Assembly: GCA_945948515.1 (NCBI GenBank)
Contig: CAMFBH010000007.1
Location: 1 to 64,000 of the forward strand
DNA: 64,000 bases
Direction: 5' to 3'
DNA from: an uncultured Clostridia bacterium
Lineage (GTDB): Bacteria > Bacillota > Clostridia > Oscillospirales > Acutalibacteraceae
This document shows positions 1 through 64,000 of this stretch, piece by piece. The position numbers and the translations under genes are program-made. The number at the start of each line of letters is the position of its first letter. Positions within the stretch are counted from its first letter, which is position 1. The notes under the pieces are model-generated. The model saw only the letters and a list, made by a program, of their open reading frames with translations. It did no database searches and was not told the DNA's origin.

Positions 1-76
1 TTCTTTGCGCAAATTGCAACGGGACCGATATAACCGATTTGTAGGAAGCTTCCCGTATGGAGAGATAACCTTTCAT
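1..76 (-). CDS. Excisionase-like / helix-turn-helix protein, N-terminal fragment (cut by window edge)
   Basis: Only the first 25 codons lie in the window. An ATG at 76 follows a good ribosome binding site (AAAGGAG, 7 bases upstream). The protein starts MKGYLSIREASYK, which resembles the opening of small winged-helix DNA-binding proteins (excisionase or HTH type) carried by Firmicute integrative elements, usually written MKGY.S.REAS.KWGIS. After residue 13 the match weakens, because the expected WGIS is replaced by SVIS, so the gene may be divergent or damaged. It reads out of the window to the left. Function is inferred from the N-terminus alone. Confidence 0.4.
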   Translation of the reverse strand, partial: MKGYLSIREASYKSVISVPLQFAQR

Positions 77-455
77 ACGCCGCTCCTTTCTGACAGACAC
101 AATAATACAGAATATATTATATACGAATATCCGCAGTTTTCCAAGAATCCGGCGTGAATTGTTCTTGAACTTCTTTATCAATGTGGAAAGATGCTGTCAT
201 CCCACCTGCAAAGCTGATAATCGTGTTAATTATATTTTTGAAGTTCTATATTGCCTTGAAAGATAAGTGAAAAAGCAAAAAACATAAAAACGAACGGGAT
301 AGAGAACCGTCCCCTGTGCATAAAAGTCCATCTCGTTTTTGGAGATAACCTTTACTATTGTTTGAGTGCTATTAGATGCTCCCACAGAGTATATATAAAT
401 CTAATAATTTCAACAGACTTGAACAAAATGACATCTAAACGGCTTAAAACGACAT
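77..455. other. Gene-poor stretch between an excisionase-like gene and the LytTR gene
   Basis: No open reading frame here has a convincing start and ribosome binding site. On the minus strand 302-314 reads GGGGACGGTTCTC. I recall this motif from dispersed Clostridia/Bacilli repeats found near REP-type transposases, but one copy cannot prove that. The rest is AT-rich with no obvious tRNA, riboswitch or repeat array. Beside the excisionase-like gene and the duplicated tRNA tail, it reads as accessory or decayed mobile-element DNA. Confidence 0.4.
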
Positions 456-486
456 AACCACCGCATAATACAAATATGCGATGGTT
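456..486 (-). terminator. Probable terminator of the LytTR gene
   Basis: Twelve-base stem (456-467 with 475-486, one G-T wobble) around a 7-base loop, 7 bases beyond the stop codon of the LytTR gene. The tail is only moderately T-rich (ATGTCGTTTT), so termination may be incomplete. Confidence 0.5.
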
Positions 487-492
487 ACAAAA

Positions 493-1302
493 TCAGTTAA
501 TTTCAGTTGTTGTTATCCGAAAACCATTCAGATAACGCTCAAGTGCTTTCGGTGCATCATCACTGTTTTGAGTAAATTCAATATCTGCAACATCAAACAG
601 AATACATCCACAATGACCTTTAAAGGTGGGAAAGCATATAATCTTCAAATAAGTATCAATTTCGGGGCTGTAATCAATCATTTCCAAAATCTCACCATAG
701 AGAGTTGCACGCTCATAGGTTCTGAGCCACTTAGAGTCCATATTGTTGAAAAGACTGCCAAAGGAATTACCGATAAGCTTTTCAAGGGGCAGTTTTTCAA
801 GCTCAGCCAAAGCTGAATTGCCGTATCTAAATATCCAATCAACTGCGTGCTTTTCTTCATCAAATACCATTTCAATATCTGTAAAGGCAAACGGTAGCTT
901 ATCAAAGGTGCTGTAATGCTTTCTATATTCCTCTTTTGTAGAGGGAATATTATCGTCTGAAAAGCTGTTGACAATACTCCTTTGAATTAATCGAAATTGC
1001 TCAATAATTTGTTTTTTCTTTCGTTTGGTATATTCCAAGTCTTCTCCGTTAATTAATTCAATTTTGTCAGTTATATCGTGTATAGCCATTGCAGATACGA
1101 TACAGCCACGATGAATCTTAATAAAACTGTACCCAAGCATATCCTGAAGCTCTGCGAGAGTCATCCTTGTTACATATACCTTGTTTTTTGCAGCATGTAT
1201 TTCAGCATTCTTTCCTGAAATTTGTACATAAAGAATTGAATCAATGTTTAATACAACCTGTTTCCTATTTGAAATAAATTTTATGTATTTTGATTCATCC
1301 AT
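493..1302 (-). CDS. LytTR-type transcriptional regulator with a C-terminal PAS-like domain
   Basis: 269 residues. Residues 1-105 have the LytTR DNA-binding pattern: an opening KYIKF, a central IDSILYVQISGKNAEIHA segment and the FIKIHRGCIVSAMAI segment, where family members usually have HRS.lVN. Residues 130-255 look like a PAS-type sensor fold, including FAFTDIEMVFD, FRYGNSALAELE and a YLKIICFPTFKGHCGCILFD strand pair. There is no receiver domain with a phosphorylated Asp, so this is probably a one-component regulator in which the PAS-like part senses a ligand or partner. Its own promoter is upstream and a hairpin follows. No neighbour reveals a target; the nearest genes are mobile-element remains and a tRNA. 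The LytTR assignment is firm, the PAS part less so. Confidence 0.85.
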   Translation of the reverse strand: MDESKYIKFISNRKQVVLNIDSILYVQISGKNAEIHAAKNKVYVTRMTLAELQDMLGYSFIKIHRGCIVSAMAIHDITDKIELINGEDLEYTKRKKKQIIEQFRLIQRSIVNSFSDDNIPSTKEEYRKHYSTFDKLPFAFTDIEMVFDEEKHAVDWIFRYGNSALAELEKLPLEKLIGNSFGSLFNNMDSKWLRTYERATLYGEILEMIDYSPEIDTYLKIICFPTFKGHCGCILFDVADIEFTQNSDDAPKALERYLNGFRITTTEIN

Positions 1303-1338
1303 ATAAAACGCCCCAAATGTTTTGCAGATTTTTTTGAT

Positions 1339-1367
1339 ATTTTATATAGCATATTGTAATTATGCAA
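1339..1367 (-). promoter_or_regulatory. Promoter of the LytTR gene
   Basis: Minus-strand -35 TTGCAT (1362-1367), 17-base spacer, -10 TAAAAT (1339-1344). It is about 37 bases upstream of the LytTR start codon. Recognised from the boxes only. Confidence 0.6.
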
Positions 1368-1397
1368 CATTTTTAATTGCTTGTCAACAAAGCAAAA

Positions 1398-1585
1398 CAG
1401 CAAGCCAAATGACTTGCTGTTTTTGGTGCGGGTAACAGGACTTGCCGTCTGCTTCGGCTTCGCCTTGCATACTTATGGCTCGGCGACCGTTGCAAAGCAA
1501 CAGTACCCGCCTCACCGCTCTTCGCTAAAAACAGTCCACCGGACTGTTTTATTAACGCTCAGACCTTCACAGCTTCAAGTGCTGT
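1398..1585. repeat. Duplicated tRNA-Leu 3' end joined to a tRNA-like repeat unit
   Basis: Bases 1421-1444 are an exact 24-base copy of 1612-1635, the 3' end of tRNA-Leu including its encoded CCA. As at the real gene, this copy is followed (minus strand) by a terminator-like hairpin (1398-1404 with 1413-1419, then TTTT). The copy begins GCGGGTA at 1428, and a matching TACCCGC sits at 1504-1510, an 83-base span close to tRNA length. Further right are a perfect 10-base hairpin (1528-1537 with 1541-1550, loop ACC) and, at 1569-1585, ACAGC-TTCAAGT-GCTGT, which has the exact shape of a T-arm. The span can be read as an open frame on the plus strand, but it has no ribosome binding site and no protein-like sequence. 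It may be an attachment-site scar or a tRNA-associated mobile repeat. Confidence 0.65.
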
Positions 1586-1590
1586 TAAAT

Positions 1591-1613
1591 AAAAAAGCAC
1601 CCAATGGGTGCTT
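1591..1613 (-). terminator. Terminator of tRNA-Leu
   Basis: Eight-base perfect stem (1595-1602 with 1606-1613), 3-base loop, then a run of T on the minus strand, directly after the encoded CCA of tRNA-Leu. Confidence 0.8.
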
Positions 1614-1614
1614 T

Positions 1615-1697
1615 TGGTGCGGGTAACAGGACTTGAACCTGCACGGTCTCCCACAAGATCCTAAATCTTGCGTGTCTGCCAATTCCACCATACCCGC
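1615..1697 (-). tRNA. tRNA-Leu, anticodon TAG
   Basis: The acceptor strands GCGGGTA and TACCCGC pair perfectly, with discriminator A and CCA encoded. The anticodon stem CAAGA/TCTTG encloses the loop TTTAGGA, giving anticodon TAG (reads CUA and probably other CUN codons). The T-arm is GCAGG-TTCAAGT-CCTGT, and the D-arm carries the class II TGGCAGAC motif. The variable arm is about 11 bases. The gene starts 3 bases after the comFC stop codon with no room for a separate promoter, so it is probably transcribed from the competence operon and trimmed out. Confidence 0.96.
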
Positions 1698-1700
1698 TTA

Positions 1701-2390
1701 TTATTTACTTACAACGGCAAATGCAACGCAATAAACCTCTTTTGCGCCATAAAGCTTTAGCATTTTTGCACATTCACCGAGAGTTGCTCCGGTAGTTTTT
1801 ACATCATCAACAAGAAGTATTGTTTTTCCGTTAACATCTGCATTGTTGACCAAATCATAAACTCCGAAAACATTTGCTTTTCTTTCTCTTCGGCTTTGCT
1901 TATGCTGTTCTTTATTCTCGATTGCTTTGTACAATACGGTATTATAATCAATTTTCATTCTTTTTGCAATACCTATTGCAAGAATTTCCGCCTGATTATA
2001 TCCCCTTTTTCTTTGTCTCTTCTTTCCGAGAGGAACAGCAGTTACGAAATCAAATGAAATTTCCGAATAATTACCACAAACGGCATTGTACATTCTTAAT
2101 GTAAATTCATCTGCAAGCTCAGTCATTTCACGAAATTTAAAACGGTGAAGTGCTTTTGCAATGTTACCTTCATAATAAAACGGAGCGATAATTCCGTTAT
2201 AATCGCTCTTTTTCTTTTTGCAGGTGCATTTATCTTCTTCGACACCGCAATATAGGCATACAGGCGATTTGATTTCATTTATATTTTCGCAATCCCAACA
2301 GAGTTCCTTATCAAGCTCAACAACCTCTCCGCACAACCTGCATCTTCTCGGAAAAAATACATAAGAAAGCTTTTTAAAAACAGATTTCAT
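1701..2390 (-). CDS. comFC: ComF family phosphoribosyltransferase-like protein
   Basis: 229 residues, normal length. The N-terminus has a zinc-ribbon-like set of cysteines (C17, C20, C31, C34, C45, C48, C54, C56), and the C-terminus a phosphoribosyltransferase fold with the PRPP-loop motif ILLVDDVKTTGAT at about 191-203. ComFC proteins act in the cytoplasm during natural transformation, helping handle incoming single-stranded DNA. The start codon overlaps the end of comEA by 4 bases (ATGA type), so the two are translationally coupled. The helicase partner ComFA is not in the window. tRNA-Leu follows 3 bases after the stop. Confidence 0.9.
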   Translation of the reverse strand: MKSVFKKLSYVFFPRRCRLCGEVVELDKELCWDCENINEIKSPVCLYCGVEEDKCTCKKKKSDYNGIIAPFYYEGNIAKALHRFKFREMTELADEFTLRMYNAVCGNYSEISFDFVTAVPLGKKRQRKRGYNQAEILAIGIAKRMKIDYNTVLYKAIENKEQHKQSRRERKANVFGVYDLVNNADVNGKTILLVDDVKTTGATLGECAKMLKLYGAKEVYCVAFAVVSK

Positions 2391-2851
2391 ACAGTTACAA
2401 ACGGCTCAATCTTTTCGTAAAGACTCTCGCCTATTCCTTTTATATCCTTCAACTGTTCAGTGCTAGTGTATCCTCCGAGATACTCACGATAGGAAACGAT
2501 TGCATATGCTCTTGTTTCACCTATACCGTTTATCTGCATCAGCTCTTCCTCGGTTGCCGTGTTTAGGTTGATTTTATGATTAAGAATATCTTTAGAAACA
2601 GTTGTGCTTTCGCTTTCTTGCTGAATCACTTCAATTTGTTCAGACAGCTCTTTTTCAGGACTTTCCCAAACTTCAATATTCTCTTCGGAATGAGAATAGC
2701 TTGACTGAGCAGAAATACTTTCGGAGAATTGACTTCCATTAGTTGATGCAGAAATTTTAGGCTGACTTAACGAAATATAAATAATAACCGCGCCCACTGC
2801 AATCAGAGCAATTCCAATAAGGGCGATACTTTGCCTTTTATCGCTTTGCAA
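2387..2851 (-). CDS. comEA: ComEA family DNA-binding protein (helix-hairpin-helix)
   Basis: About 154 residues from a TTG start at 2851. I prefer this start because AGGGAGGA lies 6 bases upstream; the in-frame ATG at 2905 would push the overlap with the radical SAM gene to 68 bases and has no better site. A single membrane helix (roughly residues 7-27), then a low-complexity Ser/Glu-rich linker, then tandem helix-hairpin-helix motifs at the C-terminus (LNTATEEELMQINGIGE and LKDIKGIGESLYEKI). ComEA is the membrane-anchored receptor that binds double-stranded DNA for uptake. It overlaps the upstream gene by 14 bases and comFC by 4. Confidence 0.9.
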   Translation of the reverse strand: MQSDKRQSIALIGIALIAVGAVIIYISLSQPKISASTNGSQFSESISAQSSYSHSEENIEVWESPEKELSEQIEVIQQESESTTVSKDILNHKINLNTATEEELMQINGIGETRAYAIVSYREYLGGYTSTEQLKDIKGIGESLYEKIEPFVTV

Positions 2852-4709
2852 AATTCTTCCTCCCTGATATTTTATTGTAGCCTTTCCCATTATACTTGGC
2901 ATCAAAACCGGATTTTGCAGACGGTTTAATAAGGCAATTCGCAGATGTACCGATTAAATCTCTTCTGCCTGCTTTTATTAAGGCCTCTTCCACAAGAGAG
3001 CGGTTTTTTGGATTGAAATACTGCAACAGAGCACGCTGAAGAGCTTTATCATGAGAGCTTTTTGCAACATAAACCTTTTCCAAGGTGTAGGGATCAAGCT
3101 CAGTGTAAAACATACATGTTGAAATAGTTCCGGGTGTTGGATAGAAATCCTGCACCTGCTCGGGTCTTATTTTGTTTTTCTTCAAAAACAAAGCAAGCTC
3201 AATCGCATCCTTAAGTGTTGAGCCCGGATGTGAGCTCATAAGATAAGGAACAAGATACTGTTCCTTGTTAATCTCACCGGTATATGCAAAATATCTTCTG
3301 CTGAAATCTATATATGCTTCAATATGAGGCTTACCCATTTTATCAAGAACAGCCGCAGAGCAATGCTCGGGAGCAACCTTAAGCTGACCCGAAACATGAT
3401 ATTTAACCAGCTCCTTAAAAAACGAATCATCCTTATCAAGAAGCAGATAATCGTATCTTATTCCGCTTCTGATAAACACCTTTTTTACTCCGTCAATTTC
3501 TCTTAAGGAGCGTAGGATATCGAGATACTCGGAATGATTAACATCAATATTCGGACAAGGCTTCGGAGCAAGACATTTTTTGCCCTTGCAAAGCCCCTTT
3601 TCATTTTGAATAGCGCACGACGGATTTCTGAAATTAGCAGTAGGTCCGCCGACATCGTGTATATAGCCCTTAAAATTCGGCATATTAACAAGCTGAGATG
3701 CCTCGGCCATAATGCTTTTTTTACTTCTTGATGTTACATATCTGCCCTGGTGAAACGCAATGGAGCAGAAATTACATCCGCCGAAGCATCCCCTGTTATG
3801 CGTTATTGAAAACTCAACCTCTTTAATTCCCGGAACGCCGCCTAATTTCTTATAGCTCGGATGATACGCTCTCATATAAGGAAGAGAATAAACTCTATCG
3901 AGCTCCCTTTGAGTTAAAGGCGGCATGGGCTTATTCTGAACAAGCATTTTTGAAGAATGCTTTTGCTTAATCATTTTTCCGCGAATATGATCCTGCTCAT
4001 CCTGCTGAATTCGGCAGGATTTTGCATACTCTTTTTTAGATGAAACAACATTATCAAAGCTTGGACATTCCACTCCTCCGTAAGGAGTGTTTTTAACATC
4101 GGTAACATAGCAGGTGCCCAAAATATCAGTTAAATCGGCTATGCTTTCGCCATTATTCAGCCTGTTTGCAATTTCAGCGGTTTGCTTTTCTCCCATACCG
4201 AAGCTTAATAAATCGGCACCGCTTTCTATCAAAATTGAAGGCTTTATTTCATCATCCCAATAATCATAATGTGCAAATCTTCTTAGGGATGCTTCGAGTC
4301 CTCCGATTATAACAGGAACATCGGGAAATAAGCGTTTCAGAATTTTAGTATAAACAATTACCGCTCTGTCGGGTCTTTTACCTGCTCGTCCGCCGGGTGT
4401 ATATGCATCGTCGCGGCGGATTTTTTTAGCAGCAGTATAATGCGCCACCATTGAATCAATATTTCCGCTTGAAACAAAAAAGCCAAGGCGCGGCCTTCCG
4501 AACTGAAGAAAATCATCATCTTTTTTCCAGTTAGGCTGACTCAAAAAAGCAACCTTATAGCCTTCATTTTCAAGCACTCTTGTAATTATAGACGCTCCGA
4601 AGCTCGGATGGTCAACATAAGCATCTCCGCTAATATAAACAAAATCAACGCTGTCCCAACCGCGCTCTTTACATTCCTTTGAATTAATCGGAAGAAACGC
4701 ATTTTTCAT
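2838..4709 (-). CDS. YgiQ family radical SAM protein
   Basis: 623 residues, typical of the family. It opens with MKNAFLPINSKE and the GDAYVDHPSFG signature of YgiQ/UPF0313 proteins. The iron-sulfur cluster binding CxxxCxxC motif (CFGGCNFC) is at about residues 306-313. A Cys-rich insertion after it (KGKKCLAPKPCPN) is also normal for the family. The N-terminal third resembles a cobalamin-binding fold. The exact reaction is not established. The gene lies 3 bases after ftsK and overlaps comEA, so it belongs to the same transcript as the DNA-handling genes. Confidence 0.92.
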   Translation of the reverse strand: MKNAFLPINSKECKERGWDSVDFVYISGDAYVDHPSFGASIITRVLENEGYKVAFLSQPNWKKDDDFLQFGRPRLGFFVSSGNIDSMVAHYTAAKKIRRDDAYTPGGRAGKRPDRAVIVYTKILKRLFPDVPVIIGGLEASLRRFAHYDYWDDEIKPSILIESGADLLSFGMGEKQTAEIANRLNNGESIADLTDILGTCYVTDVKNTPYGGVECPSFDNVVSSKKEYAKSCRIQQDEQDHIRGKMIKQKHSSKMLVQNKPMPPLTQRELDRVYSLPYMRAYHPSYKKLGGVPGIKEVEFSITHNRGCFGGCNFCSIAFHQGRYVTSRSKKSIMAEASQLVNMPNFKGYIHDVGGPTANFRNPSCAIQNEKGLCKGKKCLAPKPCPNIDVNHSEYLDILRSLREIDGVKKVFIRSGIRYDYLLLDKDDSFFKELVKYHVSGQLKVAPEHCSAAVLDKMGKPHIEAYIDFSRRYFAYTGEINKEQYLVPYLMSSHPGSTLKDAIELALFLKKNKIRPEQVQDFYPTPGTISTCMFYTELDPYTLEKVYVAKSSHDKALQRALLQYFNPKNRSLVEEALIKAGRRDLIGTSANCLIKPSAKSGFDAKYNGKGYNKISGRKNFAKR

Positions 4710-4712
4710 AAA

Positions 4713-7175
4713 CTAAAATTCTCCGTCATCCTCATTCGAAATATCATCATCGGAAAAAGCCATTTGCTCGGTATTTTCGGCGGTAAAATCAACATTATCC
4801 GAATAAGCTTTCATTTGAGTCCATTGCTGAGGAGTAATTAAAATCTTTCTCGGCTTACTTCCCTCAGGAGGACCGATTATGCCCTTTTCCTGGAGCTGAT
4901 CCATAATCTTAGCTCCCCTTGCATAACCAACGCTGAGTTTTCTTTGAAGGAAGCTTGTTGATGCCTGAGAATTCTCAAGCACAACCTCAACTGCCTGCTC
5001 AAAGAGAGCATCAACCTTTTCTTCGCCGTCAACATCCTCAAACGGAGATGATGCTTTTTTATCCTGAACTGCTTTTTCTTCAATTTCCTTTTGAATCTCG
5101 TCGCTGTACTCGCTCGGACCCTGGCGCTTAATAAACTCGCACAGCTCCTCTACCTCTTCATCGCTGATAAAACAGCCCTGAACTCTTCGGGGCTTACTTG
5201 CTCCGACAGGATTAAAGAGCATATCACCTCTGCCGAGAAGCTTTTCAGCTCCCGCAGAATCAAGTATTGTTCTTGAATCTATCTGTGAACTAACGGTAAG
5301 AGCAATACGGGAAGAAATGTTAGCCTTAATAAGGCCTGTGATAACATCTACCGAAGGTCTTTGAGTTGCAATAATAAGATGCATTCCTGCCGCACGAGCC
5401 ATTTGAGCAAGGCGGCAAATTGAATCCTCAACCTCTTTAGGCGCAGCCATCATAAGGTCTGCAAGCTCATCAATGAAGATGACAATTTTGGGCATTGGAG
5501 CCATATCATCATGCTTTTTAACAAATTTGTTGTATCCCTCAATATCTCTTACGCCTGTTTCCGAGAACTTTTGATAGCGCTGAAGCATTTCGGATACAGC
5601 CCATCCGAGAGCGCCTGCCGCCTTACGGGGATCTGTTACAACATCAACAAGAAGATGCGGAATACCCTTATATTTACTGAACTCAACCTGCTTCGGGTCA
5701 ATCATCAAAAACTTAACCTCATCCGGCTTAGCCTTATAAAGAATGGAAACGATAATTGAATTCATACATACAGATTTACCTGCGCCTGTTGTTCCGGCAA
5801 TGAGAAGGTGGGGCATTTTTGCCATATCTGCATAAACGCCTTCACCGCTGATATCTTTACCTAATCCGGCAGTCAGCTTGCTTGAGGCCTTTTCAAATTC
5901 AACGGTATCAATCAATTCTCTCATTGAAACAGAGCTTTTAACCTTGTTCGGAACTTCAATTCCGACAGCTGCTTTTCCGGGTATCGGTGCTTCAATTCTT
6001 ACATGAGTTGCGGCAAGATTAAGCGCTATATCATCGGCAAGATTAGTGATTTTTGAAATTCTTATTCCTGCCGCAGGCTTAAGCTCGTATCTTGTAACGG
6101 TAGGGCCTCTGAAAATATCGGTAATTGTTGCATCAACATTAAATGAACGCAATGTTTCAATAAGTCTGTTAGCATTCTGCTTAAGCTCTTCGTTTACATT
6201 TCCGCTGTTAACTGCCTTTGCTGTTTTAAGAATTGAAACAGGCGGAAATACATAATCGGCAACCGTGCTTTCCATTGCTTCTTTCGAAACCTTAAGCTCT
6301 TCTATTTTCGGCTTTTCCTCCGATTCGGATGCCTTCTCAACTATTTCATCAATAGTTTTTTCCTTTGGCGCTTTTCTCTGCGCTTTATTTTTTGCAGTTA
6401 TACTGTTAATTTCGTCAATAATATCTTTTGGAACAGAGCCGGAATCATTGCTTGCGCTCTCTTTATTCTCCGCGTTTAACGGAGGCACATCATCAAGCGC
6501 AACATCTATATTAAACTTATTTCTACGCCTTTGTTCTATTTTTTCTTCAATTACGGGTGCAACAGTTTCCACTGCTTTTTTTGCAGGAGTTCCCATGCCC
6601 TTAAAAAATTGAATAATCGTAAAGCCCGTTAAGAGCATAAAATCAACAAAAACGAGCACTAAATCAATAATAATAGCCGGGGTTTTACCGCAGGTAAGCA
6701 TTAACCATCCGAAAAGAGCACCAAAGAATCCGCCGTTAAAGCTATACGGCGCATCGAGATAAGAATTCTTAACGGTATCAATAAAAACCTCTCCGCTGTT
6801 GTTCATAACAATATGTACAAAAGCTCCTATAAGCAGAACAAACACAAAGCCTTCAACAGTTTTTGCAACGAAATTTGCAGATGTTGATTTTTTTACTGCA
6901 ACGAAAATCGTTACTGCTATTGAAATAACAGGCAGAAGCACTGCACATAATATACCGAAAACTCCAACATAAACATTATGGAGTACATTCCAAACTCCTT
7001 CTCCCTTAATTACAGCAAGGAAAAAGAAGATTAAAGAAACAGCAAATGCTGCAACCTGTGAAATTCTGCTGACATCCTCATCACTGAATCTGTCGTACGG
7101 CTCCGCCTTGGGAGTTTGCCGCCTTTGAGGAGGCTGTTTTCTGTTTTTTACATTCTGTTTTTTGTTGTTTGCCAT
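4713..7175 (-). CDS. ftsK: FtsK/SpoIIIE family DNA translocase
   Basis: 820 residues. The N-terminal 200 residues hold about four membrane helices, followed by a charged linker (about 200-310), the translocase motor with Walker A AGTTGAGKS near 461-469 and a Walker B-like IVIFIDELADLMM, and a C-terminal winged-helix gamma domain (about 745-790, STSFLQRKLSVGYARGAKIM). These proteins pump double-stranded DNA through the septum at division or during sporulation. Position next to a TepA-like gene is typical of SpoIIIE in Firmicutes, but sequence alone does not separate FtsK from SpoIIIE roles. It lies 9 bases after the UppP-like gene. Confidence 0.95.
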   Translation of the reverse strand: MANNKKQNVKNRKQPPQRRQTPKAEPYDRFSDEDVSRISQVAAFAVSLIFFFLAVIKGEGVWNVLHNVYVGVFGILCAVLLPVISIAVTIFVAVKKSTSANFVAKTVEGFVFVLLIGAFVHIVMNNSGEVFIDTVKNSYLDAPYSFNGGFFGALFGWLMLTCGKTPAIIIDLVLVFVDFMLLTGFTIIQFFKGMGTPAKKAVETVAPVIEEKIEQRRRNKFNIDVALDDVPPLNAENKESASNDSGSVPKDIIDEINSITAKNKAQRKAPKEKTIDEIVEKASESEEKPKIEELKVSKEAMESTVADYVFPPVSILKTAKAVNSGNVNEELKQNANRLIETLRSFNVDATITDIFRGPTVTRYELKPAAGIRISKITNLADDIALNLAATHVRIEAPIPGKAAVGIEVPNKVKSSVSMRELIDTVEFEKASSKLTAGLGKDISGEGVYADMAKMPHLLIAGTTGAGKSVCMNSIIVSILYKAKPDEVKFLMIDPKQVEFSKYKGIPHLLVDVVTDPRKAAGALGWAVSEMLQRYQKFSETGVRDIEGYNKFVKKHDDMAPMPKIVIFIDELADLMMAAPKEVEDSICRLAQMARAAGMHLIIATQRPSVDVITGLIKANISSRIALTVSSQIDSRTILDSAGAEKLLGRGDMLFNPVGASKPRRVQGCFISDEEVEELCEFIKRQGPSEYSDEIQKEIEEKAVQDKKASSPFEDVDGEEKVDALFEQAVEVVLENSQASTSFLQRKLSVGYARGAKIMDQLQEKGIIGPPEGSKPRKILITPQQWTQMKAYSDNVDFTAENTEQMAFSDDDISNEDDGEF

Positions 7176-7184
7176 AAACTCTCC

Positions 7185-8048
7185 TTATTTTACAGCTAAT
7201 TCTATAATACCGGTTACTATACATACGAGTGCTGCTGTGGCATCGTAATAAGCAAAGAAACTGAATTTATTGTTGTTAATTATCCACATCAAAAGCTTTG
7301 TTACAAAAAATGATACGGCTGCGGAAATAATAAGCGCAATTATTGCCGGAAGCCACTCTGCTTTTGTTACGGCAGTTGAAAGCTCCACTATCGCTCCTAC
7401 ACCGAGAATCGGAACATACATGCTTATTGCATATCTCAATGAGTTACTGCGTGAAAATCCGAGCAAAAGTGCGGCGCAGAAAACCGTTATCAACGGCGAT
7501 AATCCTGCAAAGCAAACGCTTATAACACTTACAGCACCTAAAATAAATGAATGATAAAGCTGTACCTTCTTGCGTTTTTCCATGCCTCTTGTAATAAATA
7601 AATATGTAACAAACAACAGAGCAGAAAACAAAGCAAAGAAAATTCCTTCATCTAAAAGAGTTCCGTTGTAAGAAAGAGAACGAGTCACACTGTAAATATT
7701 TTTTCCTTTTCCGAGAGGAACTGCAAGCAAAATAAACATTGCGAGTGAAACGCAGGTCATGTACATAAAGTGTCGTTTCGGCTTAGAATCCTTAATGCTC
7801 AGCTTTTTTGTGAAAAGCTCAATGAATCCACCGAAGAATTCAACAGCCTGTCCGAGAAAGAATTTTCTGAAAACAATAATAATTCCGAGCATTATTCCGA
7901 TATGTACAACTCCCGTGAGCTGTGACACGGAGCCTGAATACCTTGCGGCAAAATCATGAAAAATTGCCGAATGACCGCTTTCGGAAATCGGAAGTATTGA
8001 TGTTATCGCCTGTGCTATTGCCTGAAAAATCGCAGTTAAATATGACAT
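7185..8048 (-). CDS. Divergent undecaprenyl-diphosphatase (UppP/BacA) family membrane protein
   Basis: 287 residues from the ATG at 8048, which has GGAGG 8 bases upstream; an earlier ATG at 8075 lacks a site. About eight hydrophobic helices. Residues near 18-30 match the UppP signature in part (SILPISESGH, where the family has .EFLPVSS.GH), and a second motif LLGFSRSNS near 200 stands where PG.SRSG is expected. The EGxTE glutamates of motif 1 are missing (QAITS here), so activity on undecaprenyl diphosphate cannot be assumed. If active it would recycle the lipid carrier for cell-wall synthesis. It is between tepA and ftsK in one operon. Confidence 0.8.
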   Translation of the reverse strand: MSYLTAIFQAIAQAITSILPISESGHSAIFHDFAARYSGSVSQLTGVVHIGIMLGIIIVFRKFFLGQAVEFFGGFIELFTKKLSIKDSKPKRHFMYMTCVSLAMFILLAVPLGKGKNIYSVTRSLSYNGTLLDEGIFFALFSALLFVTYLFITRGMEKRKKVQLYHSFILGAVSVISVCFAGLSPLITVFCAALLLGFSRSNSLRYAISMYVPILGVGAIVELSTAVTKAEWLPAIIALIISAAVSFFVTKLLMWIINNNKFSFFAYYDATAALVCIVTGIIELAVK

Positions 8049-8160
8049 TGTTTTTGCCTCCGAACAAAGCGGCATTATCTAAATAATATCCGCCTCTGAT
8101 ATAATTGAATGGATTACTTGACCTATAAGAATTCTGCATTTCGCAAGAGCTGTTATTCAT
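7954..8160 (-). CDS. Small open frame between tepA and the UppP-like gene, doubtful
   Basis: 68 codons from an ATG at 8160 with AGAGG 6 bases upstream, starting MNNSSCEMQNSYRSSNPF. It fills part of the 132-base gap between the tepA stop and the UppP-like start but runs 95 bases into the latter in another frame. No family recognised. Many Firmicutes carry a tiny gene (such as ylzJ) after tepA, but I see no resemblance to it. It could be a real small gene, a leader, or chance. Confidence 0.25.
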   Translation of the reverse strand: MNNSSCEMQNSYRSSNPFNYIRGGYYLDNAALFGGKNNVIFNCDFSGNSTGDNINTSDFRKRSFGNFS

Positions 8161-8180
8161 AAAAACCTCTTGCTCATTAA

Positions 8181-8882
8181 TTATTGACCAGAACAATCCG
8201 CGCCCTCCTTTTTTATTGAGCTATACAGAAAATCAAGCGCATCGCTTAATCCTCCAAGCTCATCAATAAGTCCGCAGGAAACAGCACCTTCGCCGTCGAG
8301 CACCGTTCCGACATCCATAACAAGCTCCCCCGTTTTCATCATTAATTCCGAAAAGGCTTCCCTGCTGATTTTTGAATTATTTGCAACGAAATTAACAATT
8401 CTATCCTGCATTTTTTCAAAATAGGAAAGAGTTTGCGGAACTCCGAGAACAAGCCCTGTCATTCTGACGGGATGGACAGTCATGGTTGCACTCGGAACAA
8501 TGAAGCTTTTTTTACATGATACTGCGAGAGGAACGCCGATTGAATGCCCTCCTCCGAGCACTAAGGACGCTGTGGGAGTTTTCATTGTTGACAACAGCTC
8601 TGCTATTGCAAGTCCTGCTTCAACATCGCCTCCGACGGTATTTAGAATAATCAAAAGCCCGTCTATCTGCTCGCTCTCTTCAATCGCAACAAGCTGCGGA
8701 ATAACATGCTCATATTTAGTTGTTTTGTTCTGGCTGGGTAAAATATAGTGCCCTTCAATTTGACCGATTATTGTTAAGCAATGAATAAAGTGACCGTCCT
8801 TTGAAACAGTTATGGAGCCCGTTTCAAATGAAGAGCTTTCCTCAGTTACCTCTTTTTCCTGTGCTTCTTTTTCTTCTGACAT
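8181..8882 (-). CDS. tepA: ClpP-like serine protease of the TepA family
   Basis: 233 residues from the ATG at 8882 (GAGGTG 6 bases upstream); the longer frame to 8927 has no ribosome site. It has the ClpP/crotonase-type fold: [16 protein letters not shown] oxyanion region, nucleophile Ser at about 113 in GGGHSIGV, and His at about 136 in MTVHPVR. TepA proteins are cytoplasmic Firmicute proteases linked to protein export and spore-protein turnover, and are commonly encoded next to spoIIIE, as here. First gene of a minus-strand operon with its own promoter, divergent from aconitase. Confidence 0.9.
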
Positions 8883-8941
8883 AACACACCTCGCGGAATT
8901 ATTCTTTAGTATTATGCCCGAAAACACATTATATATTGCTT

Positions 8942-8970
8942 ATTTTAACATTTATTATGCTTAATTTCAA
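8942..8970 (-). promoter_or_regulatory. Promoter of the tepA-ftsK-com operon
   Basis: -35 TTGAAA (8965-8970), 17-base spacer, -10 TAAAAT (8942-8947), minus strand, about 60 bases upstream of the tepA start codon. Confidence 0.65.
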
Positions 8971-9018
8971 TATATAGAAGAAAATAGTTAAAAAAACTGT
9001 TAATATTATTGTTTCGCA

Positions 9019-9047
9019 TTGACATACAGTTGCAAATATTATAAAAT
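9019..9047 (+). promoter_or_regulatory. Promoter of the aconitase operon
   Basis: -35 TTGACA (9019-9024), 17-base spacer, -10 TAAAAT (9042-9047). The likely transcript start near 9054 falls inside a Rex-like palindrome. Confidence 0.75.
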
Positions 9048-9051
9048 AAGT

Positions 9052-9069
9052 TCGTTAAAATTTTAAACA
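9052..9069. promoter_or_regulatory. Candidate Rex operator
   Basis: TCGTTAA-AATT-TTAAACA matches the known Rex consensus TTGTTAA-N4-TTAACAA at 11 of 14 defined positions. It lies 4 bases downstream of the -10 box, where a bound repressor would block initiation, and rex itself is the third gene of the operon. The inference rests on the consensus and context only. Confidence 0.45.
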
Positions 9070-9085
9070 AGTTGGAGGCGGACTA

Positions 9086-11023
9086 ATGGGACTTACATTA
9101 GCTCAAAAGCTTATTAAAGCTCACCTTGTTGAAGGCGAAATGAAGGTCGGAAGCGAAATCGGATTAAGAATAGACCAAACTCTTACCCAGGATGCAACCG
9201 GCACAATGGCTTATCTTGAATTTGAAGCTATGGGTGTTGACAGAGTTAAAACCGAGAAATCTGTTGCATACATTGACCATAACACCCTTCAAACTGGCTT
9301 TGAGAATGCGGACGATCACAGATTTATTCAAACTGTAACAAAAAAGCACGGAATATATTTCAGCAGACCCGGAAACGGAATTTGCCATCAGGTTCATCTT
9401 GAGCGTTTCGGAATACCCGGAAAAACTCTTATCGGCTCTGACAGTCACACTCCCACGGGCGGCGGTATCGGAATGCTTGCAATGGGAGCCGGCGGACTTG
9501 ATGTTGCTGTTGCAATGGGCGGCGGAACTTATTATATTCCCATGCCTAAAATGACAAGAATTAACCTTACCGGATATCTTAAGCCTTGGGTTTCTGCTAA
9601 GGATGTTATACTTGAGGTTCTTCGCAGAATGAGCGTTAAAGGCGGAGTTGGAAAAATTATTGAATACGGCGGTGAGGGAGTTAAAACTCTTTCCGTTCCG
9701 GAGCGTGCAACAATCACAAATATGGGCGCTGAGCTCGGCGCTACAACCTCTGTTTTCCCATCGGACGAAATTACACTTGCTTTCCTTAAGGCACAGGGCA
9801 GAGAAAATGACTGGACTGAAATTCAGCCCGATCCCGATGCTGAATATGATGAAATAATTGACATTGACCTTTGCTCACTTGAGCCTATGGCCGCTTGTCC
9901 TCATATGCCCGATAATGTTAAAACCACCGAACAAATCGGAAAAATTAAGGTTGATCAAGTTGCTATCGGCTCATGCACAAACTCCTCATATGCCGATATG
10001 ATGAAGGTTGCGGCTATTCTTAAGGGAAAAACTGTTTGCCCGAGCGTTTCCCTTTGCATTGCTCCCGGCTCAAAGCAGGTTCTCAACATGCTTGCACAAA
10101 ACGGTGCTCTTTCCGATATGATTGATGCAGGTGCAAGAATTCTTGAATCCGCTTGCGGTCCTTGTATCGGCATGGGTCAGAGCCCCAACAGCGCAGGTGT
10201 TTCTCTCAGAACCTTCAACAGAAACTTTGAAGGCAGAAGCGGAACTAAGGATGCGGGTATTTACCTTGTTTCACCCGAAGTTGCGGCTGCTTCTGCTCTT
10301 ACAGGCTATCTCACCGACCCGAGAGAGCTCGGCGATGCTCCAAAGGTTGAAATGCCTGAAAAGTTCATTGTTAACGACAATATGATAGAGCCTCCGGCTT
10401 CTCCTGAAGAGGCAAAGAATGTTGAGGTTCTCAGAGGACCGAACATTAAGCCGTTCCCGAAAACCGAACCGCTTCCCGAGGATATTTGTGCAAAGGCAGT
10501 TCTTAAGGTTGGCGACAATATTACAACCGACCACATAATGCCGGCAGGCGCTAAAATTCTTCCCTACCGTTCTAATATACCTCATCTTTCACAGTATTGC
10601 TTTGCAGTTTGTGATGAAACATTCAGTGAAAGAATTAAGGCAGAGGGCAAAGGCTTTATTATCGGCGGTGCAAACTACGGACAGGGCTCAAGCCGTGAGC
10701 ATGCCGCTCTTGTTCCGCTATATCTCGGAGTTAAGGCTGTTATAACCAAGAGCTTTGCAAGAATTCATGTTGCAAACCTTGTTAATGCCGGAATTCTCCC
10801 CTTTACTTTTGAAAACGAATCAGATTATGACAGAATTGACCAGATGGACGAGCTTGAGCTTTTGAACATTAGAGACTGCATTGAAAACAGCAAGCAGGTT
10901 GTTCTTGTTAACAAAACTAAAAACGAAGAATACAAGCTTAATTCAGACCATCTTTCAGACAGACAGCGTAAAATGCTGCTTGTCGGCGGATTACTTGATT
11001 ACACGAGAGAAACAAACAAATAA
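9086..11023 (+). CDS. acn: Aconitate hydratase (compact clostridial type)
   Basis: 645 residues, the length of the compact aconitases found in Clostridia rather than the 890-residue AcnA. Converts citrate to isocitrate through cis-aconitate. Cluster ligands are visible: Cys near 297 in IGSCTNSSYAD, and the pair in ACGPCIGMG near 356 and 359, which together bind the 4Fe-4S cluster. The swivelling C-terminal domain carries the GGANYGQGSSREHAAL substrate motif. GGAGGCGG lies 7 bases upstream of the ATG. It is followed 12 bases later by isocitrate dehydrogenase, so the two consecutive TCA steps are co-expressed. Confidence 0.95.
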   Translation: MGLTLAQKLIKAHLVEGEMKVGSEIGLRIDQTLTQDATGTMAYLEFEAMGVDRVKTEKSVAYIDHNTLQTGFENADDHRFIQTVTKKHGIYFSRPGNGICHQVHLERFGIPGKTLIGSDSHTPTGGGIGMLAMGAGGLDVAVAMGGGTYYIPMPKMTRINLTGYLKPWVSAKDVILEVLRRMSVKGGVGKIIEYGGEGVKTLSVPERATITNMGAELGATTSVFPSDEITLAFLKAQGRENDWTEIQPDPDAEYDEIIDIDLCSLEPMAACPHMPDNVKTTEQIGKIKVDQVAIGSCTNSSYADMMKVAAILKGKTVCPSVSLCIAPGSKQVLNMLAQNGALSDMIDAGARILESACGPCIGMGQSPNSAGVSLRTFNRNFEGRSGTKDAGIYLVSPEVAAASALTGYLTDPRELGDAPKVEMPEKFIVNDNMIEPPASPEEAKNVEVLRGPNIKPFPKTEPLPEDICAKAVLKVGDNITTDHIMPAGAKILPYRSNIPHLSQYCFAVCDETFSERIKAEGKGFIIGGANYGQGSSREHAALVPLYLGVKAVITKSFARIHVANLVNAGILPFTFENESDYDRIDQMDELELLNIRDCIENSKQVVLVNKTKNEEYKLNSDHLSDRQRKMLLVGGLLDYTRETNK

Positions 11024-11035
11024 GGAGATTTTTCA

Positions 11036-12211
11036 ATGATTGATGAAGAAAGAGCAATAAAAGAGGCTTGTGAAAAATTTGAATCTCTTATGAGAACACA
11101 GCTTCAAAGAGCCAAAAAGATTAAGGAAGATAAAGACTTCACTGATTTCGACGCGCTTGACACTATCGTTATCGGTATTTGCGGAGGCGACGGTATCGGT
11201 CCGGTTATAACAAAAGAAAGTGAAAGAGTTCTCGCTTTTTTGCTTAAAGACGAGATTGCTAAGGGCAAGGTTAAATTCAAGGAGATTGACGGTCTCACCA
11301 TTGAAAACCGTGCGGCTTGCAACAAAGCAATTCCCGATGATGTTCTCGCTGAGCTTAAGCAGTGCCATGTAATTCTTAAAGGACCCACAACTACTCCCAG
11401 AGCAGGAGATCCGTGGCCGAATGTTGAATCTGCAAATGTTGCAATGAGAAAGGAACTCGATCTTTTTGCAAACATGCGTCCCGTTAAGGTTCCCGAGGAA
11501 GGAATTGACTGGACATTCTTCCGCGAAAACACCGAGGGCGGTTACGCAGTAGGCTCACACGGAGTTAACATCACAGATGACCTTGCAGTGGATTTCACAG
11601 TAGCAACTCAGGAAGGCTGTGACAGAATTGCACGCCTTGCTTATGAATATGCCAAGAAAAACAATAAGGGCAAGGTTTCAATTATCACAAAAGCAAATAT
11701 CATTAAAACTACCGACGGCAAATTCCTCAAAACAGCTCAGAAAATCGGTGAAGAATATCCCGATATCGTAACAGATGACTGGTATGTTGATATTACAACT
11801 GCAAAGCTTATCGACCCGATGAGAAGAAAAGACTTCAAGGTTTTTGTTCTTCCTAACCTTTACGGCGATATTATTACAGATGAAGCTGCCGAGTTCCAGG
11901 GCGGAGTAGGTACTGCCGGTTCAGCAAACATAGGTAAAAAATATGCTATGTTTGAAGCAATTCACGGCTCGGCTCCGAGAATGATTAAGGAAGGCAGAGG
12001 ACAGTATGCAGACCCCTGTTCTATGCTAAGAGCTTCTGTAATGCTTCTTTCTCATATCGGATATCAGAAGCAAGCAAACGCTCTCGAAAAAGCACTTGAT
12101 AAATGTATGTTTGAAGAGAAAAAGCTAACAATTACAGGAAGAGACAACGGCTGCACTTGCAGTGAATTCGGCGACTATGTTATGCAAACAATAACAGAGA
12201 TGGCTGAATAA
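11036..12211 (+). CDS. icd: Isocitrate dehydrogenase (isocitrate/isopropylmalate dehydrogenase family)
   Basis: 391 residues. Family motifs: IGICGGDGIGP near the N-terminus, an arginine-containing substrate loop NMRPVKV, the FFRENTEGGY phospho-loop-like motif, KANIIKTTDG with the catalytic Lys, and NLYGDIITDEAAEFQGG with the metal-binding aspartates. Placement directly after aconitase supports isocitrate over isopropylmalate as substrate, giving 2-oxoglutarate. The cofactor region HGSAPRM is not decisive between NAD and NADP. No citrate synthase is in the window. An N-terminal extension of about 40 residues precedes the usual start of the fold. Confidence 0.88.
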   Translation: MIDEERAIKEACEKFESLMRTQLQRAKKIKEDKDFTDFDALDTIVIGICGGDGIGPVITKESERVLAFLLKDEIAKGKVKFKEIDGLTIENRAACNKAIPDDVLAELKQCHVILKGPTTTPRAGDPWPNVESANVAMRKELDLFANMRPVKVPEEGIDWTFFRENTEGGYAVGSHGVNITDDLAVDFTVATQEGCDRIARLAYEYAKKNNKGKVSIITKANIIKTTDGKFLKTAQKIGEEYPDIVTDDWYVDITTAKLIDPMRRKDFKVFVLPNLYGDIITDEAAEFQGGVGTAGSANIGKKYAMFEAIHGSAPRMIKEGRGQYADPCSMLRASVMLLSHIGYQKQANALEKALDKCMFEEKKLTITGRDNGCTCSEFGDYVMQTITEMAE

Positions 12212-12244
12212 GCATTTCTAATAATTAATCAGAGAGAGAAATAT

Positions 12245-12886
12245 ATGGAAAAGAACGAAGTATCAATTTCCGTTATTAAAAGACTTCCGAGGTATTACAG
12301 GTTTTTACAAAGCCTTAAGGAAAACGGAATTACAAGAATTTCTTCAAAAGAGCTTGCTTTGAGAATGGGTCTGACCGCTTCTCAAATCAGGCACGATTTC
12401 AACTGCTTCGGCGGTTTCGGACAACAGGGTTACGGCTATAATGTGCCTGAGCTCTATAAAAAAATAGGTGAAATTCTTTGCGTTGATAAGGAAATTAAAA
12501 CCATATTAATTGGTGCCGGAAATCTCGGTAAAGCAGTTGCAAGCAAGCTTTTCGGTCAGAATTCAGGCTTTAGGCTGATTGGAATTTTTGATAAAAACGA
12601 GGCCATATGCGGAAATATGATTAAAGGAATTCCCGTTAGGCATGTGGACAAGCTTGAAAACTTCTGCATTGATAATAAACCCGTTACCGCCGTTATCTGC
12701 ATTCCGAGCAATGACATGAAGGAATTAACGGATTTGCTCGTTAAACTCGGAATAAGAAGCTTTTGGAATTTCAGTAATTACGATATTGCAATGGCTCATC
12801 CTGAGGTTCTTGTTGAGAATGTTCATTTAAGCGACAGTCTTATGACAATCGGATATTTAACCAACACAACCGATATTGAAAGGTAA
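12245..12886 (+). CDS. rex: Redox-sensing transcriptional repressor Rex
   Basis: 213 residues, full length. N-terminal winged helix (residues 5-75) with the SSKELALRMGLTASQIRHDF recognition region and the FGGFGQQGYGYNV stretch typical of Rex, then a Rossmann fold with GAGNLGKA near 90, which binds NADH/NAD, and a C-terminal swapped helix. Rex represses fermentation and NADH-linked genes when NADH is low and releases DNA when NADH rises. Its place in the acn-icd operon suggests feedback on the oxidative TCA branch, and a Rex-like site lies at the operon promoter. Confidence 0.95.
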   Translation: MEKNEVSISVIKRLPRYYRFLQSLKENGITRISSKELALRMGLTASQIRHDFNCFGGFGQQGYGYNVPELYKKIGEILCVDKEIKTILIGAGNLGKAVASKLFGQNSGFRLIGIFDKNEAICGNMIKGIPVRHVDKLENFCIDNKPVTAVICIPSNDMKELTDLLVKLGIRSFWNFSNYDIAMAHPEVLVENVHLSDSLMTIGYLTNTTDIER

Positions 12887-12890
12887 GAAT

Positions 12891-13568
12891 ATGCAGCAAA
12901 TCAGTAAATATGAAGTTATAGATATTATACCCTACGGAAAAAACAGCGCGATAATCGTTGAAAAAAAGCCTTTTGGAGGAATAGGTCAATTCAAGGCTTC
13001 TTACAGCGTTATTAACTTTGATACAGGTAAAAAAGAAGCGCTTACTAAGGGTGCATATCTGTTTTCGAAATTCGGTTCAAATTATGCAAAAATAAGCGAA
13101 GTTATTTCAAATTATGTTCAATGCAGCAGTGCTGTTCTTTATGATAAGAGAGTTCTTGTGATTTATCCAAACGGTGAAGCCGGAATTTTTTCAAGAGACG
13201 GTGAGCTTGAATGGAGCGGCAGCTTTACTTATCATGATGAAACGGTAAGCTGTCTTGCGCTTGAGGGTAAGTATTTTTGGAGCGTTTGCTCAAAAGAAAA
13301 CTGTATTATCAGATACTCAAGTCAAAACATGAAGGTTGATCTGAGAATTGGTGCTAAGGATGCAAAAACATTTATAAATCCTGTTCATATTTCTGTTGAT
13401 AACGGCGATATTTATGTTTGCTGTGACTCAAACAAAATCAGAAAGGTTGACGGCATCAGCTATACGGTATCCGATTTTGAAACTCTTCCGGAAGGGGTTA
13501 AGAGATTTCAAAAAATCGGTGATAACGGAATAATTGTTCTTTCAAGCGGAACTTACATTAACGATTGA
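12891..13568 (+). CDS. Unknown protein with beta-propeller-like repeats
   Basis: 225 residues from the ATG at 12891, preceded by AAAGG and only 4 bases after the rex stop. No signal peptide or membrane helix, so probably cytoplasmic. The sequence alternates short strands with turns (VLVIYPNGEAGIFSRDG, KYFWSVCSKENCIIRY, VDNGDIYVCCDSNKIRK), as in proteins made of beta-propeller blades. I recognise no catalytic motif or named family. It ends the acn-icd-rex operon at a strong terminator. Confidence 0.7.
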   Translation: MQQISKYEVIDIIPYGKNSAIIVEKKPFGGIGQFKASYSVINFDTGKKEALTKGAYLFSKFGSNYAKISEVISNYVQCSSAVLYDKRVLVIYPNGEAGIFSRDGELEWSGSFTYHDETVSCLALEGKYFWSVCSKENCIIRYSSQNMKVDLRIGAKDAKTFINPVHISVDNGDIYVCCDSNKIRKVDGISYTVSDFETLPEGVKRFQKIGDNGIIVLSSGTYIND

Positions 13569-13570
13569 TA

Positions 13571-13612
13571 AAAAGGCTTTTACGCAATAATAATTTGCGT
13601 AAAAGCCTCTTT
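13571..13612. terminator. Bidirectional terminator between the rex operon and ldh
   Basis: Stem AAAAGGCTTTTACGCAA with TTGCGTAAAAGCCTCTTTT and a short AT loop, with A on one side and T on the other. It serves the plus-strand operon and, in reverse, ldh. Confidence 0.85.
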
Positions 13613-14571
13613 TATATTTCAGTTTCTTCAATCATTTCCTTTATGATTGTACATGACTCACTGAGTTTTCTTTTTTCACTTTCGGTTAAATGCATTGTTA
13701 ATATTTCTCTTGTTCCATTTCTGTCTATAACAGCGGGAATTCCTGCGTACAAACCGCTTTGCGAATATTCACCGTCAAGATAAGCACTAACGGAAAACAC
13801 ACTGCTTTCATTATCCAAAACCGCTCTTATCAGCCTTGCAAGCACCATTCCGATACCGTAGCAGGTTACTCCCTTTGCCTTAATTATTTCATAAGCCGAA
13901 TTCTTTACCAGCTCGGCAATATCTGTAATATCGCTCATCACATTCTCGCCCTTTTCGGCAATAATTGTTGTTAGCGGTTTAACGGATACCATGGCATTTG
14001 ACCAGGCAACAAATTCGGAATCCCCATGCTCCCCTATTACATAAGCATGAATGTTCTTTGAATCAACATCAAAATATTTGCCGAGAAGAAATCTGAGTCT
14101 TGCAGAATCAAGCGAGGTACCGCTGCCGAATACTCTCTCTTTTGGAAAACCCGATAGCTTATAGGTTACATAGGTCATAACATCAACAGGATTCGTTGCA
14201 ACAATGAAAACGCCTCTAAAACCGCTTTTTACTACAGGGTCAACTATTGACTTGAAAACTTCAACATTATCCTTCAGAAGCTCTCTGCGCGTTTGATTTG
14301 CATTTTTCTGCGGCGCTCCTGCGGTGATAACAACTATATCCGCCTCAGAACAGGAGGCATAGCTTCCGCTGACTATTTTCATTGCTCCGGGAGCGAACGG
14401 AAGTCCGTGATTTAAGTCTGCCGCTTCTCCGTTAGCTTTTTCCTTATTAATATCAACAAGAATTAATTCATCGCATATTTTTTGATTTAAAACTGCAAAG
14501 GCACAGCTCATTCCAACCATACCCGTTCCTATAATTGCAACTTTTTTATTATCTGAATTATAATTATACAT
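13612..14571 (-). CDS. ldh: L-lactate dehydrogenase
   Basis: 319 residues. Rossmann motif VAIIGTGMVGMS at 11-22, catalytic His in VIGEHGDSEF near 180, and the substrate-specificity loop AGAPQKNANQTR, where Gln instead of Arg indicates lactate over malate dehydrogenase. Reduces pyruvate to lactate and reoxidises NADH. ldh is a classic Rex target, and rex is the convergent neighbour, though no clear Rex site was seen right upstream. The start codon sits directly behind a strong hairpin (14578-14610) whose 3' arm contains the only ribosome-site-like sequence. Confidence 0.93.
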   Translation of the reverse strand: MYNYNSDNKKVAIIGTGMVGMSCAFAVLNQKICDELILVDINKEKANGEAADLNHGLPFAPGAMKIVSGSYASCSEADIVVITAGAPQKNANQTRRELLKDNVEVFKSIVDPVVKSGFRGVFIVATNPVDVMTYVTYKLSGFPKERVFGSGTSLDSARLRFLLGKYFDVDSKNIHAYVIGEHGDSEFVAWSNAMVSVKPLTTIIAEKGENVMSDITDIAELVKNSAYEIIKAKGVTCYGIGMVLARLIRAVLDNESSVFSVSAYLDGEYSQSGLYAGIPAVIDRNGTREILTMHLTESEKRKLSESCTIIKEMIEETEI

Positions 14572-14577
14572 AAAAAC

Positions 14578-14610
14578 ACCGCCCTTTTTATTTTAAACAA
14601 AAAGGACGGT
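14578..14610 (-). terminator. Hairpin between the phosphoribosyltransferase gene and ldh, overlapping the ldh ribosome site
   Basis: Twelve-base stem (14578-14589 with 14599-14610, one wobble). Minus-strand transcripts read five T directly after it, ending at the ldh ATG (14571). The AAGGG that could bind ribosomes lies in the 3' arm. It may attenuate ldh, or hide the ribosome site unless melted. On the plus strand it is also followed by TTTTATTATTTT. Confidence 0.6.
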
Positions 14611-14624
14611 TTTATTATTTTGAT

Positions 14625-15164
14625 TTATTTAAAAAATAACGGAAGCTTTTCAAGAAAAACAATATCTTTTCTGTCTGCCGCATCGCCTTCTGCAAGCGGT
14701 GCTGCACATGCTACAATATTTCCGTTAAACTTTTCCACGAGCATTTTAACTGCCGCAAGGCTTTCTCCTGTTGAAACAACATCGTCAACGATAAGAACCT
14801 TTTTTCCGCTGAGCAAATCTCCGTCCTCATGACCGAGATAAAGGGACTGCTCTCTCTGAGTTGTGATTGAGCGCAGAGAAACCTTTTCAGGTCTGTCCAT
14901 ATAAACCTTGGTTCCCTTACGGACAACTATGTATTTTTTTCCGCTTTGCTTACTCATTTCATATGCAAGAGGAATGCTCTTTGCTTCGGGAGTTACAATA
15001 TAATCAAACTCCGGACACTTTTTTAACAGCTCTCTTGCACAGCATTCACAAAGCTCAACATCTCCGAAAAGTATAAAAGCGGCAATATCAAGAGAATCGC
15101 TGACAGGAAACTTTTTAAGCTCCCTGGTGATTCCTGCAATATTTAAGGTATATGTATCAGCCAT
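14625..15164 (-). CDS. Adenine/xanthine-type phosphoribosyltransferase
   Basis: 179 residues. The PRPP-binding motif KVLIVDDVVSTGES is near 120-133, and the upstream hood IVTPEAKSIPLAYEMS resembles adenine phosphoribosyltransferases. It would transfer a free purine base onto PRPP for salvage. Substrate specificity (adenine, xanthine or other) cannot be fixed from sequence. It overlaps the HIT gene by one base, so it is translated with alaS and HIT. A hairpin follows before ldh. Confidence 0.8.
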   Translation of the reverse strand: MADTYTLNIAGITRELKKFPVSDSLDIAAFILFGDVELCECCARELLKKCPEFDYIVTPEAKSIPLAYEMSKQSGKKYIVVRKGTKVYMDRPEKVSLRSITTQREQSLYLGHEDGDLLSGKKVLIVDDVVSTGESLAAVKMLVEKFNGNIVACAAPLAEGDAADRKDIVFLEKLPLFFK

Positions 15165-15496
15165 TATACCAATCCCTCCTCCATTTTAACGCCGCCGAGA
15201 ATATGGAAATGCAAATGCTGAACTGTTTGCCCTGCATCTTCTCCGCAGTTGGAAATCAAGCGGTAGCTTGTTATGGACTGTGAAGCCGCAATCTGAGGAA
15301 CCTTTTCAAAAATGTGAGCAACATATTTGCTGTTTTCCTCATTAACCTCATTCATGGATTCAATATGAATTTTAGGAATAACAACAACATGAACAGGTGC
15401 CTGAGGATTGATATCCTTGAAAGCAAGGCACATTTCATCCTCATATACCTTTTGTGATGGTATATTACCATTTAAAATCTCGCAGAAAACACACAT
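15164..15496 (-). CDS. HIT family nucleotide-binding hydrolase
   Basis: 110 residues, a standard histidine-triad protein: N-terminal CVFCEILNGNIPS, central DINPQAPVHVVVIPK, and the catalytic triad motif VQHLHFHILGG near 95-104. HIT proteins hydrolyse nucleoside phosphoramidates and aminoacyl-adenylates. Its place right after alaS fits a housekeeping role in clearing aminoacyl-AMP, an inference from the family. Nine bases separate it from the alaS stop, and it overlaps the next gene by one base. Confidence 0.92.
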   Translation of the reverse strand: MCVFCEILNGNIPSQKVYEDEMCLAFKDINPQAPVHVVVIPKIHIESMNEVNEENSKYVAHIFEKVPQIAASQSITSYRLISNCGEDAGQTVQHLHFHILGGVKMEEGLV

Positions 15497-15505
15497 ATTT
15501 TCACC

Positions 15506-18133
15506 TTATTTCATCAATGATTTAATAATGCCGCAAACATTATCAAGCGCTAAATCAACCTTTGTAACATCCTTTGCTCCTGCCATAGCGGAATCGGGTC
15601 TGCCGCCTCCGCCGCCCTGAGCAAGCTTTGCAACCTCGCGAACCAAATCTCCTGCTTTAACGCCCTTTGCTATTGCTCCTTTAGCGCAAACGGCAACGAA
15701 ATTAGCCTTATCGCCGTTAACCCCTGCAATAACGCCTACTGCGTTATCGGATTTCGCTTTTATCTCATCTCCTGTTGAGCGCAAAGCATCTGGAGTTACG
15801 CCTTCAAGCTTTGCAATATAAACCTCAAGACCGTCAACATCAACGGGTTTTGAGAAAATATCCGCACTCTTAAGCTTTGTAATTTGAGCATTGAGTGAAG
15901 AAATCTCTTTGTCCTTAGCTTTATTATCTGCAATAATTGATTTAACCTTTGAATCAATTTCTTCAGAGGTGGATTTCAATTCGGCAGCCACCTTTGCAAT
16001 TATTTCAAGGGAAGCATTTAAGAACTCTATTGAGTTTTCACCGGTTACGGCAGTAATTCTTCTTACACCTGCGGCAACAGAGCTTTCCGATGTAATTTTA
16101 AATAAGCCGATTTCACCGCTGTTTGAAACATGAGTTCCTCCGCAGAATTCAGTTGAAAAATCTCCTGCCTGAACAACTCTTACAATATCACCGTACTTTT
16201 CTCCGAAAAGAGCCATTGCTCCGAGCTTCTTAGCTTCCTCAATAGGCATCTCCTGCGAAGCTACCTTACTGCAAGTAAGAATAAAGCCGTTAACCTTTTG
16301 CTCAACAGACGCAATCTCTTCCGGGGTTAAAGCACTGAAATGAGTAAAGTCAAAACGAACCTCTTTATCGTTAACAAGCTGACCAGCCTGCTCAACATGC
16401 GTTCCGAGAACCTCACGCAAAGCTGCCTGGAGAAGGTGAGCTGCTGTGTGGTTTCTCATTGTATTTTTTCTTGTTTCTTCACAATAAGAAACAGTAACGC
16501 TATCACCCACTGAAATTATTCCGTTTTCCATTGAACCTATATGGATATATATTCCGTCGGCATTTTTTTGTGTATCGGATACATTAAATACAGAACCGTC
16601 CGAAAGCGTAATCCTTCCGCAGTCACCAACCTGACCGCCGGATTCGGCATAGCAAACAGTTTTATCAAGAACAACGGAAATCTCTTCGCCCTCGCCTGCT
16701 CTTTGAACGAGCTCACCGTCACAAACAATTGCAACAACCTTGGAGGAACACTGCTTCTCAGTGTATCCGAGGAATTCAGTTTTATCCGCATCAATGTGAA
16801 CAGACTCACCCTTCCAAGCGTCTGCTCCGGCATCCTTTCTCGCCGCACGAGCAGTTTTCTTTTGCTCGTCCATAAGCTCATTAAATCGTTTTTCATCAAC
16901 AGTGATACCTTTTTCGGAAAGAATATCAATTGTTAAATCAAGCGGGAAGCCGTAGGTATCATTAAGCTTAAATGCATCATCACCGCTGAAAACATCCGAG
17001 GTCATGTTCTCACACATTTTCGAGAGCATTTCAAGACCTGCATCTATTGTTTTATCAAAGCTTTCCTCCTCGGAAAGAAGAACCTTGGAGATAAGCTCTT
17101 TTTTCTCATCAAGATAGGAATAAGCGCTTATGTTTTCATTAATTACAGTTTGACAAACCTTATAAAGGAACGGCTCTTTAATTCCGATAAGTCTTGCATG
17201 ACGGCACGCTCTTCTTATAAGGCGGCGAAGAACATAGCCTCTGCCGTTATTTGATGGAATAACACCATCGCCAATCATAAATGTTGCAGAACGGATATGG
17301 TCGGTTATAACTCTGAGAGAAACATCAACCTTTTCATCCTCATGATATTTCACGCCCGCAATATCGCAGATATGCTTCATTATATTCTGCACAGTGTCAA
17401 CCTCAAAGAGATTATCAACGCCCTGCATTATGCATGCAAGCCTTTCAAGACCCATTCCCGTGTCAATATTCGGATGGTCAAGAGGAGTGTAATTATTATT
17501 ACCGTCGTTATCAAACTGAGTAAAAACATTGTTCCAAAATTCAGTATATCTGTCACAATCACAGCCCGGTCCGCATGTAGGACTGCCGCAACCGTATTTC
17601 TCGCCGCGGTCAAAATATATTTCGGAGCATGGACCGCAGGGACCTGAGCCGTGCTCCCAGAAATTATCTTCTTTACCGAGTCTTACGATTCTGTCGGGAG
17701 AAACGCCGACCTCCTTAGTCCAGATATCAAAAGCCTCATCGTCATTTTCATAAATAGTTATCCAAAGCTTATCCTCAGGCATTTTGAGAACATCTGTGCA
17801 AAACTCCCAAGCCCAAGCGGTTGCTTCGTGCTTGAAATAATCTCCGAATGAAAAGTTACCGAGCATTTCAAAATAAGTTCCGTGGCGGGCAGTTTTTCCA
17901 ACGCGCTCAATATCGGGAGTGCGAATACATTTCTGACAGGTTGTTACTCTTTTTCTCGGCGGAGTTACCTCTCCCGTGAAATACTTTTTCATGGGAGCCA
18001 TTCCCGAGTTTATAAGCAAAAGACTCTTATCTCCCTGAGGAACAAGCGAAAAGCTCGGAAGTCTCAGATGACCCTTGCTCTCAAAGAAAGACAAATACTT
18101 TTCTCTTAAATCATTTAATGAAGTCCATTCCAT
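15506..18133 (-). CDS. alaS: Alanine-tRNA ligase
   Basis: 875 residues, complete. Catalytic class II core at the N-terminus (starting with the LREKYLSFFESKGHLRLPS region), editing domain with RNHTAAHLLQAAL and the zinc motif FCGGTHVSNSGE, and a C-terminal domain ending in GGGGGRPDSAMAGA. Charges tRNA-Ala and edits mischarged Ser or Gly. Ribosome site GAGGTG upstream. The roughly 100-base leader has a 13-base inverted repeat but no T-box, so control may be by the enzyme itself or not at all. First gene of alaS-HIT-phosphoribosyltransferase. Confidence 0.98.
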   Translation of the reverse strand: MEWTSLNDLREKYLSFFESKGHLRLPSFSLVPQGDKSLLLINSGMAPMKKYFTGEVTPPRKRVTTCQKCIRTPDIERVGKTARHGTYFEMLGNFSFGDYFKHEATAWAWEFCTDVLKMPEDKLWITIYENDDEAFDIWTKEVGVSPDRIVRLGKEDNFWEHGSGPCGPCSEIYFDRGEKYGCGSPTCGPGCDCDRYTEFWNNVFTQFDNDGNNNYTPLDHPNIDTGMGLERLACIMQGVDNLFEVDTVQNIMKHICDIAGVKYHEDEKVDVSLRVITDHIRSATFMIGDGVIPSNNGRGYVLRRLIRRACRHARLIGIKEPFLYKVCQTVINENISAYSYLDEKKELISKVLLSEEESFDKTIDAGLEMLSKMCENMTSDVFSGDDAFKLNDTYGFPLDLTIDILSEKGITVDEKRFNELMDEQKKTARAARKDAGADAWKGESVHIDADKTEFLGYTEKQCSSKVVAIVCDGELVQRAGEGEEISVVLDKTVCYAESGGQVGDCGRITLSDGSVFNVSDTQKNADGIYIHIGSMENGIISVGDSVTVSYCEETRKNTMRNHTAAHLLQAALREVLGTHVEQAGQLVNDKEVRFDFTHFSALTPEEIASVEQKVNGFILTCSKVASQEMPIEEAKKLGAMALFGEKYGDIVRVVQAGDFSTEFCGGTHVSNSGEIGLFKITSESSVAAGVRRITAVTGENSIEFLNASLEIIAKVAAELKSTSEEIDSKVKSIIADNKAKDKEISSLNAQITKLKSADIFSKPVDVDGLEVYIAKLEGVTPDALRSTGDEIKAKSDNAVGVIAGVNGDKANFVAVCAKGAIAKGVKAGDLVREVAKLAQGGGGGRPDSAMAGAKDVTKVDLALDNVCGIIKSLMK

Positions 18134-18155
18134 ATTTTACACCTCTGATTTTTTA

Positions 18156-18202
18156 TATGGCTTATCAAAATGTTCATTGACTGAATACCTTGATAAGCCA
18201 TA
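18156..18202 (-). promoter_or_regulatory. Inverted repeat in the alaS leader
   Basis: Perfect 13-base arms (18156-18168 and 18190-18202) around a 21-base loop, 23 bases upstream of the alaS start. It is followed by A, not T, on the transcribed strand, so it is not a terminator of this direction. It could be an operator or an mRNA hairpin. Confidence 0.5.
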
Positions 18203-18203
18203 C

Positions 18204-18231
18204 AAAACAGGGCAACAAAGGAGTTGCCCTG
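18204..18231 (-). terminator. Terminator of ackA-ydbC
   Basis: Nine-base stem CAGGGCAAC/GTTGCCCTG with a 6-base loop, then TTTTGT on the minus strand, 14 bases after the ydbC stop. Confidence 0.85.
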
Positions 18232-18245
18232 TTGTTTGGAGTTGA

Positions 18246-18461
18246 TTAGATATTATCAACAAGTTTCTTAAGCTCTTTGATTTCTTCTGCGGTAAAGGTT
18301 AAGCCTTTGCTCATTTTAGAATGATCGGGAGACCAATCTCTTACATCGATTTTGGGCTCTCTGCCATTCCATGAAATCATATTAACCTCTCTTGTCCATC
18401 CTCGTGCGGTTTCGGAAATAACTCCGAGATGTTCAGTTATTTCATATTTGATTTCCGGCAT
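18246..18461 (-). CDS. YdbC/PC4-like single-strand nucleic acid binding protein
   Basis: 71 residues, starting MPEIKYEITEHLGVIS and containing WTREVNMISWNGREPKIDVRDW, the pattern of the bacterial YdbC family that folds like the eukaryotic coactivator PC4 and binds single-stranded DNA. Cytoplasmic, probably a dimer. It has its own AGGAGG ribosome site and follows ackA by 20 bases. Its cellular role in Clostridia is not known, and its pairing with acetate kinase may only be convenience. Confidence 0.85.
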   Translation of the reverse strand: MPEIKYEITEHLGVISETARGWTREVNMISWNGREPKIDVRDWSPDHSKMSKGLTFTAEEIKELKKLVDNI

Positions 18462-18481
18462 TATTCTTCCTCCTTTTCAGT

Positions 18482-19708
18482 TTATTTTTTAAGGTTTTCT
18501 ACTATTTCTTTAGCATCCTTTGCAATCATGAGCTCTTCATTGGTTGCAAGAATGAAAACACGAACTTTGTCTTCGGGCTTAGAAAGCTCTGCCTCTGCGC
18601 CCTTAACTGTTTCTTTATTGAGCTCTTCGTTGATTGAAACACCCATATAACCGAGATATGAGCATATTTTACTTCTGAGCCAAAATCCGTTTTCACCGAT
18701 GCCGCCAGTGAAAACAATAGCATCAACGCCGTTCATAGCGGCAATATATGAGCCTATGTATTTAGCAATTTCATATGCCTGCATTTCGTGAGCGAGAGTT
18801 GCTCTTTCGTTACCTGCATTCTGAGCTGCGCAAATATCTCTGTCGTCGGAAGAAACTCCGGAAATTGCATTAACACCCGATTGCTTGTTGAGAACATTAT
18901 CCATTTCATCGGGAGTAAGACCGAGCTTTTTCATCATAAAGGTAACAACGCTCGGGTCAACTCCGCCGGAACGGGTTCCCATCATGAAGCCGTCAAGAGG
19001 AGTGAATCCCATTGAAGTATCAACAACCTTGCCGTTCTGCACAGCCGCGATTGAAGAACCGTTACCGAGATGGCAGGTGATTATTTTTAAATCTTTGATA
19101 TCCTTTCCCATAACCTCGGCACAACGGTTGCTGATGTACTTATGGGAGGTACCGTGGAAGCCGTAACGGCGTACTCCGTAGTTTTTATAGTATTCATACG
19201 GAACAGCATACATATATGCCTTCGGAGGCATTGTGCTGTGGAATGCAGTATCAAAAGCCGCAATCTGAGGAACATCGGGTCCTACAACCTCAAGGCAAGC
19301 CTTGTAGCCAAGATATTCGGCATGGTTGTGAAGAGGAGCAAGAGGGGCAAGGTCTTCAATATCAAATGCAACCTTTTCATCAATAAGAACGCTCTTATTG
19401 TATCTGTCTCCGCCCTGAACTATACGGTGACCGATTGCATCAATTTCGCTGAAGCTGTCTATTACCTTATACTCGCTTTCGGAAAGAAGGTATTTAACCT
19501 CATTGAATGCCTCGGTGTGGTTTGCGAGCTTTTTATCCCAAGTGAGCTTTTTTGTTCCGGGATTGTTTAAAATAACATTTTCCTCGCCGCCGTTAATCTC
19601 CATACCGATACGCTCAATAGCACCTTTTGCTATTACTGATTCGTCGGTCATATCAATAAGCTGAAATTTCAGCGAAGAAGAACCGGCATTGATAACAAGA
19701 ATTTTCAC
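18482..19708 (-). CDS. ackA: Acetate kinase
   Basis: 408 residues. Opens MKILVINAGSSSLKFQLID, with the family signature HRIVQGGDRY, catalytic GFHGTSHKYIS, HLGNGSSIAAV and FTGGIGENG. Makes ATP and acetate from acetyl phosphate, a main energy step in fermenters. No phosphotransacetylase is in the window. Ribosome site GGAGG upstream and a good promoter at 19750-19779. Transcribed with ydbC. Confidence 0.97.
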   Translation of the reverse strand: MKILVINAGSSSLKFQLIDMTDESVIAKGAIERIGMEINGGEENVILNNPGTKKLTWDKKLANHTEAFNEVKYLLSESEYKVIDSFSEIDAIGHRIVQGGDRYNKSVLIDEKVAFDIEDLAPLAPLHNHAEYLGYKACLEVVGPDVPQIAAFDTAFHSTMPPKAYMYAVPYEYYKNYGVRRYGFHGTSHKYISNRCAEVMGKDIKDLKIITCHLGNGSSIAAVQNGKVVDTSMGFTPLDGFMMGTRSGGVDPSVVTFMMKKLGLTPDEMDNVLNKQSGVNAISGVSSDDRDICAAQNAGNERATLAHEMQAYEIAKYIGSYIAAMNGVDAIVFTGGIGENGFWLRSKICSYLGYMGVSINEELNKETVKGAEAELSKPEDKVRVFILATNEELMIAKDAKEIVENLKK

Positions 19709-19749
19709 TTTTTTACCTCCGACAGTTGCAATATATTTCTATAATCATT

Positions 19750-19779
19750 ATAATAATATATAATATATACAAATGTCAA
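19750..19779 (-). promoter_or_regulatory. Promoter of ackA-ydbC
   Basis: -35 TTGACA (19774-19779), 18-base spacer, -10 TATTAT (19750-19755), minus strand. The spacer is all A/T apart from one G. Confidence 0.6.
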
Positions 19780-19799
19780 GATTAAAAAAGGATTTTTAT

Positions 19800-20870
19800 A
19801 TGAATACTGGAATAATCTGTGAATTTAATCCGTTTCACGGCGGTCACAAGCACCTAATTGAGTCGGTAAAGGGAAACGGCGGAATAGTTTGCGTTATGAG
19901 CGGAAACTTTGTTCAGCGCGGTGATTTTGCAATATTCAATAAATATGATCGCGCAAAAATCGCTTTGGAAAACGGTGCCGATTTAGTAATAGAGCTTCCG
20001 ACGGTATGCGCTGTAAAGTCAGCGGAAGGCTTTGCCGAAAGCGCCGTTAAGCTTCTTGAAGCCACAGGTGTGTGCTCTCACATTGCATTCGGCGCGGAAT
20101 GCGATGATATTCAAAAGCTTAAAGAAACCTCGGACAAGCTCAACAGCAAGGAGCTTCAAAGGGAAATAGCGCTTGGAGTTAAAAGCGGTCTCTCCTACCC
20201 CGCTTCAAGAAACAGAATATTGAACAGTGATTTGCTTTTATATCCGAACAACATTCTTGCTGTTGAGTATTTGCGCTTTACTAAGCTTTCCCCTATCGCA
20301 ATAAAGCGAATAGGAAAGGGTCACGACAGTGATGACCAAGAATTCAGCGCTTCGGAAATAAGAAAACAGATTATTGATAATTCGGATATTAATTACTGCT
20401 CTGCGCAAAACTGTGAAAGAGCAATTCTTTCTAAGCTCAGAACAATGCGCCAAGATGACTTCGGGAAAATCAAAGATGTTTCAGGAGGACTTGAAAACAG
20501 GATTTACGATGCAGTTTCAAAAGCCGTTTCACTCACCGAGCTATACGACTTAATAAAGAGCAAGGATATCACTCATTCAAGAGTAAGAAGAATTGTTTTG
20601 AGGGCATATCTCGGAATCACTGAGGATTTACCGAGTGAAGCTCCCTACATTAAAATTCTCGGCTTCAACAGTCGCGGAAGAGAAATGTTAGGTCAAATGA
20701 AAAAAAGTGCTTCTCTGCCGATTGTGAGCCGTTTTTCGGACATTTCAGATGAGGATCAAAAGGAATTCTTTAAGAGAGAAGCTCTTTACACCGATTTACA
20801 CGGACTAGGATTTAAAAACACGAAGGAATGCGGATTAGAATACACAAACCAAATAATAACCATAAGATAA
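19800..20870 (+). CDS. tmcAL: tRNA(Met) cytidine acetate ligase (TmcAL/YlbM family)
   Basis: 356 residues from the ATG at 19800 (AAAAAGGA 8 bases upstream); an upstream ATG at 19773 lacks a site. The nucleotidyltransferase motif is intact: GIICEFNPFHGGHKHLI at the start and the later FSASEIRK, equivalent to the second ATP-binding motif. TmcAL uses acetate and ATP to make N4-acetylcytidine at the wobble base of elongator tRNA-Met. It is divergent from ackA; the link through acetate is suggestive, and family members are often near ackA in Firmicutes. Confidence 0.9.
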   Translation: MNTGIICEFNPFHGGHKHLIESVKGNGGIVCVMSGNFVQRGDFAIFNKYDRAKIALENGADLVIELPTVCAVKSAEGFAESAVKLLEATGVCSHIAFGAECDDIQKLKETSDKLNSKELQREIALGVKSGLSYPASRNRILNSDLLLYPNNILAVEYLRFTKLSPIAIKRIGKGHDSDDQEFSASEIRKQIIDNSDINYCSAQNCERAILSKLRTMRQDDFGKIKDVSGGLENRIYDAVSKAVSLTELYDLIKSKDITHSRVRRIVLRAYLGITEDLPSEAPYIKILGFNSRGREMLGQMKKSASLPIVSRFSDISDEDQKEFFKREALYTDLHGLGFKNTKECGLEYTNQIITIR

Positions 20871-20875
20871 GAAGA

Positions 20876-20916
20876 AGCCGAGAGTCAATCGTTTTGATTG
20901 GCTCTCAGCTTTTTTA
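20876..20916 (+). terminator. Terminator of tmcAL, overlapping the end of the RNase M5-like gene
   Basis: Fifteen-base imperfect stem (20876-20890 with 20896-20910), GTTTT loop, then a T run. Its right half is coding sequence of the convergent gene. Confidence 0.8.
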
Positions 20917-21481
20917 CTGCTTGCTTATATTCATCATATGTAAATTGCGAATTTAAAATTTTTAACATAGCATTTGTTGAAAGCAGTTCGGGCAAATCAA
21001 GAAGCTTGAGAAGAGCTTTTTTTCTTTGCTTAGAACCTTCACCGCCCGAAAATCCGTCTTCAAACAAGTCAGCCGAAGTTATAAGCCTTCGCTCTATATC
21101 ATCTTGAACCTCTACCCCTGCTTTTTCAAAAAGGCTGATAAGAGTTTTTGAATCAATTCCCTCAACCCCTATCTTGCCTTGAGCAGACGGCTCTTTTTTT
21201 CTTTTTTCCTTGCCGTAAACATCGGGTATATAAATATGCTTAATTTCACCCTTATTTACAATATCGCTTATATAACGGCGAATTTGAAATCCGCTTGTAT
21301 CTGAGTCGGTTAAAACAATTATTCCGCTCTCCTCGGCAAGCCTTTTAATCAGATTTTGCTTTTCTTTATCCTTATAAATACCAAAACCGTTTGTTTCTAC
21401 AATAACTGTATCGAGAATGTTTGAAAGCTTAATTTTATCATACCTGCCTTCAACAATAACAGCCTGTTTAATTTTAATCAA
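20885..21481 (-). CDS. Ribonuclease M5-like Toprim protein
   Basis: About 198 residues from a TTG at 21481, which has AGAGGTG 5 bases upstream; a GTG at 21487 overlaps that site. Toprim domain: KQAVIVEGRYDKIKL with the catalytic Glu, and IIVLTDSDTSGFQIRRYI with the DxD motif, followed by a C-terminal region typical of RNase M5 and DUF4093 proteins. RNase M5 matures 5S rRNA in Firmicutes. It overlaps or abuts the holA stop and is the last gene of the lacZ-comEC-holA unit. Confidence 0.82.
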   Translation of the reverse strand: MIKIKQAVIVEGRYDKIKLSNILDTVIVETNGFGIYKDKEKQNLIKRLAEESGIIVLTDSDTSGFQIRRYISDIVNKGEIKHIYIPDVYGKEKRKKEPSAQGKIGVEGIDSKTLISLFEKAGVEVQDDIERRLITSADLFEDGFSGGEGSKQRKKALLKLLDLPELLSTNAMLKILNSQFTYDEYKQAVKKLRANQND

Positions 21482-21483
21482 AA

Positions 21484-22524
21484 TCACACCTCTTTTGATG
21501 CAAGAAGTAGCTTTACCATTGTTTCCTCAAGGACAAGCTTTGGATCCGTTGAGGTTGATTTCAAACTTATATCTGCCTGCAAAACTATATCAAGGCTTTT
21601 TCTTAAGGCCTCTATACTCATTCGAGAGCAATCCCTCATTGCGTTTCTGACGGCAAATTCTCTGCCTCTGTAATTAAAGCTTTGAATAATATCCGAATCC
21701 GAAAGCCCGTTTATTTTGGCACACTTCGCCCTATACATATCAACAAAGCAACCGGATATTACCGAAAGCACCGTTATCGGTTCCTCGTGCATTGAAAAAA
21801 GAGTGTCTAAAACAGAATGAGCGGTATCGTAGTCATTTTTCACTATTGCTTTTGAAAGGTCGTACACTCTGGCATCAAGACATTTAACGGCAACAGAATC
21901 AATATCCTTTTTTGTTATTTCATTTTCCTTTGAAAAGCTGCATAGCTTTTCAAGTTCATTTAACAGCACTCTAAGTGAAGAGCCTGAAACGGAAATAAGA
22001 TATTTTGCATTATCCGTGCTTAACACCTTATTCCTTTTTTTTGCACCTGCGCAAAGCAGCTTTGCGATTTCGCTCTCACTTTTTCTGTTAAGAGCAACAC
22101 TCTCTCCGAACTTTGAAAAAGCACCTTCAACGCTTTTCCACTTTTTATTCTTTTTTATATCGGGAATTATTGTTTCATACCAAAATACCAAAACAACGGT
22201 ATCCGGCAAATCGGATAAGAATTCAATTATTTCTTTGCAGTCCGAATCACTTTTATCAAAGGGATAATCGTGCACGGTTATGAAGCTGTACTCACTCATA
22301 ACCGGAAGCATTTCGGCGGTTCTTATTATTTCACCGACAGGCGCGGTATTTGAATCAAAATCATGATAATTAAAGCTTTCAAAGGTTTTATCTACAAGCC
22401 TTGATTTCATTTTTTGAATGTAATGCTCTTTGAGATAATTCTCATCTCCGTAAATAAAATAAGCATTTGAAAAATCGCCCTCGTTTATCTGCTTTTTAAG
22501 TGCGATTTCCTCTATCCGAGCCAT
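21484..22524 (-). CDS. holA: DNA polymerase III delta subunit
   Basis: 346 residues. N-terminal AAA-like domain beginning FSNAYFIYGDENYLKEHYI, middle segment with AKYLISVSGSSLRVLLNELEKL, and a C-terminal collar domain. HolA opens the beta clamp in the clamp loader. The order comEC-holA is common in Firmicutes. It overlaps comEC by 13 bases, so translation is coupled. Confidence 0.93.
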   Translation of the reverse strand: MARIEEIALKKQINEGDFSNAYFIYGDENYLKEHYIQKMKSRLVDKTFESFNYHDFDSNTAPVGEIIRTAEMLPVMSEYSFITVHDYPFDKSDSDCKEIIEFLSDLPDTVVLVFWYETIIPDIKKNKKWKSVEGAFSKFGESVALNRKSESEIAKLLCAGAKKRNKVLSTDNAKYLISVSGSSLRVLLNELEKLCSFSKENEITKKDIDSVAVKCLDARVYDLSKAIVKNDYDTAHSVLDTLFSMHEEPITVLSVISGCFVDMYRAKCAKINGLSDSDIIQSFNYRGREFAVRNAMRDCSRMSIEALRKSLDIVLQADISLKSTSTDPKLVLEETMVKLLLASKEV

Positions 22525-24608
22525 ATATTCTCCCTCCTGACATTATAAGAATTCTTTGAAATTTCAAAAACTATTGTATCATCCGAATATATTTCATTAG
22601 AATTAATATACACCTTATTATCGGAGTAATCAACATTAATTTCCGAGGATGAATACGAAATTCCTTCGGTAAACGACATTGATACTCCGTTTGCAGTAAC
22701 AATCAGCAAAAATGAATCTGTATTAGGTTCATACTCATAATGGATATAAACTCTTTGAGTAAAATAGCCGTCAATGGCTTTTTCAACGCAAAAGCTTTCT
22801 GCGTCGCTTGCACTGTACAAATTACTGTCAAACACAGGCGTACAAAAATTAACCGTATTACAGTCTATACTAAGCTTTCCCGAATAGGCATTACTCTTCT
22901 CATTTTTGCTTGGAACGAGTAGCAGATTTACAGTTGAATTAGTTTTTTTAATTTCATTCTTTATTGAATAATACGCACTTTCATTTCCTGTTCCGACAAC
23001 AACTGCATTTCTTCCATCCTCAATCAAAACACATGGAGTTTGGAGTGAATAAACGCTGACATAAACCTTATCTTTATTAAAATAGTAAAGAAAACCACCT
23101 ACAAATACGGAAAACGCCAAAGCCGTGCAAATAGTTTCTTTCAATCTCTTACTTCCGATACAAGCAAAAAAGATTCCGAAAACGACCAAAAATACCCCGA
23201 TAACGACACCGCTTGATGATGGGTTAACGGATATTGAGGTTACAAAAAATCCTGCGAAAAGCTCTGCAAGACCCAGCATTGCTTCGGTCAGTAAAGCAAC
23301 TATACGGCACAAAGAAATTCCGACAAACGGTACTCCTGCCAGCGCTGCAAAAGAAGCACTGAGAACCATTGTAATCATTCCGAGGGGAATCATTACAATA
23401 TTAGAAATAAAGCTGATTATGTTTACCGAGCCGAAGAACAGGCACATTACAGGCATTGTTGCAATGAAAACGCATAGAGTTACTATCAGAGATGATATGA
23501 CTTTTTCCGATATATAATTCAATACCTTATTTTTGATTTTTCGCTTTCCCGCAAGATTAAACGCTTTTGAGCATCCGATTATAATGCCTAAAGAAGCGAA
23601 AACAGAAAGCAATGTGCTTAAATCTGCCGCTGCAAACGGATTAAGACAAATTATAAAAACGGCAAGTCCAAGGGAATTTAGACTGTCTGCCCGCCTTGAA
23701 ACAGCCCTCGCAATAAGAATTACCGAAATCATTATAACCGATCTGACAACAGATTTTGAAAAAGAAGCAAGGCCTGCAAAAACAATAAGAACAAAAATAA
23801 TTACGGGAGCTGAAACCTTATCGCTGATTTTAAACCTTTTTAGCAAATACAACAGTCCCATTCCCCAAAGTGAGGTATGAAGCCCGCTGACCGCCATTAA
23901 ATGAGTTACTCCTGCTCCTTTAAAATTTGAGTATGCTTCATTGGATAAACAACTCGAATCTCCTATTAAAAGAGCAAGAGCAAGCGCTCCGTTATCTCCG
24001 TTCAGCGCGCCCGTAAGTGTATTTATTATTTTCTGCCTTATCATTAGAGCATGATAAAACGCGGGCTTATTTTTGACCTCAGTTACCGAATTAACGCTAT
24101 TGAGCTTTGATGTTAAATAAATGTTATCCGCAAAATAGCCCTTTGACTCAAATGAATTATCTCCTATTTTATAAAAAGTCACTTCGGCGTTTACCTTGTC
24201 ATAGGGCTCTGCGCTGATTGGCTTTTCACTTTTTATTCTAAACTTAATATTTTGTACTGCGGATTTCTTATCAATATAATTACTCTTCGCCGTATAGTAA
24301 TAAAAGCCGTTTTTCTGCTCAGGTAAATCAACAATTTCAAACTGAACATTGCACTTTTGCAAATTAAGCTTTGACTGCTCTGCATAGCTTGATGAATAAA
24401 AAACACAAAAAAGAACACACGAAAACAATGCAGCGGAAATAACAATCGGAACTGCTCCCGCCATTCTTATCTTTTTTACCGAAACCGAAATAAGCAGGAG
24501 CACAAAAAGCACCCCTGCTGAACAAACTGCAAACTTAAGTCCTAAAACATTAAGTAATATTAAAGTTATAAGAGAAGAAAATCCTATATGAGCAAATACT
24601 CTTTTCAT
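22512..24608 (-). CDS. comEC: ComEC/Rec2 competence channel with a degenerate metallo-beta-lactamase domain
   Basis: 698 residues. After an N-terminal OB-like domain (30-190), the core competence domain spans roughly 200-500 with about ten membrane helices and the conserved THLMAVSGLHTSLWG motif. ComEC forms the inner-membrane pore through which single-stranded DNA enters. The C-terminal part (about 515-698) follows the order of the usual metallo-beta-lactamase-like domain, but where LTHPHADH should be it reads LLVPSKNEKSN, so the metal ligands are lost. The start codon overlaps the lacZ stop (TAATG). Confidence 0.92.
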   Translation of the reverse strand: MKRVFAHIGFSSLITLILLNVLGLKFAVCSAGVLFVLLLISVSVKKIRMAGAVPIVISAALFSCVLFCVFYSSSYAEQSKLNLQKCNVQFEIVDLPEQKNGFYYYTAKSNYIDKKSAVQNIKFRIKSEKPISAEPYDKVNAEVTFYKIGDNSFESKGYFADNIYLTSKLNSVNSVTEVKNKPAFYHALMIRQKIINTLTGALNGDNGALALALLIGDSSCLSNEAYSNFKGAGVTHLMAVSGLHTSLWGMGLLYLLKRFKISDKVSAPVIIFVLIVFAGLASFSKSVVRSVIMISVILIARAVSRRADSLNSLGLAVFIICLNPFAAADLSTLLSVFASLGIIIGCSKAFNLAGKRKIKNKVLNYISEKVISSLIVTLCVFIATMPVMCLFFGSVNIISFISNIVMIPLGMITMVLSASFAALAGVPFVGISLCRIVALLTEAMLGLAELFAGFFVTSISVNPSSSGVVIGVFLVVFGIFFACIGSKRLKETICTALAFSVFVGGFLYYFNKDKVYVSVYSLQTPCVLIEDGRNAVVVGTGNESAYYSIKNEIKKTNSTVNLLLVPSKNEKSNAYSGKLSIDCNTVNFCTPVFDSNLYSASDAESFCVEKAIDGYFTQRVYIHYEYEPNTDSFLLIVTANGVSMSFTEGISYSSSEINVDYSDNKVYINSNEIYSDDTIVFEISKNSYNVRRENIWLG

Positions 24609-27600
24609 TACTTTACAGGCTTCATCACAAATGAATAGCTTTGCTTAACGCCCTTATGCATAATATAGGGCTCGCGGAGATAAATATTTCCCGGTAAATC
24701 TCCGCCAACACCGCGCTGTGCATGGTCAATGTTAAGCGTTGTAAAATCTCTGTAAGGCAAATTGTGAACATGAGTTGCCTTCTCAAGATCCATTGTTGAG
24801 TAGTTATATGCGCTGAAATCAATAGGACTGTCATACTGAGAAATAATTTCAAATCCCCTGCCGTTTTCATCTTTAATTGTTAAGCGGCGTACATCGGTTC
24901 TGTTTGAGCTTTCCTGAGGACGCATATATCTGTAATCAAGGTCTGCAACGCTTGAAGAATAACAGCCTATTTTTGCACCTGTTTTTCTGTCACAATATGT
25001 AGCATGCGGACCTCTTCCGTACCATTCAACAGTATTCATTGATTTCGGAAGTGCAACCTCGTAGCCGAATTTGAGCATTTCCGATTTAGGAACTGCACTG
25101 TGATGAACATAGAGCATTCCGTTTGGATAAATCTTGTATACAGAAATACTGTCCTTCAGCTGAGGTGTGTTCCAGCATACATTAACAACTGCAACGCCAT
25201 CTTTTACATATGATTTTGTTTGTGCCGCCTTAGCATGCTTTGAAGCATAAAGCCATCTGTAAAGCGGATGAACCTTGATCAGCGGAGGAACAAAGTTGAG
25301 AAAATCAATATCATTATCGGTAAGCGCTCTGAAATAATTAGGCTTGAGGGGTGATACGAGCTGTTCCTCTCCGTCAATCACCCAGCTTACAACGGCTCCG
25401 TTATCAATATTTATTGTAAATCCTTCACCCTCAACGCAAACACTTGAGCCGTTTTGAGTGCACTCAATTTTTCCTTTTACAGGTGCAAGATTCGGCTTTT
25501 GCATTGACTGAAGAACAAACTGCTCCCATGCCTGCTCATAGCCTTTTTCAGCCCATTCTGTTGTTTCGGTTGTAAGATAAGAGATTGTTAAAACTGCTTC
25601 CTTATCATTAGGTAGTTTTAAATCTTTAATCGGAACGGTAACATTAACCTCGCTGAGAGGAGCGCAGTCAATTTTTCCGAGAGAGCCATCGGCAATCTTT
25701 TCACCTTCGGCTTCAACTCTCCAAACAAGCTCAAACTCATTTGTGTTTGTGAAAAGCATTTTATTCTTCACAATAAGTTCGCCGTTGCTGAGATTTGCCG
25801 CTTTGGTCTCGATTTCCTGATAAACCTTCTTAACCTCGTGAATTTGAGGATGGGGCGTTCTGTCCGCACCGATAATTCCGTTTGCACAGAAATATACATT
25901 TGAGCCCGTAATTGCAGTTTCATTTATCTTATCAAAAGGCTTTGATTTCGGCTCATCCTTTTCAAAATCCGAGCCGTAGAGCCACATATCATTTCCGTTT
26001 TCATCTTTTCTGTGAATGGTTTGATCAACAAAATCCCAAATGAAGCCGCCGCACATATTGTCGTACTTCTCAAAGTCATCCATATATTCCTTGAAATTTC
26101 CGAGGGAATTTTCCATAGAATGAGCATATTCACAAAGAAGAATGGGCTTGCCCTCATACATTTCGGGCTTAATGGGTTTACTGTCTGCGGCAAGCTGATT
26201 TGCAACTGCATCATAAAGAGTTGTTTTAATTTCCTGCTTGTTTCCGAGCTTTTCCATTACATCGCCGGTGGGATACATTCTTGAAATAACATCTGATTTT
26301 GTTAAATCAAAATCACCTTCATAATGGAACTGACGGGTTTTATCGAGAGCAAGAGCGGCCTGCTTCATTTTCATAAAGTTATCGCCGTCGCCCGCTTCAT
26401 TTCCGAGACTCCACATAAAGATACACGGATTATTTCTGTCACGCAGAACCATTCTCTCCATTTTATCAATACACTGAGGAGTCCACATGGGATTTGAGCC
26501 GGGAACACCCTTTCTGCGCACGCCGTGAGATTCCAAATCACATTCATCCATTACATAAAATCCGTACTTATTGCACATTTCATAAAAATACGGGTCATCT
26601 GGATAATGAGATGTTCTGATAGAATTAATATTATTGAGCTTCATTATATCCAAATCCTGCTTGTAGCGGAATTTTGGGACAGCCCAACCGCAATCGGCAT
26701 CAAAATCATGGCGGTTAACACCTCTAACCATAAGCGGCTGACCGTTAAAGAGAATTTGTTCTCCTACAATCTGAACCTTTTTGAAGCCAATATCATATGT
26801 TTTAACACAGAGAATATCATTTCCGCTTTTCAAAGTCATAACGAGTTTGTAAAGGTTTGGCTTCTCTGCCGACCATTTTTTAGGCTCTTTAATTCTTTGA
26901 GAAAAACTCAGGCAGATTGTATTATCGGGAACGGTTACTCCGCTTTGAGCTTCAAGTTCAATCTTCTTTCCGTCGTTTTCAATATATGCCTCTGCCGTTA
27001 CTTCCCTATTTTCATTTGAATACTCTTTAACATAAATATCAAGGCTTAAATCCGAATCGGTAAATGAATCGTCAAAATCAGTTTGAACATAAAAATCACG
27101 GATTGTTGCTTTCGGCTCTGCAAAGAGATAAACCTCTCTGTAAATTCCGCAAAGCCACCACATGTCCTGATCTTCAAGATATGTACTGTCACAATATCTG
27201 TAAAGCTTAACTGCAAGAACATTTTCACCGTCTTTAAGATACTGTGTTACATTGAACTCGTGAGGAGTCATTGAGCATTGTGAATAGCCGACAAACTGAC
27301 CGTTTACATAAACCTCCATAGCGGATTTAGCGGCACCGAAGTGAAGAAATACTTCACGGTCCTTCCAAGATTTGTCAACAGTAAATTTTCTGCGGTAAAA
27401 TCCTATTTCCTGCATTGAGTGGTCTATCCACGGAATTTTGATTCTGCTTCTGCTGAATGCCTTGGGAAATGTTGATGCATAGTAATACGGAACGCTGTAT
27501 CCCTGTGTTTGCCAAACAGATGGAACCTTGATTTCATCCCATAAATCATCTGCAAAATCTTCATTTTCAAAGCTTTCGGGCTGATTGTCAAGCCCTCTTT

Positions 27601-27760
27601 GCCAATAGAATTTCCACATTCCGTTTAGGCTTTGCTTGTAGGCGCAGTTCTCTCCGGATAACGCGGATTCAACCGAATCAAACGGCATTGCTATTGCATG
27701 CCCGTCTTCCTTATTAATCTTGAATACTGCGGGGTCTTCCCAATAATACTTTTGAGCCAT
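24608..27760 (-). CDS. lacZ: Beta-galactosidase, glycoside hydrolase family 2
   Basis: 1050 residues, standard LacZ length. Domains in order: sugar-binding jelly roll (40-215), immunoglobulin-like (215-330), TIM barrel (330-620) with acid/base Glu near 453 in MWSLGNEAGDG and nucleophile Glu near 542 in LLCEYAHSMENS, second immunoglobulin-like domain, and the C-terminal beta-sandwich. No signal peptide, so it acts on lactose or galactosides taken into the cell. It has a ribosome site (GAGAGG) and its own promoter. No lac regulator or permease is adjacent; instead it is translationally coupled to comEC. Confidence 0.97.
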   Translation of the reverse strand: MAQKYYWEDPAVFKINKEDGHAIAMPFDSVESALSGENCAYKQSLNGMWKFYWQRGLDNQPESFENEDFADDLWDEIKVPSVWQTQGYSVPYYYASTFPKAFSRSRIKIPWIDHSMQEIGFYRRKFTVDKSWKDREVFLHFGAAKSAMEVYVNGQFVGYSQCSMTPHEFNVTQYLKDGENVLAVKLYRYCDSTYLEDQDMWWLCGIYREVYLFAEPKATIRDFYVQTDFDDSFTDSDLSLDIYVKEYSNENREVTAEAYIENDGKKIELEAQSGVTVPDNTICLSFSQRIKEPKKWSAEKPNLYKLVMTLKSGNDILCVKTYDIGFKKVQIVGEQILFNGQPLMVRGVNRHDFDADCGWAVPKFRYKQDLDIMKLNNINSIRTSHYPDDPYFYEMCNKYGFYVMDECDLESHGVRRKGVPGSNPMWTPQCIDKMERMVLRDRNNPCIFMWSLGNEAGDGDNFMKMKQAALALDKTRQFHYEGDFDLTKSDVISRMYPTGDVMEKLGNKQEIKTTLYDAVANQLAADSKPIKPEMYEGKPILLCEYAHSMENSLGNFKEYMDDFEKYDNMCGGFIWDFVDQTIHRKDENGNDMWLYGSDFEKDEPKSKPFDKINETAITGSNVYFCANGIIGADRTPHPQIHEVKKVYQEIETKAANLSNGELIVKNKMLFTNTNEFELVWRVEAEGEKIADGSLGKIDCAPLSEVNVTVPIKDLKLPNDKEAVLTISYLTTETTEWAEKGYEQAWEQFVLQSMQKPNLAPVKGKIECTQNGSSVCVEGEGFTINIDNGAVVSWVIDGEEQLVSPLKPNYFRALTDNDIDFLNFVPPLIKVHPLYRWLYASKHAKAAQTKSYVKDGVAVVNVCWNTPQLKDSISVYKIYPNGMLYVHHSAVPKSEMLKFGYEVALPKSMNTVEWYGRGPHATYCDRKTGAKIGCYSSSVADLDYRYMRPQESSNRTDVRRLTIKDENGRGFEIISQYDSPIDFSAYNYSTMDLEKATHVHNLPYRDFTTLNIDHAQRGVGGDLPGNIYLREPYIMHKGVKQSYSFVMKPVK

Positions 27761-27792
27761 TTCTCTAACCTCTCGAATTTATTTATTACATT

Positions 27793-27821
27793 TATAATAG
27801 ACTAAGTCAATGCAAATGTCA
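27793..27821 (-). promoter_or_regulatory. Promoter of lacZ-comEC-holA
   Basis: -35 TTGACA (27816-27821), 17-base spacer, -10 TATTAT (27793-27798), minus strand, between lacZ and the membrane-protein gene. No operator-like palindrome was seen around it. Confidence 0.65.
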
Positions 27822-27822
27822 A

Positions 27823-28356
27823 TCATCCCCGTTTAAATAAGCCATCGACATGACTCTTGTATTTCCTTATATATATTCTTTCAAGCATTATGATAAGTTT
27901 CTCATATACAAAGAATAATAAATTTGCAAGCGCAATTAGAATTATCAGTCCTGCCTTGCCCAATGAATTATCCCACGGTATTTTGAAAACAAAGGTAACA
28001 ACGAGTTCAACAAGAACCATTGCCGCATTAAAAATAATAAATTTTAAAGGTATTCTCAATAAAGATTTTTTGATTTTATTCAATTTATCTTTAACTAACG
28101 GATACCACCCGAAAAAGAAAACATACAAAAGAGCGCATTCCTTATCTGCACAGAGAATTAAAGATAGCACTGAAGTTGAAAAAAAGACAAACAATGCTCC
28201 GGAATTTCCGATGCTTGAACACATTATTATCATTAAAAGCCCGGAAGCAATGGGCATAAAATAACTCAGCGGTGTAAATACTCCGCCGAAAACTATCAAA
28301 ACAACACTCAGAGCGCTCATTACACCGCACACAGCGGAAAAAACTGATTTTTTCAT
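27823..28356 (-). CDS. Polytopic membrane protein of unknown function
   Basis: 177 residues with about six hydrophobic segments (roughly 5-24, 28-45, 52-70, 74-90, 103-122, 130-152), a basic loop LVKDKLNKIKKSLLRI and a basic C-terminal tail. AGGAGTG precedes the ATG. The shape resembles small membrane components such as transporter S-subunits or DUF2232-like proteins, but no signature settles it. It is divergent from a lipoprotein gene, and lacZ has its own promoter downstream. Confidence 0.7.
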   Translation of the reverse strand: MKKSVFSAVCGVMSALSVVLIVFGGVFTPLSYFMPIASGLLMIIMCSSIGNSGALFVFFSTSVLSLILCADKECALLYVFFFGWYPLVKDKLNKIKKSLLRIPLKFIIFNAAMVLVELVVTFVFKIPWDNSLGKAGLIILIALANLLFFVYEKLIIMLERIYIRKYKSHVDGLFKRG

Positions 28357-28395
28357 TCAATCACTCCTAATAAGCACACTATCATATATTTAAAT

Positions 28396-28468
28396 TTTTG
28401 TAAACAGTGTAAATTAATCGTTAACAATTTTTTAAACTGTTTACAAAATTGAGAAATATAATTATAAT
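28396..28468. promoter_or_regulatory. Divergent promoter region with a 13-base inverted repeat
   Basis: Perfect arms TTTTGTAAACAGT (28396-28408) and ACTGTTTACAAAA (28436-28448), 27 bases apart, lie between divergent genes. The right arm overlaps a plus-strand -35 TTTACA (28440-28445), 17 bases before -10 TATAAT (28463-28468). The left arm supplies a mirror TTTACA toward the minus-strand gene. This looks like a shared operator. Confidence 0.55.
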
Positions 28469-28502
28469 TATTTGAGACTTATTTTTTGGGAAGTGTTTTA
28501 TT

Positions 28503-29486
28503 TTGAAAAAAAGTATCGCCCTGGTTCTTGCCATGATAACCGCTGTCAGCTGTATTTTAGCCGCTTGTTCAGGTAAGAACGCAGATGAAGAAGAAACAAA
28601 GGTTGGCTTGGAGGCTGCAAACAACGAATACGGATATGAAACCTCCGAAGTTACAAATGAAAACGGAGATAAGGTAACAACCGAGGTTGCTGTTGAATAC
28701 GGAAAGGATAAGAAAGGCAACAAGATTGCTTATGTTCTTGATAATGATTCAAAAAGGGTAACAGATAAAAACGGCAAGGAAGTAACAATAAAGCCGTCCA
28801 CACCAAAAAAAAGCAGTAATAAAGACAGAACAACTAAATCCAAGGAGGAAATGACTACTGATTCTCCGATAAACGAAGTTGCAAAAACAACCGCAAAGGA
28901 TCCTGTTGCTGAAACATCACCCACTACTGCAACAACAAAAACCAATGAACCCGACACAACGGGAGAAGACGGAGATCAGGTTAAATTTTCAGCAGAAGAC
29001 ATAACCATCATTCAGGATATGCTAAGCGTGCCATACGCCTACAATTACAGCTATGATTTCGGCAAAGAGATTCCTACCGGTCTTGCAAGACATGTTGCAG
29101 TTTATATGGCTTCAAAGGAAAGCTTCAACAGTAATGTTTACAAAAACGGTACTGTTGCTCTTAATTTATTCAAATATTTTGCTCAAACCGTAGTTGGCTT
29201 TAAAAACAAATGTAACAACACTTCTTCCGACGATAATAACGGCTTAACGGCAGGTCCGATTACATACGATTCAAAAACAGACACCTTTACAATTTATGAA
29301 TTTGAAAAAGCAACCCACTCAATAAGTATTACTTCAGTTAAAAAAATTGAAGGAAACGGAAACTATTTCAGAGTTTTTGCAGATGTAAGCGGTGTAAAAG
29401 GCGTTTCTAAGCTTGAAGCGGTTATTCAAAAGAACAAGCTCGACTCACGCTTTGGATTCAGCGTTAAATCGCTTAAATGGTCTTAA
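28503..29486 (+). CDS. Secreted lipoprotein of unknown function
   Basis: 327 residues from a TTG start (GGGAAG about 9 bases upstream). Lipoprotein signal peptide MKKSIALVLAMITAVSCIL with lipobox ILAAC, so the mature protein is lipid-anchored at Cys21. Residues 22-165 are charged and Thr/Lys-rich low complexity, likely a flexible stalk. Residues 165-327 form a compact domain (SAEDITIIQDMLSVPYAY to the end) with no family I can name. Its promoter overlaps a palindrome shared with the divergent membrane protein. Confidence 0.8.
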   Translation: MKKSIALVLAMITAVSCILAACSGKNADEEETKVGLEAANNEYGYETSEVTNENGDKVTTEVAVEYGKDKKGNKIAYVLDNDSKRVTDKNGKEVTIKPSTPKKSSNKDRTTKSKEEMTTDSPINEVAKTTAKDPVAETSPTTATTKTNEPDTTGEDGDQVKFSAEDITIIQDMLSVPYAYNYSYDFGKEIPTGLARHVAVYMASKESFNSNVYKNGTVALNLFKYFAQTVVGFKNKCNNTSSDDNNGLTAGPITYDSKTDTFTIYEFEKATHSISITSVKKIEGNGNYFRVFADVSGVKGVSKLEAVIQKNKLDSRFGFSVKSLKWS

Positions 29487-29500
29487 AATACAATAACATT

Positions 29501-29545
29501 AAAAAAGCTTGGCGACTTTAAAAGTCATCAAGCTTTTTGTTTTTA
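29501..29545. terminator. Terminator between the lipoprotein gene and rpiB
   Basis: Long stem AAAAAGCTTG-GCGACTTTAAAAGTC-CAAGCTTTTT, with A on the left and T on the right, so it can serve both converging genes. Confidence 0.8.
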
Positions 29546-29554
29546 TAATAGTTT

Positions 29555-30007
29555 TTAATCAACATTCAGCGTTCCGTCTTCAATAGCGGAAATTTGGTCA
29601 ACTCTTCTCTGATGCCTGCCGCCCTCATATTCTGTTTTCAGGAAAACATCAACAAGCTCAATTGCAAGCCCTGTTCCAACAACTCTTGCACCCATACAAA
29701 GAACATTTGCATCGTTATGAGCTCTTGTCATTTTTGCGCTGAAATAATCCGAACAGCAAGCCGCTCTGATTCCTTTAACCTTATTTGCCGCCATGGAAAT
29801 TCCTATTCCCGTTCCGCAAACAAGAATACCCTTTTCGCATTTTCCGGAAACAATTAAATCACTTGCTTTTTTGGCTGAAATTGCATAATCTGCACTTTCG
29901 GGAGAATAAACTCCGATATCGTTAATTTCGTAACCTTCAGTGATTAAATAGTTTTTGATTTCCTCTTTAAGCTGAAATCCTGCATGATCGCTTCCTAAAA
30001 CTATCAT
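29555..30007 (-). CDS. rpiB: Ribose-5-phosphate isomerase B
   Basis: 150 residues. RpiB/LacAB motifs: GSDHAGFQLKEEI at the start, GILVCGTGIGISMAANK with the catalytic Cys and glycine loop, and RAHNDANVLCMGARV. Interconverts ribose 5-phosphate and ribulose 5-phosphate. Sequence cannot fully exclude an allose or galactose isomerase role, but the motifs fit RpiB. It follows tsaB by 68 bases with its own AAAGGA site. Confidence 0.92.
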   Translation of the reverse strand: MIVLGSDHAGFQLKEEIKNYLITEGYEINDIGVYSPESADYAISAKKASDLIVSGKCEKGILVCGTGIGISMAANKVKGIRAACCSDYFSAKMTRAHNDANVLCMGARVVGTGLAIELVDVFLKTEYEGGRHQRRVDQISAIEDGTLNVD

Positions 30008-30075
30008 TTATATGTATCCTTTCTTCCGCTAATTTATTATTCTTGCTGCGGAGCGCAATATAATTTCTAAGCTAA

Positions 30076-30768
30076 TTAATCAGCCTTTTTTAGCTTCAAT
30101 TCTCTTTCAGCCTGACTCATTCGGAGATAGACCGGCATGAGTGAAAAGGAATCACACATTTCTTTTCCGGCACTGCAAAGAGCCGCTCCCTCGCCTGACT
30201 GAAATTTTTTATTTTCTTCTGCTTTGGATATATTACTCTCATCATCAAGCTGAGAGCAAAATAAATCAGCGCCGTCTCCGGCAACTGTAATTGGACAGTC
30301 AGTATAAGAGTTTAATTCTTTTTTCAAATCCTCAAAAGCTATCGCTCTGTCTTCACAAAGGCGAATAACCTTTGAATTTTCAATTTTAAAAAGCGCGTTA
30401 TAGAACTGATTTCTTCTTGCATCCATAACGGCACAAACAATTCTATTGGTACAATCGGCAAAATTATACGCAATTGCCTCAAGCGTTGAAACGCCGCAGC
30501 ACTTACTGTTATTAGCAAACGCAAGTCCTTTGACTGTTGCAACGCCTATTCTTATGCCGGTAAACGAACCGGGGCCGTTGCATACGGCAAAGCAATCAAT
30601 ATCCGATATCCTTATTTTGCATTCATCAACTGTATTTTTGATTAAAGGCAAAAGTGTTTCGCTGTGAGTAAGTCCGGCGTTTATAAAACTGCTTGAAACA
30701 ATTTTTCCGTCCTTCATAACTGCTGCCGATGCGGTTTTTGCACTTGAATCAATTGCGAGAGTTATCAT
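30076..30768 (-). CDS. tsaB: tRNA threonylcarbamoyladenosine biosynthesis protein TsaB
   Basis: 230 residues. Opens ITLAIDSSAKTASAAV and has the signature GPGSFTGIRIGVATVKGLAFA near 65-85. TsaB is the scaffold partner of TsaD in forming t6A37 on ANN-decoding tRNAs. It overlaps tsaE by 20 bases, the usual tsaE-tsaB order. TsaD and TsaC are not in the window. Confidence 0.95.
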   Translation of the reverse strand: MITLAIDSSAKTASAAVMKDGKIVSSSFINAGLTHSETLLPLIKNTVDECKIRISDIDCFAVCNGPGSFTGIRIGVATVKGLAFANNSKCCGVSTLEAIAYNFADCTNRIVCAVMDARRNQFYNALFKIENSKVIRLCEDRAIAFEDLKKELNSYTDCPITVAGDGADLFCSQLDDESNISKAEENKKFQSGEGAALCSAGKEMCDSFSLMPVYLRMSQAERELKLKKAD

Positions 30769-31195
30769 TGCTTTCTTCCTTGGTATATATTTTAAATTCC
30801 CTGCTGTTTTCAGAGAGCTTTGTTATTTCAACAATAACGGCATCATTTTCCAATGCGTTATAAATATTCTCGCTCCACTCAATCGCAAGATACGCACCTG
30901 AATCGAGATAGTCAAAATAACCTGTTGAATATAAATCATCCCACGAAGAAACACGGTACATATCGAAATGACAGAGCACGGCATTATCGGAACGATACTC
31001 ATTAACAAGGGCAAAGGTCGGTGAGGAAACATCTGCATCTATTCCGAGACCCTTGGCAAGACCTGTTGTGAATGCTGTTTTTCCCATTCCAAGACCGCCG
31101 AGAAATGCAACTACGCTTCCTTTTTTAAGCCTTTTTGCAAATTCAGATGCAAATTCAACCGTTTCTTCATAGCTGTTTGAAATAAATCTTTCCAT
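30749..31195 (-). CDS. tsaE: tRNA threonylcarbamoyladenosine biosynthesis ATPase TsaE
   Basis: 148 residues. Walker A GGLGMGKT at 33-40, Walker B-like YLAIEWSENI, and the SSPTFALVNEY segment of the family. TsaE hydrolyses ATP to drive the TsaBD complex. Its ATG overlaps the fhs stop codon (TAATG), so it is translated with fhs. Confidence 0.95.
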   Translation of the reverse strand: MERFISNSYEETVEFASEFAKRLKKGSVVAFLGGLGMGKTAFTTGLAKGLGIDADVSSPTFALVNEYRSDNAVLCHFDMYRVSSWDDLYSTGYFDYLDSGAYLAIEWSENIYNALENDAVIVEITKLSENSREFKIYTKEESNDNSRN

Positions 31196-32862
31196 TAGAA
31201 CAAGCCAACCGTTTCGCCGTTTTCATCAATATCAATCTTATATGCGGCGGGAGCCTTGGAAAGTCCGGGCATAGTCATAACGGCACCCGTTCTGCAAACA
31301 ACGAATCCTGCGCCGTTTGAAAGCTCGGCGGAAGAAATGGTTATTCTGAAATTCTTAGGTCTGCCTAAAAGCTTTGGATTATCCGAAAGGCTGTACTGAG
31401 TTTTTGCAATACAAACAGGCATTTTGTTTGCTCCGAGCTCAATAAACTCATCTATGCTCTTCTTGGCTTCGGCTGAGAAATCAACTCCGTCGGCTCCATA
31501 GATTTCTTTTGCTATTGTTTCAACTTTCTCATAAATTGAAGAGTTAATGTCATATAAGAATTTGAAATCGGATTCCTTATCGCACGCTTCAACAACCTTT
31601 TTAGCCAATTCAACAGAGCCCTTTGAACCTTCGGCAAAGCATTTTGTTACAGCAAATTCAGCGCCTTTTTCTTTACAATATTCCTCAACAAATGCAATTT
31701 CAGCATCGGTGTCTGCATAGAAATGGTTAATTGCAACAACAACATTAACGCCGAATTTTTTAAGGTTCTCAATATGAGCTCCGAGATTTACACAGCCTTT
31801 TTTGAGGGCTTCAATATTCTCCTCGGCGAGTTTATTCTTTTCAACGCCCCCGTTATACTTCATTGAACGAACTGTTGATACAAGAACTATGCATGAGGGC
31901 TTAATTCCTGCAAATCGGCATTTAATATCAAGGAACTTCTCGGCTCCTAAGTCCGAGCCGAAGCCCGCTTCGGTAATGCAGTAATCTCCGAGCTTAAGAG
32001 CAAGCTTTGTTGCGCGAACTGAATTGCAGCCGTGAGCAATATTTGCAAAAGGACCACCGTGCATAATTGCAGGAGTGTTTTCAAGAGTTTGAACAAGGTT
32101 GGGCTTAATCGCTTCTTTAAGGAGAACAGCCATTGAGCCGTTTGCTTTAATGTCTGAGCAGTAGACCGGCTTTCCGTCGTAAGTGTAGGCAACAAGAATT
32201 CTGCCGAGGCGCTCTTTTAAATCGAAAATATCCTCTGCAAGACAAAGAATTGCCATAACCTCAGAGGCAACCGTAATAATAAAATGATCCTCTCTCGGAA
32301 CGCCGTTGAGCTTTCCGCCGAGAGATATAACTATATTTCTGAGCGCACGGTCATTCATATCAAGACATCTTTTAACAAGAACACGGCGCGGATCTATTCC
32401 AAGCTCGTTACCCTGCTGAATATGATTATCAAGCAAAGCGCACATTAAGTTGTTTGCGCTGGTAATTGCGTGCATGTCTCCGGTAAAGTGGAGATTTATA
32501 TCCTCCATAGGAACAACCTGACTGTAACCGCCGCCGGCAGCACCGCCCTTTATTCCGAAAACAGGACCGAGGCTCGGCTCACGAAGTGCAATAACGGCCT
32601 TTTTGCCGATTGCAGACATAGCCTGACCCAAACCTATTGTTACGGTAGTTTTTCCTTCTCCGGCGGGAGTAGGATTAACGGCTGTAACAAGAATCAGCTT
32701 ACCGTCCTTTTCATTGGATGTTCTTTCAAACAGACTGTCCGAAAGCTTTGCTTTATATTTTCCGTAGGGCTCAATTTCATCAGAGCTGATTCCTGCCGAC
32801 TCTGCAATTTCAAAAATACTTTTCATTTTTGCATTTTTTGCAATTTCGATATCGCTTAACAT
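31195..32862 (-). CDS. fhs: Formate-tetrahydrofolate ligase
   Basis: 555 residues. ATP-binding [17 protein letters not shown] near 63-80, the [20 protein letters not shown] motif and the folate-binding region are intact. It makes 10-formyl-THF from formate and ATP for purine and methionyl-tRNA formylation, or the acetogenic methyl branch in acetogens. No other Wood-Ljungdahl gene is nearby, so a C1-assimilation role is more likely. AAAGGAG precedes the ATG; promoter at 32906-32934. Confidence 0.97.
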
Positions 32863-32905
32863 TTGTTTGCTCCTTTATATTCCGATTACTTTTCGATTAT
32901 AGCTC

Positions 32906-32934
32906 ATTATATCACATTATTCAAAATATTCCAA
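32906..32934 (-). promoter_or_regulatory. Promoter of fhs-tsaE-tsaB
   Basis: -35 TTGGAA (32929-32934), 17-base spacer, -10 TATAAT (32906-32911), minus strand. Confidence 0.65.
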
Positions 32935-32954
32935 TAGGAATTTAACTGATTTAC

Positions 32955-32983
32955 TTGAAAAAAGTTATAAACAATAATATAAT
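32955..32983 (+). promoter_or_regulatory. Promoter of rodA
   Basis: -35 TTGAAA (32955-32960), 17-base spacer, -10 TATAAT (32978-32983), followed 14 bases later by the AAAGGAGG ribosome site. Confidence 0.7.
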
Positions 32984-33008
32984 ATAAACTACTGAAAGGA
33001 GGCGCTGA

Positions 33009-34175
33009 ATGGAAAGAGGTATTTCAAACAAAAATAATTTCTTCGATTTTCTTAAAGGTACCGATTTTGTTACTTTTATTACTGCTCTTATAGCTTCCTG
33101 CTACGGACTTGTCCTGGTTTACAGCGCAACCTTTTCTTCACTTAAAGACGGAAAGCTTGTTTCTTCAGATGTTATTTCAATGCTTTTGTCTGTTTTTATA
33201 GGCGTTGTTTTCTGCGTTATAGTTTCAAATATTGATTATGAAATAATCAGTAAGCTATGGCCTGTAATTGCAGTTGGCTGTATTCTTCTTATGATTGCTA
33301 CAAGGCTTTGGGGAACTGCTCCCGATGCTCGTGAGGATGCGCGAAGCTGGCTTCGCATCGGAGGTCTCACACTTCAATCCTCGGAAATACTTAAGGTTGG
33401 TTTTATTATTTCGTTCTCATATCACCTTGATATTGTTAAAAATGAAATTAACAAGCTGAAAAATATAATTCTTCTTGTTATTCACGGTGCAATTCCCGTT
33501 TTTCTTGTTATGATAACAGGTGATGCCGGCTCGGCTTTAATTTTTCTTCTGATGTTTATTTCTCTTTTGTTTTTTGCAAGAGTACATATCGGATATTTTG
33601 TTGCAGGAATATGCGCTATGATTGTTGGCTTCATTGTTGCATGGAAAGCAAAAATTATTGACGGTATTCAAAGAGAAAGAATTGTTGCCCTGTTTTACCC
33701 GGAGCTTTATGAGGATACCATGTTCCAGCAGAACAACGGAAAAATTGCAATGGGAAGCGGAGGGCTTTTCGGTAAAGGCTTTTTGAACGGTGATATGACT
33801 CAAAGCGGTCTTGTTCCCGAAAATCAAAACGATATGATTCTCTCTGTTGCAGGTGAAGAATTCGGATTTATCGGCGCTATGTGTGTTATTCTTCTGCTTT
33901 TTCTTTTAATTATTCATGTGTTGAGAACAGGTCTTAAAGCAAGAGATAATGTTGGTTACTTGATGTGCAGCGGTGTTTCGGCAATGATTTTTTCACAGCT
34001 GTTTATTAATGTAGGAATGGAGCTTGGGCTTCTTCCCGTTATCGGAATTACACTTCCGTTATTCAGTGCGGGCGGTTCTTCCTCTCTTAGTATTTATCTT
34101 GCACTCGGAATTGTTATGAGCGTGTACAGATACAGCAGAGCAAGTGAAGAGTCTCTATTCTATTCTAATTCTTAA
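33009..34175 (+). CDS. rodA: RodA/FtsW/SpoVE family peptidoglycan polymerase
   Basis: 388 residues with about ten membrane helices. SEDS motifs: DARSWLRIGGLTLQSSEILK in the large loop region and the C-terminal GITLPLFSAGGSSSLSIYLALG. SEDS proteins polymerise glycan strands from lipid II together with a class B penicillin-binding protein. The SSEILK wording instead of the usual QPSE is a small departure. RodA (elongation) against FtsW or SpoVE (division, sporulation) cannot be settled; no penicillin-binding protein is adjacent. Single gene with its own promoter and terminator. Confidence 0.88.
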   Translation: MERGISNKNNFFDFLKGTDFVTFITALIASCYGLVLVYSATFSSLKDGKLVSSDVISMLLSVFIGVVFCVIVSNIDYEIISKLWPVIAVGCILLMIATRLWGTAPDAREDARSWLRIGGLTLQSSEILKVGFIISFSYHLDIVKNEINKLKNIILLVIHGAIPVFLVMITGDAGSALIFLLMFISLLFFARVHIGYFVAGICAMIVGFIVAWKAKIIDGIQRERIVALFYPELYEDTMFQQNNGKIAMGSGGLFGKGFLNGDMTQSGLVPENQNDMILSVAGEEFGFIGAMCVILLLFLLIIHVLRTGLKARDNVGYLMCSGVSAMIFSQLFINVGMELGLLPVIGITLPLFSAGGSSSLSIYLALGIVMSVYRYSRASEESLFYSNS

Positions 34176-34187
34176 TTAAAAAGAACT

Positions 34188-34220
34188 AATCCGCAGGAGT
34201 AAATCTCCTGCGGATTTTTT
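34188..34220 (+). terminator. Terminator of rodA
   Basis: Perfect 12-base stem AATCCGCAGGAG/CTCCTGCGGATT with a TAAAT loop, followed by TTTT. It lies 12 bases past the stop codon. Confidence 0.9.
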
Positions 34221-34235
34221 ATATGCGTTATTCAA

Positions 34236-35522
34236 CTACATTTTTGTGATTGTTAAAGTCGCTTTATAGGAACCGTACACCCAAACAGTATTCGACTTCG
34301 GAATTGAAACAGAAACCGTATAAACATCTGTTCCTGTTTTAATTTCGTCGTTTTCGGAAAAATCAACGCTCATTGCAATTGCATTGGCTTTAATACTTCC
34401 TAATTCCGCATTTGTTCCGACAAGTGTTACCTTATCAAAATCTATGCTGTTTACAGTTGCTTCATATCCGTCGGGCAAATTCAATTTAATATCATTCTTT
34501 GAAATCTTATAAGTTTTTGTTTTGAATGATTTAGGAATCGTAACAATAACTTCAACTGAATTAAGATTCTCATCCAGCACGGTAATTCCGTTTATGGAAT
34601 CAGTTCTGAAGGTAAATTTATTTGATCCTGTCTTTAGTGAACTGAAGCTTATCTCTCCGAGATTCACCGAATTTATTGACGAAGCGGCAGATTCAAGCAT
34701 TCCGACACTCATTTCAGCGGCGCTGTAATAAATATCAAAATCGGACTCGCTTACTCCCTGAGGCATACCCGTTATTGAAACCGAAACGGGAAGCTTCATT
34801 TTCTTTAATACAGGAACAGTTATGGTCGGAGCGGAATTCTTTGTTTCAATTGAAACAAATTCAACAGTCTTTCCACTTTTATCATATGCCTTTAAATTAA
34901 GGTCAACAGTTTGAGTTGTAGTTAGCTTGTTATCAAAACTAACATTAGCCTGAACGCTATCAACTCTGCTTACATATGATGCCGGACCGGAAACAACAGC
35001 ACTTGTATCGCTTAAAACAGTTTCACCTGCGACATAACCCTCTTCAATATAATTTTCACTCGGAAGGTTAACCTTTATTTCAAACACATTCTCCTGCTCA
35101 ACATCAAAATATGCGTTATAGGTTGACGGTGAATAGCTGTCGATAGTGAAATCAAGTCTGTCATTTCTCTTAACGCTTATAGGAAGTGAGTGATATCCGG
35201 CACTTGTAACAGTGCTTGTATCAAGACTTACAACCAAATCTTTATCGGTTATTTCGCGAATGATATATTTTTTTGCAACTATTGTTACCTCAACATTAAC
35301 ATTTTTATCACCGAATGTTTTCAGTCCGAGCTGTTCCTGAGCGGAACCGCTGACATCAACAGGTAAATTAACCGAGACTTTTTTTGTTGTTTCGGGACTT
35401 ACATTAATTGAAGTTGCAACCCATATGATTAAAGCTGAAACAATTGAAAGAATAATTAAATACTTATCGTTATATATTAGCTTTCTGAGAGAAAACTTCT
35501 TTTTCTTTTTTTTATCGGTCAT
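34236..35522 (-). CDS. cdaR: YbbR-domain protein CdaR, regulator of CdaA
   Basis: 428 residues. Cytoplasmic basic N-terminus, one membrane helix (about 20-40), then about four YbbR beta-repeats outside the membrane. CdaR binds and modulates the diadenylate cyclase CdaA. Its ATG overlaps the cdaA stop (TAATG), the standard pairing. GlmM, often third in this cluster, is absent. Confidence 0.92.
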   Translation of the reverse strand: MTDKKKKKKFSLRKLIYNDKYLIILSIVSALIIWVATSINVSPETTKKVSVNLPVDVSGSAQEQLGLKTFGDKNVNVEVTIVAKKYIIREITDKDLVVSLDTSTVTSAGYHSLPISVKRNDRLDFTIDSYSPSTYNAYFDVEQENVFEIKVNLPSENYIEEGYVAGETVLSDTSAVVSGPASYVSRVDSVQANVSFDNKLTTTQTVDLNLKAYDKSGKTVEFVSIETKNSAPTITVPVLKKMKLPVSVSITGMPQGVSESDFDIYYSAAEMSVGMLESAASSINSVNLGEISFSSLKTGSNKFTFRTDSINGITVLDENLNSVEVIVTIPKSFKTKTYKISKNDIKLNLPDGYEATVNSIDFDKVTLVGTNAELGSIKANAIAMSVDFSENDEIKTGTDVYTVSVSIPKSNTVWVYGSYKATLTITKM

Positions 35523-36388
35523 TATTTTCTCACCCTCCTGACAAGCTTATTTATGATTTTGTCATCAGAGGATGAGCCCGACGGAAGAAATCTGGTTGTG
35601 AGAACATCTCTCAAATCACCGTCCGAAATACCATGCTTCAGCTTACCCTTTCTGGCATATGAAATTGCACCTGTTTCCTCACTGACCACTATCGCAACAG
35701 CATCGCTTCTCTCAGTTACACCGATAGCGGCACGGTGACGCGTTCCGAGCGAAGAAGAAACCTCTTTGGTTGTTAACGGAAGAATGCATCCTGCGGCATA
35801 TACCTTTCCCGAGCGGATAACCATTGCTCCGTCGTGAAGCGGAGATTTCGGGAAAAAGATATTTTCTACAAGCTCTTTTGAGGCATCGGCATTAATCATT
35901 GTTCCGCTTTCAATAACATCACCCAAAAGAGTTTCATCTTCAAAAACAATTAATGCCCCAACCTTTTTATCGCTCATTTCGGCACACGATTTGCAAACCG
36001 CCTCAATTGTGTGCTCTATCTGCTTAACCTCAACCGCAACTCCTGCATGAATAAGAGTTGAAAAATTGCGCTTTGCGGTTCCCTTTCCGATTTGCTCAAG
36101 AATATTTCGGATATCCGGAGTGAATAGAACAACAAGAATTAAAATTGCGTTTTTAAATAAGCTTCCGAAAATAAAGCTTGATGCTTCCATATTCAGAAGC
36201 GAAACAACTCCGTATATGATTGCAAGAAGAATTATTGCTTTTATTAACTGCATTGCTCTTGTTTCCCGAACGATTCTAATACAAACATAAATTACTATTG
36301 CAACAAATAAAATATCAAGAAAATCGGTTAACTGAAAGGTTGAAAAAACGCTTAATATTTTATTGAACAAATCTATAATGCGTTCCAT
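35522..36388 (-). CDS. cdaA: Diadenylate cyclase CdaA
   Basis: 288 residues from the ATG at 36388 (AGGAAG upstream); a start at 36433 would lack a site. Three N-terminal membrane helices (up to about residue 85), then the DAC domain with the catalytic motifs PLHDGAMVI and GTRHRAAIG. It makes c-di-AMP, which controls potassium, osmotic balance and cell-wall stress. Coupled to cdaR. Confidence 0.95.
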   Translation of the reverse strand: MERIIDLFNKILSVFSTFQLTDFLDILFVAIVIYVCIRIVRETRAMQLIKAIILLAIIYGVVSLLNMEASSFIFGSLFKNAILILVVLFTPDIRNILEQIGKGTAKRNFSTLIHAGVAVEVKQIEHTIEAVCKSCAEMSDKKVGALIVFEDETLLGDVIESGTMINADASKELVENIFFPKSPLHDGAMVIRSGKVYAAGCILPLTTKEVSSSLGTRHRAAIGVTERSDAVAIVVSEETGAISYARKGKLKHGISDGDLRDVLTTRFLPSGSSSDDKIINKLVRRVRK

Positions 36389-36485
36389 ACTAAAACTACT
36401 TCCTAAACTGTTATCTGTATAGCAAATATACATTTCTGCCTATGATTTTATTATAGCATAAGAAAAGGTCTAAATAAAGAAAATT

Positions 36486-37616
36486 TCATATTTTTTTCAG
36501 AACATTTAAGAAATTTTCACAATCTCGCAATGTTGTAAATGCGCCGGGGCTCAATCTTACCGTTCCTCTTTGCTGAGTTTTAAAGGTTCTGTGCGCAAGA
36601 GGAGAGCAATGATATCCCGCTCTGACCGCTATATTCTTTCCTGCAAGAAGATTTGCACATTTTTCGCTTGAATAATCCTTATAGTTAAAAGAGATAATGG
36701 GAACTGTTTGAGCTTTGTTTATATCAACATAAAGAACTACATCATCAAGCATTGAAAGCTCTTCATAAAGGAATCGCTGAAGCTTTTTTTCATGCGAAAA
36801 AATGTTATTAATTCCGCGAGAGTTAATAAAATCAATACCGCTTCCCAAAGAAATAATTCCGCTGTTATTTAAGGTACCCGCTTCAAATCTGTCGGGAAGA
36901 AAATCGGGCTGCTTTAAATCCTTTGAATTCGAGCCCGTTCCGCCTTCAATAATAGTTTCGGGAATTAAATCGCAGTTAAATACCGAAAAGCCCACTCCCA
37001 TTTCGGAATAAAGCGCCTTATGACCCGGTGCACAAAGAATATCAAAATTCATTTTATCAGCCTTCATATCAATAATTCCCGCTGTTTGCGCCGCGTCAAC
37101 TATAATCCTTATTCCGTTTTCTTTTGCAAGCTTGCATATTTCTGCAACAGGAAGCATAACTCCGAAAACATTAGATGCTCCCGTAATAACAATCATATTG
37201 GTGTTCGGCTTAATCAATGATTTTACACGGTTTAAAACCGTTTGCGTGTCGGGTGAATACTCAAAAATATCATAATCGCATTTTCCTGTTTCATAAAGCT
37301 TGTGAACAGGTCGTGCGACGGCATTATGCTCAAGGGAAGAAATAATTATATGCCCGCCTTTTCTTGCGCAGCCCTTAATTGCCGTATTAAGAGCATATGT
37401 GCAGTTTTGAGTAAAGGTAACATTTTCGGCATTCTCAACTCCGAAAAATTCAGATACCTTCTTTCTCACCTCAAAAATTTGCCTTGATGTGTTAACCGAC
37501 TCCCTATATCCGCCTCTTCCGCTGTTAAAGCTGTATTTTATCATTGCATTATGAGCGCCAATGAGAACATTTTTAGGCTTTGGATATGAGGTTGCGCTGT
37601 TATCAAGATATATCAA
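36486..37616 (-). CDS. Cysteine desulfurase family aminotransferase class V
   Basis: 376 residues. Opens MIYLDNSATSYPKP, with PLP lysine in GHKALYSEMGVG and the active cysteine in RAGYHCSPLAHRT. This is the desulfurase subfamily commonly paired with a small DUF3343 protein, not the SufS of a suf operon; no sufU or other suf gene is near. It would release sulfur (or selenium) from cysteine (or selenocysteine) onto an acceptor. It overlaps the small upstream gene by 4 bases. Confidence 0.88.
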   Translation of the reverse strand: MIYLDNSATSYPKPKNVLIGAHNAMIKYSFNSGRGGYRESVNTSRQIFEVRKKVSEFFGVENAENVTFTQNCTYALNTAIKGCARKGGHIIISSLEHNAVARPVHKLYETGKCDYDIFEYSPDTQTVLNRVKSLIKPNTNMIVITGASNVFGVMLPVAEICKLAKENGIRIIVDAAQTAGIIDMKADKMNFDILCAPGHKALYSEMGVGFSVFNCDLIPETIIEGGTGSNSKDLKQPDFLPDRFEAGTLNNSGIISLGSGIDFINSRGINNIFSHEKKLQRFLYEELSMLDDVVLYVDINKAQTVPIISFNYKDYSSEKCANLLAGKNIAVRAGYHCSPLAHRTFKTQQRGTVRLSPGAFTTLRDCENFLNVLKKI

Positions 37617-37822
37617 GATGTTTCAACTCCGATAACTCTGATTTTGTTTTCGGTCAGAATTTCAACCGCTTTTTCTGAATTGGTTACGATAACATATCCG
37701 CAGCCATCGCCTTTTTTGGGATTTTCAAGCCTCGAAACAGTGCTCTTAATCCCCTTTTTTCTCAGTACATCCTGCCCTCTCTGAGCGGCAGTGACCGAGC
37801 CGACTTTAATTCTTATATACAT
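37613..37822 (-). CDS. DUF3343 small putative sulfur/selenium carrier
   Basis: 69 residues, IKVGSVTAAQRGQDVLRKKG start and a GDGCGYVIV segment with the single cysteine at residue 41. DUF3343 proteins are predicted partners of class V desulfurases; the cysteine in the glycine-rich turn would accept persulfide. The 4-base overlap with the desulfurase supports a two-protein relay. What receives the sulfur next is not visible. Confidence 0.8.
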   Translation of the reverse strand: MYIRIKVGSVTAAQRGQDVLRKKGIKSTVSRLENPKKGDGCGYVIVTNSEKAVEILTENKIRVIGVETS

Positions 37823-37864
37823 AAAACATACCTCTCAACATTTAATAATACATTCTATGCCAAA

Positions 37865-37904
37865 ATAAAAAAATGCGCTCACATAAATCCTATGCAAGCA
37901 CATT
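37865..37904 (-). terminator. Terminator of the mannosidase-fucosidase unit
   Basis: Fourteen-base stem (37872-37885 with 37891-37904, three wobbles), then seven T on the minus strand, 12 bases after the fucosidase stop. Confidence 0.8.
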
Positions 37905-37916
37905 TTTAAATTAGAG

Positions 37917-39302
37917 TTAATTATAAAAGCCGATATGTTTAATAACGGGGTTTGAGCGGGATTGCCTGATTACAAGCGCAACGGAATCGGTTGTACAGTT
38001 TTTAAGCTTAATAATTTTTTTGTTTCCTATTACGGTACCCTTGAACACTCTTTTATACTTCCCGTTGCTCTTTTTAGCGTATATTTCAAATGCTTCTACG
38101 CGTTGAGAATAAAGTAAATCCTCCTCAAGAATAATATGCTTAATCTTTTGAGGTCCCGAAAAATTAAATACAGGAACAGGATTGCTCTCGTCAAGCATTC
38201 CGAAGCTTTGCTCAAAAATCGGATTATCGGTTATGCTTTTTATTGCCCGTGAAAACTTTTTAAGTCTTCTGACATCCTTTCTGCAAATAACGCCCTTGTC
38301 GCTCGGCGGAATATTCAACAGCAAAAAGCAATTATTTCCAACGCTTTCGCGATAGATTTTCATAAGCTTTGAAACGCTCTTAACCGTAAAATTATCCTTT
38401 TTGTTGTAAAACCATCCTTTTCTGATTGAAACATCTACCTCGGCAGGATACCAGCAGATTTCATCTGCACTTTCAAGAAGCTTTCGAGAGCCTAAATCCT
38501 CATCGGAGGAATTAACCCTTTTTAGTCTTGATGCATCCGCAACGCCCTGCTGAGAATTCTTGGCGGTTTTTTCGCAATCTGCAAGATATTTCGGAACAAC
38601 CGAAAACTCGCTTTTTCTTGATTTTCCCGCTTCGTTTCCCACCCAGCGAATATCCGGTCCGCAAATTGCAATATTTGCTTTGGGCTGTAAAAGCCTAATC
38701 AAATCATAGTATCTCTGCCAATCATACTCAAAGGGCTTTGCGCTTGCGCCCTTTGCTCCGTCAAACCAAACCTCAAATATTTCTCCGTAGTTTGTAAGAA
38801 GCTCGGTAAGCTGATTACAGAAATAATCATCATATTCAGGGGTTGCATATGTTTTTTCATGCATATCCCAAGGGGACAGATATATTCCGAATTTCAAGCC
38901 GAATTTTTTGCACGAGTCGGAAAGCATTTTAACAATATCTCCGCCGAATTCTGTATTCTTAACGCTGAAATCGGTATATTTCGAAGGCCATAAGCAAAAG
39001 CCGTCGTGATGCTTGCAGGTTAGAATTATTCCGCCTGCTCCGAGCTCCTTAACAACCCTTGCCCACTGATCCGTATTAACCGATTTGATTTTAAAATCCT
39101 GCGGTGTTTCTCCTGAGGTTCCCCACTCTCTTCCGGTTGAAGTATTCATACCGAAATGGAAAAAGCAATAAAACGGATTTTCATACTGCTTAAGCTGACG
39201 ATCACTCGGAATAACCGAGGTGTATATTTTAACCTGTTCGCTGTTTAACGGAGCTCCGTTATTATCGGCAGCCCAATTTTTCTTAAATTCAGTTATGTCC
39301 AT
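37917..39302 (-). CDS. Alpha-L-fucosidase, glycoside hydrolase family 29
   Basis: 461 residues from the ATG at 39302 (AGAGGA upstream). GH29 barrel with FYCFFHFGMNTSTGREWG near the start, LTCKHHDGFCLWPS, and the nucleophile Asp near 180 in EVWFDGAKG. The C-terminal 80 residues form the usual beta-sandwich. No signal peptide, so it trims fucose from imported oligosaccharides. It overlaps the alpha-mannosidase gene by 14 bases. GH29 with GH38 suggests N-glycan or mucin-type glycan use. Confidence 0.92.
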   Translation of the reverse strand: MDITEFKKNWAADNNGAPLNSEQVKIYTSVIPSDRQLKQYENPFYCFFHFGMNTSTGREWGTSGETPQDFKIKSVNTDQWARVVKELGAGGIILTCKHHDGFCLWPSKYTDFSVKNTEFGGDIVKMLSDSCKKFGLKFGIYLSPWDMHEKTYATPEYDDYFCNQLTELLTNYGEIFEVWFDGAKGASAKPFEYDWQRYYDLIRLLQPKANIAICGPDIRWVGNEAGKSRKSEFSVVPKYLADCEKTAKNSQQGVADASRLKRVNSSDEDLGSRKLLESADEICWYPAEVDVSIRKGWFYNKKDNFTVKSVSKLMKIYRESVGNNCFLLLNIPPSDKGVICRKDVRRLKKFSRAIKSITDNPIFEQSFGMLDESNPVPVFNFSGPQKIKHIILEEDLLYSQRVEAFEIYAKKSNGKYKRVFKGTVIGNKKIIKLKNCTTDSVALVIRQSRSNPVIKHIGFYN

Positions 39303-42300
39303 GCTTCTTTTCCTCTGAATTGCTGATAACATACCCTATTCTTGCTTTAATGCCCAGAGAATATGTGAACTCACGCTTTTCAACTCTGTCATACATGGGA
39401 GTTGCCAATGTGCATTCAACTGCGTTTTCACATGCCGAAGCAGAAAAAACAATAATGCTTTCATCGTTTGGAAGCTGAATTTCATCTGCCTTATTATCAT
39501 TCTTGAGTTCCGCTAAATACAGGAACTTTTCTTTTGCGTAAATATCGCCTTTTTCATTATGGCTGTGAGTAACATCAAAGGCAAGCTTGCCCTCTTTAAT
39601 ATAAGCAGTTTCCTTGAGTCCGTAAAGATCCCATGCGGCGAAGCGCTCATTGATATCGTAAACATTAACTCTCTGCGTTTCATCTCCGACGGTAAATTTT
39701 GCACTTTTATCACCGCTGAGAGATGCACAAAGCAGATAAATCCTGTTTGCATTAGGTGAAATTTTGATTTTCTGTCCTTTGCAAAGCAATGCGTTTTTAT
39801 CGCTTTGAGAAATTTTGAACTCTGCTTTACCGGAATTAATTACAGCGGGAACAATCTCTCTTGCGAGAGATTCCTCAATATCGGATACCAAAGTGTTCTT
39901 ATTCTCGGTTATTGCATTTATATCAAATGGCAGCTCAACATCAGTGCAGCTTTGAGAATTTGCTTTAATTTCGCACGGAGCAAGAGTCAGTGCAAATGTT
40001 TTTACCTCATAGGGCTTAAAATCTGCAACAAGACATCCGTTTTCAACAACAGCCTCTCCGATTTCTTCCTCGGAAGCATAGAGCTCTCTTGCCTTAACTA
40101 TTCCGTTTCCGAGCTTTAAGGAAACGCCTTTTTGCTCCTTATTAACGCCCTCGTTGAGTCTTACAACAATCTCGTTACTGTTTTCAGCCTTTTTAATTGC
40201 TCTGATTATAACATCGTTAGTGCTGATTTCTCCGAATGAGAATGAGCTTGAAAGCACTCCGCTTGAACGCTTTTTACCAACAAAAGCCGCCATCGGCTGA
40301 ATAAACTTTCTTGCTTCAAGCTGGGTTTCGGCTCCGACCTCACCAGTGTGGCTGAAAATAGCAAATGAATATCTGTTCAATCCTAAATCCATTAATGACT
40401 GCATAGAATCAATCCTAAAGTCTCTTTTTGGAGTGTGAATAACAGTCATTCTCAGTGTGTTATCATTTCTTTTATCCCAGCCGTATTTACATTCGCTGAT
40501 TACGGACACGCCGAATTCCTTGCTGCTGTCTGTAATATCAGCCCATTTCTGTGCCGGAACTTCAAAGAGAACATCGTTCATATTCTCCCTTTTTATTGCG
40601 CCCAAGCCCAAATCAAAGGTTGCCTGTTTATCGGAGGCAGTGAACGAGAACTTCTGCTTTGCAAGTGTTTTAAGATTTCTCCATTCAAACTCGGAATAAA
40701 CCTCAACACACTCTCCGCCGTCCGATAAAGCGATAATATTTGTAAATTCGCTTTTTTTATCCTTTTGAACAACTCTGAATGCTACTCTTGCAGGGCCTGT
40801 TTCCTCGGCGGTAACGGTTACCAAATTCGGAATTCTGTCTGCTTCCTTATTGCAATCGTCGTAATTCAATTCCCACGCCGGCCAAGGCTTAGAACCATTA
40901 TAATTATACATTCCCAAAGAAACCGGTTCACGAAGAAGCTCGCGCTCGTTTTGTGTTTTATCTATAATTGAAGTTATGTTTCCTTTTTTGTTGATTGTTA
41001 CAACATACTTTTGATTTTCGAGAATACTGTCATCAATACGAAGCGAGCCCTTAATACAACAGGGCTTGTCCGACTTCCTGACATCGTAAACTCTGTATCC
41101 GAGAGATTTTACATCGCATGCAAAAAGAAGCTGCATTTCATTGTCGTTTAGCCTGCTTGACTGACTGACAACCTCCTTGCCCTTTTCATCAAACACACGG
41201 AAAAATGCATCCTCTTTTTCATTTAATATAACTGTTACAATTCCGTGTCTGTCGCACTCAACGGGGTTTGACACCATAACGGGTATTCCCGTGCAGAAAT
41301 CGGATTTCATCAAAGGAAATACTGACGAGCCTGCCGCATCAATTATATTTGAGAAGCCGTTCATTGAAACAGCATAATCATTCCAAGTTCTTTTATATGC
41401 TCTCTGAACCGAGGTTCCGGGTAAATCATCATGGAACTGGTGAGCAATAAAGCGTTTCCAATGCCTTGTTAACTCTTTTTGAGGATATGATTTTGTATTA
41501 AGCCAATCGGAAACAACGCAGGTTCTTTCGGCAAAATCCGCAAGCTCCTCGCACCTTCTGTTCCAACGCTTTCCGATTGAACGCGAGGTGTAGCCGCCTA
41601 CCGCATGGTCTCTCATAACGAGTTCATTCTTCCATTCGGGCAGTTTATCCCTTTGCTCCTGTGTAAGTTCGTTTTCAATATCGTGATAAATTCTGTCTGC
41701 CGAAGAAGAAAGCACCTTAACGCTTGAAGAATCATTTTTTTCTATCTCATCGTGAACAAGCTTTACACTTTCCTCGGCAGGCGCTCCGCCTCGGTCTCCT
41801 ATTCCGTGGAAAAGATAAGTCCACGGCAGATTATACTTTTCGTTCTCCTTCATTTTATTTTGAACAAAATCCCAGTCACGAAGCTTTTTAAGTGTGAAAT
41901 AATAATCGTGGGGATTAACAGAAGCATAGATATAATTTCCGTCAACGCCGTACCACTTTCCTATGTCGAAGGGAACGCCGTACGCTGAACCCCAAGCAAG
42001 CTTTTGAGTTGTAAAGCCCATAAGATTTGCGTGGTGGGCAATGCTCGGAAGAGCCCAGCCGAAGCCGAAGCAGTCAGGAAGATAAACATCTACGCTTCTT
42101 TTATTGAATTTCTCGGCAAAATACGAGTTACCGAAAAGAATATTTCTGAAAAGCGCCTCAGGTGAGGGAACATTTACATCGCCGTTTTCAAAAGCAGATC
42201 CACATACATTCCATCTTCCCTGCTTAATATACTCCTTGAGTTTTTCAAAAAGCTCTGGGTAATACTCCTCCATAAGCTCATAACGGTATGAGCCTTCAAA

Positions 42301-42453
42301 TGAAAAGGTGTACTCTGGATATTTTTCAAAAAGCTTAAAATTATCTACAAGCGTGTTGTAAATATACTTACTTACCGTTGTTTCAAAATCCCAATTCCAA
42401 ATTGTGTCAAGATGTGCGGTTGCAACCGTATAAATTCTTTTTTCGTCCGACAT
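39289..42453 (-). CDS. Alpha-mannosidase, glycoside hydrolase family 38
   Basis: 1054 residues from the ATG at 42453 (GGAGG 8 bases upstream). The N-terminal TVATAHLDTIWNWDFE carries the first zinc ligands (HLD), and VYLPDCFGFGWALPSIAH contains the nucleophile Asp near 126. A central helical domain and a long C-terminal beta-sandwich complete the normal GH38 layout. Removes alpha-linked mannose inside the cell. Coupled to the fucosidase gene and following the symporter. Confidence 0.93.
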   Translation of the reverse strand: MSDEKRIYTVATAHLDTIWNWDFETTVSKYIYNTLVDNFKLFEKYPEYTFSFEGSYRYELMEEYYPELFEKLKEYIKQGRWNVCGSAFENGDVNVPSPEALFRNILFGNSYFAEKFNKRSVDVYLPDCFGFGWALPSIAHHANLMGFTTQKLAWGSAYGVPFDIGKWYGVDGNYIYASVNPHDYYFTLKKLRDWDFVQNKMKENEKYNLPWTYLFHGIGDRGGAPAEESVKLVHDEIEKNDSSSVKVLSSSADRIYHDIENELTQEQRDKLPEWKNELVMRDHAVGGYTSRSIGKRWNRRCEELADFAERTCVVSDWLNTKSYPQKELTRHWKRFIAHQFHDDLPGTSVQRAYKRTWNDYAVSMNGFSNIIDAAGSSVFPLMKSDFCTGIPVMVSNPVECDRHGIVTVILNEKEDAFFRVFDEKGKEVVSQSSRLNDNEMQLLFACDVKSLGYRVYDVRKSDKPCCIKGSLRIDDSILENQKYVVTINKKGNITSIIDKTQNERELLREPVSLGMYNYNGSKPWPAWELNYDDCNKEADRIPNLVTVTAEETGPARVAFRVVQKDKKSEFTNIIALSDGGECVEVYSEFEWRNLKTLAKQKFSFTASDKQATFDLGLGAIKRENMNDVLFEVPAQKWADITDSSKEFGVSVISECKYGWDKRNDNTLRMTVIHTPKRDFRIDSMQSLMDLGLNRYSFAIFSHTGEVGAETQLEARKFIQPMAAFVGKKRSSGVLSSSFSFGEISTNDVIIRAIKKAENSNEIVVRLNEGVNKEQKGVSLKLGNGIVKARELYASEEEIGEAVVENGCLVADFKPYEVKTFALTLAPCEIKANSQSCTDVELPFDINAITENKNTLVSDIEESLAREIVPAVINSGKAEFKISQSDKNALLCKGQKIKISPNANRIYLLCASLSGDKSAKFTVGDETQRVNVYDINERFAAWDLYGLKETAYIKEGKLAFDVTHSHNEKGDIYAKEKFLYLAELKNDNKADEIQLPNDESIIVFSASACENAVECTLATPMYDRVEKREFTYSLGIKARIGYVISNSEEKKHGHN

Positions 42454-42510
42454 GGCAATTACCTCCATTGTATTAGTATAATTTTACCATAACCGATTAA
42501 TAAAGACAAT

Positions 42511-42542
42511 AAAAAAGGAAAAGTATTTTTCAACTTTTCCTT
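42511..42542 (-). terminator. Hairpin between the symporter and alpha-mannosidase genes
   Basis: Perfect 10-base stem AAGGAAAAGT/ACTTTTCCTT, 8-base loop, then TTTTTT on the minus strand. Likely partial termination that lowers mannosidase relative to symporter. Confidence 0.7.
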
Positions 42543-42548
42543 AAAATC

Positions 42549-44012
42549 TTAAAGCAATTTTTCAAAGCCCTCGGTGGAATAGGGCTCATTGTTTCTTTTT
42601 TTAGCAAGCGCCGCATTAAGAGCGCTTACGCGTTTTCTGGTTACAGGATATATTATGAGCATTAAAAGTGAAAGTCCGATTAAAATTGCGGGAATAATTG
42701 TTGATATATTCTCCATTCCGTTTATAATCTTTTCATCGCTTATTCTTTCTATCAGGCTTTCATTTCCGGCAATATCATTATCGGCATTATATCCATAAGC
42801 GCTGAGTAAAACTCCCTGTGCAAGAATGCCGAAAGCCGAACCGAATTTTTGAACGAGCTGCGGAAAAGCAGTTATTATTGACTCTCTTCTCTTACCGGAT
42901 TTAAACTCATCAAGTTCAACCAAATCATAGCACATTGAATAAAATAAGGTCCAGAAAGTGCCTGCACCGACTCCGAGAATAAACGGTGCGGCGATTGCCA
43001 TAACCTTAAAATCTCCGATTGCAAAATCAAGCCCTAAAGCCTTACAGATAATTTCTCCCGCGATAGTAAATGTGAAGAAAATAATGCAGCATGTTCTTCT
43101 GTCTGTTTTTTCTGCAAGCTTTGTTACAAGCGGAACGGTTATTGCCATTGCAACAACAAGCGTTACAATTACCATTGCTATACCGGTATCATAATCCATC
43201 GCGATGCAATCAACAACCATATAGGTTAAATTTGACTGAATCATTGACGAGCCTGCAAGGAAAAAGAAAACGAAAAGAATAAACATAAAGAACGGCTTAA
43301 GCTTCAATATTTCTCCGAATGAAGTTACCGTTTCTTTTAGAGCAACACCTTTGTTTACCTTTATTTCGCCTTTCTTTTCGGCTTTTGCAAGATATATACT
43401 CTTTAACGAAACAACACAAATCAAGCCAAAAGCCACGGCAAGAATTGAAATAATTCCGGAAATAGCGCAATATGCCATGGACATTCCTATAACATTTCCA
43501 ACAACAGTTGCAAGAGTGGGAAGAATATTTCCCGCTCCGACACCGCCTGCGTTGATTAATGAAGAAGTTGAACGAATCTCGGTTCTTTCATCATAATCCT
43601 CTGTTATTTCGGCAACAACAGCATAATAAGGAATTGTGTAGAATGTATAGAAAACCCATACAATCATTGTTAAAACAGTATATAGAATCATTTTAGGCAA
43701 GTCGCCGTTAAGCCCTACTCCGAGCGGAGACCAAGCAATAATATATGAAATTCCGAGCGGCAGAAGTGCCTTTGCCATAACCTTTCTTTTATCAACGCCC
43801 TGCCTGTCGGTATAATTGCCGATAAGGGGGTCGGTTATTGCATCCCAAGCAATAGAAATGAAAATTACAATTCCGGCAACAGCAGGCTTGATATGAATTA
43901 CTTGTACAAGGAAGGTCAGATAATATGTATAGAACATATTGTAAATTAAAGATTCGGTTAATATTCCGCCTGCATATCCGATTTTTTTCTTCTTTGAAAG
44001 AGAGCTTTTCAT
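42549..44012 (-). CDS. Sugar-cation symporter of the GPH (MelB-like) family
   Basis: 487 residues with about twelve membrane helices. KIGYAGGILTESLIYNMFYTY opens like GPH family transporters, and AWDAITDPLIGNYTDR is the family signature in the second loop. Moves glycosides with Na+ or H+. Here it is first in a transcript with GH38 and GH29, so it probably imports mannose- or fucose-containing oligosaccharides. GGAGATG upstream; promoter at 44055-44083. Confidence 0.9.
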   Translation of the reverse strand: MKSSLSKKKKIGYAGGILTESLIYNMFYTYYLTFLVQVIHIKPAVAGIVIFISIAWDAITDPLIGNYTDRQGVDKRKVMAKALLPLGISYIIAWSPLGVGLNGDLPKMILYTVLTMIVWVFYTFYTIPYYAVVAEITEDYDERTEIRSTSSLINAGGVGAGNILPTLATVVGNVIGMSMAYCAISGIISILAVAFGLICVVSLKSIYLAKAEKKGEIKVNKGVALKETVTSFGEILKLKPFFMFILFVFFFLAGSSMIQSNLTYMVVDCIAMDYDTGIAMVIVTLVVAMAITVPLVTKLAEKTDRRTCCIIFFTFTIAGEIICKALGLDFAIGDFKVMAIAAPFILGVGAGTFWTLFYSMCYDLVELDEFKSGKRRESIITAFPQLVQKFGSAFGILAQGVLLSAYGYNADNDIAGNESLIERISDEKIINGMENISTIIPAILIGLSLLMLIIYPVTRKRVSALNAALAKKRNNEPYSTEGFEKLL

Positions 44013-44054
44013 ATTTTCATCTCCAGATTAAACCGCAAATATCTTATCAACATA

Positions 44055-44083
44055 ATTATAATACTCTGAAAATTCAAAATCAA
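44055..44083 (-). promoter_or_regulatory. Promoter of the glycan locus
   Basis: -35 TTGATT (44078-44083), 17-base spacer, -10 TATAAT (44055-44060), minus strand, just past the terminator of the upstream RNA. Confidence 0.65.
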
Positions 44084-44088
44084 GTCAG

Positions 44089-44117
44089 AAAAAAAGAAGC
44101 TGCCTTGCGGCAGCTTC
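44089..44117 (-). terminator. Terminator of the candidate ncRNA
   Basis: Perfect 9-base stem GAAGCTGCC/GGCAGCTTC with a GCAA tetraloop, then seven T. Among the strongest terminators in the window. Confidence 0.92.
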
Positions 44118-44568
44118 CCATTCTATGTAAAAGCCAGAGTTCAAAAACAAATTAATTCTTTTAAAGAAAAATATATTTTAGAACCAAGCAGAATAACAGC
44201 CGGCAGGTTTTTTATTAACACTACCGATTTGCTGAAATCCGTCTTTTACACCATGCCCTCTTTGAGCAGACACTAAAAGCGCTCGTGTTTTGATCAGTTT
44301 AGCGCTGATAGCTGAGGACACTGAATTTCAGTCAATGCATGCTATCGGAATAAAAAGTTGATTAATGAAGCAACGGTAAAGAATTCGTTTCGGCGAACGC
44401 CTGACCTCCCCATTCGGCAAAATATATTTACTGTTGAAACAATAATGCTTTTTACACTTCAAGACATACCATCCTGAGCGAGTGGACAATCACAGCTATG
44501 CACGCTCCAAAAGGACGCGTTTTCCCTACATATACTGCTTAGGCAGGCGCTCAATCCCACCGCCACTT
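44089..44568 (-). ncRNA. Candidate structured non-coding RNA, about 480 nt, family unknown
   Basis: The stretch has no credible open frame in either direction. A strong promoter ends at 44575 and a strong terminator ends at 44089, giving a transcript of about 480 nt from near 44568. Self-complementary parts include outer helix CAAG (44566-44569 with 44460-44463), GAGCG (44548-44552 with 44476-44480), hairpin CTGC-CTAA-GCAG (44535-44546), hairpin ACGCGTCC-TTTT-GGAGCGT (44502-44520, one bulged base), helix GATAGC (44341-44346 with 44307-44312) enclosing hairpin ACTGA-AAT-TCAGT (44320-44332). It lacks the RNase P core AGGAAAGTCC, the SRP GGAAGGAAGC loop, and a tmRNA TTCGA T-loop with CCA end. 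Its size and independent expression suggest a large ornate RNA; the family is not identified. Confidence 0.75.
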
Positions 44569-44574
44569 GACTAT

Positions 44575-44603
44575 ATTTTACAGTAACTAATATTAAATGT
44601 CAA
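44575..44603 (-). promoter_or_regulatory. Promoter of the candidate ncRNA
   Basis: -35 TTGACA (44598-44603), 17-base spacer, -10 TAAAAT (44575-44580), minus strand. A near-perfect housekeeping promoter that is not followed by any ribosome site or start codon. Confidence 0.8.
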
Positions 44604-44705
44604 CTATTTTTGTTAAAAAAATGGACACATACTAATTTTCAAATATTATTCTGCCAAAATTAGACACCAATTTCTCTTTTTTATTCTAATATAACACGGT
44701 TTATT

Positions 44706-44745
44706 TAAAAAGAAAAAGCAACACAGAACACTACTGCGTTGCTTT
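44706..44745 (-). terminator. Terminator of groESL
   Basis: Twelve-base stem AAAGCAACGCAG/CTGTGTTGCTTT (one wobble), then TTCTTTTT on the minus strand, 16 bases after the groEL stop. It isolates groESL from the ncRNA promoter. Confidence 0.85.
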
Positions 44746-44761
44746 TTTGAAAACCTAATTA

Positions 44762-46698
<1,937 letters not shown>

Positions 46699-46732
46699 AA
46701 TAATCACCTCTGAATTATTTTCAATCATACAA

Positions 46733-46759
46733 TTAGCACTCTCTTGACCTGAGTGCTAA
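46733..46759. promoter_or_regulatory. CIRCE element (HrcA operator)
   Basis: Perfect TTAGCACTC-N9-GAGTGCTAA, the consensus of the HrcA operator, placed at the expected transcript start of groESL. Confidence 0.97.
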
Positions 46760-46764
46760 TATAT

Positions 46765-46792
46765 ATTTTAGCAAGTTTTTTCCAATTGTCAA
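46765..46792 (-). promoter_or_regulatory. groESL promoter
   Basis: -35 TTGACA (46787-46792), 16-base spacer, -10 TAAAAT (46765-46770), minus strand, immediately upstream of CIRCE. Confidence 0.8.
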
Positions 46793-46871
46793 TAGTATTT
46801 AACAAAAAATCCCTTAAATACAGATATTTTAAAAAATTATTCATAAAAAGGCTATAATTCCATGTGCAATT

Positions 46872-46901
46872 CAAAAAAATTCGGCAGCCGAGCCGCCGAA
46901 T
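46872..46901 (-). terminator. Terminator of the spoIIA operon
   Basis: Ten-base stem ATTCGGCGGC/GCTGCCGAAT (one wobble) with a TCG loop and seven T on the minus strand, touching the sigF stop codon. Confidence 0.9.
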
Positions 46902-47551
46902 CATTCAAGCTTTTTTCGTAGTTTTGTTAATATTGCCTTTTCCTTTCTTGAAATTTGAACCTGTGACACTCCGAGCAGCTTTGCAACATCACTCTGTGTT
47001 GCACCTTGAAAATATCTTTTTTCAACTATTATTTTCTCATCACTGCTAAGCTGACTTAACGCGCTGCTAAGAATTATTCTATCAAACATTTTTTCACTTT
47101 CGTCAACAGGAATATCAAAATCTCCGTTTTCTTCATCTGCGCTTAATGACAGCGCCGGATTTATTACATTTAATATTTCAGCCGTTTCTCCCAAATCGCA
47201 TCCAAGCATCTCCGACAGTTCGCTCACGGTTGGTTCTCTCAGCTCTTGCTTTATAAATTTTTCGGAAAGAGCCTTTGCTTTTAAGGATTTTTCTTTCAAA
47301 GAGCGTGATACTTTAACAGTTCCGCCGTCTCTGAAAATTCTTTTTATTTCTCCGAGAATAACAGGAACGGCATAGGTGGAAAACGCAAAGCCTCTTGATT
47401 CATCAAAGTTATCAACCGCTTTGATTAGCCCAACACATCCCGCCTGATATAAATCATCATACTCCGCTCCCCTGTTTCTGAATCTGTTTGCAAGAGAATG
47501 AACGAGACCGAGATTGTCTTCAATCATTTTATTTCTCTTTTCACTTACCAC
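46901..47551 (-). CDS. sigF: Forespore sigma factor SigF (SpoIIAC)
   Basis: 216 residues. Region 2 with LGLVHSLANRFRNRGAEYDD and LYQAGCVGLIKAVDNFDES, region 3, and region 4 helix-turn-helix TQSDVAKLLGVSQVQISRKE. It directs the first forespore-specific transcription. Third gene of spoIIA and overlapping spoIIAB by 7 bases, the arrangement of all spore-formers. Confidence 0.95.
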   Translation of the reverse strand: MVSEKRNKMIEDNLGLVHSLANRFRNRGAEYDDLYQAGCVGLIKAVDNFDESRGFAFSTYAVPVILGEIKRIFRDGGTVKVSRSLKEKSLKAKALSEKFIKQELREPTVSELSEMLGCDLGETAEILNVINPALSLSADEENGDFDIPVDESEKMFDRIILSSALSQLSSDEKIIVEKRYFQGATQSDVAKLLGVSQVQISRKEKAILTKLRKKLE

Positions 47552-47982
47552 TTGGCTTTTCCTTCAATCTTTTTAATAAGCGTTACGGTTGTACCCGAGC
47601 CAAGCTTTGATTTTACGCTGACTTTAGTGCAAAACGATTCCATAACGGTAAAGCCCAGACCGGCTCTGTCGGCACCTCCCGTTGTATAAAGAGGAGTCAT
47701 CGCTTTTTCCAAATCATCTATTCCGCATCCTTTATCGCGTATTTTTACTCGCACCGTATTGTTTTCGCATATTTGAGTTGTTATGTAGATTTTTCCGCAG
47801 GAATCGGAATAGGCGTGAACTATGCAGTTTGTTACCGCCTCACTGACGGCAGTTCTCAAATCCGACAGCTCCTCAACCGTAGGATCAAGAACAGATGCAA
47901 ATGCACAAACGGCAACTCTTGCAAAGCTTTCGTTAACACTCTTACTGTCAATAGTTAATTTCATTTCATTTAATATTTTCAT
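47545..47982 (-). CDS. spoIIAB: Anti-sigma F factor SpoIIAB
   Basis: 145 residues. GHKL ATPase: LRTAVSEAVTNCIVHAYS (N box), IRDKGCGIDDLEKAM (G1 box), and TTGGADRAGLGFTVM (G2). Binds SigF and phosphorylates SpoIIAA on serine. Overlaps spoIIAA by 17 bases. Confidence 0.96.
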   Translation of the reverse strand: MKILNEMKLTIDSKSVNESFARVAVCAFASVLDPTVEELSDLRTAVSEAVTNCIVHAYSDSCGKIYITTQICENNTVRVKIRDKGCGIDDLEKAMTPLYTTGGADRAGLGFTVMESFCTKVSVKSKLGSGTTVTLIKKIEGKAKW

Positions 47983-48295
47983 CGTTCTTCTCCTTTATGG
48001 TTGCAATAGAGCCAAGCCCTGCCAGTTCCATTATTTTTTTTGTCTGCTTTGTAACATTTTTAATTTCAAGCGTTCCCCCGTAGCTTTGCATTAATCTATA
48101 CCTGCCCATAACAAGACCTATGCCGCTCGAATCCATAAATGTTACATTTTTAAAATCAAGCACCAGGTGCTTTGGCTGCTTAAAGCTTATTGCATCGTCT
48201 ATTTTGTCTCTAACCACAGCGCTTGAATGGTGGTCTATTTCTCCTATAAGATATGCCGCAAGATAATCCTTACAGCTTTCAACTGTTACATTCAT
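47966..48295 (-). CDS. spoIIAA: Anti-anti-sigma F factor SpoIIAA
   Basis: 109 residues, STAS fold. The phosphorylated serine lies in FMDSSGIGLVMGRY near 56-57. When dephosphorylated by SpoIIE it frees SigF from SpoIIAB. AGGAAG precedes the ATG. A terminator-like hairpin stands only about 13 bases upstream, so the operon promoter must lie within or before it. Confidence 0.96.
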   Translation of the reverse strand: MNVTVESCKDYLAAYLIGEIDHHSSAVVRDKIDDAISFKQPKHLVLDFKNVTFMDSSGIGLVMGRYRLMQSYGGTLEIKNVTKQTKKIMELAGLGSIATIKEKNDENIK

Positions 48296-48308
48296 TTTGT
48301 CACTTCCT

Positions 48309-48348
48309 AAAATAAAATACCGACCTATTAAATAATAATAGATCGGTA
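48309..48348 (-). terminator. Terminator of valS-folC, just before spoIIAA
   Basis: Twelve-base stem TACCGATCTATT/AATAGGTCGGTA (one wobble), 7-base loop, then TTTTATTTT on the minus strand. Confidence 0.8.
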
Positions 48349-48373
48349 ATAAATAATTTATCGAATTTTGAAA

Positions 48374-49480
48374 CTAAAAAAGATACTCTCTTAAATCTCT
48401 TGCAAGAAAAAAGCTTCCGCAAATAAGTATAAGTCCGTTTGTTTTTTTCTCGGCAATTTTAAGCGCTTCAAGAGGACTTTTGGCTTTTGTTATTTTATCG
48501 CAATACTTATCAGCATATCCGAAAAGCTCTTCACATGAAGCGGCTCGGCTGTTTGACGGAGAGCACAAAACAAGCTCAGAAACAAATGGAGAAATAATTT
48601 TGATATATTCTTCAATATTCTTATCTCTCATCATTCCGAGAACGCAAACGGCTTTCGCCTCTTCTTTGAGCACATCGGCAAGCGCCATTGCGGCGGATGG
48701 ATTATGTGAGCCGTCGAGAATAAATCTCCCTATTCTCTCCTGCCTTGCAGGTAAAAATGGATAATTGCACACCTTATTTACTCCGCATAATTCAAGGCAT
48801 TTTTTTGCAGATGCAATATTATTTAATTTAATACTATTATAATCGGGAATTTTATAAAGGCGTGCATTTTCGGATTTGCACTTTTTTTCAAAAACTTCTT
48901 CGGTTTTCGGATTAGGATACAAAATAACATTAGTGTTTTTCTTAATTATTCCGCTTTTATTTTCTGCAATTTCTATAATGCTGTTTCCGAGAAAATTTGT
49001 ATGGTCCTCGGAAACGGAGGTTATCACACAGGCAAAAGGGGATGAAAAGGCATTGGTTGAATCCTCAAGACCTCCCATTCCGCACTCAATAACGGCATAA
49101 TCAACCTTAGACATTTCAAAATAAATAAACATAATTGCAGTTAGAAGTTCAAACTCAGTTGCATCATACTGAGAATATTCGCCCACCAATGAAGCAAATA
49201 CAGATTTATCAATGTACTTGTTATTAACCTCAATCTGCTCGCGGTAGTCGCACACCCAAGGAGAGGAAAATCTACCGATTTTGAAGCCCGCATCAATAAG
49301 ACTTTGTGAAATTATTTTTGAAACAGTGCCCTTACCGTTTGTTCCCGCAATATGAATAATCTTGAGCTTTTCCTGCGGATTTCCTGCGTCTTCAAGTATT
49401 TTTTCAATGCGCGAAAGCCCCGGCATAATGCCGAGGCTTTGCTTTTGTGTTAATACCTTTAATGCCTGTTCATAAGTCAT
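48374..49480 (-). CDS. folC: Folylpolyglutamate synthase / dihydrofolate synthase
   Basis: 368 residues, shorter than the usual 420-430. Mur-ligase type: ATP loop IAGTNGKGTVSKII near 45-58, IECGMGGLEDSTNAF, and the hinge FILDGSHNPSAAMAL. Adds glutamate to folates; the short form may be one-function. The missing length appears to be in the middle and C-terminal domain linkers rather than a break. Its ATG overlaps the valS stop by one base, so valS and folC share the T-box transcript. Confidence 0.9.
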   Translation of the reverse strand: MTYEQALKVLTQKQSLGIMPGLSRIEKILEDAGNPQEKLKIIHIAGTNGKGTVSKIISQSLIDAGFKIGRFSSPWVCDYREQIEVNNKYIDKSVFASLVGEYSQYDATEFELLTAIMFIYFEMSKVDYAVIECGMGGLEDSTNAFSSPFACVITSVSEDHTNFLGNSIIEIAENKSGIIKKNTNVILYPNPKTEEVFEKKCKSENARLYKIPDYNSIKLNNIASAKKCLELCGVNKVCNYPFLPARQERIGRFILDGSHNPSAAMALADVLKEEAKAVCVLGMMRDKNIEEYIKIISPFVSELVLCSPSNSRAASCEELFGYADKYCDKITKAKSPLEALKIAEKKTNGLILICGSFFLARDLREYLF

Positions 49481-52107
49481 TACTTTCCGAGACCTTCAAT
49501 TGAATTTTTAATATTTTCAATCTTTTCTTCAAGCTTCTGTGCATCTTCCCTGTTTTGCTTAACAACATTTTCGGGAGCCTTATTTACAAATCCGGGATTT
49601 GAAAGCTTCTTGTTTATAAACTCAAGCTTATCAACGCACTGACTAAGCTCTTTTTGGAGGCGCTTTCTTTCTGCCTCAAAATCAATAAGCTCACCCATGG
49701 GAATATATATTTTCGCATCGTCCGTGATAATTGTTACTGTGTTTCCGAGAGAATCAAACTTCTTATCAACACATACCTCGCTTGCACTTGCAAGCCTAAC
49801 AATAAACGGAGCGCCGCTTTCAAATACATCGCAAAGCTCTGTTTCAATATAAACCTTTGCTTTTTTGCTCGGTGCAATATTCATTTCGGAACGCCTGTTT
49901 CTTATTGCTCCGATTGCCTGCATTATTTTTTCAACCTTGTTAACATCTTCTTCGTAGCAAAGGCTTTCGCTGAATTTAGGCCACTCGCTTATCATTATCG
50001 ATTCCGAATCATGAGGAATAGCCTGATAAATTTCCTCGGTAATGAACGGCATAAACGGATGCAGAAGCTTCAAAATTCCTGTTAAAACATAAACAAGAAC
50101 ACTTGATGCCGTTTTCTTTTTATTATCGTCGTCACCCTGAAGGCGAATTTTTGCAATTTCAATATACCAATCGCAGAATACATCCCATATAAAATCATAA
50201 AGCTTCTGAACTGCAATTCCGAGTTCATACTTATCAAGGTTTTCGGTAACCTCGTTGATAAGAGTGTTGAGCTTACTCAGAATCCACTTGTCCTCAGTTT
50301 CAAGATTTTCGGGGATTTCACACTTTTCACTTCCGTCAAGATACATTAAAACAAATCTTGCGGAGTTCCAAAGCTTATTGGCAAAATTTCGGGAAGCCTT
50401 AACCCTTTCATCCGAAAATCTCATATCGTTTCCGGGTGAATTACCAGTTGCAAGAGTAAATCTTAAAGCATCGGCGCCGTATTCATCAATAACAAGAAGC
50501 GGATCTATTCCGTTGCCGAGGGATTTACTCATTTTTCTTCCCTGACTGTCACGAACAAGACCGTGAATTAAAACCGTGTCAAACGGAACCTTGCCTGTTT
50601 GCTCAATTCCCGAGAACATCATTCTCATTACCCAGAAAGGAATTATATCATAGCCCGTTACAAGGGTATCCGTTGGATAATATTTCTTGAAATCCTCTGT
50701 TTCATCCGGCCAGCCGAGAGTTGAGAAAGGCCAGAGTGCAGAAGAAAACCAGGTATCAAGAGTATCAGGATCCTGAGTTATATTTTTACTTGAACATTTA
50801 GAGCAGCAATCAGGTGTTTCGCGGCTTACCGTTATTTCTCCGCAGTCGGCACAATACCACGCGGGAATACGGTGACCCCACCAAAGCTGCCTTGAAATGC
50901 ACCAATCGCGGATATTTTCAAGCCAATGGAAATAGGTTTTCTCATAACGCTTCGGAACAAACTTTGTTTCTCCGTTTTTAACGGCGTCAATAGCAGGACC
51001 TGCAAGCGGCTTCATTGAAACGAACCACTGCTTTGAAACCTTGGGTTCAATCGTTGTTCCGCAGCGATAGCATGTTCCTACATTGTGGCTGTAATCCTCA
51101 ACCTCAAGAAGAACGCCCTCAGCCTCAAGATCCTTAACTATTTCTTTGCGGCATTCGATTCTGTCCATTCCTGAATACTTGCCCCAACCGTCTTTGATAT
51201 GTGCATCATCTGTCATAACATCAATAACCTCAAGATTATGACGAAGACCTACCTCAAAGTCGTTTGGATCGTGTGCAGGTGTAATTTTAACCGCACCTGT
51301 TCCGAAATCCTTTTCAACATAGCTATCCGCAATTACAGGGATTTCACGGTGTACAATGGGAAGAATGAGCATTTTTCCTATTATATCCTTATAGCGCTCA
51401 TCATCGGGATTAACTGCAACGGCAGTATCACCGAGGAGAGTTTCGGGTCTTGTGGTTGCAATCTCAAGATAACCCGTTCCGTCTGCATACGGATATTTAA
51501 TATGCCAGAAATGACCTGCCTGATCCTCATACTCAACCTCTGCATCGGATATGGAGGTTAAGCAATGGGGACACCAGTTAACGATTCTCTCTCCTCTGTA
51601 AATCAAGCCTTTTTCATAGAGATTATTGAAAACCTCAACTACTGCTTTATTGCATCCCTCATCGAGTGTAAATCTCTCCCTGTCCCAATCACAGGAGGAG
51701 CCCATTTTTTTGAGCTGTTCAATAATTCTTCCACCGTACTGCGCTTTCCAATCCCAAGCTCTTTCAAGGAACTTCTCTCTTCCGAGATCTTCTTTGCTGA
51801 GCCCTTCCTTACGCATAGCCTCAACTATTTTTGCCTCGGTTGCTATTGAAGCGTGGTCGGTTCCGGGAAGCCAAAGAGTGTCGTAGCCGTTCATTCTGTG
51901 ATAGCGGATTAAAATATCCTGAAGTGTGTTATCGAGGGCATGACCCATATGAAGCTGACCCGTAATGTTCGGGGGCGGAATCACAATAGTGTATGGCTTT
52001 TTATCCTTTTCTCCCTTTGCGTGGAAATATTTTTTATCGACCCAAAATTTATATATTTTATCTTCAAATTCGGATGGGTTGTACTGCTTTGCAAGCTCTT
52101 TTGCCAT
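49480..52107 (-). CDS. valS: Valine-tRNA ligase
   Basis: 875 residues. Class I motifs [16 protein letters not shown] (HIGH type) and [11 protein letters not shown] (KMSKS), CP1 editing domain, and a C-terminal coiled coil (about 810-875) that grips the tRNA. Charges tRNA-Val and edits threonine. Preceded by a T-box leader. Confidence 0.98.
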
Positions 52108-52122
52108 TTTATCAACTCCTTA

Positions 52123-52350
52123 AAAATAAAAAAGCCTTCGCCTCAATGAGACGAAAGCTGAATTTCGCGGTACCACTCAAATTGCACAATTGTGCCACTC
52201 AAATCTTTAACGCAGATATACGGGATAGGCTACTTGATTTCACACATCCGGCTCCTAAGCTACCTTCTTTTGCTTGCTCTGCCGGCTTTCACCAAACGCC
52301 GACTCTCTGAAAGATTGGGCAAAATACTCCTCTTATTCACAGCCTTTTTG
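52123..52350 (-). promoter_or_regulatory. T-box leader of valS, specifier GUA (Val)
   Basis: On the minus strand the T-box core GAGTGGTACCGCG is at 52166-52178 and a terminator hairpin plus T run at 52123-52160. Upstream the stem I parts are readable: GAGAGTCGG, GGTGAAAGCCGG, and GAAGGTAGCTTAGGAGCC, where GTA at 52261-52263 stands in the specifier position and is a valine codon. Uncharged tRNA-Val would pair with GTA and the T-box and favour readthrough into valS-folC. Confidence 0.93.
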
Positions 52351-52394
52351 TATTGCAAATATATTAACACCTGAATTGGATTTTGTCAAGGAAA

Positions 52395-52775
52395 CTAAAT
52401 AACATCTTCAAAAATGCAATCCTTTTTCCAAGTTGACTTAGCAGGAATACAATTAAAAGAAATCAATTCAAGATTTTTAACATGGCGCGCGTAAAGTGCG
52501 TATGCAGGTAGATTTCTAAAGCGCCAGCTTTCGGGATATTCCTTTGCATATTCGGGAATAAAACGGCTTTTATCATTAGCTCTTGCGCCGAATTTTCTAA
52601 TGTCAAAAACATTATTTTGCGTTTCTTCCTGCTCATATATGTAATTATTAATAGGGAGATACGAAGAAAAGTCGCCCTCTCTGACTTCGGAATATACATC
52701 GCCCTCGGTGATTCTTAAATCCTTTCCGAAAAGCAGGGTTTTCAGCTTATCAGTGTTTGTTCTTATATCTTTCAT
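52395..52775 (-). pseudogene. Remnant of a GH28 (polygalacturonase-type) enzyme with the middle deleted
   Basis: 126 codons. Residues 1-70 look like the N-terminal part of bacterial GH28 proteins up to NVFDIRKFGARANDKS, the first beta-helix strand. From residue about 71 the sequence jumps to a C-terminal GH28 segment, IPEYAKEYPESWRFRNLPAY, then ALYARHVKNLELISFNC, which normally lies some 300 residues later. The frame is kept across the join (near 52565), and the whole catalytic centre is missing. This is an in-frame internal deletion; the product cannot be an active pectinase. The family call is by pattern memory, not search. Confidence 0.6.
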
Positions 52776-52783
52776 GATTCGCC

Positions 52784-53599
52784 TCAGTAATTATTTAAGA
52801 AGTGTTTTTTCTCACCGTCTTTTTTATATGCAATAACCTGTCCGATATTTACATTCTCAACGCTTCTGAAAATATTAATATCGGTTTGCGGATTCTTTTT
52901 TCTGAGTTCTTCAACAAGCTGCTTCATTTCAGCGCGCTTACTGTCCTTATAGCTTGATGCAACATCATTAGTGAATTTACAGGCGCACTGCAAAAAATTT
53001 AGGTTGTTATAATTTTTCCAGGATATAATATCCTTTTCCTTAACAAGATACAGCGGTCGGATTAGCTCCATTCCTTCAAAATTTGTTGAGCGAAGCTTTG
53101 GCATCATTGTTTTGATTTCCGCGCCGTAAATCATGCTCATTAAAATAGTTTCAATTACATCATCGAAATGGTGACCGAGAGCGATTTTGTTACAACCGAG
53201 CTTTTTAGCATTATCATACAAATAGCCTCTTCTCATTCTTGCACAGAGATAGCAGGGGCTTTCGTCAACCTTTGTTACAATATTGAAAATATCCGAATCG
53301 AATATTCTAACGGGAATATTCATTAGGCGGGCATTTTCTTCTATTAACGCTCTGTTTTTATCCGCATATCCCGGATCCATTACTAAAAACTCCAAATCAA
53401 ACGGAATTTCACTGTACTTTTTAAGATGCATAAAGCAAACGGCAAGCAAAGCCGAATCCTTGCCGCCGCTCATGCAAACGGCTATTTTATCGTTTGGCTG
53501 AATTAAATCATAATCCTTAATCGCTCCGATAAATCCGTTCCAAATCGGCTTGCGGAATTTTGTGATTATACTTCTTTCAATCTCCTGCCATCTCTCCAT
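52784..53599 (-). CDS. TtcA-like tRNA 2-thiocytidine / PP-loop ATPase family protein
   Basis: 271 residues from the ATG at 53599. PP-loop AVCMSGGKDSALLAVCF near 40-56, a CxxC in SPCYLCARMRRG and a further Cys pair LQCACKF, and GHHFDDVIETILMSMIY. This matches the TtcA/TilS-like group that thiolates cytidine 32 in tRNA using a 4Fe-4S cluster; Firmicute members may have other substrates. It follows no sulfur donor gene here; the desulfurase at 36486 could supply sulfur. Confidence 0.85.
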   Translation of the reverse strand: MERWQEIERSIITKFRKPIWNGFIGAIKDYDLIQPNDKIAVCMSGGKDSALLAVCFMHLKKYSEIPFDLEFLVMDPGYADKNRALIEENARLMNIPVRIFDSDIFNIVTKVDESPCYLCARMRRGYLYDNAKKLGCNKIALGHHFDDVIETILMSMIYGAEIKTMMPKLRSTNFEGMELIRPLYLVKEKDIISWKNYNNLNFLQCACKFTNDVASSYKDSKRAEMKQLVEELRKKNPQTDINIFRSVENVNIGQVIAYKKDGEKKHFLNNY

Positions 53600-53649
53600 A
53601 ATTATCACCACGAGTATTATAAATTATATAACTTTATTAATCAAGCATA

Positions 53650-53680
53650 AAAATAAGGCAGCCTCAGAAGAGACTGCCCG
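53650..53680 (-). terminator. Terminator of the LRR-Fn3 secreted gene pair
   Basis: Nine-base stem GGCAGTCTC/GAGGCTGCC (one wobble) with a TTCT loop, then TTATTTTTA on the minus strand. Confidence 0.8.
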
Positions 53681-53713
53681 AATGCCTAAAAATTAATTGT
53701 TGTGTTTTTAAAA

Positions 53714-55207
53714 TTATTTAACCTTTACAGACTTTGCTGCGCCGTAAACTCCGTATGTTGTTTTCTTGCCGCTTACTTTGTAAGCACGAACTCTTACATA
53801 GTATTTTTTGCCGCTCTTTAAGCCCTTAACTGTTTTGCTGAGAGCCTTTGTTGTTTTAACTTTTACGGATTTAGTGGTTTTCTTTGTGAACTTCTTTGAA
53901 GTTGAATACTGAATCTGATAGCCTGTAATTCCGCTCTGCTTTGCTGCTTTAACAACGAAAGCCTTTTTCTTAGCTTTAAGAGATTTAACAGCTATCTTTT
54001 TCTTTGCTACTGTTGTTTTCTTAACGCTTCCGCAAGCACGGCAAACCTCTGTTGTTGAACCGGTCTTGAAGAGTGTTGCTGCTGTTGAAGCAGTTGTTAC
54101 ATAGCAATGAGCGCAATTAAATGCATCATAGAATGCAATACCGTTATTTACAGCATATTTCTGTGCGTAAGAATTTGCAGGTCCGATTATAATGAAGTTT
54201 GCATCGATTGCAAATGTTGTATCTGAAGGATCAACAGTTGTTTCTTCAAGAACTCTCTTATAGCCGAAAGCATAATCATCTACTACTGTCTTTTTGCCTG
54301 CAACATAAACAGAATCAAATCCGGTGTCGAAGAAAGCATGGCTTCCTACATACTCAATATTTTCACCGATATAAAGTCTTCCCGAAAGAGCTTTACAACC
54401 ACTGAAAGCATAACCTCCAATTCTCTCAACGGATGCCGGAATATTTATGCTCTTAAGTGAGTACATACCTTCAAAAGCATCTCCATTTATTGCCTTAATT
54501 GTTTCCGGAAGAGTTACCGAAACAATGTTTTTATCCATAGGAAACGATGCAAAATTAGAAACCTCGGTAACATTGTAGCCGTCGATCATCTGAGGAACAA
54601 CAACTACTGTTGAAGCTCCACAATAGTTATGAACATCAACACCGAATCCTACCATGCACTCTTCTGTTTGTGTATATACAGTGCCGTCATAATCAGTTTC
54701 ATTGTAAGTAAGCTCATCATAAACCCTAGTATAGTTATACATAAATTCTGTCTCTGTCATGGAAACTGAAATAGATGCATTTGTTGCATCCTCATCTACC
54801 CAAGCCTTAATGTAGCCGAAATCTCCGGCTGCAAGAGTAATAAAGTCAACACTGGGAGTATAATTATATACTTCTTTAAGCTCGTTATTCCAAACGAAAT
54901 TAACCATGCCTGAAACTGAATCGTTGAGATCATAATCACCATCGGTATTGAGCGGACGCGGATAAACGCCTACCTTTGAATCGTTGTCAGCTGCAACCTT
55001 AACTGCATATGTTCCTGCCTGAGGAGCCTGGAATGCATAATATGCAAAATTGCCTCTTACGGTGACTGCAGTTTCTGTGCCTACCGGAATCTGCGCTGCG
55101 GGGATAACATCTCCGGCAAAAGCCGAAATTGAACCTACCGTTAAGGCAGACAACGCCATAAGCATTGCAAGAACAACTGCAAAAGATTTTTTAGCAAAAG
55201 TTTTCAT
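53714..55207 (-). CDS. Secreted leucine-rich-repeat protein with C-terminal Fn3-like domain (second of a tandem pair)
   Basis: 497 residues. Signal peptide 1-31 (KKSFAVVLAMLMALSALTVG, cleavage near SAFA-GD). Residues 32-150 form a beta-sandwich like pre-peptidase domains; about 190-350 are BspA-type leucine-rich repeats (VTLPETIKAINGDAFEGM, INIPASVERIGGYAFSGC). A short Cys-pair module follows (NCAHCY...VCRACG), then a basic Fn3-like domain (about 410-497). No sorting motif (LPXTG) or dockerin is present. The last ~95 residues are almost the same as in the next gene upstream, at DNA level too. Function probably adhesion or surface structure. Confidence 0.85.
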   Translation of the reverse strand: MKTFAKKSFAVVLAMLMALSALTVGSISAFAGDVIPAAQIPVGTETAVTVRGNFAYYAFQAPQAGTYAVKVAADNDSKVGVYPRPLNTDGDYDLNDSVSGMVNFVWNNELKEVYNYTPSVDFITLAAGDFGYIKAWVDEDATNASISVSMTETEFMYNYTRVYDELTYNETDYDGTVYTQTEECMVGFGVDVHNYCGASTVVVVPQMIDGYNVTEVSNFASFPMDKNIVSVTLPETIKAINGDAFEGMYSLKSINIPASVERIGGYAFSGCKALSGRLYIGENIEYVGSHAFFDTGFDSVYVAGKKTVVDDYAFGYKRVLEETTVDPSDTTFAIDANFIIIGPANSYAQKYAVNNGIAFYDAFNCAHCYVTTASTAATLFKTGSTTEVCRACGSVKKTTVAKKKIAVKSLKAKKKAFVVKAAKQSGITGYQIQYSTSKKFTKKTTKSVKVKTTKALSKTVKGLKSGKKYYVRVRAYKVSGKKTTYGVYGAAKSVKVK

Positions 55208-55221
55208 TGTGCAATTCCTCC

Positions 55222-56751
55222 TTATTTAACCTTAACAGATTTAGCAGCGCCGTAAACACCGTAAGTTGTTTTCTTACCGCTTACTTTATAAGCGCGAACT
55301 CTTACATAGTATTTTTTGCCGCTCTTTAAGCCCTTAATTGTTTTGCTGAGAGCCTTTGTTGTTTTAACCTTAACAGATTTAGTAGTTTTCTTTGTGAACT
55401 TCTTTGAAGTTGAATACTGAATCTGATAGCCTGTGATTCCGCTCTGCTTTGCTGCTTTAACAACAAGCCGAGCCTTCTTAGAGGATTTAACTGATTTTAC
55501 AGCAATTTTCTTTTTAGCAATCTGAGTTGTTTTTGAAGCTCCGCAGATAGCACACTGTTCTGTTTTGCTTCCTGCTTTAAAGAGTGTTGAATCCTTAAAA
55601 GCAACAACATTGTAAGCGTGTGCACAGTTGTTAACATCACAGAAAGCAATGCCGTTCTTTGCAGCATAAAGCTGAGCTGCGCTTCCTGCTACCGAGCCGA
55701 TTGCAAAGCCTGCAACGGGAGTGGGAGTAACATCATAAGGATCAACTGTATTCAAATCAAAAGCATCAGCATAACCGATTGCACAATTACCGATTGATTT
55801 AACAGAAGCAGGAACAACCATTGCCTTAAGAGCTGTGTTGTAAAATGCGTATCCTTCAATATACTCAACGCCGTTTCCGATAACAGCAGATGAAAGTGAA
55901 GTACATCCTTCAAATGCGCTATTACTGATTGTTTTAACCATATCCGGAATAACTATTGATGTTAATGCTTTACAATTATAAAATGCATCATCATCCACAC
56001 ACTTAAGTCCGAAGTTCAAAGCAACGCTTGAAAGCTTTTTACAGTTTGAAAAACCAGAAACCAGTTTAACGCTTGCTGCATTTGCAAGATTAAGAGAGGT
56101 TATATTCTTATTATCTGTTCCTTGAACATTTATAACAGGAAGCCAATTGATTTCAGCAGGAACAACAACAGCGGTTGAAGAACCGGTGTATCTTACTTCA
56201 TAGCCGTAAACAGTGGTTTTTGAAGCATCATCTTTATAGCTTGTTAAGTAAGCACTGAAATCTGTGGGTGCAATTGAGAATTTAAGAACATTTCCTGCGT
56301 TATACTCATCTGTTGCCTTAGTCCTGCATGAAACATAAGCACGGATATAATATGTTTCTCCGCCTACTAAGTTAAATGTTTCATAGCCTCTGTCGAGATT
56401 CTGAGAACCATATGATTGCTCTGACTCAACATAAGCGATACAATCCTTGAGCTCGCAACTTGATGAATTGTATTTTTCGTAAATTGAAACACTTGACTCT
56501 TCAAAGCTTGTGTTAGCCTGTACGAAAAGTGAATAGGTTCCCGTTGTTGCGGGAGTGAAGGTGAAGTAGCTGACATTTTCTGTTGAGCCGTCAGCCTTTT
56601 GAGTAACACCTACTGTTGCTGTTGTGCCCTGTGCATAAGGCAAAAATGTTTTGGGGGTTTTTGCAGCGAAAGCAACAGTTCCGGTTACAAGGCTTGTTGC
56701 CATCATTAACACAGCAAGAACAACAGACAATGATTTTTTTGCAAATTTCAT
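55222..56751 (-). CDS. Secreted leucine-rich-repeat protein with C-terminal Fn3-like domain (first of a tandem pair)
   Basis: 509 residues from the ATG at 56751 (AGGAG upstream). Signal peptide ending near VAFAAK, a beta-sandwich domain (40-180), BspA-like leucine-rich repeats (about 220-340: SIVIPDMVKTISNSAFEGC), the Cys-pair module (NCAHAY...CAICG) and the same basic Fn3-like C-terminus as its neighbour. 14 bases separate the two genes, each with its own ribosome site. Likely co-expressed; the shared ends suggest duplication or gene conversion. Confidence 0.85.
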   Translation of the reverse strand: MKFAKKSLSVVLAVLMMATSLVTGTVAFAAKTPKTFLPYAQGTTATVGVTQKADGSTENVSYFTFTPATTGTYSLFVQANTSFEESSVSIYEKYNSSSCELKDCIAYVESEQSYGSQNLDRGYETFNLVGGETYYIRAYVSCRTKATDEYNAGNVLKFSIAPTDFSAYLTSYKDDASKTTVYGYEVRYTGSSTAVVVPAEINWLPVINVQGTDNKNITSLNLANAASVKLVSGFSNCKKLSSVALNFGLKCVDDDAFYNCKALTSIVIPDMVKTISNSAFEGCTSLSSAVIGNGVEYIEGYAFYNTALKAMVVPASVKSIGNCAIGYADAFDLNTVDPYDVTPTPVAGFAIGSVAGSAAQLYAAKNGIAFCDVNNCAHAYNVVAFKDSTLFKAGSKTEQCAICGASKTTQIAKKKIAVKSVKSSKKARLVVKAAKQSGITGYQIQYSTSKKFTKKTTKSVKVKTTKALSKTIKGLKSGKKYYVRVRAYKVSGKKTTYGVYGAAKSVKVK

Positions 56752-57049
56752 TCGCAATTTCTCCTTTCAATTTTTAGGCATATTTAACATAACACAATTA
56801 TTTGCTCTGTGTTTGAGCAAATAATCGCAATGTCCGAAAATAGTTTGTCAAGTAAAATAATTGTTGATTTTTGCAATAATTTATTTTTTTAATCGTTTCT
56901 TTTATATTTTTATTTCATTTTTTAGTTTTTGTACAACATCAGTATATCAAACTATATATTATTTGTCAATTACAAAACGGTAAAAAATAACAGTCACGCT
57001 CATAACGGAGCGAGACTGTTCAAGTTAATCAAGTTATCAAATTAGATAT
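56752..57049. promoter_or_regulatory. AT-rich leader of the LRR pair with a 10-base palindrome
   Basis: No gene. The palindrome TTATTTGCTC-TGTGTTT-GAGCAAATAA (56798-56824) lies 47 bases upstream of the start codon and is a candidate operator or RNA hairpin. A TTGACA (minus strand, near 56847) could be a -35 box but the -10 is unclear. The right part (56981-57020) holds the terminator of the next gene. Confidence 0.5.
56981..57020 (-). terminator. Terminator of the small membrane-anchored protein gene
   Basis: Imperfect stem AACAGTCTCGCTC/GAGCGTGACTGTT with a 6-base loop, then ATTTTTTACC on the minus strand. Confidence 0.8.
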
Positions 57050-57610
57050 TTATTTGATAACTACTTTTTCATTTGAAGAATTCAAATAATAAACATCAAA
57101 ATCATTTTCATCAGAAACGCTGCAATACCATAAAGTAAACGCATACTCTTTTGAATTGAGAGTGATACTTTGCTTAACCGTTGCGGCTTTCTTACCTCCC
57201 GCAAAGCAATCTGACACATCAAACGGTAAAATTCCGTACGCCACCTTTGCTTCACCATTTGAAAGCTTAAACATATTAACTTCGTTATACACATTCTTTT
57301 TATTCAAATCATTTTCCGAATACACGCTGAAATGCTCAGTACTGAATCTGTTTGAAAGGATACCTCCCCTTTTGAAGCAGTTTACAATATATATCTGATT
57401 ACTGTTTCCGAGGTCATCGCAAACGCTTGTATAAAAAATACATTTATCTCCCACAACATCATATTCTTCACTTTTATAGCATTCAACAACATGCTTATAG
57501 TTGCCCTCTGCTTCAAGATTCTGCTGAGGTGTTACAGGCAAAAGATATGACAATACAACAACAATTACAGCAAGAACAACAATAACCGCTGTCAATTTTT
57601 TAGTATTCAT
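57050..57610 (-). CDS. Membrane-anchored extracytoplasmic protein of unknown function
   Basis: 186 residues. One N-terminal helix (LTAVIVVLAVIVVVLSYLL, 6-24) anchors an outside domain of mixed strands with four cysteines in the first half. No family recognised. GGAGAG upstream. It follows the cyclophilin gene by 20 bases and ends at its own terminator, so it is likely the last gene of the ABC-GH2-cyclophilin run. Confidence 0.65.
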   Translation of the reverse strand: MNTKKLTAVIVVLAVIVVVLSYLLPVTPQQNLEAEGNYKHVVECYKSEEYDVVGDKCIFYTSVCDDLGNSNQIYIVNCFKRGGILSNRFSTEHFSVYSENDLNKKNVYNEVNMFKLSNGEAKVAYGILPFDVSDCFAGGKKAATVKQSITLNSKEYAFTLWYCSVSDENDFDVYYLNSSNEKVVIK

Positions 57611-57630
57611 TTTTTAACTCTCCGAAAAAA

Positions 57631-58215
57631 TCACTCAATAATTTCGATTCCTTCAATTACAACATCATAAACAGGCTTATCATTTACAGAGCATTTCACC
57701 GACGCTATATCTTCAAGAACATCTGTTCCTTCAACAAGCTGACCGAAAACCGTGTGGTGAAAATCGAGCCAGGGAGTTCCTCCTACCTTTTCATAATTAT
57801 CAATAACCTCAGTGGGAAAACCGCGGTCTGTAAGGCCCTTCATTTCATCAACAAGATGTGACGGAACAGACTTAGCCTGCACAATAAAGAACTGACTTCC
57901 GTTTGTATTAGGACCTGCGTTTGCCATTGAAAGAGCGCCGTAATAATTTCTTGCATCAAGAGAAAATTCATCCTCAAAGCTCTTTCCCCAAATTGACTCT
58001 CCGCCTGCACCCGTTCCTGTTGGGTCGCCACCCTGAATCATAAAATCCTTAATAACGCGGTGAAAAGTTAAATTGTTATAATAACCGTTTTTTGCATGAG
58101 TTGTGAAGTTTTCAACCGTCTTTGGTGCAATCTCGGGGAAAAGAACAAAGGTCATATCTCCCCTGTTAGTTTTCATAACAGCCTTTAAGCCATCCTTAAT
58201 TTCAAGCTGATTCAT
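57631..58215 (-). CDS. Cyclophilin-type peptidyl-prolyl isomerase
   Basis: 194 residues with no signal peptide. [38 protein letters not shown] and [11 protein letters not shown] are the cyclophilin active-site motifs. Speeds proline isomerisation in the cytoplasm. AAAGGAG upstream, 3 bases after the GH2 stop. Confidence 0.94.
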
Positions 58216-58218
58216 TAT

Positions 58219-59922
58219 TTACTCCTTTATTTTCATTTGTTTATTAATTTCATTCATAACCCTATGAGGAATTTTTTGAACTCTTCTGTCGTAGGTCATT
58301 ATTCCGTTTAACTCATCCTCAACATCTGTTACCTGCGTGTAAACCGTTGCACTCAAGCCATCTGTTATTTGAGGAATTATTGTTTTTTCAAAAAGCTTTT
58401 TGTAGCCTTTGGTTAACGAAGCGGTGCTTTTATACACTTTATATCCGAACATTTTATCGTTAAAGGTATGACCTTTAATTCTGAGACCGAGTCCTCCGAA
58501 TTCGGAAAGCAGATACGGCTTATTATATTGCTTAACCCGTATCGGGGTGAAATATATATGCTTTGAAATAAAGTCACTGCTTCCCCTGTCGTGCCATCCG
58601 GAGGTTGTGTCAACAAGCCTTGTTGAATCGAGCTTTTTCAAAAGCTCATATGCCTTCTTAGAATCAAACTGCCCCCAGCCCTCATTAAACGGAACCCAAA
58701 TGGCAATGCACGGGCAGTTATACAAATGCTTCACCATACATTCGAGTTCTTCATAATAAAGAGCTCTTGCTTTTTCATCCGTTCTTTTAAAGGTTTTATA
58801 ATTTCTATCGTCAAGATTAATTCCGATAAACGGAAAAACGCTGACCTCAGCTCCGTAATTTCCGCCGCCGTTTATCATATCCTGCCAAACAATAATTCCG
58901 TTAACATCACAGTAATGATACCACAAAAGAGGCTCGATTTTAATATGCTTTCTAAGCATATTAAAGCCCCATTCCTTAACTGTTTTAACATCAAATTCCA
59001 TAGCATCGTTACTCGGCGGAGTTAAATATCCGTCCGGATAATAGCCTTGGTCGAGCAAGCCGTTATGAAAATACGGTTTATTGTTAAGAAAAAGTCTTAA
59101 AACTCCGTTTGAATCTTTTTCGACAGAGAATTTTCTCATTCCGAAATAGGATTTCACTCTGTCCTTATTGAAAACAAACATTACATCATAAAGGAAAGGA
59201 TTTTCGGGACTCCACGGTTTAAAATTATCTATATAAACAGTTTTTTCTTTAGTTTGAGCAATCAAATCGCCGTCGTCATAAATATATATTTCTGCATAGT
59301 CACAGCCTTCAAACTCAAAGCTTACCGTGCTTTTATCGTAATCAGGAGTAATTCTGACATTCTTTATATATTCATCGGGTGTGCTTTCAAGCCATACCGT
59401 TTGCCAAATACCGCTTTGCGGACTGTACCATATTCCACCTCTGTTGAATCGTTGCTTTCCGCGCGAATAGGAATTCTGCTCACTGTAATCACAGCAGGAC
59501 ACAATGAGAGTATTCTCTCCCTTGAGAAGATAATCCGTAATCTCAAACGAAAACGGAGTAAATCCGCCGTGATGCTCGCCTAATTTTTCACCGTTTAAAC
59601 AAACCGACGCGATTTGGTCAACAGCGCCGAAATGGAGAAACACTCTGCCGACATTAAAATTTTCAGGCAAGGTAAAATGCTTCTCGTAATGAATATACTC
59701 ACCGGGAGTTAACACACGATTTACTCCCGAAAGAGGGGTTTCAGGCGAGAAAGGAACACAAATATCAATAGGAAAATCGCTCGGAATTTTTCCGTTTGAA
59801 GTAAAATTACACTTCCACATTCCATTCAGATTGAAGAAGCTGTTTCTTACAAACTGAGGTCTCGGATATTCGGGAAGAGGATTCTTTTTATCGAGCTTTT
59901 CGCCCCATTCAGTCAGCAGCAT
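58219..59922 (-). CDS. Glycoside hydrolase family 2 protein (short form)
   Basis: 567 residues, three-domain GH2 without the C-terminal LacZ domains. Acid/base Glu near 413 in IWVPFNEGWGQF and nucleophile Glu near 473 in LLSEFGGLGLR. N-terminal sugar-binding domain opens YPRPQFVRNSFFNLNGMWKC. Substrate could be beta-galactoside, glucuronide or mannoside; the short form and FGGLG context do not decide. No signal peptide. AAGAAGG before the ATG lies inside the end of the ABC gene, so they are one transcript. Confidence 0.9.
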   Translation of the reverse strand: MLLTEWGEKLDKKNPLPEYPRPQFVRNSFFNLNGMWKCNFTSNGKIPSDFPIDICVPFSPETPLSGVNRVLTPGEYIHYEKHFTLPENFNVGRVFLHFGAVDQIASVCLNGEKLGEHHGGFTPFSFEITDYLLKGENTLIVSCCDYSEQNSYSRGKQRFNRGGIWYSPQSGIWQTVWLESTPDEYIKNVRITPDYDKSTVSFEFEGCDYAEIYIYDDGDLIAQTKEKTVYIDNFKPWSPENPFLYDVMFVFNKDRVKSYFGMRKFSVEKDSNGVLRLFLNNKPYFHNGLLDQGYYPDGYLTPPSNDAMEFDVKTVKEWGFNMLRKHIKIEPLLWYHYCDVNGIIVWQDMINGGGNYGAEVSVFPFIGINLDDRNYKTFKRTDEKARALYYEELECMVKHLYNCPCIAIWVPFNEGWGQFDSKKAYELLKKLDSTRLVDTTSGWHDRGSSDFISKHIYFTPIRVKQYNKPYLLSEFGGLGLRIKGHTFNDKMFGYKVYKSTASLTKGYKKLFEKTIIPQITDGLSATVYTQVTDVEDELNGIMTYDRRVQKIPHRVMNEINKQMKIKE

Positions 59923-59924
59923 AA

Positions 59925-61640
59925 TTATACCTTCTTACTGTCTGTAATAATTTTTCCCTCGGAAATACGAACACATTTATTGCAAATATCAAGAGTTGCT
60001 TTTTTATGGCTTATGATAATGCAGGTGATATTATCAAGCTCGCGCAAATTCTCAAGAAAGCGCTTTTCCGTTTTTTCATCAAGGGCAGAGGTTGCCTCGT
60101 CAAGTAGAATAACGGGAGATTTTGAAAGAAGGCTTCTTGCAATAGCAAGGCGCTGAACCTGACCCTCTGAAAGTCCGAGCCCTTTCTCTCCAATAACAGT
60201 CTCCAAGCCTTGCGGAAGTTCTTTTATGAAATCATCTGCACAGGATATTCTAACTGCATTCTCAATTTCTTCATCGCTTGCATCATTAATAAAAGTAATA
60301 TTATCTCTTATAGTTCCCGAAATCAGCATATTCCCTTGAGGAACATAAGAAAACAGCTTTCTTGTGTTTTTATCACATGGGATTTCACCCGTTTCGGTAT
60401 TGAGCACAATCTCACCGCTTTGAGCAGAAAAAACGCCCAAAAGGAGCTTTAAAAGAGTTGATTTTCCAATTCCCGAAATACCTGTTATTGCAACAAAATC
60501 GCCTTTGTTAATAGAAAGAGAAGCGTTATCCAAAACCATTTCACGCGATTTTTCATAAGAAAATGTTATGTTTCTGAAATCTATTGATTTTAAATCTTTA
60601 TAAACCTCATTGGAATTAATTTCATAATCAAGCTCGCTTTTTTCATCGGGCAGATTTTCAATTTCCATAAGTCTTTCGGCTGAAGCAATAATTCCGAACA
60701 GCTTAGGCATTACGCCGGAAAGCGACGAAAACGGCGTTTGAACCTGATTGATAAGCTGAAGAAGAGCGGTAACCGTTCCGTAGGTCATTGTGTTATTAAC
60801 AAGTGAAATTCCTCCGAATGCAAGCGCAAAAACATAGCCTGCACTAAACACGGCAGAGATACCGGCATTTGCTCCGATTCCCAAAAGCCTTCTTTTCATC
60901 TTTATGCGGAAATTATTCATGTTGAGCTCGTGGGTTTCCTCTTCCATTTTCTTCTCAACCCTGAAAACCTTTACAACAAGAAGATTAATAATACTTTCCT
61001 GAATAAAGCTTCTTGATTTGCCCTCGGTTCTCTGAACCTCTTTATGCAATTCTTTTATTATTCTTCTGAAAAGCTGGGAGAAAACAAAAACACCTATTCC
61101 ACCAACAATGAAAACAAGTGTAAACTTAGGCTCAAGGATTATCAAATATGTTAGCGCACATATAAGTCGCATAACAATATTTGTTATATCGGGAAGCAGA
61201 GTTGCAAATCCGTCGGACACAACACCAACATCATTAAAAAGCCTGTTTTGCAGTTCACCCGTATGTATTGAAGAAACGGCCCCGTACTCTTTTTTATAAA
61301 TTAAGGACAGGAGATACTCTCGAAGACGCATATCAAGCTTAAATTTTGTTCCCTCGGCAATAGCGCTTGAGGACAGTCTCAACACAAGCTGAAACAAAAC
61401 AACCGCAAGCAAAAGAAGTGAATTAGCAATTACCTTTTCTTTTGAGGGATTTGCCTGTGTTGCGGCATCGATAATTCTCTTTGAAAAATTTGCAAATAAA
61501 ACCGCAGTGGTTGCAGAAACCGCATTAACAAAAATAAGCGCAATCATGCCCGAAAGCTGCTTTCTGCACACCTTTGCAATCCACTTTAAAGCGATTTTAT
61601 CCGATGATTTTATTCTTTTTTGATTTTTACTGTTATCCAA
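59925..61640 (-). CDS. ABC transporter, fused membrane and ATPase domains
   Basis: 571 residues from a TTG start at 61640 (GGAAGG 7 bases upstream). Six membrane helices (about 30-320), then the ATPase with Walker A GISGIGKST near 392, signature LSEGQVQRLAIA near 493, and Walker B VILLDEATSALDE. Exporter type; works as a dimer. Cargo unknown. It directly follows an S26-like peptidase gene by one base, a pairing seen for peptide export systems. Confidence 0.9.
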   Translation of the reverse strand: MDNSKNQKRIKSSDKIALKWIAKVCRKQLSGMIALIFVNAVSATTAVLFANFSKRIIDAATQANPSKEKVIANSLLLLAVVLFQLVLRLSSSAIAEGTKFKLDMRLREYLLSLIYKKEYGAVSSIHTGELQNRLFNDVGVVSDGFATLLPDITNIVMRLICALTYLIILEPKFTLVFIVGGIGVFVFSQLFRRIIKELHKEVQRTEGKSRSFIQESIINLLVVKVFRVEKKMEEETHELNMNNFRIKMKRRLLGIGANAGISAVFSAGYVFALAFGGISLVNNTMTYGTVTALLQLINQVQTPFSSLSGVMPKLFGIIASAERLMEIENLPDEKSELDYEINSNEVYKDLKSIDFRNITFSYEKSREMVLDNASLSINKGDFVAITGISGIGKSTLLKLLLGVFSAQSGEIVLNTETGEIPCDKNTRKLFSYVPQGNMLISGTIRDNITFINDASDEEIENAVRISCADDFIKELPQGLETVIGEKGLGLSEGQVQRLAIARSLLSKSPVILLDEATSALDEKTEKRFLENLRELDNITCIIISHKKATLDICNKCVRISEGKIITDSKKV

Positions 61641-61641
61641 A

Positions 61642-62094
61642 TTAATACCTTCCGGTCAAAAAGTGTTTTATTCTGGAATATAAATTGTGAAGCTTAAGAA
61701 TAGGCTTTCTCACGGGAAGAAGTGCAACCCATATTTTTGAATAGAGGCGATAAAGCCTTCCGTTTTCACAATCAATATATCTTTTTCCGTTTTTATAAAA
61801 TCCGACAAGAACTCCGCATATCATATCGTCGGTAACATATTCTTTTTCAGTTAGATTATCGCCCACTATAACATAGCAGTCGTCCCGCACCTCAACAATA
61901 CGGTGCATAACATATTTTCCGCTTTTCAAAATGTAAACCGGAATATCGTATTTTTTCAGTCTGCCGTTTTGCTTTACAACAACGATATTATCCTTTTGCT
62001 CATGAAGGAGAGGCCACATTGACGGACCCTTTGTGAGCCCTGTGTACATTCCGTATTTATCAAGAACCTCTTTGATTGAATTCATTCTTTCCAT
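61642..62094 (-). CDS. S24/S26-type signal peptidase-like protein
   Basis: 150 residues from the ATG at 62094 (AAAGGTG upstream). The active-site serine is in TKGPSMWPLL (Ser25); the usual bacterial lysine position instead carries His64 in YVMHRIVE, which makes a Ser-His dyad as in the ER/archaeal type. VIVGDNLTEKEYV matches the third conserved box. One weak C-terminal hydrophobic stretch (VALLPVRKPILKL) instead of an N-terminal helix. Probably trims an exported peptide together with the ABC transporter that follows; no precursor gene was recognised. Confidence 0.8.
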   Translation of the reverse strand: MERMNSIKEVLDKYGMYTGLTKGPSMWPLLHEQKDNIVVVKQNGRLKKYDIPVYILKSGKYVMHRIVEVRDDCYVIVGDNLTEKEYVTDDMICGVLVGFYKNGKRYIDCENGRLYRLYSKIWVALLPVRKPILKLHNLYSRIKHFLTGRY

Positions 62095-62233
62095 ACAAAC
62101 ACCTTTGAATATTCTAATCTATTATAACAAAGCCGTTAACTTATTTCAATAGTTTAAGCCTAATCGAAAACCATTAACTTCTTTAAATCTGATTACCATA
62201 TTTTTTTTGTTTTGTTCATATTATTTAGCGGTG

Positions 62234-62926
62234 ATGAAAATGATTTCTGCAATACTGTCCTTTTTAAGTGCAAATTTACTTTATTTTATTCTGCACCTTC
62301 AAAACTCAAACAGCTTTCCTAAGCCCCTTTCTCCGAAAGAAGAAAAAATAAAACTTGAAGAGATGAAAAACGGAAGCAAAGAGGCAAGAGATATTCTTAT
62401 TGAAAGGAATCTCAGACTTGTTTCACATATCGTTAAAAAGTATTATTCAAAAACAAATGACACCGATGACCTTGTTTCAATAGGCACAATAGGTCTAATT
62501 AAAGGAATAGATTCTTTTGATGCAGACAGAGGCATACACCTTGCAACATACTGCTCAAAATGCATTGAAAATGAGCTTCTTATGCATTTTAGAATGGGAA
62601 AGAAGAGCACAAACGATGTTTATTTCGGAGATTCCATTGAGCTCGACAAGGATGGAAATCCGCTTCTTGTAAGCGATTTACTGTCGGACGGAAGCGATAT
62701 GGCCTGCGACCTTGAAAAAAAGCTGAAATGGGAAAAGGTTGCAGACATTATTGCTAATTTAGACAACGAAAGAGAAAAAACTATTATCTGCATGAGATAC
62801 GGATTAAATAACAAAAAGCCTCTGACACAACGCGAGGTTGCGCAGAAGCTCGGAATAAGCAGAAGCTATGTTTCACGAATTGAAAACAGCGTTCTTGAAA
62901 AAATAAGAAATGAATTCAATGATTGA
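62234..62926 (+). CDS. sigK: Mother-cell sigma factor SigK
   Basis: About 231 residues from the ATG at 62234, which gives the same 33-residue distance to the FPKPLS motif as in Bacillus pro-SigK. The N-terminal hydrophobic stretch (ISAILSFLSANLLYFILHL) fits the membrane-bound pro-sequence. Region 2 (NLRLVSHIVKKYYSKT, LVSIGTIGLIKGIDSFDADRG) and region 4 (LTQREVAQKLGISRSYVSRI) are complete. No skin-type element interrupts the gene. Late mother-cell transcription in sporulation. It ends 11 bases inside the convergent fumarase gene. Confidence 0.9.
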   Translation: MKMISAILSFLSANLLYFILHLQNSNSFPKPLSPKEEKIKLEEMKNGSKEARDILIERNLRLVSHIVKKYYSKTNDTDDLVSIGTIGLIKGIDSFDADRGIHLATYCSKCIENELLMHFRMGKKSTNDVYFGDSIELDKDGNPLLVSDLLSDGSDMACDLEKKLKWEKVADIIANLDNEREKTIICMRYGLNNKKPLTQREVAQKLGISRSYVSRIENSVLEKIRNEFND

Positions 62927-63443
62927 AAATGTTTCCTCCACTGCAATCTATTGCCACAGTTAAAGGAAAAGAATCAAAGTAAAGGCGTTTAACGGATTCA
63001 CAGCCCAAATCATCATAAGCAATAACTTCGCATTCGGTTATGCATTTTGAAGCAAGTGCTCCTGCTCCGCCTATCGCACAAAGGTACACCGCCTTGTTGC
63101 GTACAATCGCTTTGCAAACCTCTTCGTTTCGCTCACCTTTTCCCACCATTGCAGCAACACCTAAATCAAGAAGCCTTGGTGCATAAGGATCCATTCTTGA
63201 AGATGTTGTCGGTCCGCAGGAGCCGATTACAAGATTTTCAGGTGCTGGAGTAGGACCTGCATAATAGATAACAGCGTTTTTTAAATCATAAGGCAACGCT
63301 TCTCCATTATCAAGCGCTTGAAAAATTCTTTTATGCGCTGCATCTCGGCTTGTATAAACAGTTCCGCTCAAAACAACTCTGTCACCTGCTTTAAGAAGCG
63401 GTGCGTATTCCCGAAGCTGATTTACATCAAGATTATATTCCAT
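62916..63443 (-). CDS. Fumarate hydratase class I, beta (C-terminal) subunit
   Basis: 175 residues from the ATG at 63443 (GGAGGAA upstream, long spacing). Matches the beta part of class I fumarases and tartrate dehydratases: LSGTVYTSRDAAHKRI, YAGPTPAPE, VIGSCGPTTSSRMDPY. The alpha subunit that carries the 4Fe-4S cluster is usually just upstream but is not here; the preceding gene is a coiled-coil protein. It overlaps that gene by 11 bases. Converts fumarate and malate if an alpha partner exists elsewhere. Confidence 0.88.
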   Translation of the reverse strand: MEYNLDVNQLREYAPLLKAGDRVVLSGTVYTSRDAAHKRIFQALDNGEALPYDLKNAVIYYAGPTPAPENLVIGSCGPTTSSRMDPYAPRLLDLGVAAMVGKGERNEEVCKAIVRNKAVYLCAIGGAGALASKCITECEVIAYDDLGCESVKRLYFDSFPLTVAIDCSGGNIFNH

Positions 63444-63669
63444 AGTATATTTTTTCCTCCAGCTCGGATATTTTTTGGCGCAACTGATTATTTTCCTCTT
63501 CCAAGGCTTGAAGATACGCAATATTTCGGCTTAGTTCTCTCTCCTTGTCTTTAACAAGGAAATCAAGATTATTGTTTACTATTTCAAGCCGTTGACATTC
63601 AAAGCGTGTATCTTCAAGTGCAGCACTCAGCCGTGCGACTTCATTTTTCAGCTTTTGCTCGTTAAACAT
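63433..63669 (-). CDS. Small coiled-coil protein
   Basis: 78 residues, nearly all one heptad-repeat helix (LKNEVARLSAALEDTRFE, LQALEEENNQLRQKISELEE). GGTGAT stands before the ATG. No family recognised; the ending resembles the leucine zipper of septum-associated small proteins such as DivIC/ZapA types but lacks a membrane helix. Translationally coupled to the fumarase beta gene. Confidence 0.65.
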   Translation of the reverse strand: MFNEQKLKNEVARLSAALEDTRFECQRLEIVNNNLDFLVKDKERELSRNIAYLQALEEENNQLRQKISELEEKIYYGI

Positions 63670-63688
63670 AATATCACCGATAAAAAAC

Positions 63689-63729
63689 GGATTGTTTGCG
63701 GCGCTTATTTAGGTCACTGCAAACAATCC
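63689..63729 (-). terminator. Terminator of the foldase gene
   Basis: Perfect 11-base stem (63689-63699 with 63719-63729) with a 19-base loop, then GTTTTTTATC on the minus strand. Confidence 0.75.
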
Positions 63730-63757
63730 ATTTGGTTTGACCTGCAAAACAAGTCAA

Positions 63758-64000
63758 TTACATATCAATATCTGTATCAATTTCAAAGAATCTTGAGCCG
63801 AACCAATTTTCTTTAACCTTATAGGAATCAATCAGCTCTGTATGCTCGGATTCTTCAATAGCAGTTTCAGCAGTAACTGTCCAAGCTTCTGTATCTGTTG
63901 ACTTAACAAAATACATAATATGATATCCGTATTCAGACTTAACAATATCCATATCCCCTGTTTTACGGCCATCAGCAAAAATCCATGTATTAAAGCTGTT
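63758..64000 (-). CDS. Peptidyl-prolyl isomerase / foldase (PpiC-type), C-terminal fragment
   Basis: Last 80 codons; the gene continues past the right edge. NTWIFADGRKTGD followed by VKSEYGYHIMYFVKS is the end of a parvulin-type domain as found in PrsA/SurA-like extracytoplasmic foldases of Clostridia. A 45-residue acidic tail follows. No start is visible. Confidence 0.7.
   Translation of the reverse strand, partial: NSFNTWIFADGRKTGDMDIVKSEYGYHIMYFVKSTDTEAWTVTAETAIEESEHTELIDSYKVKENWFGSRFFEIDTDIDM

Follow-up and report, generated by a model that had tools for sequence, protein, structure and literature searches.

In the 64-kb window analysed here (the whole stretch of contig under study), the 3′ end of a tRNA-Leu gene is present twice, and the question raised by this locus is what the short DNA between the two copies is, and how it came to end in a piece of the gene beside it. 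Twenty-four nucleotides at 1421–1444 are repeated exactly at 1612–1635, at a spacing of 191; 16-mers repeated within 500 nt occur at two places in the window, of which this pair is one. An earlier note on this DNA had described the duplication, with a terminator behind each copy, correctly. It had offered two explanations: a scar of integration at the tRNA 3′ end, or a tRNA-associated mobile repeat that copies part of its host.

Anatomy of the unit behind tRNA-Leu

Read along the minus strand, the tRNA gene is followed by a first terminator, an inverted copy of the T-arm region, two hairpins, a direct copy of the tRNA end and a second terminator (Table 1). The perfect hairpin and the sequence with T-arm geometry that had been pointed out earlier correspond to the central hairpin and the inverted T-arm, respectively. 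The inverted T-arm is complementary to the tRNA-Leu T-arm region at 16 of 18 positions, and its two changes preserve a small hairpin of its own. The outer stem flanking the central hairpin is variable yet complementary. Folding of the 191-bp unit was better than that of all 200 shuffles on both strands (z −4.2 and −3.7).

Table 1. Features of the tRNA-Leu locus in minus-strand order; positions are those of the window.
Feature	Positions	Strand	Basis or remark
tRNA-Leu (anticodon TAG), host gene	1615–1697	−	ARAGORN, Rfam
Whole unit, CCA to CCA, 191 bp, gene-free	1424–1614	−	
Terminator 1, immediately behind tRNA-Leu	1593–1615	−	Inverted repeat and T-run
Inverted copy of host T-arm region, near end of unit	1570–1587	−	
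Central hairpin AAAACAGTCC-GGT-GGACTGTTTT, perfect 10 bp	1528–1550	−	Used to collect relatives
Second body hairpin (GGCGGGTAC...GGTCGCC)	1482–1511	−	Source of the coincidental "acceptor" GCGGGTA
Direct copy of tRNA-Leu 3′ end, nt 56–76 with CCA (21 nt), far end of unit	1424–1444	−	
Terminator 2, after the direct copy; sequence unlike terminator 1	1394–1423	−	Inverted repeat

The unit contains no gene, its sole reading frame being one of 81 codons that crosses it on the opposite strand. The nearby excisionase-like gene, which had been cited in favour of a scar, was not found next to the unit; the adjoining gene (493–1302) matches LytTR (PF04397), and the neighbours in the window are a LytTR protein and a phosphoribosyltransferase-domain protein. 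No integrase was seen inside or beside the Leu repeats, or among the 25 commonest of 56 Pfam families of flanking ORFs in relatives, and no full integrated element was seen between the two 24-nt repeats. Elsewhere in the window lies a T-box leader (52144–52349, minus strand, 147 bits), which is unconnected with the unit.

The earlier note had also described an 83-base span closed by GCGGGTA and TACCCGC, taken as an acceptor pairing and as a sign of something more specific than an att scar. The two sequences are present, at 1428 and 1504–1510, but their acceptor meaning does not survive comparison. A tRNA gene, pseudogene or tRNA-like gene over the span is rejected because tRNA-Leu itself is called by both ARAGORN and Rfam, and the span by neither. 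The partner of the supposed acceptor sits in a conserved body hairpin: among the matches listed, GGCGGGTAC was found in 12 named units, next to Ser, Leu, Pro, Arg, Met, Ala and Lys tRNAs, and none of these 12 hosts has a TACCCGC acceptor strand. GGCGGGTAC therefore belongs to the unit body, and the closure is a coincidence between that body and tRNA-Leu.

Relatives and their matched ends

The block is not unique to the Leu locus; the search beside other tRNA genes that had been proposed revealed its recurrence, with flanks matching the respective tRNA. In the same genome, the unit body recurs on another contig (91% identity over 121 nt) behind a tRNA that is cut by the contig start and reads, from its anticodon loop CCA, as tRNA-Trp. 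The far end of this unit is a Trp tail and its near end an inverted T-arm, and a second, different unit, likewise ending in the Trp tail, lies between the tRNA and the Leu-type body. Among the 35 tRNA contexts scanned in this genome, some of which stop at contig edges, five have a direct copy that is 12 nt or longer (Ser-GGA, Thr-GGT, Val-TAC, Arg-CCG and Leu-TAG), with Trp in addition, and Leu-CAG has an inverted T-arm and a degenerate copy. A complete, hairpin-free genome of the same order (G067) gave none in 37 tRNA contexts, its two raw matches being neighbouring tRNA genes.

More broadly, the unit body was matched in 21 of 98 related genomes (E ≤ 0.001), and the hairpin AAACAGTYC-NNN-GRACTGTTT is present in 36 of 148 genomes, with no match to a reversed control pattern. 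When named genome contigs were scanned for a 30-nt central-hairpin pattern (CGTTAAGAAAACAGTYC-NNN-GRACTGTTTT), at least 120 stretches were found; judged by title, those listed came mainly from Oscillospirales-type MAGs, a few being from Bifidobacterium, alphaproteobacteria and Treponema. At least 133 hairpin matches were listed, and the 100 with at least 600 nt upstream were used for context; among these, a same-strand tRNA or tmRNA stood upstream in 72, the end of rpsI in 6, and neither in 22. The 64 first units cover at least 13 host classes (Arg, Leu, Ser, Lys, Pro, Thr, Met, tmRNA, Ala, Glu, Gly, Asn and Gln). Thirteen units from different tRNAs and genomes have hairpins in common. In Ruminococcus sp. 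FMBCY1, tRNA-Arg carries three units (L111). A description of these Oscillospirales units was not found in open-licence PMC text.

How closely the ends follow the host was measured on 63 first units at tRNAs, one of the 64 (L131, not ending in CCA) being left out. The direct copy had a median score of 18 against its own tRNA and 6 against other tRNAs, and the host was strictly best, beating every tRNA of other amino acids, in 55 of the 63 among the matches listed; the other eight include copies cut by contig ends and units with no copy. Direct copies start mostly at nt 56, 59 or 63 (at nt 59 in 15 of 55) and most end at nt 76, again among the matches listed. The inverted copy, which mostly runs from nt 51/54 to 62–68, had medians of 14 for the host and 7 for others, the host being strictly best in 34 (63 units, among the matches listed), and is weaker evidence of host matching because T-arms are alike. 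In many units an extra short segment past the inverted T-stem varies, as judged by eye, with the T-stem of the host (ACCC..GGGT, ACTC..GAGT, ACCT..AGGT).

The mismatches within the tRNA copies are unevenly placed. Among the matches listed, 12 of 168 cells differ in CCA and 3 of 560 in nt 64–73 (Fisher p 4e-6), a contrast that may be exaggerated because the 56 of 63 units counted, those with a recognisable copy, favour an intact core. Where a CCA-adding enzyme works, a tRNA gene can do without a CCA of its own. The gathering of mismatches in CCA fits displaced genuine tRNA ends.

RNAalifold on the 13 units gave a closing stem, made by the inverted and direct copies, and four hairpins, and compensatory changes occur in the variable stem that flanks the central hairpin. 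However, in the 52 of 63 units kept for a comparison of the two arms (weak or truncated copies left out; among the matches listed), the arms agreed against the tRNA in 0 of 780 aligned cells. Covariation of the closing stem therefore gives no independent support, since both arms simply match the tRNA, and the idea that pairing between the inverted and direct repeats is kept for its own sake was rejected. Wobble asymmetry did not discriminate between RNA and DNA readings.

Terminators were compared in the 47 of 64 units that are complete, weak or truncated copies being left out. Although the tRNA ends agree, the terminators of the two sides are unrelated in 32 of these 47 (among the matches listed), as expected if unit and host bring one terminator each. 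In the other 15 the two are near-identical, some of these units being tandem arrays (among the matches listed), which fits local duplication equally well. The duplicated stretch includes the terminator in some loci, and in three (L091, L106 and L127) the terminator after the last copy is followed by part of the inverted T-arm again; there the repeat can extend from the T-loop as far as the inverted T-loop.

Units at the 3′ end of rpsI, identified by its C-terminal peptide, occur at seven loci (L047, L051, L058, L103, L105, L039 and L046). The element is enclosed by the gene end on one side and a repeat of that end on the other, the hairpin is oriented opposite to the gene, and a second QFSKR-stop end is present in 5 of the 7. 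One of the five measurable copies is identical to the gene end; the other four differ by 6 nt in all, each of the 6 synonymous, where about 10 of 54 possible single changes at this end would be, although two of the four share one change and are possibly not independent. Differences that are exclusively synonymous make both ends look like once-real gene ends.

These results bear on a reading in which the ends are fresh copies: the body would move by an RNA-based, ssDNA-based or template-switching process that tailors its ends at each landing, the local tRNA tail being copied directly and the T-arm in inverse. Such copying would account for direct and inverted copies that both follow the host (0 of 780 cells against the tRNA), for the many copies that run exactly from nt 59 to 76 (15 of 55 start there among the matches listed; in E. 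coli likewise, with 18–19 nt), and for the stretches that continue through the terminator. Neither the synonymous-only rpsI differences nor the unrelated terminators of 32 of the 47 units (among the matches listed) would be expected of fresh copies, copies that lack CCA fit a displaced native end better, and no reverse transcriptase or recurrent transposase was found in the flanks (48 ORFs, 25 commonest of 56 families). Host copying is an unlikely explanation.

Comparison with known systems

The closest likeness in architecture is with the RtT repeats of E. coli (RF00391), which stand behind tRNA-Tyr, -Lys and -Arg and measure about 180 bp at most. Rfam finds four in K-12 at tyrTV, five in the lysT operon and one after lysV, that at tRNA-Arg being below threshold, and copy number at the Tyr locus ranges from 0 to 4 among the records listed. 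The far end of RtT is a host-matched copy of 18–19 nt (tRNA nt 58/59–76), with the junction in the T-loop as in the Oscillospirales units, and its near end is, by eye, a short inverted copy (GGGGAAGGAT at Tyr, GGGAGGAT at Arg). RtT bodies have GTTGC..GCAAC in common and end in GAGT or GAGTA before the host tail; they differ from the body of the window unit. RtT also has no terminator between tRNA and unit, where the window unit has terminator 1, and in K-12 it is overlapped by the annotated small protein gene tpr, whereas the window unit is gene-free. The RF00391 model found nothing in the unit's own genome (E up to 1), in the window (gathering threshold) or in seven other loci (E up to 1); Rfam at that last cutoff gave RtT at the E. 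coli locus alone, its other hits being tRNAs and sub-threshold matches. Rossi et al. (2016) report that RtT occurs close to tRNA-Asn and tRNA-Lys of Actinobacillus, citing Bosl and Kersten (1991), and treat RtT as an expressed RNA (PMC4986893).

It is the reported expression of RtT, together with the shared architecture and the covarying stems, that suggests a functional RNA, released from the tRNA transcript and with its ends kept tRNA-matched for processing. In the window and most relatives, however, a terminator separates the tRNA from the unit, and covariation in the closing stem is fully explained by the match of each arm to the tRNA. The scattered occurrence (5 of 35 contexts plus Trp in its own genome, 0 of 37 in G067) and the failure of RF00391 to match in that genome also count against this role, which appears very improbable.

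A second likeness is with the microCIMEs of Streptococcus salivarius, described as gene-free units of 130–220 bp that lie between att-like repeats at the 3′ ends of conserved genes, rpsI among them, and form tandem arrays (PMC7563491). The Oscillospirales unit has att-like direct repeats at both ends, within a gene 3′ end, and likewise lacks any recombination, mobilisation or cargo gene in its 191 bp, with no integrase among the flanking-ORF families of relatives (25 commonest of 56); at 191 bp it falls within the same size range, as do 43 of the 47 complete relatives among the matches listed. In contrast to the unit, microCIMEs have no common structured body and no inverted T-arm as far as that text reports, and it describes them only beside ICEs or IMEs, as decayed remnants; the Oscillospirales unit adjoins a gene, with no ICE.

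By analogy, the unit could be the leftover of a larger integrative element that has lost its middle, i.e., an att scar or micro-CIME. The agreement in size and gene absence just described would be natural for such a remnant, and true integrative elements do exist at such sites. Independent deletions would nevertheless leave unlike bodies, while 13 units share hairpins. Furthermore, the central-hairpin pattern had 1 match in 2.9 million viral contigs, and one unit searched against plasmids and phages had none. A phage origin was rejected on these results, and no parent ICE or IME was found in these searches. Decay is accordingly regarded as distinctly unlikely. The scar proposed earlier is right insofar as the flanks behave as attachment-site copies at a gene 3′ end, but a block that recurs is not a plain scar; the mobile repeat proposed beside it is partly upheld, by recurrence at other tRNA genes with flanks matching each, and loses its acceptor argument.

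Larger tRNA-borne elements and transposon-derived repeats offer more partial parallels. A regenerated gene and a displaced 3′ fragment mark the ends of islands found by Islander (PMC4383910), and Ms6 integrates with the T-loop as its crossover site, an altered attP core redirecting it to another tRNA-Ala (PMC1762012). The unit resembles these islands and prophages in both respects and differs from them in having neither the integrase nor the kilobases of DNA that they carry. REP/RAYT repeats and mini-elements derived from IS200/IS605 are short mobile hairpins without genes. Repeats of this kind would be expected to flank the gene of their cognate Y1 transposase, and at 20 Y1 loci (PF01797) no unit hairpin was found within 2.5–4.3 kb. 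A RAYT as mobiliser was thus rejected (0 of 20). Weak Y1-transposase genes seemed commoner in genomes with the hairpin, an impression confounded by kinship, and RAYT-like Y1 genes in the unit's own genome (L224 and similar, contig C8) seemingly carry REP-like insertions, with the tRNA-unit hairpin absent nearby.

Probable integration at gene 3′ ends

The unit is real and recurrent, and is best read as one of the RtT/microCIME kind, neither a plain scar nor a tRNA-like gene. On balance it is probably a mini integrative unit of some 190 bp that lacks genes and sits in the tRNA-Leu 3′ end, supplying the gene with a 3′ end and displacing the old one. A unit bringing its own 3′ gene end and terminator would enter the host gene by recombination, which in tRNA genes would take place in the T-loop or close to it. 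The incoming end would then complete the gene, and the original end, together with the terminator belonging to it, would be pushed to the far side, as happens with genomic islands in tRNA genes. The likeliest agent would be a tyrosine recombinase acting in trans, and the conserved hairpins may be recombinase recognition or folding signals. Tandem arrays could be the product of successive insertions or of recombination between direct copies. For the matching ends, alternatives would be re-tailoring during or after insertion, or recombination through the conserved T-arm that keeps the local tail.

Besides the host-matched ends, the unrelated terminators, the synonymous rpsI differences and the mismatches in CCA, further observations support integration. 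One body stands at tRNA-Leu and tRNA-Trp in one genome with ends that differ per host. In two congeners, the tRNA-Ala site is occupied in one (G082) and empty in the other (G131; 89% complete, 7% contamination), where the neighbour reads as a ribosomal-protein gene; the latter genome has this type of body, with different ends, behind tRNA-Trp and one more tRNA. E. coli MMC-J-0085 has no RtT at the Tyr locus; there the flank that follows the final K-12 copy adjoins the tRNA immediately. Deletion between direct repeats can also produce such a pattern of presence and absence. Against integration stand the inverted T-arm, which has no role in the classical scheme, the length of 190 bp, very short for a DNA circle, and the 22 of 100 hairpin matches (among the matches listed) away from tRNA and rpsI. 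A classical integrase unit, moreover, carries the end of one tRNA, whereas one hairpin family is found here at 13 or more host classes.

The search for a recombinase is likewise against integration. Pfam families were assigned in 48 of 70 flanking ORFs of named loci, those left out being mainly shorter and many overlapping the tRNA or the unit; among the 25 commonest of the 56 families there was no integrase or transposase, two IstB/DnaC-like ATPases being the only exception, and no circular form of the unit was seen. In favour of integration, two different phage-type tyrosine integrases (PF00589) lie directly upstream of a copy of a tRNA 3′ end that is followed by a unit (L013 and L014, in G066 and G090), which indicates that such ends serve as attachment sites.

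The integrative reading, if it holds, ties together two obscure observations, in that RtT repeats and streptococcal microCIMEs may both belong to a single, widespread type of very small integrative unit found at the 3′ ends of genes. These units leave copies of attachment sites beside tRNA genes and would be missed by island finders that seek large inserts with an integrase. It is a more tentative proposal, and a doubtful one at present, that they form a distinct class of gene-less mobile units over the Oscillospirales, mirrored by RtT and found behind tRNA, tmRNA and rpsI genes, with a direct end copy and an inverted T-arm at each site. If true, this would imply a system of recombination or copying, not described so far, by which the ends of an element are refitted to each target. 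How one body gains ends matching many different tRNAs is a question that can be tested.

Several related elements were observed alongside these units. The AAACAGTCC hairpin also occurs in intergenic repeats off tRNAs, with other flanks, in three genomes (G034, G115 and G089, the last with 44 hairpins; L244–L251). At L122, a hairpin element at a gene end is flanked by an inverted copy of the same end (TAAATTCTGATTTA / TAAATCAGAATTTA). A second body family, in which a hairpin lies between GGCGCAGCGGTC and GGGCACCGCAAGAG, is present at tRNA ends in two genera (L002, 120–260; L014, about 1300–1500).

Follow-up and report, generated by a model that had tools for sequence, protein, structure and literature searches.

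In a gut-type clostridial bacterium, the chaperone operon groESL and a locus for sugar breakdown are separated by a gene-free unit flanked by transcription signals, which raises the question of whether this DNA encodes an RNA of its own, serves a neighbouring gene or is a remnant. All positions refer to the window, that is, the whole 64-kb stretch of DNA that was analysed. On the minus strand the order is groESL, its terminator, a promoter, the gene-free unit, a terminator with a GCAA loop, a promoter-like site and a sugar transporter gene, which starts at 44012, 3' of the unit, and is followed by a family-38 alpha-mannosidase gene and then an alpha-L-fucosidase-like gene. The unit occurs as a single copy in its genome. 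Its extent and boundaries are as follows.

44714 to 44746, minus strand: terminator of groESL, the upstream boundary of the unit (from the sequence and the terminator scan)
44575 to 44603, minus strand: sigma-70-type promoter TTGACA-17-TAAAAT (11 of 12 consensus matches)
44089 to 44568, minus strand: predicted noncoding transcript of about 475–480 nt including the T run (no ORF of at least 60 aa, no period-3 signal, GC contrast)
44089 to 44119, minus strand: intrinsic terminator with a GCAA loop and seven T (hairpin 44119-44094; T run 44095-44089)
44055 to 44083, minus strand: promoter-like site TTGATT-17-TATAAT of the downstream transporter gene (10 of 12 consensus matches)

The two ends were described beforehand as a near-perfect promoter and a 9-bp GCAA-loop terminator with seven T, and both descriptions are accurate. 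The promoter consists of TTGACA (44603-44598), a spacer of 17 and TAAAAT (44580-44575), and the terminator stem has nine perfect pairs, GAAGCTGCC-GCAA-GGCAGCTTC, lengthened by flanking G-T pairs. The terminator hairpin has a folding energy of -18.7 kcal/mol and a pairing probability of >0.99 within the fold of the whole RNA. When the 64-kb window was scanned for promoters with at most one mismatch in total, 11 sites were found, and nine of the ten others directly precede an ORF read in the same direction. The window also contains 16 terminators that combine a T tract with a stem of seven or more pairs, whereas a shuffled window has 0–1. Because such promoter and terminator sites exceed chance here, both ends of the unit are likely to be true signals in this genome. 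The unit is also cut off from groESL, as had been proposed, by the intervening groEL terminator at 44746-44714.

The unit was further said to be free of open frames, and this holds in that there is no ORF of at least 60 aa within it and no period-3 signal. On the minus strand no frame exceeds 53 codons, the next two having 47 and 35, and their ribosome sites are weak or absent. Neither NCBIfam nor PHROGs has a match to the short frames, and translation of the unit in six frames with stops masked gave nothing above chance in Pfam or PHROGs. The period-3 signal is 0.39, compared with a mean of 0.98 in shuffles and, in 54 equally long coding segments, a median of 7.1 and a minimum of 2.13. This test rules out a coding gene or recent pseudogene, and the unit has no protein-family match either. 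In base composition, the unit is a GC island amid AT-rich spacers: its GC content is 0.41, and 0.46 in the first 200 nt (the 5' domain described below), whereas the neighbouring spacers have 0.22 and 0.26.

A unit with its own promoter and terminator and no coding is what generally defines a standalone noncoding RNA, and assignment of this locus to that class is, judged from its sequence, well supported. The reading that we favour, with a probability of roughly 0.68, is a standalone gene for a noncoding RNA of about 475 nt, lineage-restricted as far as searched, which would act in trans. The signals at both ends and the lack of coding are present in the DNA, and from there we infer the transcript, its fold and any activity. 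The main sigma factor would transcribe the RNA gene from the promoter at 44603-44575, and the terminator at 44119-44089 would end the transcript. Its predicted fold comprises a closed 5' domain of 200 nt, two small hairpins and a 3' domain with two arms. The RNA may act as a folded protein-binding scaffold or as a base-pairing regulator, rather than as an mRNA or a switch of a neighbouring gene. The predicted elements are as follows.

44368 to 44568, minus strand: predicted 5' domain, closed by helices 44568-44558/44378-44368 and 44553-44544/44403-44394 (11 and 10 pairs; mean pair probabilities 0.90 and 0.94)
44307 to 44346, minus strand: predicted hairpin GAUAGC...GCUAUC, enclosing the ACTGA-AAT-TCAGT helix (outer probability 0.99, inner 0.62)
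44278 to 44306, minus strand: predicted hairpin AGCGCU...AGCGCU with self-complementary arms (probability 0.83)
44125 to 44251, minus strand: predicted two-armed 3' domain (closing helix probability 0.75, inner helices up to 1.00)

Both short hairpins named in the preliminary description, CTGC-CTAA-GCAG and ACTGA-AAT-TCAGT, are present, but the predicted fold swaps the former for a longer-range helix. Relative to shuffles, the folding energy has a z-score of -3.1 with the terminator and of -2.0 to -2.6 without it, and the sense strand folds better than the antisense strand (z -1.0). For comparison, 43 segments of the window, most of them coding, served as controls: their mean z-score is -1.0, and five of the 43 are at -2.4 or lower. 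One small coding gene in the window has -2.99. Hence, folding energy alone cannot set the unit apart from ordinary sequence, and the z-score was dropped as proof of structure. Self-complementary six-base loop words were also considered as possible dimer contacts and rejected, given that 480 bases should contain several of them by chance.

Homologues were sought by several routes. BLASTN against genomes of the family (398, in 135 genera) and of the class (371), samples that include no other genome of the same genus, returned short matches only and no homologue; most of the short matches fall on an AT-rich stretch near RNA positions 400–440. Covariance models were built from the single sequence for the 5' domain (R1) and the 3' domain (R2). 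R1 matched nothing in the family sample, and with laxer filters nothing credible in the 30 nearest genomes (best E 0.58), where R2 gave one marginal match (E 0.072) and nothing credible. Seven exact pieces of 18–19 bases searched against viral contigs gave two single matches, chance-like upon realignment; the plasmid search gave no match to the unit and the phage search one chance-like match of 35 bases. The position beside groEL is not kept in the nearest genera by GroEL (88–90% identity), in which other genes occupy the place and no similar sequence was seen. With no homologue found there is no covariation for the predicted fold; the genome is isolated, and missing homologues reveal little about the age of the RNA. 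The proposal of a conserved structured RNA thus finds no backing from BLASTN or the covariance models in these genomes, and the term 'large structured RNA' has partial support: the standalone noncoding unit is retained, whereas the fold has an unexceptional energy and no homologue was found.

Comparison with known RNA families likewise gave no match. All 4227 Rfam models, with E up to 10, yielded scattered low scores on the segment, several of them on terminator hairpins, and nothing at the gathering level; this agrees with the earlier assignment to no known family. RNase P RNA and tmRNA had been excluded beforehand for want of their hallmark segments, correctly, given that the genome's own copies lie elsewhere with strong scores (C2:23970-24301 and C27:3396-3747, respectively). 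In the same all-Rfam scan, OLE, GOLLD and ROOL (RF03087) were not among the segment matches at E up to 10. No ROOL was found in the genome either, an absence that is weak genome-wide given that 14 control genomes were equally silent. The raiA motif (RF03072), a standalone structured RNA of Firmicutes of about 205 nt, was not found in the genome at E up to 1 or on the segment at E up to 10; the unit would be of the same general kind but longer.

In kind, the unit resembles OLE, ROOL and GOLLD: it is also hundreds of nucleotides long, apparently standalone, noncoding and gene-free, in a Firmicute-type genome. However, it matches none of their Rfam models and is known from a single copy, whereas membership of those families runs from hundreds to thousands, with conserved contacts (PMC12286853). 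GOLLD and ROOL are typically at home in phages and prophages (PMC12286853), and unlike them the unit shows no phage link in the searches made. Published screens pick long intergenic regions that are richer in GC than other spacers and next seek similar sequences in other genomes (PMC11109978, PMC8723152). The unit would be selected by the first rule, but similar sequences as sought in the second stage were not found for it. That it represents a new family of large folded RNA, OLE/ROOL-like in kind and confined to one poorly sampled clostridial genus, is a tentative suggestion that we consider doubtful. Should it prove to be transcribed and folded, the unit would add to the large bacterial RNAs that have no known family, in this case from a gut-type lineage that is poorly sampled; at present it is a single sequence whose gene signals are good but which lacks comparative support.

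Three other explanations were weighed against a standalone RNA gene. We consider it unlikely that the unit is a long 5' leader, an attenuator or riboswitch whose conditional terminator governs the sugar transporter and alpha-mannosidase genes. Leaders often end in intrinsic terminators before a gene, and attenuators are built that way, so the argument of the preliminary description that terminators exclude a riboswitch of the neighbouring gene is in itself unsound. The unit terminator does lie on the strand of the transporter gene, about 80–82 bases 5' of its start codon, and the downstream genes are catabolic. The low probability of a leader comes from other evidence. A separate promoter-like site lies between the terminator and the transporter; in the modelled fold the terminator, at -18.7 kcal/mol, faces a strongest competing pairing of about -10.5, and no good antiterminator was found, although one stabilised by a ligand or a protein may exist; no riboswitch or leader family scored above cut-off; and 480 nt is long for such an RNA. 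Terminator-type leaders, including riboswitches and the T-box, likewise combine a long upstream RNA with an intrinsic terminator before a gene, and the unit differs from them by its second promoter-like site past the terminator, by the antiterminator not found and by the lack of a family match. A T-box leader is found elsewhere in the window, at 52144-52349.

It is quite unlikely that the unit is what remains, decayed and functionless, of a gene or mobile element that by chance has a promoter on one side and a terminator on the other. Its GC content is close to the window average of 0.394, no homologue was found and its folding energy is unexceptional, all of which would fit such a remnant, but period-3 signal and protein-family traces in the six stop-masked frames are both lacking, and promoter and terminator are both intact. 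The mRNA of a very small protein, such as the 53-codon frame at 44489-44328 with a weak purine stretch before an inner TTG, is highly improbable, given that chance alone would give about two open runs of that length per 480 bases over six frames (our own estimate), the start is a TTG with a poor ribosome site, and neither a family or phage match nor a period-3 signal was seen.

Several other features of the window were observed in passing. Within 44762-48295, the groESL operon lies immediately 3' of spoIIAA-spoIIAB-sigF-like genes (named by similarity); in one related genus, spoIIA-like genes are near groES, and groEL beside spoIIA genes was not seen in the stretches examined of the nearest named relatives by FolC (identity <=54%). 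A gap of about 250 bases (37617-37872), which separates the fucosidase terminator from the gene that comes next, has no Rfam match. On the minus strand at 1398-1510, just 3' of a tRNA-Leu gene (1618-1697), is a derivative that has in common with tRNA-Leu the first seven bases, GCGGGTA, and the 24-base 3' end CAAGTCCTGTTACCCGCACCAAAA, with a differing body; it has its own terminator (1419-1398) and folds 3.95 sd below shuffles. Neither ARAGORN nor Rfam calls it a tRNA, and it could be a tRNA-like RNA, a pseudo-tRNA or an integration footprint. Finally, a small minus-strand gene of about 71 codons (MPEIKYEITEHLG...) at 18246-18461, overlooked at a 100-codon cut-off, ends at a terminator (18231-18208), and its product presumably resembles PC4/YdbC-type proteins.
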